Below, piece by piece: positions 1 through 64,000 of a DNA stretch of 64,000 bases (positions are counted from its first letter, which is position 1; each line of letters opens with the position of its first letter). The position numbers and the translations under genes were made by a program. The stretch spans positions 1,550,001-1,614,000 of the forward strand of contig NZ_JACIFH010000001.1 of assembly GCF_014197265.1 (NCBI RefSeq). The letters run 5' to 3'. The notes under the pieces were generated by a model, which was given only the letters and a program-made list of their open reading frames with translations, was not told the DNA's origin and did no database searches. This DNA comes from Microbacterium invictum. Lineage in GTDB: Bacteria; Actinomycetota; Actinomycetes; Actinomycetales; Microbacteriaceae.

Positions 1-1257
1 ACGCCTGCCGTCCATGCGCTGCACGGTCAAGGTGCCGTCCACGATCTCGACGGTGTCGTCGACGACCGGGATGCGCTCGAGCACCGACATCAGGTACCCG
101 CCCACGGTGTCGTAGAGATCGTCCTCCGGAACGCGGATGCCGGTACGGTCGAGCAGCTCGTCTGGGCGCAGATCGGCGGGGAAGACCACCCCGTCTGTCA
201 GGCGAACGATGCCCGCCCGAGTGCGGTCGTGCTCGTCGAGCACCTCCCCGACGATCTCCTCCACCAGGTCCTCGAGGGTCACCACGCCGGCGGTGCCGCC
301 GTACTCGTCGACGACGATCGCCATCTGGTAGCCACGTGCCCGCAACTCGGACATGAGCGAGTCGAGGTGCACGGCCTCGGGCACGCGCAGCGGCTCCTCC
401 GCAATCGCGGCCGCCGGCACGTCTGACCGGCGGTCGCGTGGCACACTGACGGCCTGCTTGAGGTGGGCGATGCCGACCATGTCGTCCATCGATTCGCCGT
501 ACACCGGGAATCGACTGTGCCCGGTGCGGCGGGCGAGCTGGATGACATCCTCGACGCTGTCACCGGCGGCGATCGCGTGGATACGCGGGCGCGGTGTCAT
601 CACATCGGCCGTGCTCAGCCGCGCGAAGGTGAGCGTGCGGTCCAGCAGCGACGCGGTGTCCTGCTCGAGTGAGCCGGCACTGGCCGACCGCCGCACGAGA
701 CTGGACAGCTCTTCGGCCGTGCGGGCGCCCGACAGCTCTTCCTTGGGCTCGACGCCCATGGCCCGCAGGATCGCGTTGGCGCTGCCGTTGAGGAGGGCGA
801 TGGCCGGACGGAACACCGTCGTGAAGCCGACCTGGAACGGCAGCACGAGCTTGGCCGTCTGCCGCGGGACGGCCAGGGCGAAATTCTTCGGCACCAGTTC
901 GCCGATGATCATCGAGAAGATCGTCGCGATCGAGATCGCGATCACCGTCGCTATGGGACGGACGGCCGACTCCGGCATCCCCCACCCGATCATCAGCGGG
1001 CTCAGCAGATTGGAGATCGCCGGCTCCATCGTGTATCCGGTCAGCAGCGTCGTCAGGGTGATGCCCAGCTGTGCGCTGGAAAGGTGGGTCGAGGTGATCC
1101 GCAGCGCGCTGATGGTCAGCGCGAGGCGGGACTCGCCCGCGGCCTGTCGGGATTCGAGATCGGCACGGTCGAGGTTGACGAGGGCGAACTCGCTGGCGAC
1201 GAACAGTCCCGTGCCGATTGTCAGAAGGAGCCCCACGCCCAGCATGACGAAGTCCAT
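1..1257 (-). CDS. CNNM/CorC (HlyC-type) membrane protein with CBS pair, 3' end outside window
   Basis: Membrane protein of the DUF21-CBS-CorC/HlyC family, whose members are linked to magnesium or other cation efflux; the old name hemolysin is misleading. 419 codons are visible. Residues 1-200 carry hydrophobic segments including [20 protein letters not shown] and a conserved [11 protein letters not shown], which is typical of the DUF21 domain. Two CBS repeats follow at about 215-330, with [16 protein letters not shown] and [15 protein letters not shown]. The start of the C-terminal CorC domain is visible (YDTVGGYLM) before the window edge. GGAGG lies upstream of both the ATG at 1257 and a GTG at 1260, so the start could be either. 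The stop is outside the window. The family is secure; the transported ion is not known. Confidence 0.88.
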
Positions 1258-1386
1258 CACGCGTCGCCTCCGTTCGTGGAGGCCGCAGGTCGGTGGGGCG
1301 AGCGTCTACTACTGGGAGGGTCGTCCATCGTGCCAGAAATCTTACGGCATCCGCCCCCTGTCGAAGCTGCGTGCGACGATGGTCCG

Positions 1387-1965
1387 ATGCAGTGGATCGG
1401 ACGCGCGGAGTCGGTCGGGGTGCGCCTGCTCGCAGCGCCGGACATCGAGCAGCTGCGGCGGTGGTTCCAGCCCGACCAGGAGTGGCACCGGTGGGACGGC
1501 CCGTACTTCGCGAAGATGATCCCGGCCGAGGTGGACACCGCGATGGACCGGCTGGCCACGACCATCGCCGACGGGTCGTACGCCGCCGAACACCCGGTGC
1601 GGCGCGCCGCGATCGTGCCTCCGGACGACCCGGGCACCGTCATCGGATCGGTGTCGTGGCACTGGGAATCCGAGGAGTCGGACTGGCGCCGCATGGGCGT
1701 CACCGTCTACGACCCGGCCGGGCGCGGGCACGGCGTCGGCACTGCGGCGCTGCGGATCTGGACCGACTACCTGTTCGCCACGACCGACGTGGTGCGCCTG
1801 GACTACTCGACGTGGTCGGGCAACACCCGCATGCTCGCCGTCGGTGCCCGGCTGGGCTTCACCGAGGAAGCCCGGTTCCGCGACGCCCGCGAGGTGCGCG
1901 GCGCCCGCTACGACTCGGTCGTGATGGGCGTGCTGCGCCGCGAGTGGGAGATGCGCGAGGAGTGA
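1387..1965 (+). CDS. GNAT family N-acetyltransferase
   Basis: 192-residue acetyltransferase of the RimJ/RimL-like GNAT group, which moves acetyl from acetyl-CoA to an amine. The acetyl-CoA loop is visible as GVTVYDPAGRGHGVGTAALR at about residues 106-125. It is followed by the family's second conserved block, RLDYSTWSGNTRMLAVGARLGF, shortened here to its sense: neighbours are compared by position and the residue pattern N-xx-M-xx-xGARLGF. The substrate cannot be read from sequence. An in-frame GTG at 1330 would add 19 residues; ATG 1387 was chosen because the added segment is proline- and acid-rich and unlike the fold. The gene stands alone and is closed by a strong hairpin 19 bp after its stop. 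Confidence 0.8.
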   Translation: MQWIGRAESVGVRLLAAPDIEQLRRWFQPDQEWHRWDGPYFAKMIPAEVDTAMDRLATTIADGSYAAEHPVRRAAIVPPDDPGTVIGSVSWHWESEESDWRRMGVTVYDPAGRGHGVGTAALRIWTDYLFATTDVVRLDYSTWSGNTRMLAVGARLGFTEEARFRDAREVRGARYDSVVMGVLRREWEMREE

Positions 1966-1983
1966 CCTCACGCGACCGCGCCC

Positions 1984-2029
1984 CTTCCCGGCATCCGCGC
2001 CACAAATAACCGGCGCGGATGCCGGGAAG
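1984..2029. terminator. Perfect 18-bp stem hairpin between convergent genes
   Basis: The arms 1984-2001 and 2012-2029 are exact reverse complements of 18 bp, with a 10-nt A-rich loop. The hairpin lies between the convergent ends of the acetyltransferase gene and guaB1, so it can serve both strands. Each arm contains the over-represented word GGCATCC/GGATGCC. There is no long T-tract, as is common in actinobacterial terminators. Confidence 0.8.
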
Positions 2030-2146
2030 TGGCGCCGATGGGCGTGAATGGGACCGCGGGGCGCGACGCACGGGGCGCGGACAGCGGCGCCGGACCCGTT
2101 CCACGCGGTATCGGTGCGCCGGCTACGCACCCACCGGCAGGCCGCG

Positions 2147-3604
2147 TCACCAGCTGACCGGCAGCGCCTTGCCCTCTTCGTAGCCGGCGGCCGACTGCAG
2201 GCCGACCAGTGCGCGCTCGTGGAACTCGGGGACGGATGCCGCGCCTGCATACGTGAAGGACGAGCGCACCCCCGACGTGATCATGTCGAGGAGGTCCTCG
2301 ATGCTCGGCCGCAGCGGGTCGAGGTAGATCTTCGACGACGAGATGCCTTCGGCGAACAGCTCCTTGCGGGCGAGCTCGTACGGGTCGAGACGACCGAAGC
2401 GGTCGTGGACGGCCTTGGTCGAGGCCATGCCCCACGACTCCTTGTACACACGGCCCTGCTCGTCGGTCAGAAGAGTGCCGGGAGCCTCGATCGTGCCGGC
2501 GAACCACGACCCGATCATGACAGAGGCCGCCCCGGCCGCCAGCGCCAGTGCGACGTCGCGCGGGTAGCGCACGCCACCGTCGGCCCACACATGGGCGCCC
2601 GCCTTCGCCGCCGCCTCGGCGGTCTCGAGCACGGCCGAGAACTGCGGCCGTCCGACCGCGGTCATCATGCGGGTCGTGCACATCGCCCCGGGGCCGACGC
2701 CGACCTTGATGATCGTGGCGCCGGAGTCGGCGAGGTCGTAGACGCCGTCGGTCGTGACGACGTTGCCGGCAGCGATCGGCAGGCGCAGGTCGAGGGCGGC
2801 GATCGTGCGGAGCGCGGCGAGCATGCCTTCCTGGTGTCCGTGCGCGGTGTCGACGACGAGCACGTCGACACCGGCGTCGGCGAGCGCCTGCGCCTTGGAC
2901 GCGACGTCACCGTTGATGCCCACGGCCGCGGCGACGATGAGACGTCCGTCCGCGTCCACCGCCGGCTCGTACAGCGCCGAGCGCAGTGCGGTCCGGCGCG
3001 ACAGCGTGCCGACGAGGAACCCGTGGTGGAGGACGCACACCGTCTCCGCGTCGGCGGCGACCATGAGGTCGAAGGCGTGCCGGGCGTCTTCGATGTCATC
3101 GGCGTCGATCGACGCCGTGCGCCCGCGGGCGAGGTCGCCCAGCTGCGCGTCCGGCAGGGCGGTGCCCAGTCGGGCCGCCGGCACCACGCCGAGGATCTCG
3201 TCGATGTGGACGCGGGAGGCGGATGCCGCGGTGACCACGATGCCGTAGCCGTCGGTGGGCGGCAGCAGGCGCGCGGCATCGGCCACGGTCGCGTGCGGCG
3301 GGAGCACGAGCGGGGTGTCCCACGAGACGGGCTGGTCCTTGACCCACCGGATCGCGGCGTCCAGTTCCTGCAGCGGCATGTCCTGCGGCAGCACGCCCAG
3401 TCCCCCGCGGCGGGCGAGGGTCGAGGCCAGCCGGGCGCCGGTGACGGAGTTCATGTTGGCGGCCACGAGCGGAATCGTCGTACCCGTCCCGTCGCGCGGC
3501 GACAGGTCGACGTCGAGGCGGCTCGAGACCGCCGACCGGCGCGGGACGAGGAACACGTCGGAGTAGGTGAGATCGACCGTGGGCCGGGCGTCGAGGAACT
3601 GCAT
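2147..3604 (-). CDS. guaB1: GuaB1-family IMP dehydrogenase/GMP reductase-like protein
   Basis: 485-residue TIM-barrel enzyme of the IMPDH/GMP reductase superfamily with an inserted CBS pair (roughly residues 95-210). The catalytic loop GPGAMCTTRMMTAVGRPQ holds the nucleophilic Cys, and the phosphate-binding ADGGVRYPRDVALALAAGA follows. In actinobacteria this paralogue (GuaB1) is distinct from the true IMPDH; mycobacterial GuaB1 has been assigned GMP reductase activity in purine salvage, which is the best guess here. ATG 3604 was chosen over an upstream in-frame start at 3640 because a -10-like TACCGT lies 7 nt before it and MQFLDARPTVDLTYSDV is the normal family N-terminus. Single gene, divergent from kgd. 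Confidence 0.88.
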   Translation of the reverse strand: MQFLDARPTVDLTYSDVFLVPRRSAVSSRLDVDLSPRDGTGTTIPLVAANMNSVTGARLASTLARRGGLGVLPQDMPLQELDAAIRWVKDQPVSWDTPLVLPPHATVADAARLLPPTDGYGIVVTAASASRVHIDEILGVVPAARLGTALPDAQLGDLARGRTASIDADDIEDARHAFDLMVAADAETVCVLHHGFLVGTLSRRTALRSALYEPAVDADGRLIVAAAVGINGDVASKAQALADAGVDVLVVDTAHGHQEGMLAALRTIAALDLRLPIAAGNVVTTDGVYDLADSGATIIKVGVGPGAMCTTRMMTAVGRPQFSAVLETAEAAAKAGAHVWADGGVRYPRDVALALAAGAASVMIGSWFAGTIEAPGTLLTDEQGRVYKESWGMASTKAVHDRFGRLDPYELARKELFAEGISSSKIYLDPLRPSIEDLLDMITSGVRSSFTYAGAASVPEFHERALVGLQSAAGYEEGKALPVSW

Positions 3605-3611
3605 GGACACC

Positions 3612-3617
3612 ACGGTA
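3612..3617 (-). promoter_or_regulatory. -10-like element of guaB1 (leaderless type)
   Basis: TACCGT on the minus strand lies 7 nt before ATG 3604, so a transcript could start at or next to the start codon. It is part of a recurring TAnnnT-N6-start pattern in this window. No clear -35 box is visible. Confidence 0.5.
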
Positions 3618-3780
3618 CTCACTGCATCGGCGTTCCTCATCGGGCGCGCTCCGACGATGCAATGCGCACTCTAGCGCCGGGAGTCCGTTCCGCAAACCTG
3701 GGATACCCTTGATACACGTGTGCGCGGGACGAGAATCGTGACCCGCGATCTGATCTTCACCGATGAAAGCAGGCGCAACC

Positions 3781-6700
3781 GTGTCCAGTCCGACGACCGG
3801 CGTGGGAACTTCGAGCGACGGCGATTTCGGGGCCAATGAGTGGCTCGTCGCCGAGATGTACGACCAGTACACGAAGGACAAGAACTCGGTCGATCAGGCC
3901 TGGTGGCCGATTCTGGAGTCGTATCGCACACAGCAGGCGGCCGGATCGGCGAAGGTGGATGCCACGGCATCCGAACCCCACCCGATGACCGCCCCGATCC
4001 CCGTCGTCGGCGCGCAGCCGGTCGCACGCACGACGGCCCGTCCCGCCGCGCCGCAGCCGATCCCGGCGCAGGCGCCGAAGCAGGCCCCCGCCGAGGAGCG
4101 TGAGAACGGCGAGGACGTCGTCACCCCGCTGCGTGGGATGACCAAGACCCTCGCGACCAACATGGACGCGTCGCTGACGATCCCGACCGCGACGAGCGTC
4201 CGCACCATCCCGGCCAAGCTGATGATCGACAACCGCATCGTCATCAACAACCACATGTCCCGCACCCGCGGCGGCAAGGTCAGCTTCACCCACATGATCG
4301 GGTGGGCGCTCATCCAGGCCCTGAAGGTGTTCCCGAGCCAGAACGTGGCCTACGCCGAGGTCGACGGCAAGCCGTCGGTCGTCGCGCCGGCGCATGTGAA
4401 CCTCGGCATCGCGATCGATCTGCCCAAGCCCGACGGCACCCGCGCGCTGATGGTCCCGGCGATCAAGCACGCCGAGTCGCTGACGTTCAACGAGTACCTC
4501 TCCTCCTACGAAGACCTCGTCAAGCGCGCGCGGGCGAACAAGCTCACCGCGGCCGACTTCGCCGGCACCACCATTTCGCTGACCAACCCCGGCGGCATCG
4601 GCACGGTCCACTCCGTGCCGCGTCTCATGAAGGGCCAGGGCTGCATCATCGGCGCCGGCGCGCTGGAGTACCCCGCCGAATTCCAGGGGTCCAGCGACAA
4701 GACCCTTGTCGAGCTGGGCATCGGCAAGACGATCACTCTGACCAGCACCTACGACCACCGCGTCATCCAGGGCGCCGGCTCGGGCGAGTTCCTCAAGATC
4801 GTGCACGAGCTGCTGACCGGTCAGCGCGGCTTCTACGAAGGCATCTTCGCCGCCCTGCGCATCCCCTACGCGCCGATCCACTGGGGCCAGGACATCAACG
4901 TCGATCTCGCCGAGCGCGTCGACAAGACCGCCCGCGTGCAGGAGCTCATCAACTCGTTCCGCGTCCGCGGTCATCTGATGGCCGACATCGACCCCCTCGA
5001 ATACGTGCAGCGTACGCACCCCGACCTCGAGATCGAGTCGCACGGGCTCACCTTCTGGGACCTCGACCGCGAATTCGTCACGAACGGCTTCGGCGGCAAG
5101 CGCCAGATGAGGCTGCGCGACATCCTCGGGGTGCTCCGCGACTCGTACTGCCGCACGATCGGCATCGAGTACATGCACATCCAGGACCCGGGCCAGCGCA
5201 AATGGTTCCAGGACAACGTCGAGATCAAGTACGAGAAGCCCAGCCACGACGAGCAGCTGCGCATCCTCGCCAAGCTCAACCAGGCCGAGGCGTTCGAGAC
5301 GTTCCTGCAGACAAAGTACGTCGGCCAGAAGCGCTTCAGCCTCGAGGGCGGCGAATCGCTCGTCCCGCTGCTGGACGAGATCCTGCAGGGCGCCGCCGTC
5401 GACGGACTCGACGGCGCCGCGATCGGCATGGCCCACCGTGGGCGCCTCAATGTGCTCACGAACATCGCCGGCAAGACCTACAGCCAGATCTTCCGCGAGT
5501 TCGAGGGGTCGGTCGCGATCGGCTCGAAGAGGGGGTCGGGTGACGTGAAGTACCACCTCGGCACCGAGGGCACCTTCGTCGCCGACGGCAAGCAGGAGCT
5601 GCCCGTCTACCTCGCGGCCAACCCGTCGCACCTCGAGACCGTCGACGGCGTGCTCGAGGGCATCGTCCGCGCCAAGCAGGACCGCATGCCGATCGGCTCG
5701 TTCTCGTGGCTGCCGATCCTCGTGCACGGCGACGCGGCGTTCGCCGGCCAGGGCGTCGTCGTCGAGACCCTGCAGATGTCGCAGCTGCGCGCGTACCGCA
5801 CCGGCGGCACGATCCACGTCGTCGTGAACAACCAGGTCGGCTTCACGACCCTGCCGCAGGACGGCCGCAGCTCGGTGTACGCGACCGACGTCGCCAAGAC
5901 CATTCAGGCACCGGTGTTCCACGTGAACGGCGATGACCCCGAGGCAGTGGCGCGCGTGGCCGAGCTGGCGTACAAGTACCGCCAGGAGTTCAAGCGCGAC
6001 GTCGTCGTCGACCTCATCTGCTACCGCCGCCGCGGTCACAACGAGGGTGACGACCCGTCGATGACCCAGCCGCTGATGACCAACCTGATCGAGGCCAAGC
6101 GCTCGGTCCGGCGACTGTACACCGAGTCGCTCGTCGGCCGCGGCGACATCACCGAGGAGGAGTACGAGCAGGCCAAGCGCGACTTCCAGGATCGCCTCGA
6201 GATCGCCTTCGCCGAGACGCACGCGGCCGAGACCGGCTCGTCCGGGATCATCACCAGCGCCACCGAGACGACCACGATCGACGTCGCCGTCGGCGAGCCC
6301 GAGACCACCGGCATCCCCTCGGAGTCGGTCGGCAAGATCGGCGACGCGTTCGTGAACAAGCCCGAGGGCTTCACGGTGCACGCGAAGCTGCAGCAGCTGC
6401 TCGACAAGCGCCGCGACATGAGCCGAGGCGGCAACATCGACTGGGCCTTCGGCGAGCTGCTCGCGTTCGGCTCGCTGCTGATGGAGGGCACCAACGTCCG
6501 CCTCGCCGGTCAGGACTCGCGCCGTGGCACGTTCGTGCAGCGGCACGCGGTCATGCACGACCGCGCGAACGGGCAGGAATGGCTGCCGCTCGCGAACCTC
6601 ATCGAGGGTCAGGGCCGCTTCTACGCCTACGACTCGCTGCTGAGCGAGTACGCGGCGATGGCGTTCGAGTACGGCTACTCGGTCGAGCGCGCGGACACCC

Positions 6701-7458
6701 TGACGCTGTGGGAGGGCCAGTTCGGCGACTTCGCCAACGGCGCCCAGTCTGTCATCGACGAGTTCATCTCCTCGGCAGACCAGAAATGGGGTCAGCAGTC
6801 GAGCGTGGTGCTGCTGCTCCCCCACGGCTACGAGGGCCAGGGCCCCGACCACTCGTCGGGCCGCATCGAGCGCTACCTGCAGATGTGCGCGCAGGACAAC
6901 ATGACCGTCGCCCGGCCGTCGACGCCGGCGTCGTACTTCCACCTGCTGCGCCGCCAGGCGTACGCGCGTCCGCGCCGGCCGCTGATCGTGTTCACGCCCA
7001 AGGCCATGCTCCGCCTGCGGGGCGCGACCAGCAGTGTCGACGACTTCGTGAAGGGCCGGTTCGAGCCCGTGCTCGACGACAGCCGCGGCATCGACAAGTC
7101 CGCCGTCACCCGCGTGCTCCTGCACGCCGGGAAGATCCACTGGGATCTGAAGAGCGAGCTGGACAAGAATCCGAACCCGGCCATCGCGCTGGTGCGACTC
7201 GAGCAGTATTACCCGGCGCCGATCGAGCAGTTGCGCGCCGTGCTCGACACGTACCCGAACGCCGAACTGGCGTGGGTGCAGGATGAGCCCGAGAACCAGG
7301 GGGCCTGGCCGTTCATCGCACTCGATGTCGTCCAGCACCTGGGCGAGCGTCCGGTCCGTCGCATCTCACGGGCGGCGGCCGCATCGACGGCGACCGGGTC
7401 GGCGAAGGTGCACGCGATCGAGCAGGCCGAGATCCTCGCGCAGGCACTCACGCTGTAG
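3781..7458 (+). CDS. kgd: Multifunctional 2-oxoglutarate dehydrogenase E1 / 2-oxoglutarate decarboxylase with fused succinyltransferase domain
   Basis: 1225-residue actinobacterial fusion enzyme (Kgd/OdhA) of the TCA cycle, combining an E2-like acyltransferase domain with thiamine-diphosphate-dependent E1. A short N-terminal motif, NEWLVAEMYDQY, is followed by a Pro/Ala linker. The acyltransferase domain spans about residues 110-345 and has a DHRVIQG motif with catalytic His near 325. The E1 part runs from about 385 to the end and contains GMAHRGRLNVL (about 550) and the ThDP-binding GDAAFAGQGVVVET (about 650). Like its relatives it lacks a lipoyl domain, so it must work with lipoyl E2 of pyruvate dehydrogenase and with E3. 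GTG 3781 was preferred to ATG 3763 because GTG-SSPTTGVG matches related N-termini and has GAAAGCAGG upstream. Family members are inhibited by the FHA protein GarA/OdhI. Confidence 0.95.
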   Translation: MSSPTTGVGTSSDGDFGANEWLVAEMYDQYTKDKNSVDQAWWPILESYRTQQAAGSAKVDATASEPHPMTAPIPVVGAQPVARTTARPAAPQPIPAQAPKQAPAEERENGEDVVTPLRGMTKTLATNMDASLTIPTATSVRTIPAKLMIDNRIVINNHMSRTRGGKVSFTHMIGWALIQALKVFPSQNVAYAEVDGKPSVVAPAHVNLGIAIDLPKPDGTRALMVPAIKHAESLTFNEYLSSYEDLVKRARANKLTAADFAGTTISLTNPGGIGTVHSVPRLMKGQGCIIGAGALEYPAEFQGSSDKTLVELGIGKTITLTSTYDHRVIQGAGSGEFLKIVHELLTGQRGFYEGIFAALRIPYAPIHWGQDINVDLAERVDKTARVQELINSFRVRGHLMADIDPLEYVQRTHPDLEIESHGLTFWDLDREFVTNGFGGKRQMRLRDILGVLRDSYCRTIGIEYMHIQDPGQRKWFQDNVEIKYEKPSHDEQLRILAKLNQAEAFETFLQTKYVGQKRFSLEGGESLVPLLDEILQGAAVDGLDGAAIGMAHRGRLNVLTNIAGKTYSQIFREFEGSVAIGSKRGSGDVKYHLGTEGTFVADGKQELPVYLAANPSHLETVDGVLEGIVRAKQDRMPIGSFSWLPILVHGDAAFAGQGVVVETLQMSQLRAYRTGGTIHVVVNNQVGFTTLPQDGRSSVYATDVAKTIQAPVFHVNGDDPEAVARVAELAYKYRQEFKRDVVVDLICYRRRGHNEGDDPSMTQPLMTNLIEAKRSVRRLYTESLVGRGDITEEEYEQAKRDFQDRLEIAFAETHAAETGSSGIITSATETTTIDVAVGEPETTGIPSESVGKIGDAFVNKPEGFTVHAKLQQLLDKRRDMSRGGNIDWAFGELLAFGSLLMEGTNVRLAGQDSRRGTFVQRHAVMHDRANGQEWLPLANLIEGQGRFYAYDSLLSEYAAMAFEYGYSVERADTLTLWEGQFGDFANGAQSVIDEFISSADQKWGQQSSVVLLLPHGYEGQGPDHSSGRIERYLQMCAQDNMTVARPSTPASYFHLLRRQAYARPRRPLIVFTPKAMLRLRGATSSVDDFVKGRFEPVLDDSRGIDKSAVTRVLLHAGKIHWDLKSELDKNPNPAIALVRLEQYYPAPIEQLRAVLDTYPNAELAWVQDEPENQGAWPFIALDVVQHLGERPVRRISRAAAASTATGSAKVHAIEQAEILAQALTL

Positions 7459-7492
7459 GCGTGCGGCTCCGGCCGCAGGCAGAACGGACGAC

Positions 7493-8395
7493 ATGCACGT
7501 CGCGCTGCTCGTGAACCCCACAGCGCGCAGCGGTACGGGGATCCCCGCGGCACGCCGCGCGGAGGATCGGCTGCGCGGCCACGGCATCCACACCACGACC
7601 CTCGCCGCGGCGAGCGCGGCCGAGTCGTCGCGCCTGCTGCACGCCGTGCTCGATGAGGGAGTGGATGCCGTTCTCGCCGCCGGCGGCGACGGCACCGTCA
7701 ACCTCGCGATCCAGCAGCTCGCAGGCAGGCCGGTACCGCTCGGCGTCATCCCCATCGGCACCGGCAACGACCTGGCCACCGCGCTGGGGCTGCGCGACCT
7801 CGACGCCGAGGGGGCCGCCGATGCGGTGATCGCCGGCGTGACGCGCACGATCGATCTCGCGCGGGTGACCCGTGCGGACGGTTCGATCACGCGCTACGGC
7901 ACGGTGCTGGCGGCCGGTTTCGACTCGCGGGTCAATGACCGCGCGAACCGGATGCGCTGGCCGCGCGGTCACGCGCGCTACACCATCGCACTGCTGGTCG
8001 AATTCGCCACCCTGCACGGCGTCCCGTTCGTCGTCGAGCTCGAACTGGCCGACGGCGGCGTCGAGCGGATCGACCGCGAGCTCATCATGGCGACCGTCGG
8101 CAACGGGCGCACGTACGGCGGTGGCATCCCGATCTGCCCGGACGCCGACCTCGAAGACGGTCTGCTCGACGTGACGCTCGTGCGTCCGGCGGGGCGCCTG
8201 CATCTCCTGCGCCTGCTGCCGCGGGTGTACAAGGGCACGCACACGACCGTCGACGAGGTGTCGACCTACCGCGTCCGGTCGGTGCGGATCGAGGCGCCGG
8301 GCGTCACCGCGTACGCCGACGGCGACCCCCTGGGCGCGCTGCCGCTGCAGGTCGACGTCGAGCCGCGGGCGCTGACGGTGTTCGCCCCCGCGTAG
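7493..8395 (+). CDS. Diacylglycerol/lipid kinase family protein (YegS/BmrU type)
   Basis: 300-residue cytosolic lipid kinase. The nucleotide-binding fold begins with LLVNPTARSGTG, and the diagnostic AAGGDGTVNLAIQQL occurs near residue 65, followed by GVIPIGTGNDLATALG. The C-terminal half is the beta-sandwich substrate domain with ADGDPLGALPLQV. Members phosphorylate diacylglycerol or related lipids, or act in phosphatidylinositol mannoside or lipid turnover in actinobacteria; the substrate cannot be deduced. It lies 34 bp after kgd. A small hairpin (TGCGGC...GCCGCA, 7462-7477) sits in the gap, so it may be partly uncoupled from kgd. It converges on rsrA with only 6 bp between stops. Confidence 0.85.
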   Translation: MHVALLVNPTARSGTGIPAARRAEDRLRGHGIHTTTLAAASAAESSRLLHAVLDEGVDAVLAAGGDGTVNLAIQQLAGRPVPLGVIPIGTGNDLATALGLRDLDAEGAADAVIAGVTRTIDLARVTRADGSITRYGTVLAAGFDSRVNDRANRMRWPRGHARYTIALLVEFATLHGVPFVVELELADGGVERIDRELIMATVGNGRTYGGGIPICPDADLEDGLLDVTLVRPAGRLHLLRLLPRVYKGTHTTVDEVSTYRVRSVRIEAPGVTAYADGDPLGALPLQVDVEPRALTVFAPA

Positions 8396-8401
8396 GGCGT
8401 G

Positions 8402-8647
8402 TCAGTGGTGGGTGGCCTGCTCGGCGCGCAGACGGCTCAGCACCTGGTTGCGCAGCTCTTCGGGCGCAGACTCCTTGCACGCGCGCGCGACGACCTCGGT
8501 GAGGGTGCGCGCGACCAGCGCCTCCTGCTGACATGTCGGGCAGTTGTCCAAGTGCTCCTTGATGTCGGAATGCTGGGTCTTGCAGACCTCGTTGCGCAGG
8601 TACTCCTCGAGGTCCTTCTGCGCCTTGTCGCAGCCGCAATCGCTCAT
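8402..8647 (-). CDS. rsrA: Mycothiol-system zinc-containing anti-sigma factor RsrA
   Basis: 81-residue ZAS-family anti-sigma factor that binds SigR until disulfide stress oxidises it. The zinc motif HxxxCxxC is present as HLDNCPTC (about residues 32-39), with further cysteines at the N-terminus (CGC) and at VCKTQH and ARACKES that could form the redox switch. It starts with ATGA overlapping the last 4 nt of sigR, so the two are [15 protein letters not shown] coupled. Length and motif match Streptomyces RsrA and mycobacterial RshA. By family knowledge oxidation ejects zinc and frees SigR. Confidence 0.93.
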
Positions 8648-9303
8648 TTCGTGCTCCTTGTGGCGGGCACTTCGATGCCGCGCTCTCGTGCATAGTCCGA
8701 CAGGAGGTCACGCAGCATTCGCCTGCCACGATGCAGGCGGCTCATGACCGTGCCGATGGGGGTCTTCATGATGTCCGCGATCTCCTGATACGCGAACCCC
8801 TCCACGTCGGCGAGATACACCGCCAGACGGAAGTCTTCCGGAATCGACTGCAACGCGTCTTTGACGACGGATGCCGGCATCCGGTCGATCGCCTCGGCTT
8901 CGGCCGAGCGTGAGCTCGTCGCCGTCGTGATGGACTCGGCACCGCCGAGCTGCCAGTCCTCGAGCTCGTCGATCGTGCCCTGATACGGCTCACGCTGCTT
9001 CTTGCGATACGTGTTGATGTACGTGTTCGTCAAGATCCGGTACAGCCAGGCTTTGAGATTGGTGCCCTGCGTGAACGACGCCCAGGCGGCGAACGCCTTC
9101 ACGAACGTCTCCTGCACGAGGTCGGCCGCATCGGCCGGGTTGCGCGTCATGCGCATGGCCGCGGCGTACAGCTGATCCATGAAGGGGAGCGCCTGCTCTT
9201 CGAACTGTGTGCGCGGGTCGTCGACCGCCTGCTCTTCCATCACGCGCCAGTCTACGTCGGGCAGCGCATCGAGCCCGGGAAGCGTGTCCGCCGTCGCGAT
9301 CAT
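8644..9303 (-). CDS. sigR: ECF RNA polymerase sigma factor SigR (SigH/SigE type)
   Basis: 219-residue group IV sigma factor controlling thiol-oxidative and heat stress genes. Region 2 is ALRFAL-like, here [20 protein letters not shown] through [10 protein letters not shown] and [11 protein letters not shown] (about residues 40-100). Region 4 is [19 protein letters not shown] with [16 protein letters not shown] (about 155-200). AAAGGAG lies 4 nt before the ATG. It is co-transcribed with rsrA and divergent from aroA across 50 bp. A perfect palindrome CGGATGCCGGCATCCG sits inside the coding sequence at 8868-8883. I looked for the expected GGAAT-N18-GTT autoregulatory promoter and did not find a convincing one. 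Confidence 0.93.
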
Positions 9304-9339
9304 GACGCTCCTTTCGGCTCAGCTGTCACATACCTTCAG

Positions 9340-9345
9340 TAGGCT
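9340..9345 (+). promoter_or_regulatory. -10-like element of aroA (leaderless type)
   Basis: TAGGCT lies 8 nt before the aroA ATG, with no Shine-Dalgarno sequence between them. This fits a leaderless mRNA, which is common in actinobacteria. Confidence 0.5.
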
Positions 9346-9353
9346 AGGAACCG

Positions 9354-10691
9354 ATGACCACCGCCGGGTATTCCCCTCAGTTCCCCGCCACGGGTGTCGC
9401 CTGGCCTGCGCCCGCGGCAGACGCTCCCGTGCACGCCACCGTGACCGTGCCCGGTTCGAAGTCGCTCACCAACCGCGAGCTGGTGCTGGCCGCCCTCGCC
9501 GACGGGCCGAGCCTGCTGGTCGCTCCCCTGCATTCCGACGACTCCGACCGCATGATCGGCGCGCTGCGCACGCTCGGCGTGCAGGTCGAGCAGGTCGAGG
9601 GTGCGGGCGAGTTCGGCCCCGATCTCGAGGTGACGCCGCCGGCTGCATTCGCCGGCGACACGGTCGTGGACTGCGGCCAGGCCGGCACGGTGATGCGCTT
9701 CGTCGCGCCGCTGGCCGGGTACGCCGTCGGGGACGTGACCCTCACCGCAGCCGAGAACGCCCTCCACCGTCCGATGGGCTCGATGATCAAGGGCCTGCGC
9801 GAGATCGGCGTGGACATCGACGACGGCGGCAGCTGGACGCTGCCGTTCACCGTCCGCGGGCGTGGGCACATCCGCGGCGGCGAGGTCACCATCGATGCGA
9901 GCGCGTCCAGCCAGTTCGTATCGGGTCTGCTGCTGAGCGCGCCCCGGTTCGACGTCGGCCTGCGCCTCACCCACGAGGGCGAGCGGCTGCCCAGTCAGCC
10001 CCACATCGACATGACGATCGAAGCGCTCGCGCGCCGCGGGGTGCACGTCGAGCACCCGAACGCGCACGAGTGGGTCGTCCCCGCCGGGCACCTGCGCGGC
10101 AAGGAGATCGCCATCGAGCCCGATCTGTCCAACGCGGCGCCGTTCCTGGCATCCGCTCTGGTCACCGGCGGCTCCGTGACCGTGCCGGGCTGGCCGGCGC
10201 ACTCCACCCAGCCGGGCGGACTGCTCTCCGATATCCTGTCGCTCCTCGGTGCGCGCACGTCGCGCCGCGCCGGCGCCCTCACCGTGACCGGCGGCGACCG
10301 CATCGCCGGTGTCGATCTGGACCTGTCGGCGGCCAGCGAGCTCACCCCCGTCCTGTTCGCGCTCGCGGCCTTCGCCGACGCCCCCACGACCCTGCACGGC
10401 ATCGGCCACATCCGCGGGCACGAGACCGACCGCATCGCGGCGCTCGTGGCGAACCTGCGCGCGCTCGGCGGTCACGCCGAAGAGCTGCCCGACGGCATCC
10501 GCGTGGTCCCCCGGCCCCTCCGCGGCGGCGTGTGGCGCGCGTTCGACGATCATCGCATCGCGCAGGCCGGGGCGGTCATCGGACTGGGCGTCCCGGGTGT
10601 CGAGATCGACGACATCCGCTCCACCGCGAAGACCATGCCGCAGTTCCCCGAGCTGTGGCGACGGATGCTGGACGGAGACGGGCCGCAGTGA
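9354..10691 (+). CDS. aroA: 3-phosphoshikimate 1-carboxyvinyltransferase (EPSP synthase)
   Basis: 445-residue cytosolic enzyme of the shikimate pathway that joins phosphoenolpyruvate to shikimate 3-phosphate, the step inhibited by glyphosate. The N-terminal substrate loop VPGSKSLTNRELVLAALADG is at about residues 31-50. GQAGTVMRFVAPLAGY is near 108, and the C-terminal IRGHETDRIAAL replaces the common RxKESDR form. HRIAQAGAVIGL is near the end. Length is normal. Transcription appears leaderless. rsgA follows after 16 bp, an arrangement shared with mycobacteria (Rv3227/Rv3228). Confidence 0.95.
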   Translation: MTTAGYSPQFPATGVAWPAPAADAPVHATVTVPGSKSLTNRELVLAALADGPSLLVAPLHSDDSDRMIGALRTLGVQVEQVEGAGEFGPDLEVTPPAAFAGDTVVDCGQAGTVMRFVAPLAGYAVGDVTLTAAENALHRPMGSMIKGLREIGVDIDDGGSWTLPFTVRGRGHIRGGEVTIDASASSQFVSGLLLSAPRFDVGLRLTHEGERLPSQPHIDMTIEALARRGVHVEHPNAHEWVVPAGHLRGKEIAIEPDLSNAAPFLASALVTGGSVTVPGWPAHSTQPGGLLSDILSLLGARTSRRAGALTVTGGDRIAGVDLDLSAASELTPVLFALAAFADAPTTLHGIGHIRGHETDRIAALVANLRALGGHAEELPDGIRVVPRPLRGGVWRAFDDHRIAQAGAVIGLGVPGVEIDDIRSTAKTMPQFPELWRRMLDGDGPQ

Positions 10692-10707
10692 CCGGACGGC
10701 GCACCGC

Positions 10708-11742
10708 GTGAGCTGGCTCGGCGACGACGACGACGAACCGGAGTTCGACGAGTCCGACATCCGGGTCCGCCCGAATCCCAAAGCCAACCGCCCGCGCACC
10801 AAGCGCCGCCCCGCCCATGCCGACGCGCAGGTCGCCCGCGTGCTCGGCGTCGACCGCGGCCGCTACACGGTACTGGTCGACGAAGACGGCCCCGACGAGC
10901 ATCGCGTGCTCGCCAGTCGCGCGCGCGAGCTGCGCAAGCAGGCGATCGTCAACGGCGACCGGGCCCGCATCGTGGGCGACATCTCAGGCGCCGAGGGCAC
11001 GCTGGCGCGGATCGTGGGCATCGAGCCGCGCACCTCACTGCTGCGCCGCAGCGCCGACGACACCGACCAGGTCGAGCGCATCATCGTCGCCAACGCCGAC
11101 CAGATGCTCATCGTCGTGGCCGCCGCCGACCCCGAGCCGCGGCCGCGCCTGGTCGACCGCTATCTCATCGCGGCTCTGGATGCCGGCATCCACCCCCTGC
11201 TCGTCGTCACCAAGACCGATCTCGCGGACCCTGCCGACTTCCTCGCGAACTTCGAGGGACTCGACGACCTCGAAGTGCTCACGAGCCGAGAGGACCGGAT
11301 GCCGGTGGACGAGATCGGCGCGCGCCTGTCCGGCCACGCGACGGTGTTCGTCGGCCACTCGGGCGTGGGCAAGTCCACCCTCGTGAATGCTCTCGTGCCC
11401 AGCGCCGAGCGTGCCACCGGGCACGTCAACGAGGTCACCGGGCGCGGACGCCACACCTCCAGCTCGGCGGTGTCGCTGCGCTACGAGGGTGAGGCGGGGC
11501 GCGGCTGGGTCATCGACACCCCCGGCGTCCGCTCGTTCGGGCTCGGGCACGTCAATCCCGCCAACATCCTGAAGGCGTTCACGGACCTCGCCCTCGTCGC
11601 CGAAGCGTGCCCGCGCGGGTGCACCCACCGGGCCGACGCGCCCGACTGCGCGATCGCCGAGGCCGTCGCCGACGGGCGGCTGGGCGAGCGCGGACCTGCG
11701 CGTCTGGACTCGCTGCAACGGCTGCTCGAGACCTTCCACTGA
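10708..11742 (+). CDS. rsgA: Ribosome small-subunit-dependent GTPase A
   Basis: 344-residue circularly permuted GTPase that helps the late maturation of the 30S subunit. An acidic N-terminus leads into an OB fold at about residues 45-110. The G4 motif appears as TKTD (about 169) before the P-loop GHSGVGKST (about 216), which is the permuted order. The C-terminal zinc finger has CPRGCTH and a later Cys in APDCAI. GTG 10708 is the first start that keeps the usual acidic N-terminus. It is likely co-transcribed with aroA. The coding sequence holds a perfect 16-bp palindrome, TGGATGCCGGCATCCA, at 11177-11192. Confidence 0.93.
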   Translation: MSWLGDDDDEPEFDESDIRVRPNPKANRPRTKRRPAHADAQVARVLGVDRGRYTVLVDEDGPDEHRVLASRARELRKQAIVNGDRARIVGDISGAEGTLARIVGIEPRTSLLRRSADDTDQVERIIVANADQMLIVVAAADPEPRPRLVDRYLIAALDAGIHPLLVVTKTDLADPADFLANFEGLDDLEVLTSREDRMPVDEIGARLSGHATVFVGHSGVGKSTLVNALVPSAERATGHVNEVTGRGRHTSSSAVSLRYEGEAGRGWVIDTPGVRSFGLGHVNPANILKAFTDLALVAEACPRGCTHRADAPDCAIAEAVADGRLGERGPARLDSLQRLLETFH

Positions 11743-11750
11743 GCGTCTCG

Positions 11751-11756
11751 TAGGCT
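11751..11756 (+). promoter_or_regulatory. -10-like element of bcp (leaderless type)
   Basis: TAGGCT is placed 6 nt before the bcp ATG and 8 bp after the rsgA stop. The spacing puts the probable transcript start on the start codon. Confidence 0.5.
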
Positions 11757-11762
11757 GGGAGC

Positions 11763-12224
11763 ATGCCTCTTCAGACCGGATCGCCTGCCCCCGACTTCAC
11801 CCTGCCCGACCAGGACGGCCGTGACGTGCGGCTCAGCGACCTGCGCGGCGGACGCGTCATCCTGTTCTTCTACCCGGCGGCGATGACCCCCGGGTGCACG
11901 ACCGAGGCGTGCGACTTCCGCGACTCGCTCGCACCCCTGCAGGCGGCCGGCTACACGGTGCTGGGAATCTCCCGCGATGCGCCCGCGAAGCAGCGGGAGT
12001 TCCGTGAGCGCGACGGGCTCACCTACGACCTGTTGAGCGATCCCGACCATGCGGTGCACCTGGCGTACGGCGCCTGGGGCGAGAAGATGAACTACGGCAA
12101 GAAGATCGAGGGCGTCATCCGCTCCACCGTCGTCATCGACGAGGACGGCGCGATCGCCCATGCGCTGACGAACGTCAAGGCGACCGGGCACGTCGCCCGG
12201 CTGCGGCGACTCCTCGAGGTCTGA
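11763..12224 (+). CDS. bcp: Thioredoxin-dependent thiol peroxidase (Bcp/PrxQ peroxiredoxin)
   Basis: 153-residue cytosolic peroxiredoxin that reduces hydrogen peroxide and organic hydroperoxides with electrons from thioredoxin. The active site PGCTTEACDF carries the peroxidatic Cys45, and Cys50 sits five residues on, the same spacing as the resolving Cys of E. coli Bcp. The fold begins with APDFTLPDQDGRDVRLSDLRG. Length is normal. It fits with the nearby SigR/RsrA thiol-stress pair, although SigR control is not shown by the sequence. Confidence 0.93.
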   Translation: MPLQTGSPAPDFTLPDQDGRDVRLSDLRGGRVILFFYPAAMTPGCTTEACDFRDSLAPLQAAGYTVLGISRDAPAKQREFRERDGLTYDLLSDPDHAVHLAYGAWGEKMNYGKKIEGVIRSTVVIDEDGAIAHALTNVKATGHVARLRRLLEV

Positions 12225-12246
12225 CCCGGCCCGAAGACCCGGCGAT

Positions 12247-12648
12247 TCAGCGGGCGCCGTCGGCGGCGGGTTCGCGGCGTCTGCCCGCGGCCCGCACGCC
12301 CAGCACGAGGCACACCAGCACGATGACGGCCGGCACTGCGAGCTGCACGGCGAGGATGGGCTGACCGTACGATCCGGTCGCCGCGCCGAGCGCCACCGCA
12401 AGGATCAGCAGCTGCGCGACGATGCCGCCCGATCGTCCCCACGAAGCGCCCCGCCAGGTGGCGATGCCGAAGCCGAGCACGGCCGCGGCGCCGATCGTCG
12501 TCAGCACGATGAGCGCCAGCGACGTGGGCAGCAAGCCGGCATCCCCCGATACGAGCGCAGCGATCTCCCAGCCGACGATGAGCAGCAGGCCCAGCCCCTC
12601 CAGGCCGAGCAGCACCGCGGCGACGCGTTCGACGAGGGTGGTCCGCAT
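12247..12648 (-). CDS. Small four-helix membrane protein, function unknown
   Basis: 133-residue protein with about four hydrophobic segments: AAVLLGLEGLGLLLIVGWEIAALV, a central pair around LALIVLTTIGAAAVLGFGI and VAQLLILAVALG, and AVPAVIVLVCLVLGV near the end. The tail is basic. It resembles short integral-membrane hypothetical proteins common in Microbacteriaceae and has no catalytic motif. ATG 12648 was chosen because AGGAGG lies upstream and the helix begins soon after; longer in-frame starts would add a basic non-membrane leader. It is convergent with bcp and divergent from whiB1. I do not recognise a function. Confidence 0.7.
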   Translation of the reverse strand: MRTTLVERVAAVLLGLEGLGLLLIVGWEIAALVSGDAGLLPTSLALIVLTTIGAAAVLGFGIATWRGASWGRSGGIVAQLLILAVALGAATGSYGQPILAVQLAVPAVIVLVCLVLGVRAAGRRREPAADGAR

Positions 12649-12844
12649 GCGGCGGGAGCCTCCTGGGTTCGCTCGACCGCTGCGCGACGCCGGTGCGCGC
12701 GTGCAGGGAACGCCCAGCCAATCCAACAGAAACTGCCGAATTAACCCTTGATTCACCTGGCCGTGCGTGCGACGATTGAGGAAGCGTGTGCTCCCACAGC
12801 GCAGTGGGGCGAGCATTCTGCTCGCACACCCACCAGGGTACCGG

Positions 12845-12863
12845 ACATCACGTCATGTGATGT
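12845..12863. promoter_or_regulatory. Inverted repeat upstream of whiB1, probable operator
   Basis: ACATCAC and GTGATGT are perfect 7-bp arms around a 5-nt centre (GTCAT). The repeat ends 56 bp before the whiB1 ATG, a good position for a regulator site in a promoter. The arm orientation (TCAC...GTGA) is opposite to a CRP/GlxR site (TGTGA...TCACA), so CRP is not the obvious ligand. The 270-bp gap 12649-12919 holds no other feature I can support. Confidence 0.5.
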
Positions 12864-12919
12864 TCGCTCCCGTCACCCGAGAAACGCACACTTTCCATCC
12901 CGCATCAAGGAGCACCCCT

Positions 12920-13168
12920 ATGGATTGGCGCGACAAAGCCGCCTGCCTGACTGTCGACCCCGAGCTGTTCTTCCCCGTGGGGAACACCGGTCCCGCTGTA
13001 GACCAGATCGAGAAGGCCAAAGCCGTGTGCGCACGGTGCACGGTCACCGAGATCTGCCTGCAGTACGCGCTGGAGAGCGGTCAGGACTCGGGCGTCTGGG
13101 GCGGCCTGTCGGAGGACGAGCGTCGCGCCCTGAAGCGCCGCGCCGCCCGCGCCCGTCGCGCCAGCTGA
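12920..13168 (+). CDS. whiB1: WhiB1-type iron-sulfur transcription factor
   Basis: 82-residue WhiB-like protein. The four [4Fe-4S] cysteines are at positions 9, 37, 40 and 46, as in mycobacterial WhiB1. The tryptophan-rich turn GVWGG and the basic C-terminus RRALKRRAARARR complete the family pattern. WhiB1 proteins bind the primary sigma factor and respond to nitric oxide through the cluster. AAGGAG lies upstream of the ATG at good spacing. It faces pdtaS across a terminator, the same neighbour as in M. tuberculosis (Rv3219/Rv3220c), which supports the WhiB1 assignment. Confidence 0.93.
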   Translation: MDWRDKAACLTVDPELFFPVGNTGPAVDQIEKAKAVCARCTVTEICLQYALESGQDSGVWGGLSEDERRALKRRAARARRAS

Positions 13169-13202
13169 TCGCGCGACATCGAGGGCCCTCTCGGGGGTAG
13201 CA

Positions 13203-13233
13203 GAAGGCCTGCGGGGTGACCCCTCAGGCCTTC
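13203..13233. terminator. Bidirectional hairpin between whiB1 and pdtaS
   Basis: GAAGGCCTG and CAGGCCTTC form a perfect 9-bp outer stem, and GGGG/CCCC closes an inner stem with a TGA loop. The hairpin overlaps the last codons of pdtaS and lies 34 bp after whiB1, so it can end both transcripts. Confidence 0.75.
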
Positions 13234-14711
13234 GCTATGTAGCGCAGCGGGATGTCGATCGTCACCTCGGTGCCGCTGCCCACCAGGGTGTGCCAGTCGA
13301 TTGTGCCGCTGAGCTCCCCCTGGATGAGGGTGCGCACGATCTGCGTCCCGAGGCCGCGGCCGACCTGACCCTCCGGAAGACCGACCCCGGTGTCGCGCAC
13401 CTTCACCGCGAGCCGCTCGTCGGTGCGTTCGGCGACGATCTCGACGTCGCCCTCGGAGTCCTTCAGCCCGTGCTCGACGGCGTTGGTCACCAGCTCGGTC
13501 AACGCGAGTGCGAGCGGCGTCGCGTACTCGCTCGGCAGCGTGCCGAAGATGCCGGTCTTGTGGGTGCGCGCTCGGGTGTTGGGCGAGGCGGCAACCTCGG
13601 CGACGAGCTTGAGCACCTGGTTGAACACCTCGTCGAAGTCGACGTCCTGCGCCAGGCCGGACGACAGCGTGTCGTGGACCACGGCGATCGCCGACACCCG
13701 TCGCATCGCCTGGGTGAGCGCCTCGCGGGCCTCGTCGGAGTGCGTCCGGCGCGCTTGGATGCGCAGCAGCGACGCGACGGTCTGCAGGTTGTTCTTGACG
13801 CGGTGGTGGATCTCCCGGATCGTCGCGTCCTTGGTGATGAGCTCCTGCTCCTGGTGGCGGATCTCGGTGACGTCGCGGCACAGCACGATCGCGCCGGTGC
13901 GGGTGCCGTGATCCTTCAGCGGGATGGTGCGCAGCGACACCGTCACCCCGCGCGCGTCGAGGTCGGCACGCCACGGTGCGCGGCCGGCCATGACGATCGG
14001 GAGGGACTCGTCGAACTGGCGTGCCGCGGGCAGGATCTGGGTGGCGACCTCGATGAGGGACTCCCCCTCGAGCTCGTCGTCGAAGCCGAGGCGGTTGAAC
14101 GCCGACAGCGCGTTCGGGCTCGCGAAGGTGGCGATCCCGTCCACGTCGATGCGGATCAGGCCGTCCGATGCGCGCGGCGCCCCGCGACGGGGCGACGTCG
14201 GCGCGGCGAGGTCGGGGAAGCCCGCGGAGGCCACCATGCCGAACAGGTCGTCGGCGCAGTCGTTGAAGGTGATCTGCTGCCGCGACGGCGTGCGCGCCTC
14301 GCCGAGGTTGGTGTGCCGGGTGAGCACGCCGATGATCGTGGCCGCCCGTCCCTCGATGGCGGTCTCGCGCACGATGGGGACGGCGCGGACCCGGGTCGGG
14401 GTCTCTTCGAACCAGTCTGGGGAGGCGGAGTCGACGATGCGGCCGTGGGTGAATGCGTCGGTGACCTGAGTGCGCCACTGCGGACGCACGAGGTCTCCGA
14501 CGATGTCACGGTAGAAGAGGGTCGCGGCGCCGCTGGGGCGGGTGTGCGCGACGGCGATGAATGAGTCGTCCGCCGTCGGCACCCAGATCACGATGTCGGC
14601 GAACGCCAGGTCGGCGAGCAGCTGACCGTCCCCCGCCAGCCGATGGAGCCATTCGACATCGGCTTCGGTGGAACGGCCCTGGGCGTAGAGGAGATCGCTG
14701 AGCGTCGACAC
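13224..14711 (-). CDS. pdtaS: PdtaS-type sensor histidine kinase (GAF-PAS-HisKA_2-HATPase)
   Basis: 495-residue soluble kinase of the twitching EutW/PdtaS class. There is no membrane segment. The N-terminal GAF-like domain covers about residues 1-150 and a PAS-like domain about 180-290. The HisKA_2 phosphorylation box is EIHHRVKNNLQTVASLL (His near 301). The ATPase domain has ELVTNAVEHGL and RDTGVGLPEGQVGRGLGTQIV. In mycobacteria PdtaS pairs with PdtaR, an RNA-binding ANTAR antiterminator, and senses metals or nitric oxide; no pdtaR lies here. It starts with GTG 9 bp after the CpaE-like gene and is probably the third gene of that operon. Confidence 0.92.
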   Translation of the reverse strand: MSTLSDLLYAQGRSTEADVEWLHRLAGDGQLLADLAFADIVIWVPTADDSFIAVAHTRPSGAATLFYRDIVGDLVRPQWRTQVTDAFTHGRIVDSASPDWFEETPTRVRAVPIVRETAIEGRAATIIGVLTRHTNLGEARTPSRQQITFNDCADDLFGMVASAGFPDLAAPTSPRRGAPRASDGLIRIDVDGIATFASPNALSAFNRLGFDDELEGESLIEVATQILPAARQFDESLPIVMAGRAPWRADLDARGVTVSLRTIPLKDHGTRTGAIVLCRDVTEIRHQEQELITKDATIREIHHRVKNNLQTVASLLRIQARRTHSDEAREALTQAMRRVSAIAVVHDTLSSGLAQDVDFDEVFNQVLKLVAEVAASPNTRARTHKTGIFGTLPSEYATPLALALTELVTNAVEHGLKDSEGDVEIVAERTDERLAVKVRDTGVGLPEGQVGRGLGTQIVRTLIQGELSGTIDWHTLVGSGTEVTIDIPLRYIAKA

Positions 14712-14720
14712 GGATTCAGC

Positions 14721-15992
14721 CTACGGGGCCGCGACGCGGGAGGACGCCCGCGCCGGTCGCGCCACGAGGCTCCGGCGCTGCCGCTCGCGACGGACCGGCG
14801 CCACCCGCTCGGCCGGCGCCACCGTCTCGCCGACGAAGCGACGCACGGCTGCGGTCAGCGACGATCGCGGGGACGTGTGCGCGACAGGCCGCGCAGCCAG
14901 CAGCCCGGCGTCGGCCGCTTTGGCGTCCCACGGCACGAACCACACGTCCCTGACGCCCACGAAACGCTCGAGTGCGCGCCGCACCTGACCGCGCGCATCG
15001 ATGCCGAGGGCGCCCGGGCGGGTCTTGTTCACCACGACGCGCACCGGTGCCGCCCCGACGAGGGAGCGCAATTCCGGGTACCCGCGCACGAACCGCGCCA
15101 CACCGACCGGATCCGCCGCCACGACGGCCACGACCACGTCCGCACTGCCGAGCGCGGCGAGAGTGGCGGCGTTGCGGCGCGGTCCGTCGAGATCGCTCAC
15201 GATCTCCTCATCGCGCTCGAGGGAAGCGGCCACGTCGACGACGACGTCGTCGGCCCAGTCCCGGCAGACATCCAGGGCCGCACGGACCCGCTCGGCGCCG
15301 AGCTCCGGCCAGCGACCCGGCCGGTTCAGGCCGGTGAGCACGTCCACGTCGCCGAGCGATGTGGAGATGCGATCGAGTTCGGTGACCGTCAGCGCACCGC
15401 GCTCGGCCTGCCGGCACGCCGCCGCGAACCCAGGCCCCTCGTCAGGCAGCCCCGTGGTCAGCGCCAGCGCGGGGGCGTGGGAATCGGCATCCACCAGCCC
15501 CACGTGACGCCCGTCGCGGGCGAGCTCGCACGCCAGCTCCACGGCGATCGTGGTCCGCCCCGGCGCACCTTCGGGCCCCCACACGACGATGACGCGTCCG
15601 CGCCCGGCGGGCGTGCTCGACCCGGGGTCGGATGCCACCGGAGCCAGCAGATCGGCCGCAGCCACCTCGAACGGGAACGACGCCAGTCCGAACATCGCCG
15701 CCAGGCGGCGATCGGCGTCGCGCTCGCAGAGCGGCGCGACCCTGACGCCGAACCGGTCGCAGGCGCGCACCAGCTCGGCGGTGAGGGTGGACCTGTCGGC
15801 TTCGACGATCAGCAGGTCGGCGCGGGACAGCTCGGCCAGCAGCTCGGCGGCCTCGGGACCCGCCATGGCGTCGGCGACCGCACCGGCCGGCGCCCCGGCA
15901 TCCACCATCGTCCGCACGTCCACGTCGTCGGCGCGCAGGCGCTCCACGAGGGCACGGCCGCGCGCACCGTCGACCGCGGCGACCACCCTCAT
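14721..15992 (-). CDS. CpaE/ParA-like P-loop ATPase
   Basis: 423-residue protein. Residues 1-125 form a receiver-like N-terminal region without obvious phospho-acceptor. Residues 132-380 form a MinD/ParA-type ATPase with a deviant Walker A, WGPEGAPGRTTIAVELA, and the switch region VGLVDADSHAPAL, then DDVVVDVAA and VVVNKTRPG. The C-terminus is basic. Proteins of this shape (CpaE) place or run tight-adherence pili, but no other pilus genes lie nearby. It overlaps the preceding SAF-domain gene by 4 nt and is followed by pdtaS after 9 bp. The role is inferred only from domain similarity. Confidence 0.8.
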   Translation of the reverse strand: MRVVAAVDGARGRALVERLRADDVDVRTMVDAGAPAGAVADAMAGPEAAELLAELSRADLLIVEADRSTLTAELVRACDRFGVRVAPLCERDADRRLAAMFGLASFPFEVAAADLLAPVASDPGSSTPAGRGRVIVVWGPEGAPGRTTIAVELACELARDGRHVGLVDADSHAPALALTTGLPDEGPGFAAACRQAERGALTVTELDRISTSLGDVDVLTGLNRPGRWPELGAERVRAALDVCRDWADDVVVDVAASLERDEEIVSDLDGPRRNAATLAALGSADVVVAVVAADPVGVARFVRGYPELRSLVGAAPVRVVVNKTRPGALGIDARGQVRRALERFVGVRDVWFVPWDAKAADAGLLAARPVAHTSPRSSLTAAVRRFVGETVAPAERVAPVRRERQRRSLVARPARASSRVAAP

Positions 15993-16618
15993 CGCGCACT
16001 CCCCGCCGTCGGCACCACGGACAACCGGGCGTCGGCGGCGATCGCTGCCAGCGCGTCCGCGACAGCGGCGCGGTCGATGACGACCTCGAGCGCTGTGCCG
16101 GAGGTGCCCATCATCGAGTCGTCGCGGGTAACCGAGACGACTGTCGCCGACGGCACCAGGATGCGTGGGGTGTCGAACTCGCCCCGCTCGAGCTGCGGCG
16201 CCGCCCAGATCTCCACCACGGTGCCGGTGGCCACCGCGCTGGGCACCTCCCCCGCGCTGCGCAGGCTGATGGTGGTGGTCACCGCCCGCTCGGCGTCGTC
16301 GATGGCGGTGAGCGGCACGAGCTCACCGGCCTCGATCGTTCGGACGGCGACCGCGCCGGGCTCGAGCGTGGTGGGAGTCGCATAGGTCTCGGCAGTGGCC
16401 CCCAGGGCGACCTCGACCACATGCAGGTCGTCGGCGACCACGGTGTCACCGGGGACGAGCGTGCGCGCGGCGGCGAACACCGGCGAGGTCTGTCGTGCGG
16501 TGGCCACGACGAGCCAGACCCCGGCGACCGAGGCGACGATGAGGACCACCCCCAGCAGGAAGCGCGCGTCCGACCAGAACGCGCGCGGACGGGGACGAGC
16601 GGCACCTTCTGCGGTCAT
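15989..16618 (-). CDS. SAF-domain protein, CpaB/RcpC-like, one N-terminal membrane segment
   Basis: 209-residue protein with a basic N-terminus, one membrane segment (FLLGVVLIVASVAGVWLVVA, about residues 20-39) and an extracytoplasmic SAF domain at about 47-115 (AARTLVPGDTVVADDLHVVEV...TIEAGELVPLTAID). This is the layout of CpaB/RcpC pilus-assembly proteins, but it is shorter than typical CpaB. It is the first gene of an operon with the CpaE-like ATPase (4-nt overlap) and pdtaS. No pilin, CpaF or TadB gene is in the window, so a role in pili is only a suggestion. Confidence 0.82.
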   Translation of the reverse strand: MTAEGAARPRPRAFWSDARFLLGVVLIVASVAGVWLVVATARQTSPVFAAARTLVPGDTVVADDLHVVEVALGATAETYATPTTLEPGAVAVRTIEAGELVPLTAIDDAERAVTTTISLRSAGEVPSAVATGTVVEIWAAPQLERGEFDTPRILVPSATVVSVTRDDSMMGTSGTALEVVIDRAAVADALAAIAADARLSVVPTAGSAR

Positions 16619-16657
16619 GCGAACATCGTGGCCCAGAGCCCGCTGAGACGTCGGAGG

Positions 16658-16683
16658 TTATCCACAGGGGCGGCTTATCCACA
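16658..16683 (+). promoter_or_regulatory. Two perfect DnaA boxes in direct repeat
   Basis: TTATCCACA occurs at 16658-16666 and again at 16675-16683 in the same orientation, each followed by GG. Both match the strongest DnaA-box consensus exactly. They lie between the SAF operon start (16618) and the -10 of the small HTH gene (16724). No dnaA, dnaN or AT-rich unwinding region is nearby, so this is not oriC. A one-mismatch copy, TCATCCACA, lies at about 17668. Confidence 0.6.
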
Positions 16684-16723
16684 GGCTGTCGCGTCGTGCG
16701 TGACGGATGTCGTGTGGCGGACG

Positions 16724-16729
16724 GATAAT
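16724..16729 (+). promoter_or_regulatory. -10-like element of the HTH gene (leaderless type)
   Basis: GATAAT is 6 nt before ATG 16736, with no Shine-Dalgarno sequence in between. The fit to TATAAT and the spacing suggest a leaderless transcript. Confidence 0.5.
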
Positions 16730-16735
16730 GGCCAC

Positions 16736-17017
16736 ATGCCCGAAACGCCCGCGGAGGACGTGCGCATGCTCGCGCCCGCTCAGGTCGCCGACGCACTGCA
16801 GCTCGACGTCGACGAAGTCGTCGCGCTGGTGGTCGACGGCAGGCTGCGCGGCGCGAAGGTGGGCCGCCCGGCGCGGTGGCGCATCGAGGCGCCCAGTGTC
16901 GAGGCATACCTCGACGACCAGGCCGAGGAGGCCCGCAGGTTCGCGCTATGGCGGGAGTCCAATGCGGCCAGCTTCCCCGAGCTGTGGGGCCGCGGCACCG
17001 TCCGCAACCCCGACTGA
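16736..17017 (+). CDS. Small helix-turn-helix DNA-binding protein (excisionase/BldC-like)
   Basis: 93-residue protein. MLAPAQVADALQLDVDEVVALVVDGRLRGAKVGR is a MerR/excisionase-type helix-turn-helix at about residues 10-43, followed by WRIEAPSVEAYLDD, the usual end of such domains. A short acidic/aromatic tail follows. Members act as small transcriptional or architectural regulators; the targets are unknown. The start is supported by the -10 element 6 nt upstream. It stands next to two DnaA boxes and converges directly on the next gene, whose stop is adjacent. Confidence 0.8.
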   Translation: MPETPAEDVRMLAPAQVADALQLDVDEVVALVVDGRLRGAKVGRPARWRIEAPSVEAYLDDQAEEARRFALWRESNAASFPELWGRGTVRNPD

Positions 17018-17629
17018 TCACCCCAGGCGCACCGGAGCTTGAATCCGGAGCCTGAGCACGGCTGCGTATGGGACGATGCGATACCCCGAGACCAGCTCGC
17101 CGCGCCGGGGTGTGCCCCATTCGTGCAGCGCGAGGTCGAGGTGGTCCTCGCCCGCGCGATCGATGGTCCCGCACAACTCGAGGCCGCCGGCGACCGACAC
17201 CGTGACCTGCGCGCGCTTGCGGACGAGGTCGCGCAGGACGAAGCCGAGCGTCATCCGCTCGGCGAGCCTGGGACGGGGGTGGGCCGCGTCGCCCCGCGCG
17301 CTGCGGAGCAGATCGGTCTGCGCCATGCCGATCGTGGCGATGGATGCCAGTGGCACCACGGCACCGTCCCCGCGGCGCGTCGCACCGGCCAGCGCCAGCC
17401 AGTCGGCTCCGACGGCGGTCACCCTCCCGGCCAGCGCGGTGCCGTCGACGAGCCCGATGCTCGGCACCGATTCGGCGCGGTCACCGAGATGGGAGACGAG
17501 GCGCTCACGCAGGCTGAGCCGGGCCAGCCGCAGACGTTCGGCCTCGGTGTCGAGCGCGGCGCGCTCGGCCTCCCACTCGGAGTCGAGCTGGTCCTCGAGG
17601 TCTTCGAAGAATCGGTCCCACTGCACCAT
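17018..17629 (-). CDS. Conserved actinobacterial protein with N-terminal coiled coil, function unknown
   Basis: 203-residue protein. Residues 1-45 are strongly charged and helical (WDRFFEDLEDQLDSEWEAERAALDTEAERL), probably a coiled coil. The rest is beta-rich with repeated VxGRVTAVGADWLAL and LCGTIDRAGEDHLDLALHE motifs that resemble Sm/RNA-chaperone-like barrels. It has no signal peptide or catalytic motif. ATG 17629 was chosen because the upstream in-frame extension is rich in Pro and Cys and unlike the core. Similar proteins lie beside Rv3235-like genes in related genomes by recollection, but I cannot give a function. Confidence 0.7.
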   Translation of the reverse strand: MVQWDRFFEDLEDQLDSEWEAERAALDTEAERLRLARLSLRERLVSHLGDRAESVPSIGLVDGTALAGRVTAVGADWLALAGATRRGDGAVVPLASIATIGMAQTDLLRSARGDAAHPRPRLAERMTLGFVLRDLVRKRAQVTVSVAGGLELCGTIDRAGEDHLDLALHEWGTPRRGELVSGYRIVPYAAVLRLRIQAPVRLG

Positions 17630-17755
17630 GCAGACGGTAGACGAATCCGGTCCAGGCGCGCCGCATTCATCCACAGGTTGGAGGATTCTCATGCGAGCGG
17701 CTGAAGGGTTGTGCTCTACTCGGGGCCACGGAAATCCCTTCCAGAGAGGCTACGC

Positions 17756-18175
17756 ATGGTTGCGCAACGGGCTGCGCGCGGCTCCGGACTCGCCGCTGCG
17801 GAGTATTTCGCTCCCCAGCGCACGACGACCCAAGAGCTGCCCGATCCGGACCCCCTGTTGAAGAATCTGACGATCGGCGTGCTCGAGGTGCTCGCCGGCG
17901 CACGCGAAGTGGACCAGCTGGCGAGGTGGTTGGGCGAGGATGCCTTCCGCGCGCTGGTCACCCGCGCGAACCTGGCGGCGCGCGCACGCAGCGCGCGCGG
18001 CGTGCGCGTCACCATGCCCGTGCACAGAGTGCTATCGGTGCATCGCGACACACCGGCCGACGGCGTGGTCGAGGCCGTCGTGATCGTCGCGGGACCGGCG
18101 CGCACCCGGGCGATCGCGATCCGCCTCGAGGGCTGGGACTCGCGCTGGCGCGCCACGTCCCTCGCGCTGCTCTGA
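17756..18175 (+). CDS. Rv3235 family protein
   Basis: 139-residue soluble protein of the Rv3235 family, which lies close to secA in many actinobacteria, as here. The core PDPLLKNLTIGVLEVLAGAREVDQLARWLGEDAF (about residues 33-66) and VVEAVVIVAGPARTRAIAIRLEGWDSRWRATSL are the conserved blocks. GAGAGG lies 6 nt before ATG 17756. No biochemical role is established for the family. It ends 5 bp from the convergent aminotransferase gene. Confidence 0.82.
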   Translation: MVAQRAARGSGLAAAEYFAPQRTTTQELPDPDPLLKNLTIGVLEVLAGAREVDQLARWLGEDAFRALVTRANLAARARSARGVRVTMPVHRVLSVHRDTPADGVVEAVVIVAGPARTRAIAIRLEGWDSRWRATSLALL

Positions 18176-18180
18176 CCGGA

Positions 18181-19404
18181 CTACTGCCGGTACGACGACA
18201 GGAAGTTGCCGAGCCGCTCGATCGCCTCCGTGAGCACGCGGGCCTCGGGCAGCGTGACGATCCGCAGGTGATCGGGAGTCGGCCAGTTGAACCCCGTCCC
18301 GGGCACGATGAGCACGTGCTCGGCCACGAGGAAGTCGTACACCAGCTTGCCGTCGTCCCGGATGTCGTACACGTCCGGGTCGAGCCGCGGGAACGCATAC
18401 AGGGCCCCGGCGGGCTTGACGCACGTGACGCCCGGGATGGCGGTGAGCGTCTCCCACGCGGCATCCCGCTGCTCGTGCAGCCGCCCCGCCGGACCGATCA
18501 GCGCGTCGATCGACTGCACGCCCGAGAGTGCCGCCTGAACGGCGAACTGCGCGGGCACGTTCGGGCAGAGGCGAGTGGATGCCAGCAGCTGGATCCCTTC
18601 GAGGAATCCGGCTGCGTGCTTCTTCGGACCGGTGATGACCATCCACCCCGACCGGTAGCCGGCGACGCGATAGGTCTTGGAGAGGCCGTTGAAGGTCAGG
18701 CAGAGGAGGTCCGGCGCGAGGGTGGCCAGCGGGATGTGCGACGCGTCGTCGAAGAGGATGCGGTCGTAGATCTCATCCGACAGGAGCAGCAGGTCGTGCT
18801 CGCGGGCGATCTCGACGATGCCCTCGAGCAGTTCGCGCGAGTAGACGGCGCCGGTCGGGTTGTTCGGGTTGATGACGACGATGGCCTTGGTCGCGGGGGT
18901 GATCTTGGCCCGGATGTCGTCGAGATCCGGCATCCACCCGTTGCTCTCGTCGCACATGTAGTGCACGGGAGTGCCGTCGGCGAGGCTCGTCATCGCCGTC
19001 CACAGCGGGTAGTCGGGCGCCGGGATGAGCACCTCGTCGCCCTCGTCGAGCAGCGCCTGCATCGTCATGGTGATCAGCTCTGAGACGCCGTTGCCCAGGT
19101 ACACGTCGTCGGGGTCGAACTGAGGGAAGCCGGGCTCCTCCTCGTACCGCGACACGACCGCGCGGCGTGCGGACATGATGCCGCGGCTGTCGCTGTAGCC
19201 GTGCGCGTGGGGCACCGCCTCGATCATGTCGCGCACGATCTGGAACGGCGCCTCGAACCCGAAGATCGCCGGGTTGCCGGTGTTGAGCTTGAGGATCGCG
19301 TGGCCCTCGTCCTGCAGCCGGTCGGCCTCGACCAGGGCGGCCCCACGGATCTCGTAGAGGACGTCCTTGAGTTTGGATGACTGGTCGAGGATGCGGGGAC
19401 TCAT
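18181..19404 (-). CDS. PLP-dependent aminotransferase (AlaA-like)
   Basis: 407-residue class I/II aminotransferase, closest in pattern to the glutamate-pyruvate transaminase AlaA that makes alanine. The nucleotide-like cofactor region YLGNGVSELI is at about residue 105. VVINPNNPTGAVY is near 180, DEIYDRILFDD near 215, and the Schiff-base lysine lies in LTFNGLSKTYRVAGYRSGW (about 245). The C-terminal Arg that binds the carboxylate is in HLRIVTLPE. ATG 19404 was chosen because TATCCT stands 6 nt before it; an upstream in-frame start would add eleven basic residues. Confidence 0.9.
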   Translation of the reverse strand: MSPRILDQSSKLKDVLYEIRGAALVEADRLQDEGHAILKLNTGNPAIFGFEAPFQIVRDMIEAVPHAHGYSDSRGIMSARRAVVSRYEEEPGFPQFDPDDVYLGNGVSELITMTMQALLDEGDEVLIPAPDYPLWTAMTSLADGTPVHYMCDESNGWMPDLDDIRAKITPATKAIVVINPNNPTGAVYSRELLEGIVEIAREHDLLLLSDEIYDRILFDDASHIPLATLAPDLLCLTFNGLSKTYRVAGYRSGWMVITGPKKHAAGFLEGIQLLASTRLCPNVPAQFAVQAALSGVQSIDALIGPAGRLHEQRDAAWETLTAIPGVTCVKPAGALYAFPRLDPDVYDIRDDGKLVYDFLVAEHVLIVPGTGFNWPTPDHLRIVTLPEARVLTEAIERLGNFLSSYRQ

Positions 19405-19410
19405 CCGTTC

Positions 19411-19416
19411 AGGATA
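19411..19416 (-). promoter_or_regulatory. -10-like element of the aminotransferase gene
   Basis: TATCCT on the minus strand is 6 nt from ATG 19404, the leaderless spacing seen at several genes here. Confidence 0.5.
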
Positions 19417-19451
19417 TCTCCGCCGCGGCCGGGCCAATCGACCGTTCGTGG

Positions 19452-22250
<2,799 letters not shown>

Positions 22251-22350
22251 GGAGGATCTCCATCTGTCGGGTTCGGCCGACGACCCGCGCCGGCCGGTGC
22301 CGGCGCAGTCGCGCACAGACACACCGTTCCATGTTATCCGTCCGTGACCT

Positions 22351-23028
22351 TCAGGATGGCTGTGTGTTCGCCGCCCGCATGAGGAGGGTGCATTGGCTCG
22401 GGCCCGTGAACGGCACGAGGCCGACGCGGTCGTCGCGTCCGATCGCGTGCAGCACGCCGTCGATCATTCCCAGGTGCACGGCGCAGACGACATCGGTGTG
22501 CCGCGCAGCGGCCTGAATGAGCGGGCAGCGGCGCAGGACGATGGCTCCGCCGGTGTCGTCGGGCGCGAAGCCCTGATCGCGCATGACGGAGACCACCGCC
22601 CGCCGGGCGGATCCGGCATCCACTTCGCGATCGAGCCCCGCGCCGATCTCGCGTCCCCACCCCCGGCCTGCCTCGCGGGCGTCGGCGACGGGGTCGACGC
22701 TCGTGCGGGCGAGGGTACCCGCCAGGACGCTCGCGAGGGCGGCGTAGGGCGATTCGGGATCGCGCGTCACCGGGTGCCAGAGCCACGCGGGCCGGCCGCG
22801 GCCCGCCGCCGGCTCGCGCTCGCGCGTGAGGTAGCCGTCCTCCAGGAGGTGCTCGAGGTGACCACGCACCGTGTTCTCGTGCAGGCCCGCGGACTGTGCC
22901 AGCGCAGTGGTCGACACGCCGGCCGATTGCGCTTCGACCATGCGCAGCAGCATCTCTCGGGTCGACGAGTGGCGGCGGCCGGTGGATGCCGTGCGTCGCG
23001 GCACATCGGAACGGGAGATATTTTCCAC
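22351..23028 (-). CDS. Winged-helix regulator with SufR-like cysteines
   Basis: 225-residue transcriptional regulator. The N-terminal wHTH is at about residues 25-80 ([34 protein letters not shown]). The C-terminal part carries cysteines in [20 protein letters not shown] and [11 protein letters not shown], a spacing close to that of SufR-type repressors that bind an Fe-S cluster. A sensor of iron-sulfur status, oxygen or nitric oxide is therefore possible. The gene starts with GTG and is divergent from a DUF2249 gene across 71 bp; it probably controls that gene and itself. It is not next to suf genes, so I do not name it SufR. Confidence 0.8.
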
Positions 23029-23099
23029 GGGTTCAAGTGTAATAAACTCGGGACAAGGAAGTCTGCGGCGACACCGCCGCCTGAGAGACAGGAGCCGTC

Positions 23100-23423
23100 A
23101 TGGCCGGAATCGAGATCCACCGCTCACGCGAAGAAGCGGTCGAGCAGCGTCCTGTCGATCAGGGCAGCGGGTGCGCGTGCGGCGAGCACGACGATGACAT
23201 TCCGGTGCTCGACGTGCAGACGATCCCCCACGCGATCCGGCACGCCTCGATCTTCGGTGCGATCGAGTCACTGAGCCGCGGCGGCGCAATGGTGATCTCG
23301 GCGACGCACGACCCGGTGCCGCTGCTGAACCAGCTGGCGCGGCGCCACGGCGATGCGTACGCCACGGAGTACCACGAGCGCGGTCCCGAGCGCTGGCGCA
23401 TCCTGATCCGCCGCGCCGCCTGA
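23100..23423 (+). CDS. DUF2249 domain protein
   Basis: 107-residue protein whose core (about residues 35-105) is a DUF2249/TusA-like fold: LDVQTIPHAIRHASIFGAIESLSRGGAMVISATHDPVPLLNQLARRHG, ending WRILIRR; quoted in pieces it begins LDVQTIPHAIRHA and ends ERWRILIRRAA. Two Cys near the N-terminus (GCACGE) could bind a metal or take part in redox. DUF2249 proteins often lie near nitric-oxide or hemerythrin genes. Divergent transcription with the SufR-like regulator suggests it is its target. Biochemical activity is unknown. The spacer 23029-23099 is AT-richer than its surroundings and should contain both promoters. Confidence 0.85.
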   Translation: MAGIEIHRSREEAVEQRPVDQGSGCACGEHDDDIPVLDVQTIPHAIRHASIFGAIESLSRGGAMVISATHDPVPLLNQLARRHGDAYATEYHERGPERWRILIRRAA

Positions 23424-23483
23424 TCCGCTCGGCACCGGGCGCACGCGCCGGGCATCACCTGTCGACTCCCAGCGGTCGCGCAT

Positions 23484-23489
23484 TAGTCT
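23484..23489 (+). promoter_or_regulatory. -10-like element of the DEAD-box helicase gene
   Basis: TAGTCT is 5 nt before GTG 23495, with no Shine-Dalgarno sequence between; probable leaderless start. Confidence 0.45.
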
Positions 23490-23494
23490 GAAGC

Positions 23495-25273
23495 GTGACC
23501 ACATCCGAAGACCAGGTCGATGTCGAGGCCCCCAGCGAGCCCGCCACGATGACGTTCGCCGACCTCGGGCTGGGCGATGCAGTGCTCAAAGCGCTCCGCG
23601 ATGTCGGCTACGAGACGCCCTCGGCGATCCAGGCCGCGACCATCCCGACCCTGCTCGCGGGGCGCGATGTCGTGGGTCTGGCCCAGACCGGAACCGGCAA
23701 GACCGCGGCGTTCGCCCTGCCCGTGCTCGACCGGCTCGACGTATCGCAGAAGAGCCCGCAGGCGCTCGTGCTGGCGCCGACGCGAGAGCTCGCCCTGCAG
23801 GTCTGCGAGGCGTTCGAGAAGTACGCCTCGCATCTGAAGGGCGTCCATGTCCTCCCCGTCTACGGCGGCCAGGGCTACGGCGTGCAGCTGTCGGCGCTGC
23901 GCCGCGGCGTGCACATCGTCGTCGGCACCCCGGGCCGCATCATGGACCACCTGGAGAAGGGCACGCTCGACCTCTCCGAGTTGAAGTACCTCGTCCTCGA
24001 CGAGGCCGATGAGATGCTCAAGATGGGTTTCGCCGAGGACGTCGAGACGATCCTCGCCGACACCCCCGACGACAAGCAGGTCGCCCTGTTCTCGGCCACG
24101 ATGCCGGCCGCCATCCGCCGCATCTCACAGCAGTACCTGCATGATCCCGCCGAGATCACAGTCAAGAGCAAGACGACGACATCGTCGACGATCACGCAGC
24201 GCTATCTGATGGTCTCCTTCCCGCAGAAGATCGACGCCCTCACCCGCATCCTCGAGGTGGAGAACTTCGAGGCGATGATCATCTTCGCCCGCACCAAGAG
24301 CGCCACCGAAGAGGTGGCCGAGAAGCTCCGGGCCCGCGGCTACTCCGCCACCGCCATCAACGGCGATGTCGCGCAGGTGCAGCGCGAACGCACCGTGAAC
24401 CAGCTCAAGTCGGGCAAGCTCGACATCCTCGTCGCGACCGACGTCGCTGCGCGCGGCCTCGACGTCGAGCGCATCTCCCACGTCGTCAACTTCGACATCC
24501 CCACCGACACCGAGTCGTACGTGCACCGCATCGGGCGCACCGGCCGGGCCGGCCGCACCGGCGACGCGATCAGCTTCGTGACGCCGCGCGAGCGTGGTCT
24601 CGTGAAGGCGATCGAGCGCGCGACGCGTCAAGAGCTCACGCAGATGCAGCTGCCCAGTGTCGACGAGGTGAATGTGACGCGGCTGGCCCGTTTCGACGAC
24701 CGCATCACCGCGGCGCTGGGCGACACCGACCGCGTCGAACGGTTCCGCGACATCGTCGCCCACTACGTGTCGCACCACGACGTCCCCGAGGTCGACGTCG
24801 CCGCCGCGCTCGCCGCCGTCGCCCAGGGCGACACACCGCTGCTGCTGGAGCCGGAGCCCGAGCCGGAGCGTCGGGAGCGCTTCGAGCGGAACGACCGCGG
24901 CGACCGGCCCGAGCGCGGAGCGCGAAGCGACCGTCAGCCCCGCGCCGGGTTCGCGAACTACCGCATCGCGGTGGGCAAACGGCACCGCGTCGAGCCGCGC
25001 CAGATCGTCGGCGCGCTCGCCAACGAAGGGGGCCTGCGTCGCGACGACTTCGGTGCGATCCAGATCCGCCCCGATTTCTCGCTCGTCGAACTCCCCGCCG
25101 ACCTCCCTCGCGGCACGCTCGAGCGCCTCTCCGACACCCGCATCTCCGGCAAGCTCATCGAACTCCGGCTCGACACCGGTGCCCCGGGTCGCCGCGGGCC
25201 GCGCGAGGAGCGCGGGAGCGGGCGGGACGATCGTGGCTCCCGCGGGCCCCGTCAGGACCGCTACGGCCGCTGA
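23495..25273 (+). CDS. DEAD-box ATP-dependent RNA helicase (DeaD/CsdA-like)
   Basis: 592-residue RNA helicase. The Q motif is TFADLGLGDAVLKALRDVGYETPSAIQ, given here by its position near residues 19-45. Walker A is AQTGTGKT (about 66-73), the DEAD box VLDEADEML (about 167), SAT follows near 198, and motif VI is HRIGRTGRAGR (about 343). The C-terminal 110 residues form a DbpA-type RNA-binding domain (YRIAVGKRHRVEPRQIVGAL) ending in an Arg/Gly-rich tail. Such enzymes unwind structured RNA in ribosome assembly and cold adaptation. It has its own promoter and no operon partner. Confidence 0.93.
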   Translation: MTTSEDQVDVEAPSEPATMTFADLGLGDAVLKALRDVGYETPSAIQAATIPTLLAGRDVVGLAQTGTGKTAAFALPVLDRLDVSQKSPQALVLAPTRELALQVCEAFEKYASHLKGVHVLPVYGGQGYGVQLSALRRGVHIVVGTPGRIMDHLEKGTLDLSELKYLVLDEADEMLKMGFAEDVETILADTPDDKQVALFSATMPAAIRRISQQYLHDPAEITVKSKTTTSSTITQRYLMVSFPQKIDALTRILEVENFEAMIIFARTKSATEEVAEKLRARGYSATAINGDVAQVQRERTVNQLKSGKLDILVATDVAARGLDVERISHVVNFDIPTDTESYVHRIGRTGRAGRTGDAISFVTPRERGLVKAIERATRQELTQMQLPSVDEVNVTRLARFDDRITAALGDTDRVERFRDIVAHYVSHHDVPEVDVAAALAAVAQGDTPLLLEPEPEPERRERFERNDRGDRPERGARSDRQPRAGFANYRIAVGKRHRVEPRQIVGALANEGGLRRDDFGAIQIRPDFSLVELPADLPRGTLERLSDTRISGKLIELRLDTGAPGRRGPREERGSGRDDRGSRGPRQDRYGR

Positions 25274-25332
25274 ACCGGCATCCGCCACCCGGCATTGGGC
25301 GTCCCCACAGCCGGCGCCGATCGGGGGCGACC

Positions 25333-25338
25333 TAGGAT
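25333..25338 (+). promoter_or_regulatory. -10-like element of the coiled-coil gene
   Basis: TAGGAT is 6 nt before ATG 25345. The same hexamer and spacing recur at 47657. Confidence 0.5.
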
Positions 25339-25344
25339 CGATCC

Positions 25345-26673
25345 ATGGCCGGATTCTGGGGAAAGCGCAAGCGAGACACCGAGCAGCAGCTGGCGCAGGA
25401 CGCCGAACTGACGCGGCAGGCGGATGCCGCCCTCGTCTCGACCGACGAGCGCGTGCGACTCGTGTCGGACGAGCTCGCCTATGCGGAGATCGAGTTGGGG
25501 AAGGATGCCACGTCCGACCTCCGGGCAGCGCTGACGGCCGTGCGCCAGCACCTCGGCGAGGCCTTCCAGCTCAATCAACTCAACCACGACGATATCCCCG
25601 ATACCTCGGAGGAGCTGCGCACGCGCAACGCGCGCATCATCCAGCTGTGCCGGTGGGCCGACGACCTGCTCGACGACCGCACGGCGGCCCTCGCCGCGCC
25701 GATCGAGCGGGCCCGCCGGGCGCCGGAGATCATCGCGGGCATCCGTCGCGACGCCGAGCACCTGCGCGGCCGGCTGCCGCGCACGCAGGCGACGAGTGAC
25801 CGGGTTGCGATGCGGTACTCCTCCACGGCGCTGCGCAAGGTCTCGGGCAACGCGTCCGAAGCCGGGCAGCTGATCGAGTTCGCGCTGCACGGCGCCGATG
25901 TGTCCACCGATCGCCGTGAGGCCGGTCAGCGCGAACAGGCCAATCTGGCCCTCGAGACGGCGATCGAAGCGGTCCGCCGTGCCACGACGCTGATCGACGC
26001 GGTCGACCAGTTCGAGGTGGAGGCGCTGCGCGCCGAGTCGACGCTCGCGGCGATCGTCGACGACTCGCGCGAAGACCTGGTCACGGCCCGCGACGTCGCC
26101 GACGTCCCCACCGTGGCGGCCGCGATGACGGCTCTGGAGACCGCACTGGACGAGCTGACCCCGGTCGGCGAGAAGCCCGATCCGTTCGGTGAGCTCACCT
26201 CGCTGCGACAGGCCAATGCGGCGTTGGATGCCGCAGTCGACGCCGCACGGGAGCGCGCGGCGCGGCCGGTCATCCCCGAGTCGCACGTGCGGCATGCGCT
26301 GGACGATGCGGATCGCCAGCTGGGCGTGGCGCGCAGCGTGATCTCGGGCCACCGCGGGTGGATCGGGGCCGAGGCGCGCACCCGGCTCGCCGAGGCCGAG
26401 CGTCTCCGGCTGGATCTGGGCACCGTCGTCGCCGCGGCGATCCCCGAAGAGGTGCGCGAACGAGTCCTCGCTGATGCACGCCGGTGCGCTCTGCTGGCTG
26501 CGGAGGCACTGCAGTACGCACAGCGCGACATCGATCAGTCCCGCCCGCACGACCGCGATCAGGGCGGCTGGGGTGCGGGCGGCGGCGGGCGACGCGGCAG
26601 CGGGAACGACCTCGTCGGCGGGATCCTGGGCGGGCTCGTGATCGGCAGCATCCTCGACGGCATCTTCGACTGA
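25345..26673 (+). CDS. Long coiled-coil protein with Gly-rich C-terminus, function unknown
   Basis: 442-residue protein, mostly helical and Ala/Glu/Arg-rich, with heptad-like stretches from about residue 15 to 400. The end is GGWGAGGGGRRGSGNDLVGG, followed by a hydrophobic piece LVGGILGGLVIGSILDGIF. This matches the C-terminal half of actinobacterial TPM-domain (YgcG-like) envelope proteins, but the signal peptide, TPM domain and membrane anchor of those proteins are missing here. It may be a stand-alone relative or a shortened form. The start is fixed by TAGGAT at 6 nt. I do not assign a function. Confidence 0.75.
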   Translation: MAGFWGKRKRDTEQQLAQDAELTRQADAALVSTDERVRLVSDELAYAEIELGKDATSDLRAALTAVRQHLGEAFQLNQLNHDDIPDTSEELRTRNARIIQLCRWADDLLDDRTAALAAPIERARRAPEIIAGIRRDAEHLRGRLPRTQATSDRVAMRYSSTALRKVSGNASEAGQLIEFALHGADVSTDRREAGQREQANLALETAIEAVRRATTLIDAVDQFEVEALRAESTLAAIVDDSREDLVTARDVADVPTVAAAMTALETALDELTPVGEKPDPFGELTSLRQANAALDAAVDAARERAARPVIPESHVRHALDDADRQLGVARSVISGHRGWIGAEARTRLAEAERLRLDLGTVVAAAIPEEVRERVLADARRCALLAAEALQYAQRDIDQSRPHDRDQGGWGAGGGGRRGSGNDLVGGILGGLVIGSILDGIFD

Positions 26674-26753
26674 CGATCGGCGGCCGGTTGCCGGCCCGAT
26701 CGTGAGATCGGCCGTGTGCCGTGGCGCCTCAGCGTGGATGCCGGCACTCAGGA

Positions 26754-26782
26754 TGGATGCCGGGACTCAGCCCCGGCATCCA
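26754..26782. terminator. 11-bp stem hairpin built from GGATGCCGG words
   Basis: TGGATGCCGGG (26754-26764) and its exact complement CCCGGCATCCA (26772-26782) enclose a 7-nt loop. It lies between the convergent ends of the coiled-coil gene and hpf. A further direct copy of TGGATGCCGG stands just upstream at about 26735. It is likely a bidirectional terminator. Confidence 0.75.
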
Positions 26783-26796
26783 CCTCTGCGACCGTG

Positions 26797-27459
26797 CTAT
26801 GACGCGAGTTCCGCGGTGGGCGCAGCCGTCGTCGTGAGCGAGATCACACCGTAGTCCCAGCCCTTGCGCCGGTAGACGACGCTCGGCTGGTCGGTGCGCG
26901 CATCGATGAACAGGAAGAAGTCGTGGCCGACCAGCTCCATCCGGTCGACCGCTTCTTCCACCGGCATCCACTCGGCGTCGAACCGCTTCGTGCGGATGAC
27001 GACCGGCGTGTAGTCCGCTTCCTCCTCGTTGCCAGTGATCAGAGGAATCTCACCGGTGGCGACCGCCCGGATCATGTCGACCGAGGCAGGCTGGACGTCG
27101 ATCCCCGTCAGCGTGCCGCTGCCCTTCTCGAGCTTGGCGCCGCGGGGGTGGTTGCGGGCGTCGACGCGCTTGTCCTTGGCGCGCCGCAGCTGCTCGGCCA
27201 TCTTGTCGACGGCCAGGTCGAGTGCGGCGAACTTGTCGCCGTCGACGGCTTCGGCACGGACGATGGGGCCCTTGCCGGTGAGCGTCAGCTCGACCGTCTC
27301 GTCCTCACGGGTGCCGTTGTGGTACGCGCGATGGGTGACTTTGATGTCGAGACTCTGCGCACGGGGGGCGAGGGTCGCGATGCGGCTGGACTTCTCCTCC
27401 ACGACCGACCGAAATCGATCCGTGATGTTCACGCCCACGCCGACGATGCTGGTTTCCAT
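26797..27459 (-). CDS. hpf: Ribosome hibernation promoting factor, long form
   Basis: 220-residue long HPF that dimerises 70S ribosomes into inactive 100S particles in stationary phase or stress. The N-terminal S30AE domain spans about residues 1-105 (VGVGVNITDRFRSVVEEK, KVTHRAYHNG). After a charged linker the C-terminal dimerisation domain is complete (IRTKRFDAEWMPVEEAVDRM...GHDFFLFIDARTDQPSVVYRRK). AGGAGG lies just before ATG 27459. The mycobacterial counterpart (Rv3241c) has the same place between secA and comF. Confidence 0.94.
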   Translation of the reverse strand: METSIVGVGVNITDRFRSVVEEKSSRIATLAPRAQSLDIKVTHRAYHNGTREDETVELTLTGKGPIVRAEAVDGDKFAALDLAVDKMAEQLRRAKDKRVDARNHPRGAKLEKGSGTLTGIDVQPASVDMIRAVATGEIPLITGNEEEADYTPVVIRTKRFDAEWMPVEEAVDRMELVGHDFFLFIDARTDQPSVVYRRKGWDYGVISLTTTAAPTAELAS

Positions 27460-27569
27460 CCCTGACCTCCTTGTTCCGGTCCACCCGGTCAAGGGCGGAC
27501 CTCGTTCGCCTTGTCCCCCCAACGTAGCCCGCCGGGCACCAAGTGTCACGCGCCGCGTGCCGGGACAAT

Positions 27570-28226
27570 TCACGCGGCGGGAGAACGGCGTGCGGTTGCG
27601 GCCACTGTTGCTGCGCGCAGCACGTCTGCCCCGGCCGTGCGAAGCACCCGCACGGCCTCGCTCAGGGTCGCCCCGGTGGTCACGACGTCGTCGACCACGA
27701 TGACCCTGAGCCCGGCCACCGGACCCGCACGCAGGGTGCCGTGCACGTTGGCGGCACGGGCTTCGCGGCCGAGCTCACGCTGATCGGCGGCGACGGCGGC
27801 GGGATGCAGCAGCCGGCGCGGTGCGAGGTCCGCGCGCCGGGCCAGCAGCTCGGCGACCCGGTAGCCGCGGCGGCGAATCGCCGCGCGGGAGGACGGCACC
27901 GGCACGATGACGGTGTCCGCGTCGACCGTGCCGACGGCCGCGGCCAGCGCCGCCCCCAGCGGGCGGGCCAGCCCCGTCCGCCCCTCCTGCTTGTACGCGC
28001 GGATGACGCGCGCAGCCACCCCGTCGAACGGGAGCGCGCTGCGCACCTCGAAGCCGTCGAGGCGTCGCGCGGCCGGATGCGGCTGCAGCGCTGCGGCGCA
28101 CGCCCCGCACAGCGACACGTCGAGCTCATCGCATCCCGCGCACCATGTCGGGAACACGAGCGAGAGCGCTTCGGCGAGCGAGGCGCGGACAGCTGTCGAC
28201 ACCCGGGACTCGAGAGGCACCGGCAT
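27570..28226 (-). CDS. ComF family phosphoribosyltransferase-like protein
   Basis: About 218 residues. Near the N-terminus is a zinc-finger-like pair of CxxC motifs (CAGCDELDVSLCGAC). The C-terminal phosphoribosyltransferase fold carries the PRPP loop VIVVDDVVTTGATL (about residue 175-188). ComF proteins serve DNA uptake in competent bacteria, though in actinobacteria no competence role is proven. The start is uncertain: ATG 28226 lies inside a 12-bp inverted repeat, GTG 28202 would begin VSTAVRASLAEAL, and TTG 28286 would extend the protein. It lies downstream of lpqB in the same direction, as in M. tuberculosis. Confidence 0.85.
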   Translation of the reverse strand: MPVPLESRVSTAVRASLAEALSLVFPTWCAGCDELDVSLCGACAAALQPHPAARRLDGFEVRSALPFDGVAARVIRAYKQEGRTGLARPLGAALAAAVGTVDADTVIVPVPSSRAAIRRRGYRVAELLARRADLAPRRLLHPAAVAADQRELGREARAANVHGTLRAGPVAGLRVIVVDDVVTTGATLSEAVRVLRTAGADVLRAATVAATARRSPAA

Positions 28227-28258
28227 CCACTCATCGTCTCTGCCGATGGATGCCGGTG
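28218..28258. repeat. 12-bp inverted repeat at the 5' end of comF
   Basis: CACCGGCATCCA (28218-28229) and TGGATGCCGGTG (28247-28258) are perfect complements around a 17-nt loop. The repeat covers the likely comF start, so it might end lpqB transcription or hide the comF start in mRNA. It is made of the same word as the hairpins at 1984 and 26754. Confidence 0.65.
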
Positions 28259-28317
28259 GACGGGCGTTCGCAGAATCCGTGGACAACCCGCGCGACCGAC
28301 TCCCTGGGGAGGAGACG

Positions 28318-30009
28318 TCAGTTCAGCGCGCCCTGCTGCGACGCGAGCACGCGGATCTCAGACGCCTGGTGCTGCCAGGACACCCCGCGCTGCACGTACA
28401 GGTTCCCCGCTTCGCTGCGGAGGCGGACCGCGCCCGGCTGGTTGCCGCCGCTCACGGTCGTGACGTCGACCGGCGCCCGCAGCTGCGTGGCCGGGCCCCC
28501 GACCGGGATCTGGACCACGAAGCCCTGCTCGCCGACGACGCCCGCGGCGGCGAGGGTCTTGCCGTCGAGCCAGGCGACATCGACACCGGTCCCCGGCAGC
28601 TGTGCGAGGAGCTTGACCTCGCCGAGTTCCAGTGGCACACCGCGCTCGTCGCGCACGATGCCCGCCACCCACACCGAAGGCTGGGTGCCGTCGAGCACGA
28701 GCGCGGCGACGCGTGTGCCGTCGCGGGACACGTGCATCGCCGAGATGCTCGTCGCGCCCGGCCAGGCGCCTGCGAGTTCGACGAAGCTGCCGTCGGACGC
28801 ACCGGCGACCACCGCTGCGGGCGCATCGGCGGGGACCGTCCAGATGTGGTCGAACGGGTCGATGGTCGGGGCGATCAGGCCGCTGCGACTGTTGACCTCG
28901 CTCACGGTGCCGTCCGCCCGGACGCGCACGACGCCGCCCGCGCCGTTCCTCACCGCTGCCGTCTCGCGACCGGCGTTCAGCTCGATCGCGGTGGCCCCGA
29001 ACTCGGCGTCGACACCGAGCACCGCATCCGACAGGCCGACGATCGATTCGATCTGGGTGCCCGACAGGTACCCGAAGTCATCCTCGGTGAGCACGAGCGG
29101 CCGGCTGTCGATGCCCATCCGGGCGACCGGCACCGCCTCGGCGACCAGGATCTGGTCGTCCACCAGCATGTCGACGCTGACGATGCCGGCCGTGGCGAGG
29201 CTCTCCTCCAGCTGCGTCTGCATGCGGTCGAGCATCTGCTGGTCGAGACCACGCGCCGACGCGCCCAGCGACACCTCTGCGACGCCGGAGCGTTCGGGCA
29301 CCGAGCGCTGGGCGAGACCGACCGAGGGCGAGAACGCGGTGACGACCGCGTCGAGCAGCCACGGCGTCGGACTGCCGTCGACCAGTGCGACGGCGATGTC
29401 GGTGACCGCGGTCGAGGGCGGGAACCACCGCGTGTCGGGGACCAGGCGCGACCAGGACGCGTCGAAGTACATCAGCTCGTAGTTGTGGAACACCGACTGG
29501 AATCGGTTCTCGTCGAGGATGATCCCGTCGGGAGCCTGCGAGATGCGCCACTGGCCGTCGACCTGTTCCAGCTGGAACAGGAACGGTGTCTCGCCCTCAC
29601 CGGCAACCGAGTATGCGCCCGTGGCATCCACCGTCGCCTCGAGCTCGATCGTGACGGTGATCTGACCCTCGCTCGCTTCGGTCAGCCGGCGCGACCCCGA
29701 TTCGTAGATCGTGACTCCCGCCCGCGGCTTCCACACTTCCCGCGCCTGGTCGGTGAGGAAGTCCTGTGCCGTGGACCAGTTCCCACGAGGACCGGAGCCC
29801 GCCGCGATGAAGCCCTCGACGATCTGCGCCGGGGTGGCGTCGGGTGCAGGTCCCGCCGGAACGAACGAGACGTCGCCCTGCCCGCCGTCGTCGGTGACGG
29901 GCTGACCGGCGTTGACCGGGCCGCTCACCGGCAGTCCCGCACACGCCGACAGCACGAGCGCGAGCGATGCCAGACCGGCGACGACGATCGCACGCAGACG
30001 GCGGGTCAT
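28318..30009 (-). CDS. lpqB: Lipoprotein LpqB, GerMN and beta-propeller domains
   Basis: 563-residue secreted lipoprotein that modulates MtrB. The signal peptide ends in the lipobox LSAC (Cys near residue 22). A GerMN domain lies at about 200-310, and a C-terminal beta-propeller follows with blade sequences such as VSRDGTRVAALVLDG. It overlaps mtrB by 4 nt (ATGA), giving the conserved order mtrA-mtrB-lpqB. By family knowledge it binds the outside of MtrB and influences cell-wall and division gene control. Confidence 0.94.
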   Translation of the reverse strand: MTRRLRAIVVAGLASLALVLSACAGLPVSGPVNAGQPVTDDGGQGDVSFVPAGPAPDATPAQIVEGFIAAGSGPRGNWSTAQDFLTDQAREVWKPRAGVTIYESGSRRLTEASEGQITVTIELEATVDATGAYSVAGEGETPFLFQLEQVDGQWRISQAPDGIILDENRFQSVFHNYELMYFDASWSRLVPDTRWFPPSTAVTDIAVALVDGSPTPWLLDAVVTAFSPSVGLAQRSVPERSGVAEVSLGASARGLDQQMLDRMQTQLEESLATAGIVSVDMLVDDQILVAEAVPVARMGIDSRPLVLTEDDFGYLSGTQIESIVGLSDAVLGVDAEFGATAIELNAGRETAAVRNGAGGVVRVRADGTVSEVNSRSGLIAPTIDPFDHIWTVPADAPAAVVAGASDGSFVELAGAWPGATSISAMHVSRDGTRVAALVLDGTQPSVWVAGIVRDERGVPLELGEVKLLAQLPGTGVDVAWLDGKTLAAAGVVGEQGFVVQIPVGGPATQLRAPVDVTTVSGGNQPGAVRLRSEAGNLYVQRGVSWQHQASEIRVLASQQGALN

Positions 30010-31694
30010 GAGCGGCCTCCGAACGCGGCGTCAGGGATGTCGATGGGCTGGGTGTGCCCGAGGTCCTCGAGCGGTGCGCCGTCGTCGCCGGGATCCAGCG
30101 GGATCGGCGACGCGCCTGCGAGACCGCCCTCGTGCCGCGGCAGGGTCAGCACGAAGTTCGTGCCGCGACCGGGCTCTGACCACACTTCGAGCGCACCGCT
30201 GTGCAGGCGCGCGTCGCCGAGCGCGATCGACAGCCCCAGACCGGTGCCGCCCAGGGTGCGCTTGCGCGACGGGTCGGCCCGCCAGAACCGGTCGAACACC
30301 CGCTCGGCGGCCTCCGCGCTCATCCCCAGGCCGTAGTCGCGGACGCCCAGTGCCACCGCCTGCTGGTTGCTGTCGACGGTGACCACGATCGGACGGCCCT
30401 CACCGTGCTCGATGGCGTTGCCGAGCAGGTTGCGCACCACGCGCCGCACGCGCCGGGGATCCATGTCCACCGGCGAATACCCGCCGGGAGCGACCATCCG
30501 CACGTCGGTGCCGTGCTGCTCGGCGACCTGCTGCATCGACGCGATGACGTCCTCGGCCAGCTGCGCCAGGCTCGTCGGCTCGACCTCGAGCTGGACCGAG
30601 CCCGCGTCGTAGCGGCTGATCTCGAGCAGGTCGGTCAGCAGCGTCTCGAAACGCTCGACCTGAGCGTGCAGCAGTTCAGCGGCGCGCGCGGTGGTCGGGT
30701 CGAACTCGGTGCGCTGGTCGTTGAGCATGTCGGATGCCAGCCGGATCGTGGTCAGCGGGGTGCGCAGCTCGTGCGACACGTCTGACACGAACCGCTGCTG
30801 CACCAGCGAGAGCTCTGCGAGCTCTTTGATCTGACTCTCGATGCTGTCGGCCATCGCGTTGAACGAGCGGCCCAGCGTCGCGAACTCGTCCTCTCCCTGC
30901 ACGGGGAGGCGAACCTCGAGCTCACCCGCCGCGAGCTTCGCGCTGGTCTCGGCCGCCCGCGCGATCGGCACGGTGACCGATCGGAGGACGAACCACGAGA
31001 CGGCGCCGATGAGCACCACGAGCGCCGCGCCCACGACCCACAGCGTCACCTGCACGAACTGCAGCGTCGCCGCCTCCGAGGCGAGATCATAGGCGAAGTA
31101 CAGCTCATAGGCGCCCGTCTCGGGCACGATGATCTGCTGGCCGACCACGATGCCCGGCAGATCGCCCTCGTCGGTCGGGATGCCGATGGACTGCCACCAC
31201 TGCTGTCCCGCTTCGCCGCGGACGGTCTCGCGGAGTCCGTCGGTCAGCATGGCATCGGTGAACTCCCCGGCCACGAAGTCCTGCGGTGCGATCGCCGACG
31301 GTTGCGTCGAGATCCGGAACGCAGCCATCATGTCGGTGCCCGCCTGCCGGCGCAGCGATTCGCGCACCCGGTCCATGAGGATCTGCAGCGCCACCGGATC
31401 GCCTTCGATCACGGCCGCGTCCAACGTGGTCTGGGCCGACTGCGTGGCGCGGCCGGCGGCGGACTGCACCTGCTGCGCGCGCGAATCGAAGAGGTCGTTC
31501 TGGATCGCCAGGGCCATCCACACCAGCGCGACGAGGATGGTCAGCGCGGTCAGTCCCAGCGTCAGGGCGACCGTGCGGAACCGCAGCGACCGGCGCCACG
31601 AGCGGGTCAGCCTGTCGGGCCATGCCCGCCAGTCCCGCCAGTCGGTGACGATGGCGCGGTTGGCGGCGGTGACGGTGACGGTCGGCGCAGGCAC
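30006..31694 (-). CDS. mtrB: Membrane sensor histidine kinase MtrB
   Basis: 562-residue kinase of the MtrAB system controlling cell-wall turnover, division and osmotic response. The first membrane helix is at about residues 43-65 (VALTLGLTALTILVALVWMAL) and the second near 228-248 (VTLWVVGAALVVLIGAVSWFVL, given by position). Between them is an extracytoplasmic sensor of about 160 residues. HAMP follows, then the phospho-acceptor box DVSHELRTPLTTIRLASDML and the ATPase N, G1 and G2 boxes (LLGNAIEHGEG, DYGLGM, GGTGLGLSIA). It starts with GTG 11 bp after mtrA and overlaps lpqB. Confidence 0.95.
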   Translation of the reverse strand: MPAPTVTVTAANRAIVTDWRDWRAWPDRLTRSWRRSLRFRTVALTLGLTALTILVALVWMALAIQNDLFDSRAQQVQSAAGRATQSAQTTLDAAVIEGDPVALQILMDRVRESLRRQAGTDMMAAFRISTQPSAIAPQDFVAGEFTDAMLTDGLRETVRGEAGQQWWQSIGIPTDEGDLPGIVVGQQIIVPETGAYELYFAYDLASEAATLQFVQVTLWVVGAALVVLIGAVSWFVLRSVTVPIARAAETSAKLAAGELEVRLPVQGEDEFATLGRSFNAMADSIESQIKELAELSLVQQRFVSDVSHELRTPLTTIRLASDMLNDQRTEFDPTTARAAELLHAQVERFETLLTDLLEISRYDAGSVQLEVEPTSLAQLAEDVIASMQQVAEQHGTDVRMVAPGGYSPVDMDPRRVRRVVRNLLGNAIEHGEGRPIVVTVDSNQQAVALGVRDYGLGMSAEAAERVFDRFWRADPSRKRTLGGTGLGLSIALGDARLHSGALEVWSEPGRGTNFVLTLPRHEGGLAGASPIPLDPGDDGAPLEDLGHTQPIDIPDAAFGGRS

Positions 31695-31705
31695 GGTGTG
31701 CGGCG

Positions 31706-32386
31706 TCAGACCACCACGCCGGCGCGGTACCCGACGCCGCGCACCGTCGTGACGATCTTGGGATTGTCGGGATCGACTTCGACCTTGGCGCGCAGCCGCT
31801 GCACGTGCACGTTGACCAGTCGGGTGTCGGCCTTGTAGTGGTAGCCCCAGACCTGTTCGAGCAGCATCTCCCGGGAGAAGACCTGCTGCGGCTTGGATGC
31901 CAGGGCGACGAGCAGCTCGAACTCGAGCGGCGTGAGGGCGATGATGTCGTCGCCGCGGCGCACCTCGTGCGCGGCCACGTCGACGCTCAGGTCGCCGATG
32001 CGCAGGGTCTCGCCGGCCGGTGAACTGGCCGGCCGCAGCCGGGTGCGGATGCGGGCGACGAGTTCCTTGGGGTTGAACGGCTTGACGATGTAGTCGTCGG
32101 CGCCCGATTCGAGACCGCGCACGACGTCGGCGGTGTCGGTGCGGGCGGTGAGCATGATGATCGGCACACCCGACTCGGCGCGGATTCGGGTGCAGATCTC
32201 GATGCCGTCCATGCCCGGCAGCATGAGGTCGAGCAGGATGAGCTCGGGCCGCTCGTCCTTCCAGACCTCGAGCGCCTTGGCGCCGTCGGAGCAGAACACC
32301 GTCTCGAACCCCTCGGTGCGCAAGACGATGCCGATCATCTCAGCCAGAGCGGTGTCGTCGTCGACCACCAGGATGCGCGAGGCCAT
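31706..32386 (-). CDS. mtrA: DNA-binding response regulator MtrA
   Basis: 226-residue OmpR-family response regulator. The receiver has the acidic pocket DDD at residues 9-11, phospho-acceptor Asp53 (LLDLMLPGMDG), Thr in MLTART and Lys in IVKPF. The winged-helix output domain ends with DTRLVNVHVQRLRAKVE and TVRGVGYRAG. ATG 32386 has GAAGGA upstream and gives the family-length protein; the reading frame stays open far upstream but the extension has no domain. The partner kinase follows directly. MtrA homologues bind genes for peptidoglycan hydrolases and, in mycobacteria, the origin region. Confidence 0.97.
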   Translation of the reverse strand: MASRILVVDDDTALAEMIGIVLRTEGFETVFCSDGAKALEVWKDERPELILLDLMLPGMDGIEICTRIRAESGVPIIMLTARTDTADVVRGLESGADDYIVKPFNPKELVARIRTRLRPASSPAGETLRIGDLSVDVAAHEVRRGDDIIALTPLEFELLVALASKPQQVFSREMLLEQVWGYHYKADTRLVNVHVQRLRAKVEVDPDNPKIVTTVRGVGYRAGVVV

Positions 32387-32557
32387 AGATCCAATTCGTC
32401 CTTCGGATACGGCGGATGCCGGCGCGCCACACGAGCGCCGTTCCCACAGTATCCGACATGAGCGCCGGACGAGCCGAGTCCCTGTGGAGGTTCGCTTCCC
32501 CGCCGGCAGGGTGTGGAACGATAGGAGCAGCCACGCCGAGTCTGCGAGGAGGGCACC

Positions 32558-33841
32558 GTGACGGCCTACCCGACGTGGACGCCCGCGCCCAGGCCCGGAA
32601 TCATCCCGCTGCGCCCGCTGGGATTCGGGACGATCCTCGGCCGCTCCTTCACCGCGCTGCGTCAGAACCCGCGCGTGCTGCTCGGATTCGCGCTGGTCGT
32701 TCAGACGGTCGCGACTCTGGTCGTGACGGCTGCGATCGTCGGGGCGAGCGTGTTCGCGCTGTCGCGGCTGGCGACACTCGATCCGCGCAGCGATGAATTC
32801 GACACCGTCATGGCCGGTTCCATCGCGCTGATCGGCGTGGTCTCCATCGTGCTGAGCCTGGCCGCCGGCGCACTCGGGGTCATCGTGCAGGGTGTCGTGG
32901 TCTCCGAGGTCTCCCACGCGGTCGTGGCCGAGAAGCTGACGCTGGGCCGGGTGTGGCGGCGGGTCAAGCCCGTCGCCTGGCGGCTGGTGGGCTACACCCT
33001 GCTGGTGACCCTGGCGATCGCCGTCGTCGCCGGCGTCCTGGTCGGACTGCTCCTGCTGCTGGCGCAGGCGCTGCTGCCCCTCGTGATCGTGCTCAGCGTG
33101 CTGCTGCTGATCGCTGCGATCCCACTGTGGCTGTGGCTGACCGTCAAACTACTGCTGGTGCCGGCCACGATCGTCATGGAGCACGCCACCATCCGCGGCG
33201 CGATCGTCCGATCGTGGGTGCTCACGCGCGGCCGGTTCTGGTCGAGCCTGGGCATCGTCGTGATCGTGTCGCTGAGTTTCAGCTTCCTCGCGCAGATGGT
33301 CAGCCTGCCGTTCTCGCTCGTGTCGGTCGCGGTGACCAGTGTGCTCTCCCCCACGGGCGACCCCGACATCCAGTCGCTGATCGCGCTGATCGTCGGGTCG
33401 CTGGCCACGCAGGTCGTCGTGCTGCTGATCCAGGCGATGGCTCTCGTCGTCCAGGCGACGGCGACGGCGCTCATCTACATCGACTGCCGGATGCGGCACG
33501 AAGGGCTGGATCTCGATCTGCTCGCCTACGTCGATCAGCGGGATGCCGGTGCCGAAGGCCTCCCCGATCCCTATCGGGCGCACATCGGCCGCCGGATCGC
33601 GCCGCGCGGCGGTTTTCCGCCTGCCGGGTATCGGCCCCCCGGCCACCCGGCGCCGGGCGCCTTTCCCGGGCAGTCGTACCCGGCCCCGCCGGTCCCGTAC
33701 CCGGGCGGGATCCAGCCGACACCCGGCGCGGCGCAGCCCCCGCCTGGATTCCCCACGCCTGGGCAGCAGCCCGTCGACGCCACGCTTGCTCCTTCGCCGA
33801 CCCGGTGGACTCCGCCCGGCGGCCAGCCCGGGCCGTCGTGA
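32558..33841 (+). CDS. Multi-pass membrane protein with Pro/Gly-rich cytoplasmic tail
   Basis: 427-residue protein with about six membrane helices between residues 40 and 305, for example LLGFALVVQTVATLVVTAAIV and LVIVLSVLLLIAAIPLWLWL. It is followed by a 110-residue tail rich in Pro, Gly and Gln. It resembles the glycerophosphoryl diester phosphodiesterase membrane-domain group (DUF7847-like), which has no proven activity. GAGGAGG precedes GTG 32558. It is first in a rightward operon and overlaps the DUF4129 gene by 4 nt. The 171-bp gap to the divergent mtrA should hold both promoters. Confidence 0.8.
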   Translation: MTAYPTWTPAPRPGIIPLRPLGFGTILGRSFTALRQNPRVLLGFALVVQTVATLVVTAAIVGASVFALSRLATLDPRSDEFDTVMAGSIALIGVVSIVLSLAAGALGVIVQGVVVSEVSHAVVAEKLTLGRVWRRVKPVAWRLVGYTLLVTLAIAVVAGVLVGLLLLLAQALLPLVIVLSVLLLIAAIPLWLWLTVKLLLVPATIVMEHATIRGAIVRSWVLTRGRFWSSLGIVVIVSLSFSFLAQMVSLPFSLVSVAVTSVLSPTGDPDIQSLIALIVGSLATQVVVLLIQAMALVVQATATALIYIDCRMRHEGLDLDLLAYVDQRDAGAEGLPDPYRAHIGRRIAPRGGFPPAGYRPPGHPAPGAFPGQSYPAPPVPYPGGIQPTPGAAQPPPGFPTPGQQPVDATLAPSPTRWTPPGGQPGPS

Positions 33842-34473
33842 TCGCGGTCGCGCTCCCGCTCACCCCGGACGGCGATCAGGCCCGCGAATGGGCGCAGGAC
33901 GAACTGGCCCAAGAGATCTACCGGGTGACAGAACCCACCCCCTTCGACAGATTCGCGCGGGCCGTGGGCGAGTTCGTCATGGACCTGTTCTCGGGTGAAC
34001 TGCCTCCCGCATTCGGCCCCTGGCTGGCGTCGATCGTGGTGCTCGTCGTCGTGGCGATCATCGTCGTCGCCGTCCTCATCTGGGGTCGTCCGCGTTCGAT
34101 CACCCGGTCGCGCGCCTCGGCGCACCTGTTCGGCCACGAGGAGGGACGGTCGGCGGCCGAGCTCCGGCGCGACGCCGACGCGGCGGCGTCGACCGGCGAC
34201 TGGGACGAAGCGATCGTGCTCCGCTTCCGGGCGCTCGCACGGGACCTCGAGGAGCGCACCCTGCTCGACCCTGCTCCGGGAACGACCGTGCACGGGTTCG
34301 CGCACGCCGCCGCCGAGCTGTTCCCCGATGCGGGACCGGCCCTCCACCGGGCCGCCGACGCGTTCGACGATGTCCGCTACCTGCGACGCCACGGCTCCGC
34401 GGCGATCTACCGCGACCTCGTCGAACTCGACACCCGCCTCACCCGGGCGACGGCCGAGGCGGTCTCGGCATGA
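33838..34473 (+). CDS. DUF4129 domain protein
   Basis: 211-residue protein. One membrane helix lies at about residues 60-82 (WLASIVVLVVVAIIVVAVLIWG). The C-terminal DUF4129 domain is a helical region (AEDLRRDADAAASTGDWDEAIVLRFRALARDLEERTLLD-like, about 107-205) that usually stands in transglutaminase/MoxR/DUF58 operons. GTG 33838 overlaps the previous stop (GTGA), so [11 protein letters not shown] is coupled. The role of the domain is unknown; the genomic setting links it to the MoxR ATPase and a von Willebrand-type DUF58 protein. Confidence 0.85.
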   Translation: MIAVALPLTPDGDQAREWAQDELAQEIYRVTEPTPFDRFARAVGEFVMDLFSGELPPAFGPWLASIVVLVVVAIIVVAVLIWGRPRSITRSRASAHLFGHEEGRSAAELRRDADAAASTGDWDEAIVLRFRALARDLEERTLLDPAPGTTVHGFAHAAAELFPDAGPALHRAADAFDDVRYLRRHGSAAIYRDLVELDTRLTRATAEAVSA

Positions 34474-35627
34474 CCGTCCTGACGAGCGCACCCGTCCGCC
34501 GTCGCGCGGCCGGCGGATGGGTCGTCGTCGGCGTGGTCCTGCTGGTGGTCGCCGCGGCGGTCGCAGTGATCTCCAGCATCGCGCAGCTGCCCGCCCAGGG
34601 TCTGCTCGACCCCGAGAGCGTGGGCCCCGACGGCAGCCGCGCGGTGGTGCAGATCCTGCAGGATCGGGGGGTCGAAGTCGAGAGCGCCCACAGCCTCGAT
34701 GTGGCCGTCGCCGCGATAGGAGCCGACTCGACCCTCGTGCTCACCGATGCGACGGTGCTCTCGGACGAGGCGCTCGTGTCGCTGACAGGCCTGGCGGCAG
34801 ACGTGATCCTCGTCGATCCGCGCGCCCGCGACATGCGCGTGCTGTTCGACGGCGCCGCACCGGCGGGCATCGGCGACGGCCGGGTCGATCCGGGCTGCAA
34901 CCTGCCGGACGCGCAGCGTGCCGGTGCGATCTCGCCCGGTGCGACCTTCACCGCACCGGCCGGCGCGATCGCCTGCTATCCCTCCGGCGGCGGTCACGGA
35001 CTGCTGGTGGATGACACGGCATCCGGACGCATCTCCGCCGTCGACGGCACGGTGCTGTTCACGAACCAGCACCTCGCCGACGACGGCAACGCCTCCCTCG
35101 CGCTCAATTTGATGGGCCGCCACGGCCACCTGGTCTGGTACGTGCCGAATGCGCTCGACGATGCGAGCGACGAGTTCGCGACGGTCGGCGAGCTCACCCC
35201 GGACTGGGTGACCCCCGCGATCGTCCTGCTGATCGTCGCCGCCCTCGCCGCCGCGGTCTGGAAGGGACGCCGTTTCGGTCCGCTCGTCGCCGAGACCCTG
35301 CCCGTGACGGTCCGCGCCGACGAGACCACCGCCGGCCGTGCACGGCTCTACGCGCGCTCGGGGGACCCCTCCCACGCCGCCGATGCGCTGCGGATCGCCG
35401 CGCTGCGACGACTCGCGCGCCGCCTGAGCCTGGGGCCGGCGGCATCCGTTCGCGAGACAGTGGATGCCGTCGCCGCACGTCTGAGCACCGATCCGCGAAC
35501 CGTGGCCGACATCCTCATCGGCCGCGTCCCGCAGACCGACCGCGACCTCGTCGACCTCGCCGACCAACTGCGCGACCTCGAACTCGCCGTCTCCCCGACA
35601 GCCGTCCCGAAAGGACCCCGCCCGTGA
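34470..35627 (+). CDS. DUF4350 domain membrane protein
   Basis: 385-residue protein anchored by an N-terminal helix (GGWVVVGVVLLVVAAAVAVI, about residues 12-31) and a second helix near 248-268 (VTPAIVLLIVAALAAAVWKG). Between them is the DUF4350 domain, including DPRARDMRVLF and GSRAVVQILQDRGVEVE, which looks like a Rossmann-type segment facing outside. The last 100 residues are cytoplasmic and helical. It overlaps the DUF4129 gene by 4 nt and the MoxR gene by 4 nt. Function unknown; it belongs to the conserved MoxR module. Confidence 0.85.
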   Translation: MTVLTSAPVRRRAAGGWVVVGVVLLVVAAAVAVISSIAQLPAQGLLDPESVGPDGSRAVVQILQDRGVEVESAHSLDVAVAAIGADSTLVLTDATVLSDEALVSLTGLAADVILVDPRARDMRVLFDGAAPAGIGDGRVDPGCNLPDAQRAGAISPGATFTAPAGAIACYPSGGGHGLLVDDTASGRISAVDGTVLFTNQHLADDGNASLALNLMGRHGHLVWYVPNALDDASDEFATVGELTPDWVTPAIVLLIVAALAAAVWKGRRFGPLVAETLPVTVRADETTAGRARLYARSGDPSHAADALRIAALRRLARRLSLGPAASVRETVDAVAARLSTDPRTVADILIGRVPQTDRDLVDLADQLRDLELAVSPTAVPKGPRP

Positions 35628-36649
35628 GCCCTGACACACCCGAGAGCACCTCCAGTGCCGTGAACGCCGGCACCGCCGTGTCACCCGGGAGCCCCGCCGA
35701 CAGCGACCTGCGCGATGCGATGAACCGTGTCCGGCTCGAGGTCGGCAAAGCCGTGGTGGGGCAGGACGGCGCGGTCACCGGGCTGCTGATCGCCCTGCTC
35801 GCACGCGGCCACGTGCTTCTGGAAGGCGTGCCCGGGGTCGCCAAGACGCTGCTGGTGCGGGCGTTCAGCCGGGCGATCGGGCTCGACACGACTCGCATCC
35901 AGTTCACTCCCGACCTCATGCCCGGCGATGTCACCGGGTCACTGGTCTACGACGCGCGCGCCGGTGAGTTCGAGTTCCGCCGCGGTCCGGTCTTCACGAA
36001 TGTGCTGCTGGCCGATGAGATCAACCGCACGCCGCCCAAGACGCAGGCGGCGCTGCTCGAAGCGATGGAAGAGCGACAGGTCTCCGCCGACGGCGTGTCG
36101 CGACCGCTCCCGGATCCGTTCCTGGTGGCGGCGACCCAGAACCCCGTCGAGCACGAGGGCACCTACTCGCTCCCCGAGGCGCAGCTCGACCGGTTCCTGC
36201 TGAAGCTCGTCGTCGACGTGCCCGAGCGCGATGCCGAGGTCGCGGTGCTGCGCCGCCACGCCGACGGCTTCACGCCGCGGGATCTGGATGCGGCGGGACT
36301 CCACGCCGTGGTCGACGCCGCCCAGATCCACGCGGCCCAGCGGGCGGTTGCGGCCGTGACGGTCTCGGACGACGTGCTCGGCTATGTCGTCGACCTCGCC
36401 CGCGCGACGCGGCAGTCGCCCTCGGTGCAGCTGGGCGCGAGCCCTCGTGCCTCGACCGCGCTGCTGGCCGCGGCGAAGGCCTGGGCGTGGCTGGGCGGCT
36501 ACCCGGCGATCACTCCCGACCACGTGCAGACGATGCTGGTGCCCACGTGGCGGCACCGCCTGCGCCTGCGACCGGAGGCCGAGCTCGAAGCGGTCTCGGT
36601 CGACGCGATCCTCTCGTCGGTGCGGCAGCAGACCCGCGTGCCCATCTGA
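35624..36649 (+). CDS. MoxR-family AAA+ ATPase
   Basis: 341-residue chaperone-like ATPase. Walker A is [14 protein letters not shown] (about residues 64-77), Walker [25 protein letters not shown] (position about 127-150), sensor 1 [22 protein letters not shown]. The AAA lid follows. MoxR proteins help mature or activate partners with von Willebrand factor domains, here probably the DUF58 protein encoded next. GTG start with 4-nt overlap to DUF4350; its stop overlaps the DUF58 ATG by 1 nt. Confidence 0.93.
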
Positions 36650-37950
36650 TGTACGTCACCGGCCGGCTCCCGCTCGCCCTGGGCCTGGGGGTGATCCCCG
36701 TCCTCGCACTGTCGGCGACGGGTCTCTCGGCGTGGGCGGTCGTCGGCGTCTGGGTGCTGCTGTGCGCGCTCGCGACGGGGTTCGACGTGCTGCGGGCCGC
36801 CGACCCGCGTCGGGTGAGCGCCGAGCGCCGCATTCCCGCCCGCGCGCTGCGCGGTCAGCCGGTGGAGTCGACCCTGCTGCTGCGCAACACCGGCATCCAT
36901 CGCCTGCGCGGGAGCATCCGCGACGCGTGGCAGCCGACCGCGGGCGCACCCGCCGAGCGGCCGCGCATCGACCTGCCGCCGGGCGAGCGCCGGGCGGTGC
37001 CGATCGGCCTGCATCCCCGGCGGCGCGGGGAGCTGCGCAGTGCGTTCGTGGTCGTGCGCTCGGACGGGCCGCTCGGCCTCGCCGGCCGGCAGGCCCGGCT
37101 CGACGCCCCCGGCGCGGTGCGCGTGCTGCCGCCGTTCACCGCCCGCCGGCACCTGCCGTCGCGGCTCGCGCGGCTGCGCGAGCTGGACGGCAACACGAGC
37201 GTGCAGGTGCGCGGCCAGGGCACCGAGTTCGACAGCCTGCGAGAGTATGTGCGCGGCGATGACGTCCGCTCGATCGACTGGCGCGCCACGGCGCGATCGA
37301 CGACCACGATGCTCCGGACGTGGCGTCCCGAACGCGACCGGCACGTCGTCATCGTCATCGACACCGGGCGCACGGCGGCGACGCGGGTCGGCGACGGCGT
37401 GCGGATGGATGCCGCGATGGAGGCGGCCCTGCTGCTGGCGGCGCTCGCGGCGCGCGCCGGCGACCATGTGCACCTCGTCATGGTCGACCGGGTGCTGCGT
37501 GCGCGGGTGACCCGCGTCGACGGCACTGCCCTGCTGCCGGCGCTGGTCGACGCGATGGCACCGGTCGAGCCGCAGCTGATCGACACCGACTGGGATGCCG
37601 TGACCGCGCAGGTGCGCGCACTGACCACGCGGCCGTCGCTGGTGGTGCTGCTCACCGCGCAGGATGCGCCCGAGGCCGCTCGCGGCTTCCTCGGCTCGCT
37701 GCCCGCGCTGACCGCCCGCAGCCGGGTCGTGGTCGGGAGCGTGACCACCGCCGAGACGCACCGTCCCGCGCCGCGCGACGCCGCCGAAGTCTACGAACTC
37801 GCCGCGGCCGAGCGCGCCGAGGGCGAGGCTGCGGTCGTCGCCGCCGCGGTTGCCCGGGCAGGGGCGGATGCCGTGATCGCCGGCCCTGAGGACCTCCCGC
37901 CGCGCATCGCGGACCGTTATCTCGCACTGAAGGCGGCCGGACAGCTGTAG
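36649..37950 (+). CDS. DUF58 domain protein (MoxR partner, VWA-like)
   Basis: 433-residue protein. Two hydrophobic segments at the N-terminus ([19 protein letters not shown] and [17 protein letters not shown]) anchor it. The DUF58 signature [21 protein letters not shown] lies near residue 203; it is described here by its core [12 protein letters not shown]. It is followed by a VWA-like domain with [12 protein letters not shown] (about 227) as the metal-site region. In the MoxR module such proteins are thought to act in envelope assembly. It ends the operon. In M. tuberculosis the order MoxR2-DUF58-SpoIIM-RDD is contiguous; here the last two are 3.8 kb away. Confidence 0.9.
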
Positions 37951-38033
37951 TTCTTCCGTGCGTCCTCCCGCATTTCGGACCAGATCGGGGGCAGAATCAG
38001 CCCGACAGCTCCGCGTACGCGAAAGGACGCTCC

Positions 38034-38837
38034 ATGAGCAATGATCCGATTCCTGACCGGCCCGCAGTACCCACCCCCGTGGCGCACACACCCCCGCCCG
38101 GCCCGTCGACGGGGGTCAAGCTCGCCGCCGAGGCCATGGGCACCTTCGTGCTCGTCTTCGGCGCTCTCAGCACCGCCCTGTTCGCCTCCGACTTCGGCAC
38201 CGGCGCGAACGGCAGCTCGCTGGGCGTCGGCTTCCTCGGTGTCGCACTCGCCTTCGGCCTGACCGTCCTGGTCGGCGTGTACGCGTGGGGTCCGATCTCG
38301 GGTGGCCACTTCAACCCTGCCGTCACGCTGGGCCTGGCCGCCGCCGGCCGGTTCGCGTGGAAGGACACGATCGGCTACATCATCGCGCAGATCGTGGGCG
38401 GCGCCGTCGGGACCACCCTGATCGTGCTGATCGGCATGTTCGGCCCGACCGGCTGGCTGTCGTCCGCACAGGACTCCGGCTTCGCGAGCAACGGCTTCGA
38501 CGAGCACTCCCCCGGCGGGTTCGGCCTGGGCGCGGCGATCACGGCCGAGATCCTGTTCACCGCGATCTTCGTGCTCGTGATCCTGGGCGTCACGCACAAG
38601 ACCCGCGGCACGGCGAACGCGGGAATCGCCATCGGTCTGACGCTCACGTTGATCCACCTGGCATCCATCCCCATCGACAACACGTCGGTGAACCCGGCGC
38701 GCTCGATCGCGGCGGCCATCTACGGCGGTGTCGACGCCCTCGGGCAGCTGTGGGTGTTCATCGTGTTCCCGATCGTCGGCGCGCTGCTGGCCGGGTTCCT
38801 GCAGAAGGCGCTCTTCGACAGCCGCGCCGCCGCCTGA
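38034..38837 (+). CDS. MIP/aquaporin family channel
   Basis: 267-residue six-helix channel. Both pore loops carry the NPA motif: HFNPAVTLG (about residue 90) and SVNPARSIAAAIY (about 222). The Arg after the second NPA and the narrow residues fit a water channel more than a glycerol facilitator. GAAAGGA precedes the ATG. It stands next to katG on the other strand; some aquaporins pass hydrogen peroxide, so a joint role in peroxide handling is possible but not shown. Confidence 0.92.
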   Translation: MSNDPIPDRPAVPTPVAHTPPPGPSTGVKLAAEAMGTFVLVFGALSTALFASDFGTGANGSSLGVGFLGVALAFGLTVLVGVYAWGPISGGHFNPAVTLGLAAAGRFAWKDTIGYIIAQIVGGAVGTTLIVLIGMFGPTGWLSSAQDSGFASNGFDEHSPGGFGLGAAITAEILFTAIFVLVILGVTHKTRGTANAGIAIGLTLTLIHLASIPIDNTSVNPARSIAAAIYGGVDALGQLWVFIVFPIVGALLAGFLQKALFDSRAAA

Positions 38838-38852
38838 CCTCGCACGACGGAA

Positions 38853-38888
38853 GATGGCCCTGCTCCCCCCAGAGGGAGCAGGGCCATC
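38853..38888. terminator. 15-bp stem bidirectional terminator between aquaporin and katG
   Basis: The arms 38853-38867 and 38874-38888 are perfect 15-bp complements with a 6-nt loop. The hairpin lies 16 bp after each convergent stop, a clear shared terminator. Confidence 0.88.
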
Positions 38889-38903
38889 GGCTTGCGTACC
38901 GGG

Positions 38904-41219
<2,316 letters not shown>

Positions 41220-41675
41220 TCAGGCAGCCTCGGCCGCGCACGACGGGCACAGGCCCCAGTACGTGACCTCGGCAGTCGAGATGGCATAGCCGTGAGTGGT
41301 CGCGGGGGTCAGGCACGGTGCGTGCCCGACGGCGCAGTCGATGTCCTCGACGGCGCCGCACCCGGTGCAGATCAGGTGATGGTGGTTGTCGTCGACGCGC
41401 AGCTCGAACCGCATCGGCTGGCCGGCGGGTTCGATCCGGCGGACCAGGCCCGCGGCCGTGAAGTCGCTGAGCGCGTTGTAGACCGACTGGCGGCTCGTGC
41501 GCGGCAGCTTCTGCTCGATGTCGGCGAAGACCGCATCGGCACTGGCGTGCGGGCGTGCGGCGAGCGACTCGAACACGGCGGTGCGCGACTCGGTGACACG
41601 CAGTCCAGCGCCGCGCAGCACGTCGGCTGCCGCCGGGTGTGTCGCGGGGAGGGAGGGTGTCATCACGGCATCCAT
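41220..41675 (-). CDS. furA: Fur-family peroxide/iron regulator (FurA/CatR-like)
   Basis: 151-residue repressor. The N-terminal winged helix has SRQSVYNALSDFTAAGLVRRIE (core at about residues 60-80). The dimerisation domain holds the metal sites HHHLICTGCGAVEDIDC and the second CxxC, LCPSCAAEA. By position next to katG it is the FurA/CatR type that senses peroxide through metal-catalysed oxidation or thiols. The start may be ATG 41675 or ATG 41663. A perfect operator lies 10 bp upstream of the first, and a TAGAAT overlapping the first ATG could be a -10 for the second, so autoregulation is likely. Confidence 0.93.
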   Translation of the reverse strand: MDAVMTPSLPATHPAAADVLRGAGLRVTESRTAVFESLAARPHASADAVFADIEQKLPRTSRQSVYNALSDFTAAGLVRRIEPAGQPMRFELRVDDNHHHLICTGCGAVEDIDCAVGHAPCLTPATTHGYAISTAEVTYWGLCPSCAAEAA

Positions 41676-41684
41676 TCTACCTCT

Positions 41685-41707
41685 TTGTTTTGATCAAATC
41701 AAAACAA
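41685..41707. promoter_or_regulatory. Fur-type operator of furA-katG
   Basis: TTGTTTTGAT and ATCAAAACAA are perfect 10-bp arms around CAA. The very AT-rich 23-bp palindrome stands out in a GC-rich genome and lies immediately upstream of furA. It fits the TTTTGAT-N3-ATCAAAA type of actinobacterial FurA/CatR sites. Confidence 0.85.
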
Positions 41708-41742
41708 GTGGATGCCGGTGCCGCAGCACTTCGCCGGCGGCG

Positions 41743-42738
41743 TCAGCCCGCGACCAGACGCGCCGTGCCGGCCTCATACTCGGTGAGATCGCCCGTCTCG
41801 CCGCGGCGCGCGGCGCGGCCGCCGACGACGACCATGTAGACGATGAACGCGGCGAGCGCCGCCGTGCCGATGCCGATCTTGATGGGCCACGGCCAGGGTG
41901 CGGCGGTCACGAAGCCCTCGATGAGACCGGCGACCGCCAGAACGAAGACGAGGCCGATCGCGATCGTGGCCAGAGACCGGCCGGCGGCGGCGAGCGCAGC
42001 GCCGCGGGTGCGCGGGCCCGGCGCCACCCACGCCCAGAAGATGTGGAGTCCGGCCGCCGCGGCCACGAAGATGCAGGTCAACTCGAGCTGACCGTGCGGG
42101 GCGATGTAGAGGAAGAAGACGTCGCCGCGGCCGTGTGCGAACAGGACCGCCGCCGCGGTGCCGACCGAGACCGCGTTCTGCATGACGACCATGACCGGCC
42201 AGATGCCGGTGATGCCGAACAGCACGCACTGTGCGGCGATCCAGGCGTTGTTCGTCCAGACCGTGCCCGCGAACACGGCTGCCGGGTTCTCGCTGTAGTA
42301 GCCGGTGAACTGGTTGTCGGCATAGTCGGCGAGGCCCGCCTCGTCGCCGAGCGCGGCCAGCACCGCGGGATCGCGGACGATCCACGTCGCCACGAGCGTG
42401 CCGATCACGACGAACGCGAGGGCGATCGCGAGGGTCGTCCAGCGCACCCGGTACAGCGCCGCGGGCAGCTGCAGCACGAAGAAGCGCGGCACCTGGCGCA
42501 GCACGTTCTCGGGCGCGCCGGTCAGCCGCAGCCGCGCCCGTGCGAGCAGGGTCGAGAGGTGGTCGCCGACCTGGCTGCGGCCCGCAGAGGTCTTGATCTC
42601 GGCGAGATCTGCGGATGCCGCACGGTAGCGCACCACGAGTTCATCGACCTCGGGGCCGGTGGGTCTCCGCAGCCTGCCGAGCTCGTCGAGCCGGGCCCAT
42701 TCGTCCTGCCGCGCCGCCGTGAGCGCGTCGAGGTCCAT
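41743..42738 (-). CDS. SpoIIM (stage II sporulation protein M) family membrane protein
   Basis: 331-residue membrane protein. A soluble helical N-terminal region (residues 1-95) is followed by about five to six helices, including TLAIALAFVVIGTLVATWIV, the characteristic AVFAGTVWTNNAWIAAQCVLFGITG segment (position about 175-200) and HGQLELTCIFVAAAAGLHIFWAW. The organism need not sporulate; the family is common in non-sporulating actinobacteria beside RDD and MoxR genes. The gene starts 16 bp from the divergent RDD gene, and TACAGT 7 nt before the ATG suggests a leaderless transcript. Confidence 0.9.
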   Translation of the reverse strand: MDLDALTAARQDEWARLDELGRLRRPTGPEVDELVVRYRAASADLAEIKTSAGRSQVGDHLSTLLARARLRLTGAPENVLRQVPRFFVLQLPAALYRVRWTTLAIALAFVVIGTLVATWIVRDPAVLAALGDEAGLADYADNQFTGYYSENPAAVFAGTVWTNNAWIAAQCVLFGITGIWPVMVVMQNAVSVGTAAAVLFAHGRGDVFFLYIAPHGQLELTCIFVAAAAGLHIFWAWVAPGPRTRGAALAAAGRSLATIAIGLVFVLAVAGLIEGFVTAAPWPWPIKIGIGTAALAAFIVYMVVVGGRAARRGETGDLTEYEAGTARLVAG

Positions 42739-42744
42739 GCGCTT

Positions 42745-42751
42745 TACTGTA
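42745..42751. promoter_or_regulatory. Overlapping divergent -10 elements (spoIIM and RDD genes)
   Basis: TACTGTA reads as TACTGT on the plus strand (4 nt before the RDD ATG) and TACAGT on the minus strand (7 nt before the spoIIM ATG). Only 16 bp separate the two start codons, so there is no room for Shine-Dalgarno sequences and a shared bidirectional leaderless promoter is likely. Confidence 0.5.
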
Positions 42752-42754
42752 CTC

Positions 42755-43591
42755 ATGTCCGCCGCCGGTACTGCCTTGCAGATCCACCAGGATGAGGTGC
42801 TCACGGGCGAGGCCGTCGCCCTCGACGTGCAGCCGGTCGGCTACTTCCTCAGCGCCTTGGGCGCATTGATCGACATGGTCTCCGGGCTCCTGCTGCTGAC
42901 CGCGTTCTGGCTCGCGGTGGGATGGGTCACCGGCTTCGATCTGCTGGCCCTGTCGCCCGCGCTCACGATCGCGTCGCTGGTCGTGGTGATCGTGGTGCTG
43001 CCGACCGCGATCGAGACGCTGAGCCGCGGCCGCAGCCTCGGGCGGCTGGTCGTGGGCTCGCGCATCGTGCGGGCCGACGGCGGCGCGGCGGGGTTCCGGC
43101 ACGCGTTCATCCGCGCTCTGACCGGAGTGCTGGAGCTGTGGTTCACGCTCGGCGCGGTCGCGGGCGTCGTCGGAGCGTTCACGCCGCGCTCGCAGCGCCT
43201 GGGCGATCTGCTGGCCGGCACCTACGCCGAGCGCACACGTGCGCCGCGGCTGCCGGCGCCGGTCGGCGCCGTGCCGGTGGCGCTGGCGGAGTGGGCCGTG
43301 GTGGCGGACGTGGCACGCCTGCCCGACCGCGTCGCACGGCGTGCCGCGCAGTTCGTTCGCGGCGCCGATGACCTGGACCCGGGGTCGCGCGTGCGCATCG
43401 CGGCCGAGATCGCCGCCGACGTGCGGCCCTACGTCGCGCCCGTGCCGGCCGCGGACCCCGAGACCTTCCTCCGCGCCGTCGTCGCCGTGCGCCGCGACCG
43501 CGAATACGCGTCGATCACGCTGGAGAACGAGCGGGCCGCGCGGCTGACTGCCGGTGTCGATGCCGCGCCGCGCGGCTTCCCGCAGCGCTGA
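42755..43591 (+). CDS. RDD family membrane protein
   Basis: 278-residue protein. The RDD domain (about residues 25-160) has a conserved Asp in helix 1 (LSALGALIDMVSGLLLLTAFW) and the RSLGRLVVGSRIV loop, ending with RSQRLGDLLAGTYAERT. The C-terminal 110 residues are soluble and specific to actinobacterial members. Function is unproven; some RDD proteins act as Na+/H+ antiporters. It is divergently paired with spoIIM as in other actinobacteria. It is followed by the repeat-rich region. Confidence 0.88.
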   Translation: MSAAGTALQIHQDEVLTGEAVALDVQPVGYFLSALGALIDMVSGLLLLTAFWLAVGWVTGFDLLALSPALTIASLVVVIVVLPTAIETLSRGRSLGRLVVGSRIVRADGGAAGFRHAFIRALTGVLELWFTLGAVAGVVGAFTPRSQRLGDLLAGTYAERTRAPRLPAPVGAVPVALAEWAVVADVARLPDRVARRAAQFVRGADDLDPGSRVRIAAEIAADVRPYVAPVPAADPETFLRAVVAVRRDREYASITLENERAARLTAGVDAAPRGFPQR

Positions 43592-43670
43592 GCGCCGCCG
43601 GCCTCGCGCACACCCGACCCAAGTCCACCTGACGCGCGCACCCCGGCATCCACCCCCAGCTGTGCTGTCA

Positions 43671-43979
43671 GATCGTGGTCGCCTCTGGCTGCCTCGTCCC
43701 CTGCGCTACCGGATCGTGGTCGCTCCTGGCCGCCTCACGACCACCGACCCCGCCACACGTGACCCCACTCCTCCCGGCACGAGCACCTCCGCACCCCGCA
43801 CCACCAGATCGTGGTCGCTCCTGGCCGCCTCACGACCACCGACCCCGCCACACGCGACTCCACTCCTCCCGGCACGAGCACCTCCGCACCCCGCGCCACC
43901 CGCACCACCAAATCGTGGTCGCTCCTGGCCGCCTCACGCCCAGCGACCCCACCACACGTGACTCCAAGTCGGCTCGACG
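43671..43979 (+). repeat. Four imperfect repeats sharing core GTGGTCGC-N-CTGGCCGCCTC
   Basis: Core starts at 43675, 43716, 43811 and 43915. The last three units are 95 and 104 bp apart; the 104-bp unit has a 9-bp insertion. The first is a short, diverged copy. Units 3 and 4 have ACCAC just before the core, forming ACCAC-N6-GTGGT hairpins. The 476-bp gap 43592-44067 holds these repeats, and after them only a GCCCC/GGGGC hairpin at about 44032-44044. I see no gene in it. Confidence 0.85.
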
Positions 43980-44067
43980 CCTCCTCCACAATGGCGGAGT
44001 CGGCTCTTCTGTCCACGGCTTGCGCCCCTGAGCCCCCTCGGGGCCCGCGACAGCCGACAGTGAATGG

Positions 44068-45078
44068 ATGCCGGTTCCTCCTCGTCCCCTGCCCGATCAA
44101 CTCGGCGACGCGTTCAGCTGCGGTGCCGCACGTGAGGCAGGCGCGACGCGAGGTCGGCTTCGCGCGATGGATCTCTCGGCTCCTTTTCGGGGCGTGCGGC
44201 AGCGCAGTTCGGCGCAGTCTGAGCCCATCGACGAGAACGAGCCACTCGCGCGCGACCGCGTGGCGTACGCGCGCGTGCGGCGTCTGGCCGAAGCGTACGC
44301 AACGATCATGCATCCGGATGCATTCTTCGTCGGGTTGACGGCGGTCGCTCTGCTCGAACTGCCGCTGCCCTGGAGGTTCGATGCCCACTCACCGTTGTCG
44401 GTTGCGGTGCCGCCTCCACATCGCGCGCCGCGAGGATCCGGCATCCGGGGCCATCGATTCTCACAGCGGCAGATGGCCGCGCGCACGTGCGATGGCCTTC
44501 GCGTTGCTGTGCCCGCAGACCTGTGGGCTTCGCTCGCCGGCACGCTCACCGAACGGGAACTCATCATCCTCGGCGACGCGATCGTCCGCATTCCGCGCGA
44601 TCGCGACGGCGCTCCACAACCCGAGCAGCAGCTGGCAACGATCCCCGAGCTCGAGGCAGCCGCGCGTCGCCCGGGACGAAGGCGCCGAGTCGAGCTCCTG
44701 CGTGCATGCTCGCGGGTGCGCATGGGGAGCATGTCGGCGCTCGAGACGGATTGCAGACTCACGATGGAGGACGCCGGCCTGCCCGAACCTGAGCTCGACG
44801 TCGAGATCTTGGACGCCCGTGGACGACTGATCGGCATCTCTGACGCGATCTACCGTCGCTGGGGAGTCGTCGTGGAGGTTGAGGGAAGGCACCACAGTAC
44901 GAGCGACGCTCAGTGGAGTCGCGATCTCGACAAGTACGCCGCATACGCGGCGGTCGGTTTGGAGCTCGTGCGCCTCGCGTCGAAGCACATCCGCGGGCCG
45001 AGGCCGCGCGGACCCGAGATCGTGCGTGCGGTGCTGCAGCGACGCGGCTGGCGTCCTGAGGCCTCGTCCGCGCAGTAG
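44068..45078 (+). CDS. PD-(D/E)XK nuclease-like protein (DUF559/VSR-like) with AbiEi-like N-terminus
   Basis: 336-residue protein. The N-terminal 40 residues (LGDAFSCGAAREAGATRGRL then FRGVR) look like the winged-helix start of AbiEi-type antitoxin-like proteins. The middle (about 60-190) is a conserved but unassigned domain. The C-terminal part is a DUF559-like restriction-endonuclease fold with Asp259 in ISDAIYRRW, Glu270 and Glu272 in VVVEVEGRHH, and a later RDLDKYAAYAAVGLELVRL. The candidate catalytic D...ExE set is therefore intact. Related genes are frequent and multicopy in Microbacteriaceae by recollection. It is flanked on both sides by related repeats. The biological role is unknown; DNA defence, repair or mobile behaviour are possible. 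Confidence 0.8.
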   Translation: MPVPPRPLPDQLGDAFSCGAAREAGATRGRLRAMDLSAPFRGVRQRSSAQSEPIDENEPLARDRVAYARVRRLAEAYATIMHPDAFFVGLTAVALLELPLPWRFDAHSPLSVAVPPPHRAPRGSGIRGHRFSQRQMAARTCDGLRVAVPADLWASLAGTLTERELIILGDAIVRIPRDRDGAPQPEQQLATIPELEAAARRPGRRRRVELLRACSRVRMGSMSALETDCRLTMEDAGLPEPELDVEILDARGRLIGISDAIYRRWGVVVEVEGRHHSTSDAQWSRDLDKYAAYAAVGLELVRLASKHIRGPRPRGPEIVRAVLQRRGWRPEASSAQ

Positions 45079-45170
45079 TCGCTCGATCGCGGACAGGTCC
45101 GCCAACTCCGGGCCCCCGGCCCGCGTGCGCCGCGTGTCGGCGGCGCTGCCGCACCGAGCGGCCCAGGACC

Positions 45171-45215
45171 ACAATCATGGTCGCCTCTGGCCGCCTCGGC
45201 CGGTAGACCCGGCCG
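45171..45215 (+). repeat. Single diverged copy of the repeat core
   Basis: ATGGTCGCCTCTGGCCGCCT begins at 45177 and is preceded by GACCACAATC, which gives a GACCA-N6-TGGTC hairpin. It is most like the first copy of the left cluster (43675), which links the repeats on both sides of the nuclease-like gene. Confidence 0.7.
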
Positions 45216-45348
45216 CACGCGAACCCAAGTCCGCTGGCTCGCGCGATCTGGCGCGGTCGTGCGTGGCCCGAAGTCACTCTGGGTGCCGGGGCTCCGGCCT
45301 CCACTCAGACGTGGGGACGCTCGTGACCTCTTTGAGTTCACGGAAGCA

Positions 45349-45788
45349 GCGACACGCGACCCGATTCGAGCGAACGGGACCGCGCCGAGAAACTGTGGTC
45401 ACGACTGGCCGCCTCAGCCGACGGGACACGGCAACACGCGACCCCGATTCGGGCGAACGGGACCACGCCGCAGAAACTGTGGTCACTACTGGCCGCCTAA
45501 GCCGACGCGACACGGCAACACGCGACCCCGATTCGGGCAACCGGGACCACGCCGCAGAAACTGTGGTCACTACTGGCCGCCTCAGCCGACGGGACACGGC
45601 AACACGCGACCCCGACTCGGGCGAACGGGACCGCGCCGCAGAAACTGTGGTCACTACTGGCCGCCTCAGCCGACGCGAGACGGCAACACGCGACCCCGAT
45701 TCGGGCGAACGGGACCACGCCGCAGAAACTGTGGTCACTACTGGCCGCATCAACCAACGGGACACGGCAACACGCGATCCCGATTTCC
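45349..45788 (+). repeat. 84-bp tandem repeat array, about five units
   Basis: GTGGTC cores at 45395, 45479, 45563, 45647 and 45731 are exactly 84 bp apart. Units differ at only a few positions; a diverged half-unit precedes the first. Each unit contains GACCAC-N12-GTGGTC, a possible hairpin. Because 84 is divisible by 3 the frames stay open through the array, but no start signal or domain supports [11 protein letters not shown]. The whole 777-bp gap 45079-45855 is non-coding: one single copy, this array, and the ahcY terminator. Confidence 0.9.
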
Positions 45789-45826
45789 CGCCGAGAACAC
45801 CAGCCACGCTCAGACACCCAGCCACG

Positions 45827-45848
45827 CCCCGGGACCACGCCCCCGGGG
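45827..45848 (-). terminator. Terminator hairpin of ahcY
   Basis: CCCCGGG and CCCGGGG form a 7-bp GC stem with an 8-nt loop, 7 bp beyond the ahcY stop. The loop side contains GGGACCACGCC, the same string that starts the hairpin in each 84-bp repeat. Confidence 0.7.
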
Positions 45849-45855
45849 CGCCGGC

Positions 45856-47313
<1,458 letters not shown>

Positions 47314-47360
47314 TGGGCCATTCTCCCACGCGCGCCGAACCGCGTGGTGCGGGCGTGGCC

Positions 47361-47567
47361 CTAGACCCGGAGGGTCTCGTGCCGGACGACGACCCATCCC
47401 TTGGGCACCGACATCCGGTCGGTGTGGATGGCGCACAGGTCATGCGCGTGCGGGTCGTCACCACCGCCGAGCGGGCCGACAGCAGCCATCTGGTCGCCGT
47501 AATCGTATGTGAGCGTCGTCACGGCTTCGCGGGCGCAGCCCACCTTGGAACACAGTCTCTCGCGCAT
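47361..47567 (-). CDS. DUF3499 family protein
   Basis: 68-residue protein almost confined to actinobacteria. [24 protein letters not shown] and [21 protein letters not shown] contain Cys6, Cys11, Cys47 and His residues that look like a small zinc site; the strings are quoted by their cores LCSKVGC and [13 protein letters not shown] 47567 is preferred to GTG 47588 because it gives the usual family N-terminus. It corresponds to Rv3258c and stands next to the Rv3259-like gene. Function unknown. Confidence 0.85.
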
Positions 47568-47602
47568 CGCCCTGACGCTATCGGGCACACCGACTCATCG
47601 AA

Positions 47603-47632
47603 TGGATGCCGCGCCGCAGCCACCGGCATCCA
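47603..47632. repeat. Inverted pair of GGATGCCG words in a divergent promoter region
   Basis: TGGATGCCG (47603-47611) and CGGCATCCA (47624-47632) form a 9-bp stem with a 12-nt loop. Unlike the other pairs it lies between two divergent genes, so it cannot be a simple terminator. Confidence 0.55.
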
Positions 47633-47656
47633 CTCTCCGATCCGGGGTGGCGCGCC

Positions 47657-47662
47657 TAGGAT
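47657..47662 (+). promoter_or_regulatory. -10-like element of the Rv3259-like gene
   Basis: TAGGAT is 6 nt before ATG 47669, identical in sequence and spacing to the element at 25333. Confidence 0.5.
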
Positions 47663-47668
47663 GGACGC

Positions 47669-48106
47669 ATGATGAGGCGGCGTTCACGCACGGCTCCGGA
47701 GCGCGGCCGTCCGGCCCGTCACGGCAGGCACGGGCGCGAGGGCCGCAGCCCGGTGATCCGGCCGCCGCTGCCGCCCCTGGAGAGCCGGATGGATCGGTTC
47801 GACCTCGCCGTGGCGACATCCGCCGACTTCCTGCGCAGCGCGTGGGAAGAGCTGCGGGAAGTGCGCTTCGAGGTGGGCGCGATGCCCCCGGCATCCGACG
47901 ATGAGGGGATCCCCCGCTGGACGGTGCTGACCGACCAGAAGCGGATCATCCTGTACCGCCTGCCGATCGAGCGGCTCAGTCACCTGCACCGCAATGACGA
48001 CCTGCACCGCCGGATGATGATCGAGAGCTGCGTCTTCCGCGCGGCCGCCGAGTACCTCGGTCGCGATCCGTGGGATCTCGGCCCCGAGCGCTTCCGCTAC
48101 TTCTGA
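47669..48106 (+). CDS. Rv3259-like 'metallopeptidase family' protein
   Basis: 145-residue protein. The first 40 residues are basic and Gly/Arg/Pro-rich. The core (about 41-145: RFDLAVATSADFLRSAW, EVRFEVGAMPP, RIILYRLPIERL) matches the small actinobacterial proteins that lie opposite DUF3499 genes. The family is often labelled metallopeptidase, but no HExxH zinc motif is present here; the corresponding helix reads RMMIESCVFRAAAEYLG. I would not call it a protease. The start is supported by TAGGAT 6 nt upstream. Confidence 0.78.
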   Translation: MMRRRSRTAPERGRPARHGRHGREGRSPVIRPPLPPLESRMDRFDLAVATSADFLRSAWEELREVRFEVGAMPPASDDEGIPRWTVLTDQKRIILYRLPIERLSHLHRNDDLHRRMMIESCVFRAAAEYLGRDPWDLGPERFRYF

Positions 48107-48114
48107 GACGCATC

Positions 48115-48237
48115 ACTGCACCGCGCCCTCGGCGCGCAGGATCTCGGCCGGTTCGGATGCCGCATGCGCGGCCCACACCGACGCCCCGAGTTCGGACCGC
48201 GCGGGAGAATCCGCGATGTCACCGCCGGGTGGGGTTC
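48115..48237 (-). pseudogene. Possible 3' remnant of a lost gene
   Basis: On the minus strand, a 40-codon stretch with coding-like composition (ending SVWAAHAASEPAEILRAEGA and a TGA) has no start codon of its own and no upstream continuation. It lies in the 233-bp gap 48107-48339, where related genomes might carry a further gene of the manA/manB block. I cannot identify the parent protein, and it may be chance. Confidence 0.2.
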
Positions 48238-48339
48238 ACCCGCTTCCGCAGTGTCGCCGAGACCCCGTTCAATCGGGTACTCGAAGTGCGCCCCTGATCC
48301 GGTGCGTCGGGCCGCCACCCCGCCCCTGACCCCGCCTGC

Positions 48340-49047
48340 TCAGCCGGCGAGTGCCGCCTCGACCGCGGCCCGCAGGCGGGCGGCGTTGGTCTCCTGGATC
48401 TCGAACACCGCGCCGTCTACGACGAGGATCGGGACGCCCTGCACGACCTGCTCGGTGCCCTCGATCGTCGAGCCGAGCCAGTGGTCGTTCGACGCGGTGA
48501 CCCATCCGCTGAAGCGCTGCGACGTGACGGCGTCGGAGATGTCGCCCGTGACGCCCGCCTGCGCGGCGAGCGCGAGGATCTCCTCGTCGGTCGGTGCTCC
48601 GGCATCCGACACCTGATTCTGCTGGAGAAGCGCGTACAGCGCCGGGACCGCGTCGGTGTGGCCGGCATCGGCTGCCGCGGCGAGCGCGTTGGCGGCCCGC
48701 GTCGACCAGTCGGTGTCGTCGCCGCGCTTCGCGCTCACGAAGTTCAGCGGGTGGATCGTCAGCGTGATGTCGCCGCTGTCGACCCAGGCCGCCAGCAGCT
48801 CGCCGGTGTCGGCCTCGAGCAGGGCGCAGTACGGGCACGACAGGTCGGTCCACAGCGCCACCTCGACCGGCCCGGTGCCGGCCGCGATGCCGAAGCCCTC
48901 GACGTTCGCGGGAGCCGCCGAGCCCGGCGTGGAGATCTCGGGGGTGGATGCCGGAGCGTCAGCCGCGGCCGTGCAGCCGCTGAGGGCGAGTGCACCGGCG
49001 ATGACAGCCGATGCGAGGAGGGTGGCGGGCTTCGGTGTGATGCGCAT
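48340..49047 (-). CDS. DsbA/DSBA-like thioredoxin-fold lipoprotein
   Basis: 235-residue exported protein. The signal peptide ends in the lipobox LSGC (Cys near 24). A thioredoxin fold follows with active site LSCPYCAL (CPYC, about residues 71-74) and a helical insertion. The cis-Pro region is VQGVPILVVDG. It probably oxidises or isomerises disulfides of secreted proteins from the outer face of the membrane, or serves cytochrome maturation. AAAGGA lies 6 nt before ATG 49047. It is divergent from the sirtuin gene. Confidence 0.88.
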   Translation of the reverse strand: MRITPKPATLLASAVIAGALALSGCTAAADAPASTPEISTPGSAAPANVEGFGIAAGTGPVEVALWTDLSCPYCALLEADTGELLAAWVDSGDITLTIHPLNFVSAKRGDDTDWSTRAANALAAAADAGHTDAVPALYALLQQNQVSDAGAPTDEEILALAAQAGVTGDISDAVTSQRFSGWVTASNDHWLGSTIEGTEQVVQGVPILVVDGAVFEIQETNAARLRAAVEAALAG

Positions 49048-49154
49048 GGGGATCCTTTGTGGTCTGACCACGTTCAATGTAGCGTTGTCACCTGCATGCG
49101 CGCCCGGAGCAAGGCCGTGTCAATACAGTGGGAGTGCCAGGTCAGGAGGCCGCC

Positions 49155-49889
49155 GTGTCACCACGCATCGTCGTCGTCACCGGCGCCGGGATCTCCGCCG
49201 AGTCGGGCCTGGCGACGTTCCGTGACGCGGATGGGCTGTGGAACGAGCATCGCGTGGAGGATGTCGCCTCACCGGAGGGCTTCGAGCGCGATCCGGACCT
49301 CGTGCACGCGTTCTACGACCGGCGCCGCCGCGAAGCGGCATCCGCCCGCCCAAACGCCGCTCACATCGCCCTCGCCGAGCTCGAGCGGCAGCTGCCGGCC
49401 ACCGACGGTCGCGACGGCGTCGTGATCGTGACGCAGAACGTGGATGACCTGCATGAGCGCGCGGGCTCGCGCCACGTGATCCACATGCACGGCGAGCTGG
49501 CCTCGGCACTGTGCGCCGCGTGCGACCAGCGGCACGAGTGGCATGAGGGCCTCGCCGGCCGGCCGCCGTGTCCGGCATGCGGCGTGCGTGCGCTGCGCCC
49601 CGACGTGGTGTGGTTCGGCGAGCCCATCTACCGGTTCGAAGAGATCGAACTCGCGGTCAGCACGTGCGAGTCACTGGTGGTGATCGGCACGTCGGGCACC
49701 GTCTGGCCCGCGGCGGGCCTGGCCCGACTCGCGCGCGAGCGCGGTGCGCGCACGATGCTCGTGAATCTGGATGCCTACGACGACCACGCCGACTTCGACG
49801 AGGTCCGGCTCGGACATGCCACCGTGGCGGTCCCGCAGCTGGTGCGCGAGCTGCTCGATGCCGATGCCGCGGGGCCCCTCGCGACGTAA
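49155..49889 (+). CDS. NAD-dependent deacylase (sirtuin, CobB/SIRT5 type)
   Basis: 244-residue Sir2 enzyme that removes acyl groups from lysines with NAD. GAGISAESGLATFRDADG binds NAD. TQNVDDLHERAG and catalytic His112 in HMHGEL follow. The zinc site is CAACDQ with PCPACG. Tyr and Arg at i and i+3 in AFYDRRR match the Tyr92/Arg95 pair of E. coli CobB, so desuccinylation is likely as well as deacetylation. GTG 49155 was chosen because AGGAGG is just upstream; an earlier GTG (49128) lacks this. Confidence 0.92.
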   Translation: MSPRIVVVTGAGISAESGLATFRDADGLWNEHRVEDVASPEGFERDPDLVHAFYDRRRREAASARPNAAHIALAELERQLPATDGRDGVVIVTQNVDDLHERAGSRHVIHMHGELASALCAACDQRHEWHEGLAGRPPCPACGVRALRPDVVWFGEPIYRFEEIELAVSTCESLVVIGTSGTVWPAAGLARLARERGARTMLVNLDAYDDHADFDEVRLGHATVAVPQLVRELLDADAAGPLAT

Positions 49890-49898
49890 ACTGACCCC

Positions 49899-50243
49899 AT
49901 GCACCGGCTGTTCACGATGAGCTTCGCCACGATCTACCCCCTCTACGTCCAGAAGGTGGAGAGGAAAGGGCACACGCGGGAGGAGCTGAACGAGGTCCTC
50001 GAGTGGCTGACCGGCTTCGACGAGGCCGCGCTGGAGCGTCACATCGCCGCGGGAACGACGGTGCAGGAACTCTTCGAAGACGCGCAGCTGAACCCGAACG
50101 CGTCCCTGATCACCGGTGTGATCTGCGGCATCCGCGTCGAGGAGATCGAGGATCCGCTGATGCAGAAGATCCGCTACATGGACAAGCTCGTCGACGAACT
50201 CGCCCGCGGCAAGAAGATGACCTCGATCCTGCGCGCTGCCTGA
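49899..50243 (+). CDS. DUF2200 domain protein
   Basis: 114-residue protein covering the complete DUF2200 domain: MSFATIYPLYVQKVERKGHT, ELNEVLEWLTGF, then LNPNASLITGVICGIRVEEIEDPLM (strings given in part). It has no known activity; it looks like a small helical soluble protein, sometimes related to DUF1810-like stress genes by neighbourhood only. TAAACT overlaps the sirtuin stop codon and lies 6 nt before this ATG, so a separate leaderless promoter is possible. Confidence 0.88.
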   Translation: MHRLFTMSFATIYPLYVQKVERKGHTREELNEVLEWLTGFDEAALERHIAAGTTVQELFEDAQLNPNASLITGVICGIRVEEIEDPLMQKIRYMDKLVDELARGKKMTSILRAA

Positions 50244-50281
50244 TCCCCGCACGCCTCACCGGCACGGCGCGCCCGGCTCGG

Positions 50282-50287
50282 TACGCT
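50282..50287 (+). promoter_or_regulatory. -10-like element of the HNH gene
   Basis: TACGCT is 6 nt before GTG 50294; probable leaderless start. Confidence 0.45.
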
Positions 50288-50293
50288 CACAGC

Positions 50294-50635
50294 GTGGCAC
50301 TGAGTCAGACCCGGCGTGCACGCCTGTCGCGCAAGCGCGCGCGACGCGTGGCGGCGGCCGACAACGACCTGACGCCCGACGAGTGGGAGTCGCTGGTCGA
50401 GGCGTGGGGCGCGTGCGCCTACTGCGGTGCGGCCGAGGGGCCGTTCCAGAAGGACTGCGTGCAGCCGATCTCGCGCGGCGGGCGCTACACGTTCGAGAAC
50501 GTGGTGCCCGTCTGCCGCTCGTGCAATGCGAGCAAGAGCAATGACGAAGTCACTTCGTGGCTGCGGCGCAAGCGGCTGGACGAGCGCGCATTCCTGTTGC
50601 GGCATGTGGAGATCCTCGCCGCGTGGCGGGCGTGA
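50294..50635 (+). CDS. Small HNH endonuclease
   Basis: 113-residue protein. A basic N-terminus is followed by an HNH fold: CAYCG (about residues 40-44), the modified first His position in DCVQPISRGGRYTFENVVPVCRSCNASKSN (core VPVCRSCNASKSN), with two CxxC pairs for a structural zinc. The first His is replaced by Gln or is displaced (CVQPISRGG instead of the usual DHxxP), so activity is uncertain. It overlaps the next gene by 4 nt. Confidence 0.8.
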   Translation: MALSQTRRARLSRKRARRVAAADNDLTPDEWESLVEAWGACAYCGAAEGPFQKDCVQPISRGGRYTFENVVPVCRSCNASKSNDEVTSWLRRKRLDERAFLLRHVEILAAWRA

Positions 50636-51312
50636 TCCGGATGCCGGAACACGAACCTCCCGACCCGTTCGGCCACATCGCGTCGACGATGGATCGTCTG
50701 CGCGGCGCCGGCGTCGAGACCCGTGTCCTGCGCATCGCCCGGCCCCGCCCCGCCATGGCGTTCGGCCGACGCGACGAGCGGATGCCGGGATTCGCCCGTG
50801 CCGCCGCGGCCGCCCTCCAGGCGGGGTTCACCCCGGCGGTGCGCCCGGTCGGCGGCACCTTCGCGCCGATGCATGAGGGCAGTCTGGTGGTCGACGAGTT
50901 CGGCTGGTCGGACCGTGTCGAATGGCCGAACGAGCGGTTCGACCGTCACGCCGCGCTGCTGGCAGAGGTGTTCCTCTCGTACGGCATCGACGCCCGCGTG
51001 GGCGAGGTCACCGGCGAGTACTGCCCCGGCGCGCACAGCGTCAATCGGGCCGGTGTGGTCAAGCTGAGCGGCACCGCTCAGCGCGTGGCGCGTGGTGCCT
51101 GGGTCGTCAGTTCCGTCGTCCAGGTCGGCCCGGTCGATGCACTGCTCGAAGCCACGAGACAGGTGGCGGCCGAACTGGGCAGACCGGTCGACATCCACAC
51201 CATCGGGTCGCTGTCCGACACCGTGCCCGGCATCGACATCCGCGATGTCGCCGATCGCATCGCGCAGCGCTTCGCCGAGGACGGCGTCGAGGACGTCTCG
51301 CTTCTGCTGTGA
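50632..51312 (+). CDS. Lipoate-protein ligase A/octanoyltransferase-like protein
   Basis: 226-residue protein of the biotin/lipoate protein ligase fold. The probable catalytic Lys144 lies in VVKLSGTAQRVARG, matching the KxSGxAQ motif that attaches lipoyl or octanoyl groups. The Gly-rich loop before it is VRPVGGTFAPM rather than the usual RRxxGGG, so substrate use may differ. It could serve the lipoylated E2 partner of Kgd, but that is inference. GTG 50632 overlaps the HNH stop (GTGA). Confidence 0.75.
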   Translation: MIRMPEHEPPDPFGHIASTMDRLRGAGVETRVLRIARPRPAMAFGRRDERMPGFARAAAAALQAGFTPAVRPVGGTFAPMHEGSLVVDEFGWSDRVEWPNERFDRHAALLAEVFLSYGIDARVGEVTGEYCPGAHSVNRAGVVKLSGTAQRVARGAWVVSSVVQVGPVDALLEATRQVAAELGRPVDIHTIGSLSDTVPGIDIRDVADRIAQRFAEDGVEDVSLLL

Positions 51313-51321
51313 CCCTGCAGG

Positions 51322-51338
51322 GCCGCAGGTCGTGCGGC
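51322..51338. terminator. Short hairpin between convergent genes
   Basis: GCCGCA and TGCGGC form a 6-bp stem with a 5-nt loop, in the 30-bp gap between the ligase-like gene and the DUF5719 gene. Confidence 0.4.
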
Positions 51339-51342
51339 ACCG

Positions 51343-52743
51343 CTACTGGACGAAGACCTCGACGGCCGCCGCCGCGGCATCCGCAGGGCTCACCGCGTAC
51401 CCGGCAAGACGATCGCTGTCGCTGTACGTCACACTCGCGCGCACCCTGTCACCGCCGGGCACCAGCTGATAGACCGCGCCCGAACGCAATGCGTAGCGCG
51501 CTGACCCGCCGGGCCGGACAGTCAGGTTGATCGTCTCTCCCTCGCCCGCACCGAGCACGACCTGCGCGACGATCTCTTCCTCCGCGTCGTTGGTCACGGT
51601 CAGCACCGGGGAGGGACCGCGGGCGACCGTGAACAGGCTCGACACGCCGACGATCTCGACGGACGGATACCAGGCGAAGTCGTCGCCTTCCCCGTATCCC
51701 GTGGTCTCCCACAGCGCTGCCGTGACCGGCGTCGCTGCGGTGATTCGCGCGGTGTAGCTACCGGTATCGAGCCCGTCGAGATCGAGTTCGAGCGGCACCG
51801 CGGCCGTCAGCGGCACCGAGCGCGTATCGACCACGCCGCCGCCCACACGGCTGATCTCGACGGTGGCCTCGGTGTCTTCGGCCGGCGCGAGCATCCGCAG
51901 CAGGGTGGTGGTGTCCGACGCCCCGGCATCCCCCGGCTCACGCACCACGGTGAAGGCGGGAATCACCTGTTCCGGGGACGGCGCCGCGGCGGGGCCGACC
52001 TGGTCGAGGCCGGTCGGGATCAGCGTGCGGGTGATGGATGTCTGCAGCGACGCCTGCACGGGCGCCTCCGCGGCGGTCACGCGCACCGTGGGGCTGCCTT
52101 CCCCGAGAGCGATGGATGCCATGGGGATCACCCGCTGGGTGCCTGCGGGCACCAGGATGTCGCGTCCGGCGGCCGGCGTCTGCACGCCCAGCGCGCCGTA
52201 CACGGTGAGTTCGACGCGCGCGGCGACCTGGCCGGGGTTGGCGAGGAGGATCAGGTCGCTCGCACCGGTCAGCCCGCTGCCGCCGACGAGCCACGACTCC
52301 ATGAGGGGCGGCGTGCAGGCCGATGCGGCGAAGCCGGTGAGGTCGTCATCGGTCACCTGGGCCGACCCGGCGGCGGCGAGGTCGGTGCGCGTCCGTCCGT
52401 CCGGCTCGGCGCGGAAGGTCCCGTTCCCCTGCCCGTCGATGACATCGGGCGCGGCGAGCCGGCTCTCGGCGGCGTCGGGCTTGCCGTCGCCGGTCGTGAC
52501 GATGAGCCGCTGATCGGCCGCATCGGTGAGCCCGGCCGCGTCTTCGGCATCCCGCCCCAGCGCCAGGATGGGACCGGCGCACGCGAGCACCGACTCTTCG
52601 GGCGCCGGCACCGCCGTCACCGACAGCGGGTCGCGGACCGCGGTCGGCCACGGCGCCACGACGGCCAGTGCCGTCCCCGCCACGAACACGCCGGCAATCA
52701 CGACTCCGGCGATCAGGCCCATGCTCCGCTTCAACCGGCTCAC
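51343..52743 (-). CDS. DUF5719 family secreted/membrane-anchored protein
   Basis: 466-residue protein with an N-terminal membrane helix (GLIAGVVIAGVFVAGTALAVV, core GVVIAGVFVAGTALAV) and a long beta-rich outer part containing repeated Ig-like or sandwich segments, for example SDLILLANPGQVAARVELTVYG. Members always follow a large GT2 glycosyltransferase gene in actinobacteria, as here with a 4-nt overlap, so it may assist that enzyme in envelope glycan synthesis. GTG 52743 is the coupled start; the frame stays open far upstream only as an overlap with the glycosyltransferase gene. Confidence 0.85.
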   Translation of the reverse strand: MSRLKRSMGLIAGVVIAGVFVAGTALAVVAPWPTAVRDPLSVTAVPAPEESVLACAGPILALGRDAEDAAGLTDAADQRLIVTTGDGKPDAAESRLAAPDVIDGQGNGTFRAEPDGRTRTDLAAAGSAQVTDDDLTGFAASACTPPLMESWLVGGSGLTGASDLILLANPGQVAARVELTVYGALGVQTPAAGRDILVPAGTQRVIPMASIALGEGSPTVRVTAAEAPVQASLQTSITRTLIPTGLDQVGPAAAPSPEQVIPAFTVVREPGDAGASDTTTLLRMLAPAEDTEATVEISRVGGGVVDTRSVPLTAAVPLELDLDGLDTGSYTARITAATPVTAALWETTGYGEGDDFAWYPSVEIVGVSSLFTVARGPSPVLTVTNDAEEEIVAQVVLGAGEGETINLTVRPGGSARYALRSGAVYQLVPGGDRVRASVTYSDSDRLAGYAVSPADAAAAAVEVFVQ

Positions 52744-55580
52744 AGTGCGGCCCTCTCTCCGGGCGTGAGGCCGACGACCCGCGGCTTCCGGCGCGCCGCC
52801 CGGCGCGTGGCGCCGGTGGGCAGCGCCAGCAGCAGGGAGATGACGACCACGCCGATCTGGAACGCCGCGATGCGCGTGGCGATGGCCGACTCGTCGGCGG
52901 TGGGCGTGCGCACCCCCACGTCCTGTGCGACACGCCAGAGGTTGCCCTTGTCGGTGTCTCCCACCGCGTCGAGCCCCTCGCGCTGGTCGAGCGCCGTCTG
53001 GGCGGTCAGCCGCAGGTTGCGGGCGACGTCGGTGTCGTCGGCAGGCGGCGCGAGGATCACGAATCCGATGTGCTGGTCGGCCAGCCGCGCCACCACGTCG
53101 GTCGCCGAATCGGTCACGAGGTCCGCGGTCAGCCGGGCCACGGCGACGTCTGCCCGAGTGCGCTCGGTGCGCGCGGACTGCAGAGTGGTCTGGCCCCCGA
53201 GGGTCGCGCTGCCGCCCCAGACGACACTGGTGGCGATCGTCCCGTCGGGCTGCGGGGCGAGGACGATCGTCGCGCTGCCGGCACGTCCTTCGGCCGCGAC
53301 GTACGCGGGCAGGGTGCTGGTGGGCCCGTTCGTCAGTGCGCTCGCGTCGCGCGCGGTGGTGGTGAGCGCGGGCACGGCAACGACGCCGAGTGCGACCACG
53401 ACGACCAGTCCGCCGATCAGGCGCGCGGGACGGATGCCGGGACTCAGGGCCGGCAGCAGATCGAGCGAGAGCACGGCGGCACCCAGCAGGCCGGCCCACG
53501 CCAGGCTCAGCCCAGCCCCGGGCCACAGGGGCACGGCATCGACACCCGCGGCCGACAGGACGACGCTGACCGAGATGTATGCGGTGACCAGGCCGGTCGC
53601 AGCCGTGAACAGCAGCGACACCGCCGCGATCGGTCGGGGCGTGAGCGGGGCGAGCACGGCGACGATGAGGAGGGGGGCGACAAGCAGCGGCACCCACCAC
53701 ACCGGCGCGCCGTCGTCGAGGAAGGCCGCCCAGCCGCCCGGGTCGACGGTCGGGAAGCCGGCGGTGAGCAGCAGGCGCCGGGCGGCGTCGGCGGTGTCGG
53801 CCGCAGTGCCCCACGGCACTCCCGGGTCGGCGAACAGGCTCCAGACGTCGCCGGCGCGCAGCCGGTGCACGACGAGCGGGGCGAACACCACCGCGGTGGG
53901 GACCACGAGCCACACGATGCGGGTGATGCCACGCCCGGCGCGCAGCGCTGCGGTCAGGACGACCATCAGCACCCACAGCAGCGCGAGCGCGGGTGCGAGC
54001 GACGGGGCGCTGGCCACGACGCCGACGAGCAGCAGCGAGGCGACTCCCGCGCCCGACCACGAGCGATGCGCGACGACTCCGGCGGCGAACAGCCACGGCA
54101 GCAGCAGATGCACCAGTACACCGGTGGGGCGCCCGGTGACCAGCGCGGCGAGGAAGGTCGGCGCGAGCGCCCACGCGATGCCGGCGAGGACGCGCAGCCC
54201 CGCACGCTCGGTGATGCGCGTCGCGGCCACCCAGCCGCCGAGGGCCGCCAGCGGCAGCGCGAGCAGCCACAGCACGACGATCGCGCGCGAGGGCTCGGCC
54301 GGCCAGAGCGAGCCGATCACGGCGACGAGAGCACTGAATGGATCGGCCGGCCCCACGGTCTCCCAGCCCAGCGGACGGGCGCCGTACGCGGCATCCATCC
54401 ACAGCTGCACGACCGTCGATCGCAGCGGCGCGAGCGCTCCGCCCCCGAGGGCGGGCCACGCCAGCAGGGCGGGGAACACGGCGACCGAGGCCACGAGCGC
54501 GGCGAGCACGAGCCAGGCACCGCCGCCGGTGAAGAAGTGCAGGTCGCGGCGGGCGTGGTCGCCGCCTTCTTCATCGAGGCGCTGCCGCAGTTCGCGCCCC
54601 GTGACCCGCAGCGGTGCGATCCGGCTCCAGCCGGCCTGGCGGGAACGACGGATGCCGGCGCGCGCTCGGGTGACCGATCCGAACTGCAGCATCGCGACGA
54701 CGGTGGCCGCCCACTCCGGGGCGATGAGTGCCGGCTGTTTGCCCAGCAGGTGCCCGATCGTGCGCGCGAGAGCGAGCGGCAGCAGCGACAACCAGTGCAG
54801 GACGACCGTCGCCGCCGGTGCGTACACGAGGCGCCGGTGGAGCTGAGCGGTGCGCTCGGAGTACTCGCGACGGACCTGGTGGACGAAGTCATCACCCCGC
54901 ACGGGGCCGGCGACGCCGTCTCCTGCGACGGCGATCCGCGCGGCCGGCGCCAGAGTGACGCGGCCGCCGGCGAGGCGGGCACGCACGCCCAGGTCGAGCC
55001 CCTCATCAGCTCCCGCGAGGCCGGGGTCGATGCCGCCCAGCGTGCGCCATGCGTCGGCGCGCACCAGCAGTCCGCGCACGTCGGCACCGAGCACGTCTTC
55101 GGCGGCGTCGTACTGGCCCTGGTCGAGTTCGCCGTCGACGAGGCCGACCGTGCGCCCGCCGCGGGCCATCGAGACACCGAGCGACACGATGCGGCCCACG
55201 TCGTCCCAGCGCACGAGCTTCGGGGCTGCCACCGCGACCGACGGTGCCTTCTCGAGCGCGCCGGCTAGTCGCATGAGCGTGTCGGGCTGTGGCGCGGTGT
55301 CCTGGGCCAGCAGCCACACCGCGTCGCCCTTGAGCCGGTGGCCGGCGAGCTTCAGCGCCTGCGCGTACGAGGTGCCGTGGGAGGTGGTGATGACCCCTTC
55401 CGCGTCCGAGGCAGCGGCGATCTCGCGCAGCGTGGCGTCGGCCCCGCACAGCACGATCGTGAGCGCGTCGACCGGTCGGGACTGCGCGGCGAGCGCGCTC
55501 AACGTCCTGGTCAGGTGAAGATCGGCCGGGATGCGCCCATCGGGACGCACGACCAGCAGCGCGTGAACTCGGGCGGGCAT
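52740..55580 (-). CDS. Large membrane GT2-family glycosyltransferase
   Basis: 946-residue protein. The cytoplasmic GT2 domain (about residues 1-260) starts HALLVVRPDGRIPADLHLTRTL and has DTAPQPDTLMRL in the donor region and GADEGLDLGVRARL as the acceptor/catalytic ED-like motif. A middle region has a helix hairpin, and from about 365 on there are some ten to twelve membrane helices. The arrangement matches actinobacterial glycosyltransferases next to DUF5719 and whiB2. It probably moves a sugar onto an envelope glycan or lipid carrier. The substrate is unknown. Confidence 0.88.
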   Translation of the reverse strand: MPARVHALLVVRPDGRIPADLHLTRTLSALAAQSRPVDALTIVLCGADATLREIAAASDAEGVITTSHGTSYAQALKLAGHRLKGDAVWLLAQDTAPQPDTLMRLAGALEKAPSVAVAAPKLVRWDDVGRIVSLGVSMARGGRTVGLVDGELDQGQYDAAEDVLGADVRGLLVRADAWRTLGGIDPGLAGADEGLDLGVRARLAGGRVTLAPAARIAVAGDGVAGPVRGDDFVHQVRREYSERTAQLHRRLVYAPAATVVLHWLSLLPLALARTIGHLLGKQPALIAPEWAATVVAMLQFGSVTRARAGIRRSRQAGWSRIAPLRVTGRELRQRLDEEGGDHARRDLHFFTGGGAWLVLAALVASVAVFPALLAWPALGGGALAPLRSTVVQLWMDAAYGARPLGWETVGPADPFSALVAVIGSLWPAEPSRAIVVLWLLALPLAALGGWVAATRITERAGLRVLAGIAWALAPTFLAALVTGRPTGVLVHLLLPWLFAAGVVAHRSWSGAGVASLLLVGVVASAPSLAPALALLWVLMVVLTAALRAGRGITRIVWLVVPTAVVFAPLVVHRLRAGDVWSLFADPGVPWGTAADTADAARRLLLTAGFPTVDPGGWAAFLDDGAPVWWVPLLVAPLLIVAVLAPLTPRPIAAVSLLFTAATGLVTAYISVSVVLSAAGVDAVPLWPGAGLSLAWAGLLGAAVLSLDLLPALSPGIRPARLIGGLVVVVALGVVAVPALTTTARDASALTNGPTSTLPAYVAAEGRAGSATIVLAPQPDGTIATSVVWGGSATLGGQTTLQSARTERTRADVAVARLTADLVTDSATDVVARLADQHIGFVILAPPADDTDVARNLRLTAQTALDQREGLDAVGDTDKGNLWRVAQDVGVRTPTADESAIATRIAAFQIGVVVISLLLALPTGATRRAARRKPRVVGLTPGERAAL

Positions 55581-55589
55581 GTCCCGGAC

Positions 55590-55595
55590 AGCCTA
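55590..55595 (-). promoter_or_regulatory. -10-like element of the GT2 gene
   Basis: TAGGCT on the minus strand is 9 nt before the ATG; same hexamer as at aroA, bcp and manA. Confidence 0.45.
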
Positions 55596-55646
55596 GATCG
55601 GGCAGGCGAACGCGCGCGGACTCGCGCGCGCGATTCGCTCAATCGG

Positions 55647-55964
55647 TCAGCCGGCGCGACGCTTGAGCTTGCGACGCTCGCGCTCGCTCAGACCGCCCCA
55701 GATACCGAAGCGCTCGTCGTTCTGCAGCGCGTACTCGAGGCATTCGCCCCGGACATCGCACGATGTGCAGATGCGCTTGGCATCGCGGGTGGAGCCGCCC
55801 TTCTCAGGGAAGAACGCCTCCGGGTCGGTCTGTGAACACAACGCATCGGACTGCCATGCGAGCGCGGTGTCGTCGTCTTCGACGGCACGTCGTACGCCGG
55901 GCACTCCGAGATTGACCGGGTCGACGAACCAATTTTCGGGAACGCCGGAGCGGTAACCCGTCAT
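55647..55964 (-). CDS. whiB2: WhiB2/WhmD-type iron-sulfur regulator
   Basis: 105-residue WhiB-like protein. The four cluster cysteines are in DALCSQTDPEAFF, RICTSCDVRGEC, followed by GIWGG and the basic tail RERRKLKRRAG. WhiB2/WhmD controls septation in mycobacteria, and its place beside manA and the GT2 gene matches Rv3260c. ATG 55964 follows a GGGGGGAG ribosome site. The upstream region 55965-56114 is AT-richer, with TATACA and TAATTA -10-like pieces and an imperfect CACGCG/CGCGTG inverted repeat near 55985-56000, so a regulated promoter is likely. Confidence 0.92.
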   Translation of the reverse strand: MTGYRSGVPENWFVDPVNLGVPGVRRAVEDDDTALAWQSDALCSQTDPEAFFPEKGGSTRDAKRICTSCDVRGECLEYALQNDERFGIWGGLSERERRKLKRRAG

Positions 55965-56114
55965 GTCGCTCTCCCCCCTGTATACCCACGCGAAGCCGCG
56001 TGTAGGGATAATTACACTCTTGTCATTCGCCGCGGTCAAGTCGCAGATGCTAAAGCCTCAACCGCTGATTGAAGCTTCACGACGCGCCGACGGCGTGTCT
56101 CGCCTCGGCAACGA

Positions 56115-57272
56115 TCACGCCACGCCGGGCTGTGCGATATAGACCTCACCGGAGCCGGCGACCTGCAGTGCGGTCTCATCGGGGGTGAGGAACACGGCCT
56201 GACCGGGACTGAGGGTGCGGCTGGCCGCGCCGGCGGAGACCTCGACGCGGCCTCCGGTCACCAGCGCGATCGTCGGGCCCGCCACGGCGACGGTGTGCGG
56301 CTCACCGGCCCGGGGCGCGATGCGCGTGAGCCGGAAGTCCGGGATGCCGACGTCGAACACCGCGATCCCGTCCACCTGCTGCGGCCGTACGAGCGGCGGT
56401 GCGGCCGCGGTCGTGTCGACGATGCGCAGCAGCTCGGCGACATCCACATGCTTGGGTGTCAGTCCCCCGCGCAGCACGTTGTCGCTCGCCGCCATGAGCT
56501 CCACGCCCAGTCCGTCCTGGTAGGCGTGCAGCACGCCCGCGGGCGCGAACACCGCCTCACCGCGCCGCAGCTGCACGAGGTTCATGAGAAGGGCCACCAC
56601 GACGCCCGGGTCCCCCGGGAAGTCTGCCGCGATGCGCCGCAGCACGGCGATCTCATCCGAGAACTCGGCATCGGCAGCATCCATCACCGACGAAATGATG
56701 TCGTCGACCTCGGCCTGAGCCTGGCCCGACAGCACCCAGGCCAGCGTCGCCCGCAGCGCCGCGGCGTCGTCGTCGCCGTCGCCGTCGAGATGCTGCGCCA
56801 GCGCGGTCGGTCCGGGCCCGTCGCCGAGCGCGGCGACCAGCCGCCGCGTCTGCACCAGCGGACGCAGACCCACCAGTGCGCGGAAGACATCGCTCAGCGC
56901 GACGATGATCTCGGGCTTGTGGTTGTCGTCGCGGTAGGTGCGGTCCGCGGCGCCGCGCGCGATGCCGGCAGCCTCTTCGCGGGCGAACCCGTCCACTGCC
57001 TGCGTCTTCGAGGGGTGCGCCTGAATGGAGAGGGAGGATGCCGCGGCCAGCACCTTCAGCAGGTACGGCAGCGGCTGCTCGCCGCGATCATCCAGCAGCG
57101 CGTCGAGGGTGCGACCCGAGCCGTCTTCGACCAGCGACGGGTCGCCGGGGTGATCCCCGAACCAGATCTCCGCTTCGGGGGTGCCGTCGGGTGCCCGCCC
57201 CTGGAGTGCGGGAATGAGGGTCGGCGACCCCCAGGCATAGTCACGAGGCTCGTTCGAAAGGGGGATCAGCAC
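56115..57272 (-). CDS. manA: Mannose-6-phosphate isomerase, class I
   Basis: 385-residue zinc enzyme that interconverts fructose 6-phosphate and mannose 6-phosphate, supplying GDP-mannose for envelope glycans. The zinc ligands are in IQAHPSK (Gln, His; about residue 95), DNHKPE (about 130) and VLHAYQDG (about 255). The N-terminal NEPRDYAWGSP is typical. GTG 57272 is supported by TAGGCT 6 nt upstream. It is divergent from the polysaccharide genes it may feed. Confidence 0.95.
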   Translation of the reverse strand: MLIPLSNEPRDYAWGSPTLIPALQGRAPDGTPEAEIWFGDHPGDPSLVEDGSGRTLDALLDDRGEQPLPYLLKVLAAASSLSIQAHPSKTQAVDGFAREEAAGIARGAADRTYRDDNHKPEIIVALSDVFRALVGLRPLVQTRRLVAALGDGPGPTALAQHLDGDGDDDAAALRATLAWVLSGQAQAEVDDIISSVMDAADAEFSDEIAVLRRIAADFPGDPGVVVALLMNLVQLRRGEAVFAPAGVLHAYQDGLGVELMAASDNVLRGGLTPKHVDVAELLRIVDTTAAAPPLVRPQQVDGIAVFDVGIPDFRLTRIAPRAGEPHTVAVAGPTIALVTGGRVEVSAGAASRTLSPGQAVFLTPDETALQVAGSGEVYIAQPGVA

Positions 57273-57278
57273 CCCCTC

Positions 57279-57303
57279 AGCCTAGACAGCCGCGCGATAG
57301 CCT
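57279..57303. promoter_or_regulatory. Divergent -10-like elements of manA and the first O-antigen-ligase-like gene
   Basis: On the minus strand TAGGCT (57279-57284) is 6 nt before the manA GTG. On the plus strand TAGCCT (57298-57303) is 8 nt before ATG 57312. Only 39 bp lie between the start codons. Confidence 0.5.
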
Positions 57304-57311
57304 GATCTGCG

Positions 57312-58712
57312 ATGGCCATCCATACGAAGCACCCGATCACGACGCCCCCGGCGGCGCCCGTGCGGGAGAAGACCGGACACCTGTTGCTGCGCGGCTGGTG
57401 CATCTTCGTGCTGGCCGGGCTGCTCGCCGGGACCGCGTGGCTGAACGCCTTCGGCGTCACGGTGTCCACGATCGTGGTCGTGGGGTCGGCGCTCGTGTCG
57501 ATCGTGCTGTGGCTCTCGCTGCGTCCGGTGGTGCAGTGGCGCCGCCTGCCGTGGTTCGCCGTCGCGTACGTGGCGTGGGCGGTCGCCTCGCTGATCTGGA
57601 CGCACTGGCCGGCTGCCACCACCATCACCCTGGTGCTGCTGCTGACCACGACGGTGCAGGCGTTGTTCGTCGGCGCCGTGCTGACCTGGCGCGAGCTCAT
57701 CCGGGCGGTGGCATCGGCGCTGAAGTGGATCGTCGCACTGTCGCTCCTGTTCGAGCTGTGGGTGTCGCTCGTGTGGGGCGGGCCGATCCTGCCCGAGTTC
57801 GTGCGGCCCGACGGCCCGGTGGACGACCCGATCGTGTACTGGTCGCGCGACAACCTGTTCGACGGCGGGCGGATCCAGGGCGTCTTCGGCGATGCGAACT
57901 CCCTGGCCTATGTCGCGCTGCTGGCGATCGTCGTCTTCGCGGCGCGGATGGCGAGCCGGCCGCCCAGGCGCTTCCTGCTGGGCGCATGGATCGTGGTCGC
58001 GGCATTCCTGTTCTTCAGGGCAGGCTCTGCGACCGCCTATCTCGCCGCCGTCGGCGTGTTCGTCGTGCTGATCACCGTACTGCTGATGCGCACGGCGAAG
58101 CGTCCCGGCGGACGCACCCGCTTCTACGTCGCGTACGCCGTCGTCGCCGTCGGCGGTCTCACCGCGCTCTGGTTCGCGCGCGACGCGATCTTCTCGCTGC
58201 TGGGCCGTTCGGCCGACCTCACCGGTCGCGAGGGCATCTGGGAGACGGTGTGGGCCCGGGCGATCGAGCACCCCGTCATCGGGTGGGGGTTCTCGACGCC
58301 CTGGGTGCCCAGCGACCCGGGTTTCGCCGGCTGGATCACCGACCACGGCGAGACGGTCATGCAGGCGCACAACATGTGGCTGGACGTGTTCTTCCAGCTC
58401 GGCGCCATCGGGTTCGCGCTGATGGCGCTCACCTACCTCGCCTTCATCTGGCGCTCATGGTTCTTCGCCGTCGACCGCCCGCGGTGGGACATCGTCGCCG
58501 ACCGCCCATACTCCCCGCTCACGCTGATCCCCACACTCACCGGAGCGATCCTGCTGGTGCAGGGGCTGGCCGAGTCCGGACCGCTCGTGGGCTGGGGCTG
58601 GCTGTTCGTGGTCATGTTCGCCTTCAAGATCAAGCAGGCTCCCCTCATGGGCCGCGGCCCGTCGGAGCGTCGCCTCACGGGCGAGCAGGGCGAGCGGCTG
58701 TCGACACCATGA
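57312..58712 (+). CDS. O-antigen ligase/polymerase-like membrane protein (first copy)
   Basis: 466-residue protein with about ten to twelve membrane helices. It has the Wzy_C/O-antigen ligase region with a long outer loop near residues 290-360 that contains GREGIWETVWARAIEHPVIGWGFST (core REGIWETVWARAIEHPVIGWG) and the His in QAHNMWLDVFFQLG, typical of this superfamily. It probably polymerises or transfers an envelope polysaccharide. Its stop overlaps the second copy's ATG by 4 nt. Confidence 0.88.
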   Translation: MAIHTKHPITTPPAAPVREKTGHLLLRGWCIFVLAGLLAGTAWLNAFGVTVSTIVVVGSALVSIVLWLSLRPVVQWRRLPWFAVAYVAWAVASLIWTHWPAATTITLVLLLTTTVQALFVGAVLTWRELIRAVASALKWIVALSLLFELWVSLVWGGPILPEFVRPDGPVDDPIVYWSRDNLFDGGRIQGVFGDANSLAYVALLAIVVFAARMASRPPRRFLLGAWIVVAAFLFFRAGSATAYLAAVGVFVVLITVLLMRTAKRPGGRTRFYVAYAVVAVGGLTALWFARDAIFSLLGRSADLTGREGIWETVWARAIEHPVIGWGFSTPWVPSDPGFAGWITDHGETVMQAHNMWLDVFFQLGAIGFALMALTYLAFIWRSWFFAVDRPRWDIVADRPYSPLTLIPTLTGAILLVQGLAESGPLVGWGWLFVVMFAFKIKQAPLMGRGPSERRLTGEQGERLSTP

Positions 58713-60031
58713 GCGCGTCCGCGCCGACCCCGCGCGCCGGCGCCATGGCATTGCTGCGATCGTCGGCCCTGGCCGCCGCGTTCGCGACGGCCAGCCTCGG
58801 GGCTCTGTTCGCGACGCAGCTGCTGCGAAACCTCATGGGCGACGCCGGATACGGGGCGATCATCGTCGGCCTGTGCCTGCTCGGTGCGGCGATGCTCGTC
58901 GCACGGCGCCGGGAGTGGCGCTGGCTCGAGCTCATGCCCACCACCCTCGCCGCGCTGATGCTGTGGCTCCTGATCACCTCGATCTGGGCGCGCGACACCG
59001 GTGAGAGCCTCAGCGGCTGGCTCGCGATCGCTGCGCCGACATTCCTCGCGATCGTGGTCGCGCAGTTCCGCGACACCCTGCAGACCGTGCGCACCACCGG
59101 AGATGTGCTGCGCGTCCTGCTGACGCTGTCGCTGGCCCTCGAGGTGCTCTCCGGCATCCTGATCGACCTGCCCATCCCCTTCCTCGGGATCGGCGGCAAC
59201 ATCGCCCAGGGCGGCCCCGTCCAGGGGATCTTCGGAACCCGCACGGCGCTGGGGCTGATCACGATCATCGCGCTGATCACGTTCCTCGTCGAATGGCGTA
59301 CCCGATCGGTCGCGCCCGGACTCGCGGTCTACTCGGTGACCCTCGCGGGGGTGCTGGCGGTGCTGACAGGGTCGCCGATCGTGCTCGTGATGGCGTTCGT
59401 GGCGGGCCTGGCCACCGGCATCCTGATCCTGGTCAGACGCACCGACGCGCGGTACCGGGCCACCCTGCAATGGGCGATCGCGGCACTTCTGGTGTTCGGT
59501 CTCGTGCTCGTCTACGCGTTCCGGCGCCCGCTCGTGTACTGGCTCAACGCCGAGCCGGACTTCTTCACCAGGTCGCGGTTGTGGAACGAGATCCTCGACC
59601 TGGCCGAGGCGTCGCCGGTGCAGGGATGGGGGTGGGTGGGCACCTGGCCCGAAGGCGTCATGCCGTTCACGTACCTGCGGTACCTGACCGGTGAGGATCA
59701 CGGGTCGGCGCTGAACGCCTGGATGGACGTGCTCCTACAGGCGGGTGCCGTCGGTGTCGCGTTGTTCCTGGCGTTCGCCGGCCTCGCGCTCGCGCGGGCG
59801 TGGATGACCGCGTCGGAGCGCCGCTCCACCGTGTACGTGTGGGCGCCGCTGGTGCTGATCTCGCTGCTGGCAGACTCGATCGTGACCAGTTCGCTGCTGG
59901 GCGGTTTCGGGTGGTTCCTGCTGGTGGTGTGCGCAACGCGCGCGTCGCTCGTGAAGGGCTGGCGCAGCGGGATGGATGCCGGTGGGCCGACGATCGGCGG
60001 CCTGCCGCACGAGGGTCCACCGAGCTTCTGA
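58709..60031 (+). CDS. O-antigen ligase/polymerase-like membrane protein (second copy)
   Basis: 440-residue paralogue with about ten membrane helices. The signature loop is SRLWNEILDLAEASPVQGWGWVGTWPEG (core RSRLWNEILDLAEASPVQGWG), followed by GSALNAWMDVLLQAG. The His-containing motif of copy one (QAHNMWLD) reads DHGSALNAWMD here, a clear divergence. It is [15 protein letters not shown] coupled to the first copy. The pair suggests two polymerase or ligase steps on one glycan, or a heteromeric pair. Confidence 0.87.
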   Translation: MSASAPTPRAGAMALLRSSALAAAFATASLGALFATQLLRNLMGDAGYGAIIVGLCLLGAAMLVARRREWRWLELMPTTLAALMLWLLITSIWARDTGESLSGWLAIAAPTFLAIVVAQFRDTLQTVRTTGDVLRVLLTLSLALEVLSGILIDLPIPFLGIGGNIAQGGPVQGIFGTRTALGLITIIALITFLVEWRTRSVAPGLAVYSVTLAGVLAVLTGSPIVLVMAFVAGLATGILILVRRTDARYRATLQWAIAALLVFGLVLVYAFRRPLVYWLNAEPDFFTRSRLWNEILDLAEASPVQGWGWVGTWPEGVMPFTYLRYLTGEDHGSALNAWMDVLLQAGAVGVALFLAFAGLALARAWMTASERRSTVYVWAPLVLISLLADSIVTSSLLGGFGWFLLVVCATRASLVKGWRSGMDAGGPTIGGLPHEGPPSF

Positions 60032-60127
60032 AAGTGGCCCGGTGTGACACGGTGCCGGGTCGACCTGTCGGCCGTGCCGGCCGGGTTCCACAGGCCCATC
60101 CCAGCCGCCGACTGTCACGATTGCGGT

Positions 60128-61165
60128 ATGACCACGCCTCCCGGGCTGCCGACAAGTGCGGCGACCTTGCTGTTGCCCGTCGCCGACGGCGCCCCGGCGC
60201 AGCCACCGCACAAGCGCAAGCGGAAGCGCGACAGGATGAAGACCGCCTTCTTCAGCGTGCTCGCACTGTTCGTCGTGGTGCTGATCGTGGTCGGCGGCTT
60301 CGCGTGGAGTCTGTGGAGCTCGTTCAACAACGCCGACACCATCGCAGACGCGTTTCCCGGCGGAGACCGCCCGGCCGCGGTGGCCGGCACGCGGACGATC
60401 CTGCTGCTCGGATCGGACTCGCGCGACCCCGAAGCAGGCGAATCGGGTCGGTCCGACACGATCATGGTCGTCCACATCCCGGCCGACAATCAGTCGATCT
60501 CGGTGATGTCGATCATGCGCGACAACTGGGTCGAGATCCCTGGTCACGGCGAGGCGAAGATCAATGCCGCTATGGCGCTGGGCGGGGTGCCGCTCGTCGT
60601 CGAGACGGTCGAATCCTTCATCGCCACCCGCATCGACCATGTCGCGATCGTCGACTTCGAGAGCTTCGCCGGCCTCGCTGACGCCGTGGGCGGCGTCACC
60701 GTCGACAACCCGATCGAGTTCACGGCCGTCTCGGGCGAGCAGTTCGCGGCGGGCGAGGTCACACTCGCCGGTTCAGACGCGCTCGCGTTCGTCCGGGAGC
60801 GGAAGGCGTTCGCGACCGGCGACTACCAGCGCGCCGCGAACCAGCAGCTGTTCATCAAGGGCCTTCTGGGCAGCGTGCTCAGTGCCGACACTCTGCTGAA
60901 TCCGTTCCGCGTCAGCGAGCTGGTCTCGACCGTGTCACCCCATCTCACAGTGGACGAGGGACTGGATGCCTGGGCCGTGCTCTCGCTCGTCTGGAACGCG
61001 CGTGACATCCGCTCCGGCGACGTGCACTTCTTCACCTCGCCGACCTTGGGCACGGGGTGGCGTGACGGCCAGTCCGTGGTCGTGCCCGATTGGGACGAGA
61101 TCGAGGTCGTGCGCCAAGCGATCCGAGACGGCACACTCTCGGAGTACGAGCCGCCGGTGCTGTAG
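60128..61165 (+). CDS. LytR-CpsA-Psr (LCP) family cell-wall glycopolymer ligase
   Basis: 345-residue protein with a basic cytoplasmic start (KRKRKRDRMK), one membrane helix (FFSVLALFVVVLIVVGGFAW) and an extracytoplasmic LCP domain. Conserved acid and arginine residues appear in LLGSDSRDPEAGESGRSDTIMV and SIMRDNWVEIPGHGEAKINAA (cores GSDSR, GRSDTIM, RDNWVEIPG), and FVRERKAF follows. LCP enzymes attach teichoic-acid-like or arabinogalactan-like polymers to peptidoglycan. It fits the surrounding polymer-synthesis genes. ATG 60128 gives the normal short cytoplasmic tail. Confidence 0.92.
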   Translation: MTTPPGLPTSAATLLLPVADGAPAQPPHKRKRKRDRMKTAFFSVLALFVVVLIVVGGFAWSLWSSFNNADTIADAFPGGDRPAAVAGTRTILLLGSDSRDPEAGESGRSDTIMVVHIPADNQSISVMSIMRDNWVEIPGHGEAKINAAMALGGVPLVVETVESFIATRIDHVAIVDFESFAGLADAVGGVTVDNPIEFTAVSGEQFAAGEVTLAGSDALAFVRERKAFATGDYQRAANQQLFIKGLLGSVLSADTLLNPFRVSELVSTVSPHLTVDEGLDAWAVLSLVWNARDIRSGDVHFFTSPTLGTGWRDGQSVVVPDWDEIEVVRQAIRDGTLSEYEPPVL

Positions 61166-61223
61166 GGGAAGCACCATCAACTGCGGCGATAGGCTCGTAG
61201 CAACGTCGGGAGGCGACTGGTTC

Positions 61224-61243
61224 CCGTTGCGTCGACGCAACGG
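61224..61243. repeat. 20-bp perfect palindrome
   Basis: CCGTTGCG, TCGA and CGCAACGG make an uninterrupted 20-bp palindrome, in the 192-bp gap between the LCP gene and the next gene. It could be an LCP terminator stem without a loop, or a regulator site for the downstream gene. Confidence 0.6.
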
Positions 61244-61328
61244 CGGAGACCGAGTCCACCATGCCGCTGGCGATTGGTGCTCTGCGGGACGTGTCGCACA
61301 CGTATTGATAGTCAAAGGAGTGCAAGTA

Positions 61329-61361
61329 ATGCCATCAACTGATCGGTGGAACCGATTGTGA
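61329..61361 (+). CDS. Ten-codon leader ORF coupled to the glycosyltransferase gene
   Basis: ATG 61329 starts a 10-residue peptide (MPSTDRWNRL) ending in TGA at 61359-61361. AAGGAG lies 8 nt upstream, the best ribosome site in the area. The stop overlaps the GTG start of the next gene by GTGA, so ribosomes ending the leader can restart on the large gene, which has no clear site of its own. The peptide has no pattern of repeated amino acids that would suggest attenuation. Confidence 0.5.
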   Translation: MPSTDRWNRL

Positions 61362-64000
61362 GTCGGACACCTCTCGTTTCGATCGTGGTGGCGATGTACG
61401 GAGTCGAAGAGTATCTCCCTTCATTCCTTGCCAGTCTCGAGGCACAAGGGGCAGCCCTGTCAGATGTTGAAGTTGTCTTCGTCGATGATGGCTCGCCCGA
61501 TGATGCAGCCCGCATCGTAGACGCATGGATCACCGGCGTGAGCGTACGCGCGTATCTCATCTCACAACGCAACGGCGGGGTCGCCTCGGCTAGGAATGCG
61601 GGGATGGAGGTCGCTCAAGGTAAGTGGCTCACTTTCGCAGATCCCGACGACATTCTCGATACAGGGTATTTGTCCGAGGTCGTCGCAGCACTGGGAGAGA
61701 TCAACGATGGCGAGGAGGGTGCTCCGGCCCTCCTGTCAACCAACTTGGTGTTCACAGATGACACGCTCGCATTGCGGCGCGACGCCCACCCGTTGCGGAA
61801 CCATTTTGCGCGCGGTCGACGGGTCGTCAATCTGATTGATGAGCCGCAGATGATCAAGCTGTCGGCGGCGACGTCCTTTATCCGTCGTGACGAACTGATC
61901 AGACGTCAAGTCTCCTGGGATCCGCGTGTCAGGCCCAACTTCGAGGACGGCGCATTTCTTGCACGTTATTTGTTGGGGTTCTCTCAGCCACGCATGCTCG
62001 TGCTTCCGGAGGCGCGCTATCTCTATCGAAAGCGCACCGAGGCGACATCCCTCACGACGACAAGCTGGCAACAACCGGAGAAGTATACCGACGTGCCTCG
62101 GTACGGTTGGCTCGAGCCGCTCCGCGAGGCCGTTTCACTCTATGGCGCAGCTCCTGCGTGGCTTCAGAACACGGTGCTGTACGACCTCTATTGGTACCTG
62201 CACTACGACACTCAGATCCACAGTCCCACCCGGGCCATCGCGCCTGGCGTGCGCGATGAGTTTCTCGCCGTTGTGAGGGAAGTCCTTGCAATCATCGACC
62301 CTGAGACCATAACTGCCTACGGGATCACAAGAGTCTCCCCCCAATTGCAGGCGGTGCTACTCGCGTTGGGTGGTCACGAGCTCTCCCTCTCGCCTATCCA
62401 CGTATGGCGCGCCGACAGTGGATCAGGCCTGGTTCTTGTCAAGTACTACTTCGCGGGAGAACCGCCGATCGAGCACTTCACCGTCGGGGGAATGCTGATC
62501 GCGCCCGCGCACGAGAAGTACAGGTCGGTAGTGTACTTCGGCCAAGTCGTTCTTCACGAACGGATTTGTTGGATCCAACCACATGAGCCCATGGGGCTCC
62601 GCATCAACGGTCAACTGGTGGAGTTACGATACAAACCACCCGGCACGCACCAACTCTCCATGACGGCCGAGGGACTTCGCCGCAACCTCGGCATGACGTC
62701 CCGATCGACGTCATCGAGGGACGCCGGCTCCCCAGGAGCGGGCCAAGTCTCTACCGTCTCGTCCACTGATGTCCCGGTCGCTCCGTCAGGCCCGAAAACC
62801 AGGCGCTCAGCGAGCTTGCGCGACACACTGGGACAACAGGTGAAGAAACGACGCACCCAGCTCGACCGGGTATTGACCGGTCGATCCGTCGTCGCAAAAA
62901 AGCCGTGGGCCGCGTTGGCACGTCGAGCGGCCAAGACAGATCTCGTTCGAAGGCGCTTTGATGAAGCATGGGTCTTCATGGATCGCGATGTTCAGGCGCA
63001 GGACAACGCCGAGCATCTCTACCGTTGGGTCCTTCGTAACCGCCCGGATGTCAATGCCTGGTTCGTGCTCAGGCGGACTAGTACCGATTGGGAACGGCTT
63101 CGCGAGGACGGCTTCCGTCTGGTGGACTATGGCTCCACAGAACACTTTCTCCTTCTGGAGAACGCCCGATACCTTGTGTCGTCCCATGTTGATCAATACG
63201 TTCTTGCACCATGGAGCGCGAAGCTCTCTGGCCCCCGCCGCTGGATGTTTGTCTTTCTGCAGCATGGGGTGACAAAGGATGATGTTTCGCGATGGATCAA
63301 CCCCAAGCCTCTGCGGCTCATCGTCGCTACGGGGCTCGCTGAGTATCGGGCGTTCACTGCGAACGGAACACCGTACACGTTGACATCGAGGGAGGTAGCG
63401 CTCACCGGCTTCCCGCGCCACGACGCGCTGCTGCGAAAAGCGAACGAAGTCCAGGTCCACGAGCGACAGCTCGTACTCATCATGCCGACCTGGCGCGAGT
63501 ACTTGATGGGACCCGTCAGCGGTCGAGGGACCACTCGAGACCTCATCGAGGGCTTCGATGAGTCGAGCTACGCCATCCAGTGGAAGCGGCTGTTGGTCGA
63601 GTTGGTCGACAATGCCGCACTCGCGGACACAAACAGCCGCGTAGGCTTCGTGCCGCATCCGAATCTTGAGCCGCATCTCGAACGTTTGGATATCCCAAAT
63701 GGCGTCGAAGTCTTTCGTTATCGAGACCACGACATCCAGGACGTGATCACGCGCGCACGGGTGTTGGTGACTGACTATTCTTCGCTGGCATTTGAGGCCG
63801 CCTACATTCACACGCCCGTGGTCTATTTCCAGTTCGATGTCGCGCAGTTCTTCGAGGAGCACCCTCACCGGGAAGGCTACTTCGAATACGAGCGGGATGG
63901 CTTCGGACCTGTCGCACGATCAGCCGACGAGGCGGTCGCGGCGATCCAGGATGCCATCGCGTCGGGCAAGGGGCTCGCGGTGTACGAGCGACGAGCCGAA
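61358..64000 (+). CDS. GT2 glycosyltransferase fused to CDP-glycerol glycerophosphotransferase domain, 3' end outside window
   Basis: At least 881 residues, open to the window edge. The N-terminal GT2 domain (about residues 1-230) has VSIVVAMYGVEEYLPSFLASL, VFVDDGSPDDA and the DxD-like FADPDDILDTGYL. A middle region of about 200 residues has no domain I recognise. From about 520 the TagF-type glycerophosphotransferase domain begins (VFMDRDVQAQDNAEHLYRWV), with LQHGVTKDD, PTWREYL and VTDYSSLAFEAAYIHTPVVYF. It therefore probably builds a teichoic-acid-like polymer. GC content is visibly lower (roughly 55-60%) and codon choice differs from neighbours, pointing to transfer from elsewhere. Confidence 0.9.
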   Translation, partial: MSRTPLVSIVVAMYGVEEYLPSFLASLEAQGAALSDVEVVFVDDGSPDDAARIVDAWITGVSVRAYLISQRNGGVASARNAGMEVAQGKWLTFADPDDILDTGYLSEVVAALGEINDGEEGAPALLSTNLVFTDDTLALRRDAHPLRNHFARGRRVVNLIDEPQMIKLSAATSFIRRDELIRRQVSWDPRVRPNFEDGAFLARYLLGFSQPRMLVLPEARYLYRKRTEATSLTTTSWQQPEKYTDVPRYGWLEPLREAVSLYGAAPAWLQNTVLYDLYWYLHYDTQIHSPTRAIAPGVRDEFLAVVREVLAIIDPETITAYGITRVSPQLQAVLLALGGHELSLSPIHVWRADSGSGLVLVKYYFAGEPPIEHFTVGGMLIAPAHEKYRSVVYFGQVVLHERICWIQPHEPMGLRINGQLVELRYKPPGTHQLSMTAEGLRRNLGMTSRSTSSRDAGSPGAGQVSTVSSTDVPVAPSGPKTRRSASLRDTLGQQVKKRRTQLDRVLTGRSVVAKKPWAALARRAAKTDLVRRRFDEAWVFMDRDVQAQDNAEHLYRWVLRNRPDVNAWFVLRRTSTDWERLREDGFRLVDYGSTEHFLLLENARYLVSSHVDQYVLAPWSAKLSGPRRWMFVFLQHGVTKDDVSRWINPKPLRLIVATGLAEYRAFTANGTPYTLTSREVALTGFPRHDALLRKANEVQVHERQLVLIMPTWREYLMGPVSGRGTTRDLIEGFDESSYAIQWKRLLVELVDNAALADTNSRVGFVPHPNLEPHLERLDIPNGVEVFRYRDHDIQDVITRARVLVTDYSSLAFEAAYIHTPVVYFQFDVAQFFEEHPHREGYFEYERDGFGPVARSADEAVAAIQDAIASGKGLAVYERRAE

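Follow-up and report, generated by a model that had tools for sequence, protein, structure and literature searches.

A gene for a nuclease-like protein lies between two groups of related repeats, and the question that this locus raises is whether the gene and the repeats form one unit, in the way that REP elements accompany RAYT transposases. A sequence-only reading of the DNA had proposed such a unit. The window, i.e., the whole stretch of DNA that was analyzed, comprises 64,000 bases (1550001–1614000 of a 3.58-Mb single-contig genome, hereafter the host genome), and all positions below are in window numbering.

Repeats and nuclease gene in the window

The repeats lay where the sequence-only reading had placed them. 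Ten copies of GTGGTCRCTMCTGGCCGCCT (≤3 mismatches) were present in the window, all on the + strand and each starting at the first base of a repeat in Table 1 (the degenerate unit excepted), while 100 shuffles gave a mean of 0.03 and a maximum of 1 copy. The nuclease gene is neighbored by an RDD-family ORF on one side and by ahcY (S-adenosylhomocysteine hydrolase, confirmed) on the other. A SpoIIM-family ORF (PF01944; 41743–42804, − strand) is divergent from the RDD ORF. In the 84-bp array the spacers are alike, which sets it apart from a CRISPR (identical repeats, unique spacers); its 168-nt copies are 85–96% identical, the first copy being 63% identical. No Rfam RNA family matched at E 0.1 in positions 43000–46500. 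The repeat string reported at the end of ahcY was also recovered: the 13-mer CCGGGACCACGCC at 45829–45841 is an exact copy of the array spacer at 45541. This 13-mer near the ahcY end is perhaps a remnant of the array.

Table 1. Features of the palindrome-flanked nuclease locus (window numbering)
Feature	Position	Strand	Support
Whole block, RDD-family ORF to ahcY: repeats, nuclease gene, repeats	43592..45855		
Lone left half-site, 41 bp ahead of the next unit	43675..43695	+	
51-bp pseudo-palindromic unit (half-site 21, centre 9, half-site 21)	43716..43766	+	PWM score 41.1
51-bp unit	43811..43861	+	PWM score 38.2
51-bp unit	43915..43965	+	PWM score 38.4
Gene for a 336-aa protein, AbiEi-like part and Vsr/I-Bth0305I-like PD-(D/E)XK nuclease (both predicted)	44068..45078	+	
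50-bp unit, centre 8 in place of 9	45177..45226	+	PWM
Degenerate unit, absent from the list of the sequence-only reading	45313..45363	+	PWM score 18.6
51-bp unit, start of 84-bp tandem array	45395..45445	+	PWM
51-bp unit within 84-bp array	45479..45529	+	PWM
51-bp unit within 84-bp array	45563..45613	+	PWM
51-bp unit within 84-bp array	45647..45697	+	PWM
51-bp unit, end of 84-bp array	45731..45781	+	PWM

Geometry of the unit and the hairpin question

The full unit is ~51 bp long and has a rigid geometry: a 21-nt half-site, a 9-nt centre, and the half-site in reverse (the fit allowed spacers of 8, 9, or 10 only, and all units shown except one have a spacer of 9). The half-site consensus of the window family is close to GGGGTCRC-nnn-TGGYCGCCTC. 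Window-type copies are pseudo-palindromes, and most of them score on both strands. In clade A, the group of Microbacterium homologues described below, spacing is not wholly fixed, the 110 elements comprising 80 with an arm offset of 36, 29 with 35, and one with 37. Neighboring window-type units are spaced 82–86 bp apart in 27/34 cases. Helical phasing in multiples of 10.5 bp, suggested by these spacings, proved to be no general rule across all loci: for 31 palindrome pairs the mean deviation was 0.229, as compared with 0.25 by chance.

The copies had been read as hairpins with a paired core, and this reading was not borne out as a feature common to the window copies. Two window units folded as single-stranded DNA gave z values of −1.12 and +1.04 against shuffles, and the check for arm covariation (RNAalifold, 23 units of the host genome) gave compensated pairs in 1/9 on one strand and 0/5 on the other. 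Three palindromes of other lineages do fold stably as single strands (z of −5.8, −8.6, and −12.6). In those lineages the arms also change together, with 1546 matches against 1349 ± 19 expected (0/2000 as high), a count of which much reflects a few lineage-wide changes; the free position 8 of the arms likewise matches (48 vs 29). The hairpin as a shared feature is unsupported in the lineage of the window and possible in other lineages.

Dispersal of the repeats in the host genome

The sequence-only reading had noticed the repeats nowhere else in the window. This holds, with 0 further copies, for the window only; in the genome, at least 38 more units occupy 13 other places. Altogether, a sequence model of 23 units found at least 47 window-type units at 14 places (E ≤ 1.1e-6), a lower bound because 150 of 7718 first-look candidates were scored. 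The other 13 places yielded no nuclease homologue, for 7 of them on inspection of the surroundings. The other nuclease paralogues with a known place are at least 43 kb from the nearest window-type unit; a fifth, weak profile match in the host genome has no listed place. Given these numbers and distances, the repeats are a dispersed family. All window-type units inspected by eye sit between genes, some following stop codons at convergent gene ends and others lying upstream of a start. Repeats away from such genes, named beforehand as evidence against a link, are literally what is seen at 13 of the 14 places. This is not decisive, since REPs too occur dispersed away from their RAYT.

The protein

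In the model of the window protein, aligned residues 3–218 form a predicted AbiEi-like part and residues 219–328 a predicted Vsr/I-Bth0305I-like PD-(D/E)XK part. The nuclease domain is closest to the homing endonuclease I-Bth0305I and to Vsr. Across 20 homologues E226, E270, and H276 are invariant and D259 is nearly so; a Vsr-like fold with conserved acidic residues, as in DUF559/Vsr-like PD-(D/E)XK proteins, is thus present. The window protein itself had no Pfam, NCBIfam, or PADLOC match at E 0.01. DUF559 was matched by 12 of the 20 homologues (the window protein not among them), REase_MTES_1575 (PF18741) by 12, and the PADLOC AbiEi models by 10. The nuclease profile matched in 79 of the 296 genomes of the phylum sample. 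No match was found in phages, and plasmids yielded three, all distant and from Arthrobacter.

Palindromes flank most homologues of the gene

The proposal that gene and repeats belong together, much like REP and RAYT, was upheld in part: the association is seen again, with different palindrome sequences, elsewhere in the genus and in further families of its phylum. Nuclease loci were picked by protein match and not by palindromes, and a palindrome scan that allowed any sequence found long, locus-specific palindromes beside most nuclease homologues. A flanking palindrome was present at 48/60 nuclease loci vs 45/228 control ORFs of the same loci, and palindromes on both sides at 28/60 vs 1/228, the controls having been chosen mechanically (≥250 aa, ≥2 kb from the gene) with gap length unmatched. 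The density of palindromes of score ≥18 within 200 bp was ~37 times that of the far background, and it was zero at 400–1600 bp. The flanking rule was kept in all 25 further loci of the genus and in 16 of 19 loci outside it. We regard the association of the nuclease gene with palindromes as near certain.

Paralogues regularly lacking repeats would, according to the sequence-only reading, have spoken against the link. Such loci exist as a minority: 12 of 60 had no palindrome of score ≥13 within 400 bp. Two of the 12 (L090 and L099) carry window-type units by PWM, and two others (L084 and L085) are nuclease copies in the host genome, of which L085 has no palindrome within 400 bp and L084 has related palindromes at 2–4 kb only. 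A further copy in the host genome, L086, is flanked on either side by palindromes and shows an 84-bp pair.

The window-type unit itself was also found beside homologues. The PWM was built from 25 units, 11 of the host genome (two of them from the window) and 14 dispersed ones of genomes G010, G011, G032, and G033. On 20 nuclease loci (351 kb), all five matches of score ≥15 fell within 320 bp of the gene: on both sides in G008, once in G010, and twice in G018. When each half had to score at least 2, four of the five passed at score 8, and the 20 loci in reversed form gave 0. In G032, three window-type units 83–84 bp apart adjoin a 46% identical homologue. G033 has window-type palindromes (10 matches, 8 places), yet its listed nuclease homologues are 36–37% identical; these palindromes were possibly orphaned after gene loss.

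Some further palindromes were observed. Loci L260–L263, from another family (f22, genus g26) of the same class, belong to genomes with 6–7 nuclease matches each, and L260 and L262 have palindromes of a shared type, CGCCGAGCGTG, at the nuclease gene. Several Microbacterium genomes (L058, L087 at 101–200, L147) share, as judged by eye, a GTTGAGCGAG...CTCGCTCAAC repeat that may be another palindrome family.

Palindrome sequence diverges together with the protein

The left and right palindromes of the same gene match each other at 49/53 loci, while between loci whose proteins are less than 45% identical a match was seen in 23/1971 pairs (the 45% cut was chosen after a non-significant rank correlation had been seen). 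Palindrome similarity between loci is common only at a protein identity of ~50% or more. Across 31 loci, palindrome similarity showed no significant rank correlation with protein similarity (rho 0.05, 525/2000).

One group of homologues, clade A, was followed in 198 Microbacterium genomes using the half-site GAGTGTCCAAGACACGCGG (≤2 mismatches). All 19 clade-A genomes had 6–117 matches, and 7 of the 179 genomes outside clade A had at least 6, where both the clade-A limit (E 5.5e-71) and the limit of 6 matches were set after viewing the lists. At this E limit the palindrome type also changes, from L205 to L206. A reversed GAGTGTCCAAGACACGCGG control pattern gave at most 1 match per strand. The 117 matches of G220 correspond to up to ~58 palindrome copies per genome. 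Three of the seven non-clade-A genomes (G075, G200, and G015) have partial nuclease matches of 48–58% identity. The clade-A gene lies at one orthologous locus in 19/19 genomes, so common ancestry accounts for some of the co-divergence and co-occurrence; the co-occurrence test is also inflated by the relatedness of the 19 genomes.

Dynamics of the sites

The site between RDD and ahcY was compared in relatives, as the sequence-only reading had advised: in 19 of the 29 relatives examined, RDD and ahcY were found side by side and the block is absent. In these 19, a distance of 6–532 bp separates the end of the RDD match from the ahcY stop, and the nuclease has no match there; the 29 were examined for RDD–ahcY order out of 95 relatives with an ahcY match. 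In other species (L144, L154, L145, and L150) the RDD–ahcY gap holds other long palindromes, one type being GCGAGACAGCA beside two further types. G214 has three strong palindromes of score 21–24, ~197 bp apart, 5′ of ahcY (L129, positions 233, 430, and 626).

The sister genomes G072 and G162 share most palindrome sites, and their comparison gave no clean pair of an empty and a filled site for one palindrome. In G072 (C4:148963-160083; L306/L307/L334), ~11 kb lie between two palindromes. In G162 (C2; L327 17384) a single palindrome joins the outer flanks and the ~11 kb are missing. The G162 palindrome is chimeric, its left part being like the left copy of G072 and its right part like the right copy. 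From this loss at a chimeric palindrome, the palindromes seem to recombine with each other, inside the repeat. No fresh palindrome insertion or target-site duplication was found between G072 and G162; the L315 flank has no clear match in G162, and the C2:272574 site is in a stretch alignable in both genomes. At L297, L313, and L314, the sequence alignable between the two genomes begins or ends at or beside a palindrome.

Proposed mechanism and alternatives

On the most likely reading of these sequence data, the protein binds its own palindromes, nicks or cuts them, and in this way spreads or maintains them. With a DNA-binding part of AbiEi fold fused to a Vsr/I-Bth0305I-like PD-(D/E)XK domain, the protein would be a sequence-specific nuclease, and its target would be the palindrome found both beside the gene and dispersed in the genome; we consider this, with repair spreading the copies, the best explanation and a probable one. 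A dimer would read two half-sites of duplex DNA held in rigid register, recognition probably being of the duplex and not of a hairpin. A nick or cut by the nuclease domain would fall at the palindrome or close by, and repair of the break would copy, homogenize, and array palindromes. Since break repair would copy the palindromes, the gene between them would be the master locus and the dispersed copies would be non-autonomous. What the sequences show directly is that gene and palindromes go together and diverge and co-occur in step, with a rigid unit and retained catalytic residues; binding as a dimer, cutting, and spreading are inferred. Recognition of the palindrome by the protein is likely, cutting is plausible from the conserved residues, and for spreading by the nuclease we lean slightly in favor.

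The palindromes might instead be operators only, bound by an AbiEi-type repressor of itself and of scattered genes, with the nuclease acting elsewhere and the copies spread by recombination or selection. An AbiEi protein is described as repressing its own promoter via a long inverted repeat (PMC3985639), the N-terminal part of the window protein has a predicted AbiEi fold, and upstream palindromes lie 60–337 bp from the matched gene (40 loci, median 112). We nevertheless judge this unlikely, as palindromes also occur downstream (median 37 bp) and on both sides at 28/60 loci, number up to ~58 copies per genome, in part follow stop codons at convergent ends (though others precede a start), and accompany a protein that retains its catalytic residues. 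Matching left and right palindromes (49/53 loci) and the absence of the 2.26-kb block between RDD and ahcY in the 19 (of 29) relatives that have this order would also fit a transposon with palindromic ends, the scattered copies being solo ends or miniature derivatives. Such a transposon is improbable, however, in that the clade-A gene stays at one orthologous locus (19 genomes) although its palindromes are found at many places, either end alone makes up a full palindrome, and units of the window type occur as arrays.

Still less probable is that the gene encodes a nuclease of defence or homing-like type, with the palindromes as self marks or decoys: the nuclease domain is nearest I-Bth0305I and Vsr and the PADLOC AbiEi models match 10/20 homologues, but the window neighbors are the RDD-family ORF and ahcY, not defence genes, and no phage match was found. 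If palindromes simply gathered in intergenic gaps and the gene happened to have long ones, window-type units should be intergenic, as those read by eye are; yet palindromes on both sides were seen in only 1/228 control ORFs (gap length unmatched), and the palindromes on the two sides of a gene are alike and vary with the protein, so that a by-product of this kind is very hard to credit.

With the reading of a palindrome-specific nuclease, the results point to a pairing of nuclease and dispersed repeat of a so far undescribed sort. Tentatively, and with some doubt, this could be a new class in Actinomycetota, in which an AbiEi-fold dimer reads a 50–60 bp duplex palindrome and a Vsr-like domain cuts or nicks it. 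In such 'PD-(D/E)XK REPtrons', the gene would keep its place while cutting drives the palindromes to be copied, to recombine, and to grow into arrays, and every protein clade would have a palindrome of its own. To our knowledge, bacterial palindromes tied to a cognate nuclease are known only as HUH-based REP/RAYT pairs. If the reading is true, a second, unrelated enzyme has the same layout, and nuclease–palindrome pairing arose more than once. The many natural protein–palindrome pairs with co-varying DNA specificity would offer a direct route to a recognition code. A large set of proteins at present annotated as DUF559 or hypothetical would gain a function, with a role suggested for DUF559/AbiEi-like proteins, and the finding would help to account for some deletions in these genomes and for their lineage-specific intergenic repeats.

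Comparison with known systems

AbiEi is the antitoxin of AbiE type IV toxin–antitoxin systems, Vsr acts on T:G mismatches, and I-Bth0305I is intron-encoded. Unlike I-Bth0305I, the gene described here is free-standing and flanked by palindromes. Unlike an AbiEi antitoxin, the protein has a predicted nuclease domain after its AbiEi-like part, and its palindromes lie on both sides of the gene and are dispersed. No AbiEii toxin gene is an immediate neighbor in the window, where RDD and S-adenosylhomocysteine hydrolase take these places. An AbiEi protein is nonetheless reported to bind a palindrome of similar size (PMC3985639). VsrA of Caulobacter is described as a Vsr-like DUF559 protein, and the string 'palindrom' is absent from the main text of that paper (PMC12907096). 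For REase_MTES_1575, a Microbacterium testaceum protein of more than 2000 residues is described in which a Vsr-type REase domain occurs in fusion with HEPN, transglutaminase, and wHTH, unlike the 336-aa window protein; the two passages on it make no mention of repeats (PMC3710099). The terms DUF559, RAYT, and nuclease do not occur in the main text of the RepRanger survey (PMC12306157). The sequence-only reading knew of no described system of this form with a DUF559-type protein, and among the open-licence PMC papers listed by the literature searches none connects DUF559/Vsr-like genes with dispersed palindromes.

The closest likeness is to REP/RAYT: a nuclease gene is flanked by palindromes of the same family, further copies are dispersed between genes, and the palindromes are lineage-specific. 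RAYTs (TnpA-REP) are HUH/Y1 enzymes. The Y1/HUH transposase (PF01797), the hallmark of RAYTs, had 0 matches in the host genome, while controls were positive in 5/14. RAYT genes are described as vertically inherited (PMC8049555), and the clade-A gene, at its one orthologous locus, is alike in this. REPs are given as 20–40 bp long (PMC3733652), whereas the flanking palindromes here (score ≥16) measure 41–77 bp, with a median of 63. The GTAG or CGTC tag found at one end of REP palindromes is absent from the window-family and clade-A consensus. A recombinant E. coli RAYT is reported to recognize single-stranded REP DNA and to cut at GTAG (PMC3733652), in contrast to which the two window copies folded here are not stable as single strands. 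The system thus resembles REP/RAYT but is not a member, because the defining transposase was not found in the host genome. We set it apart as new, since it differs in enzyme, in unit size, and probably in how the palindrome is recognized, and since the papers listed by the literature searches contained no such pairing; on a stricter view it could count as a variant of the REPtron.
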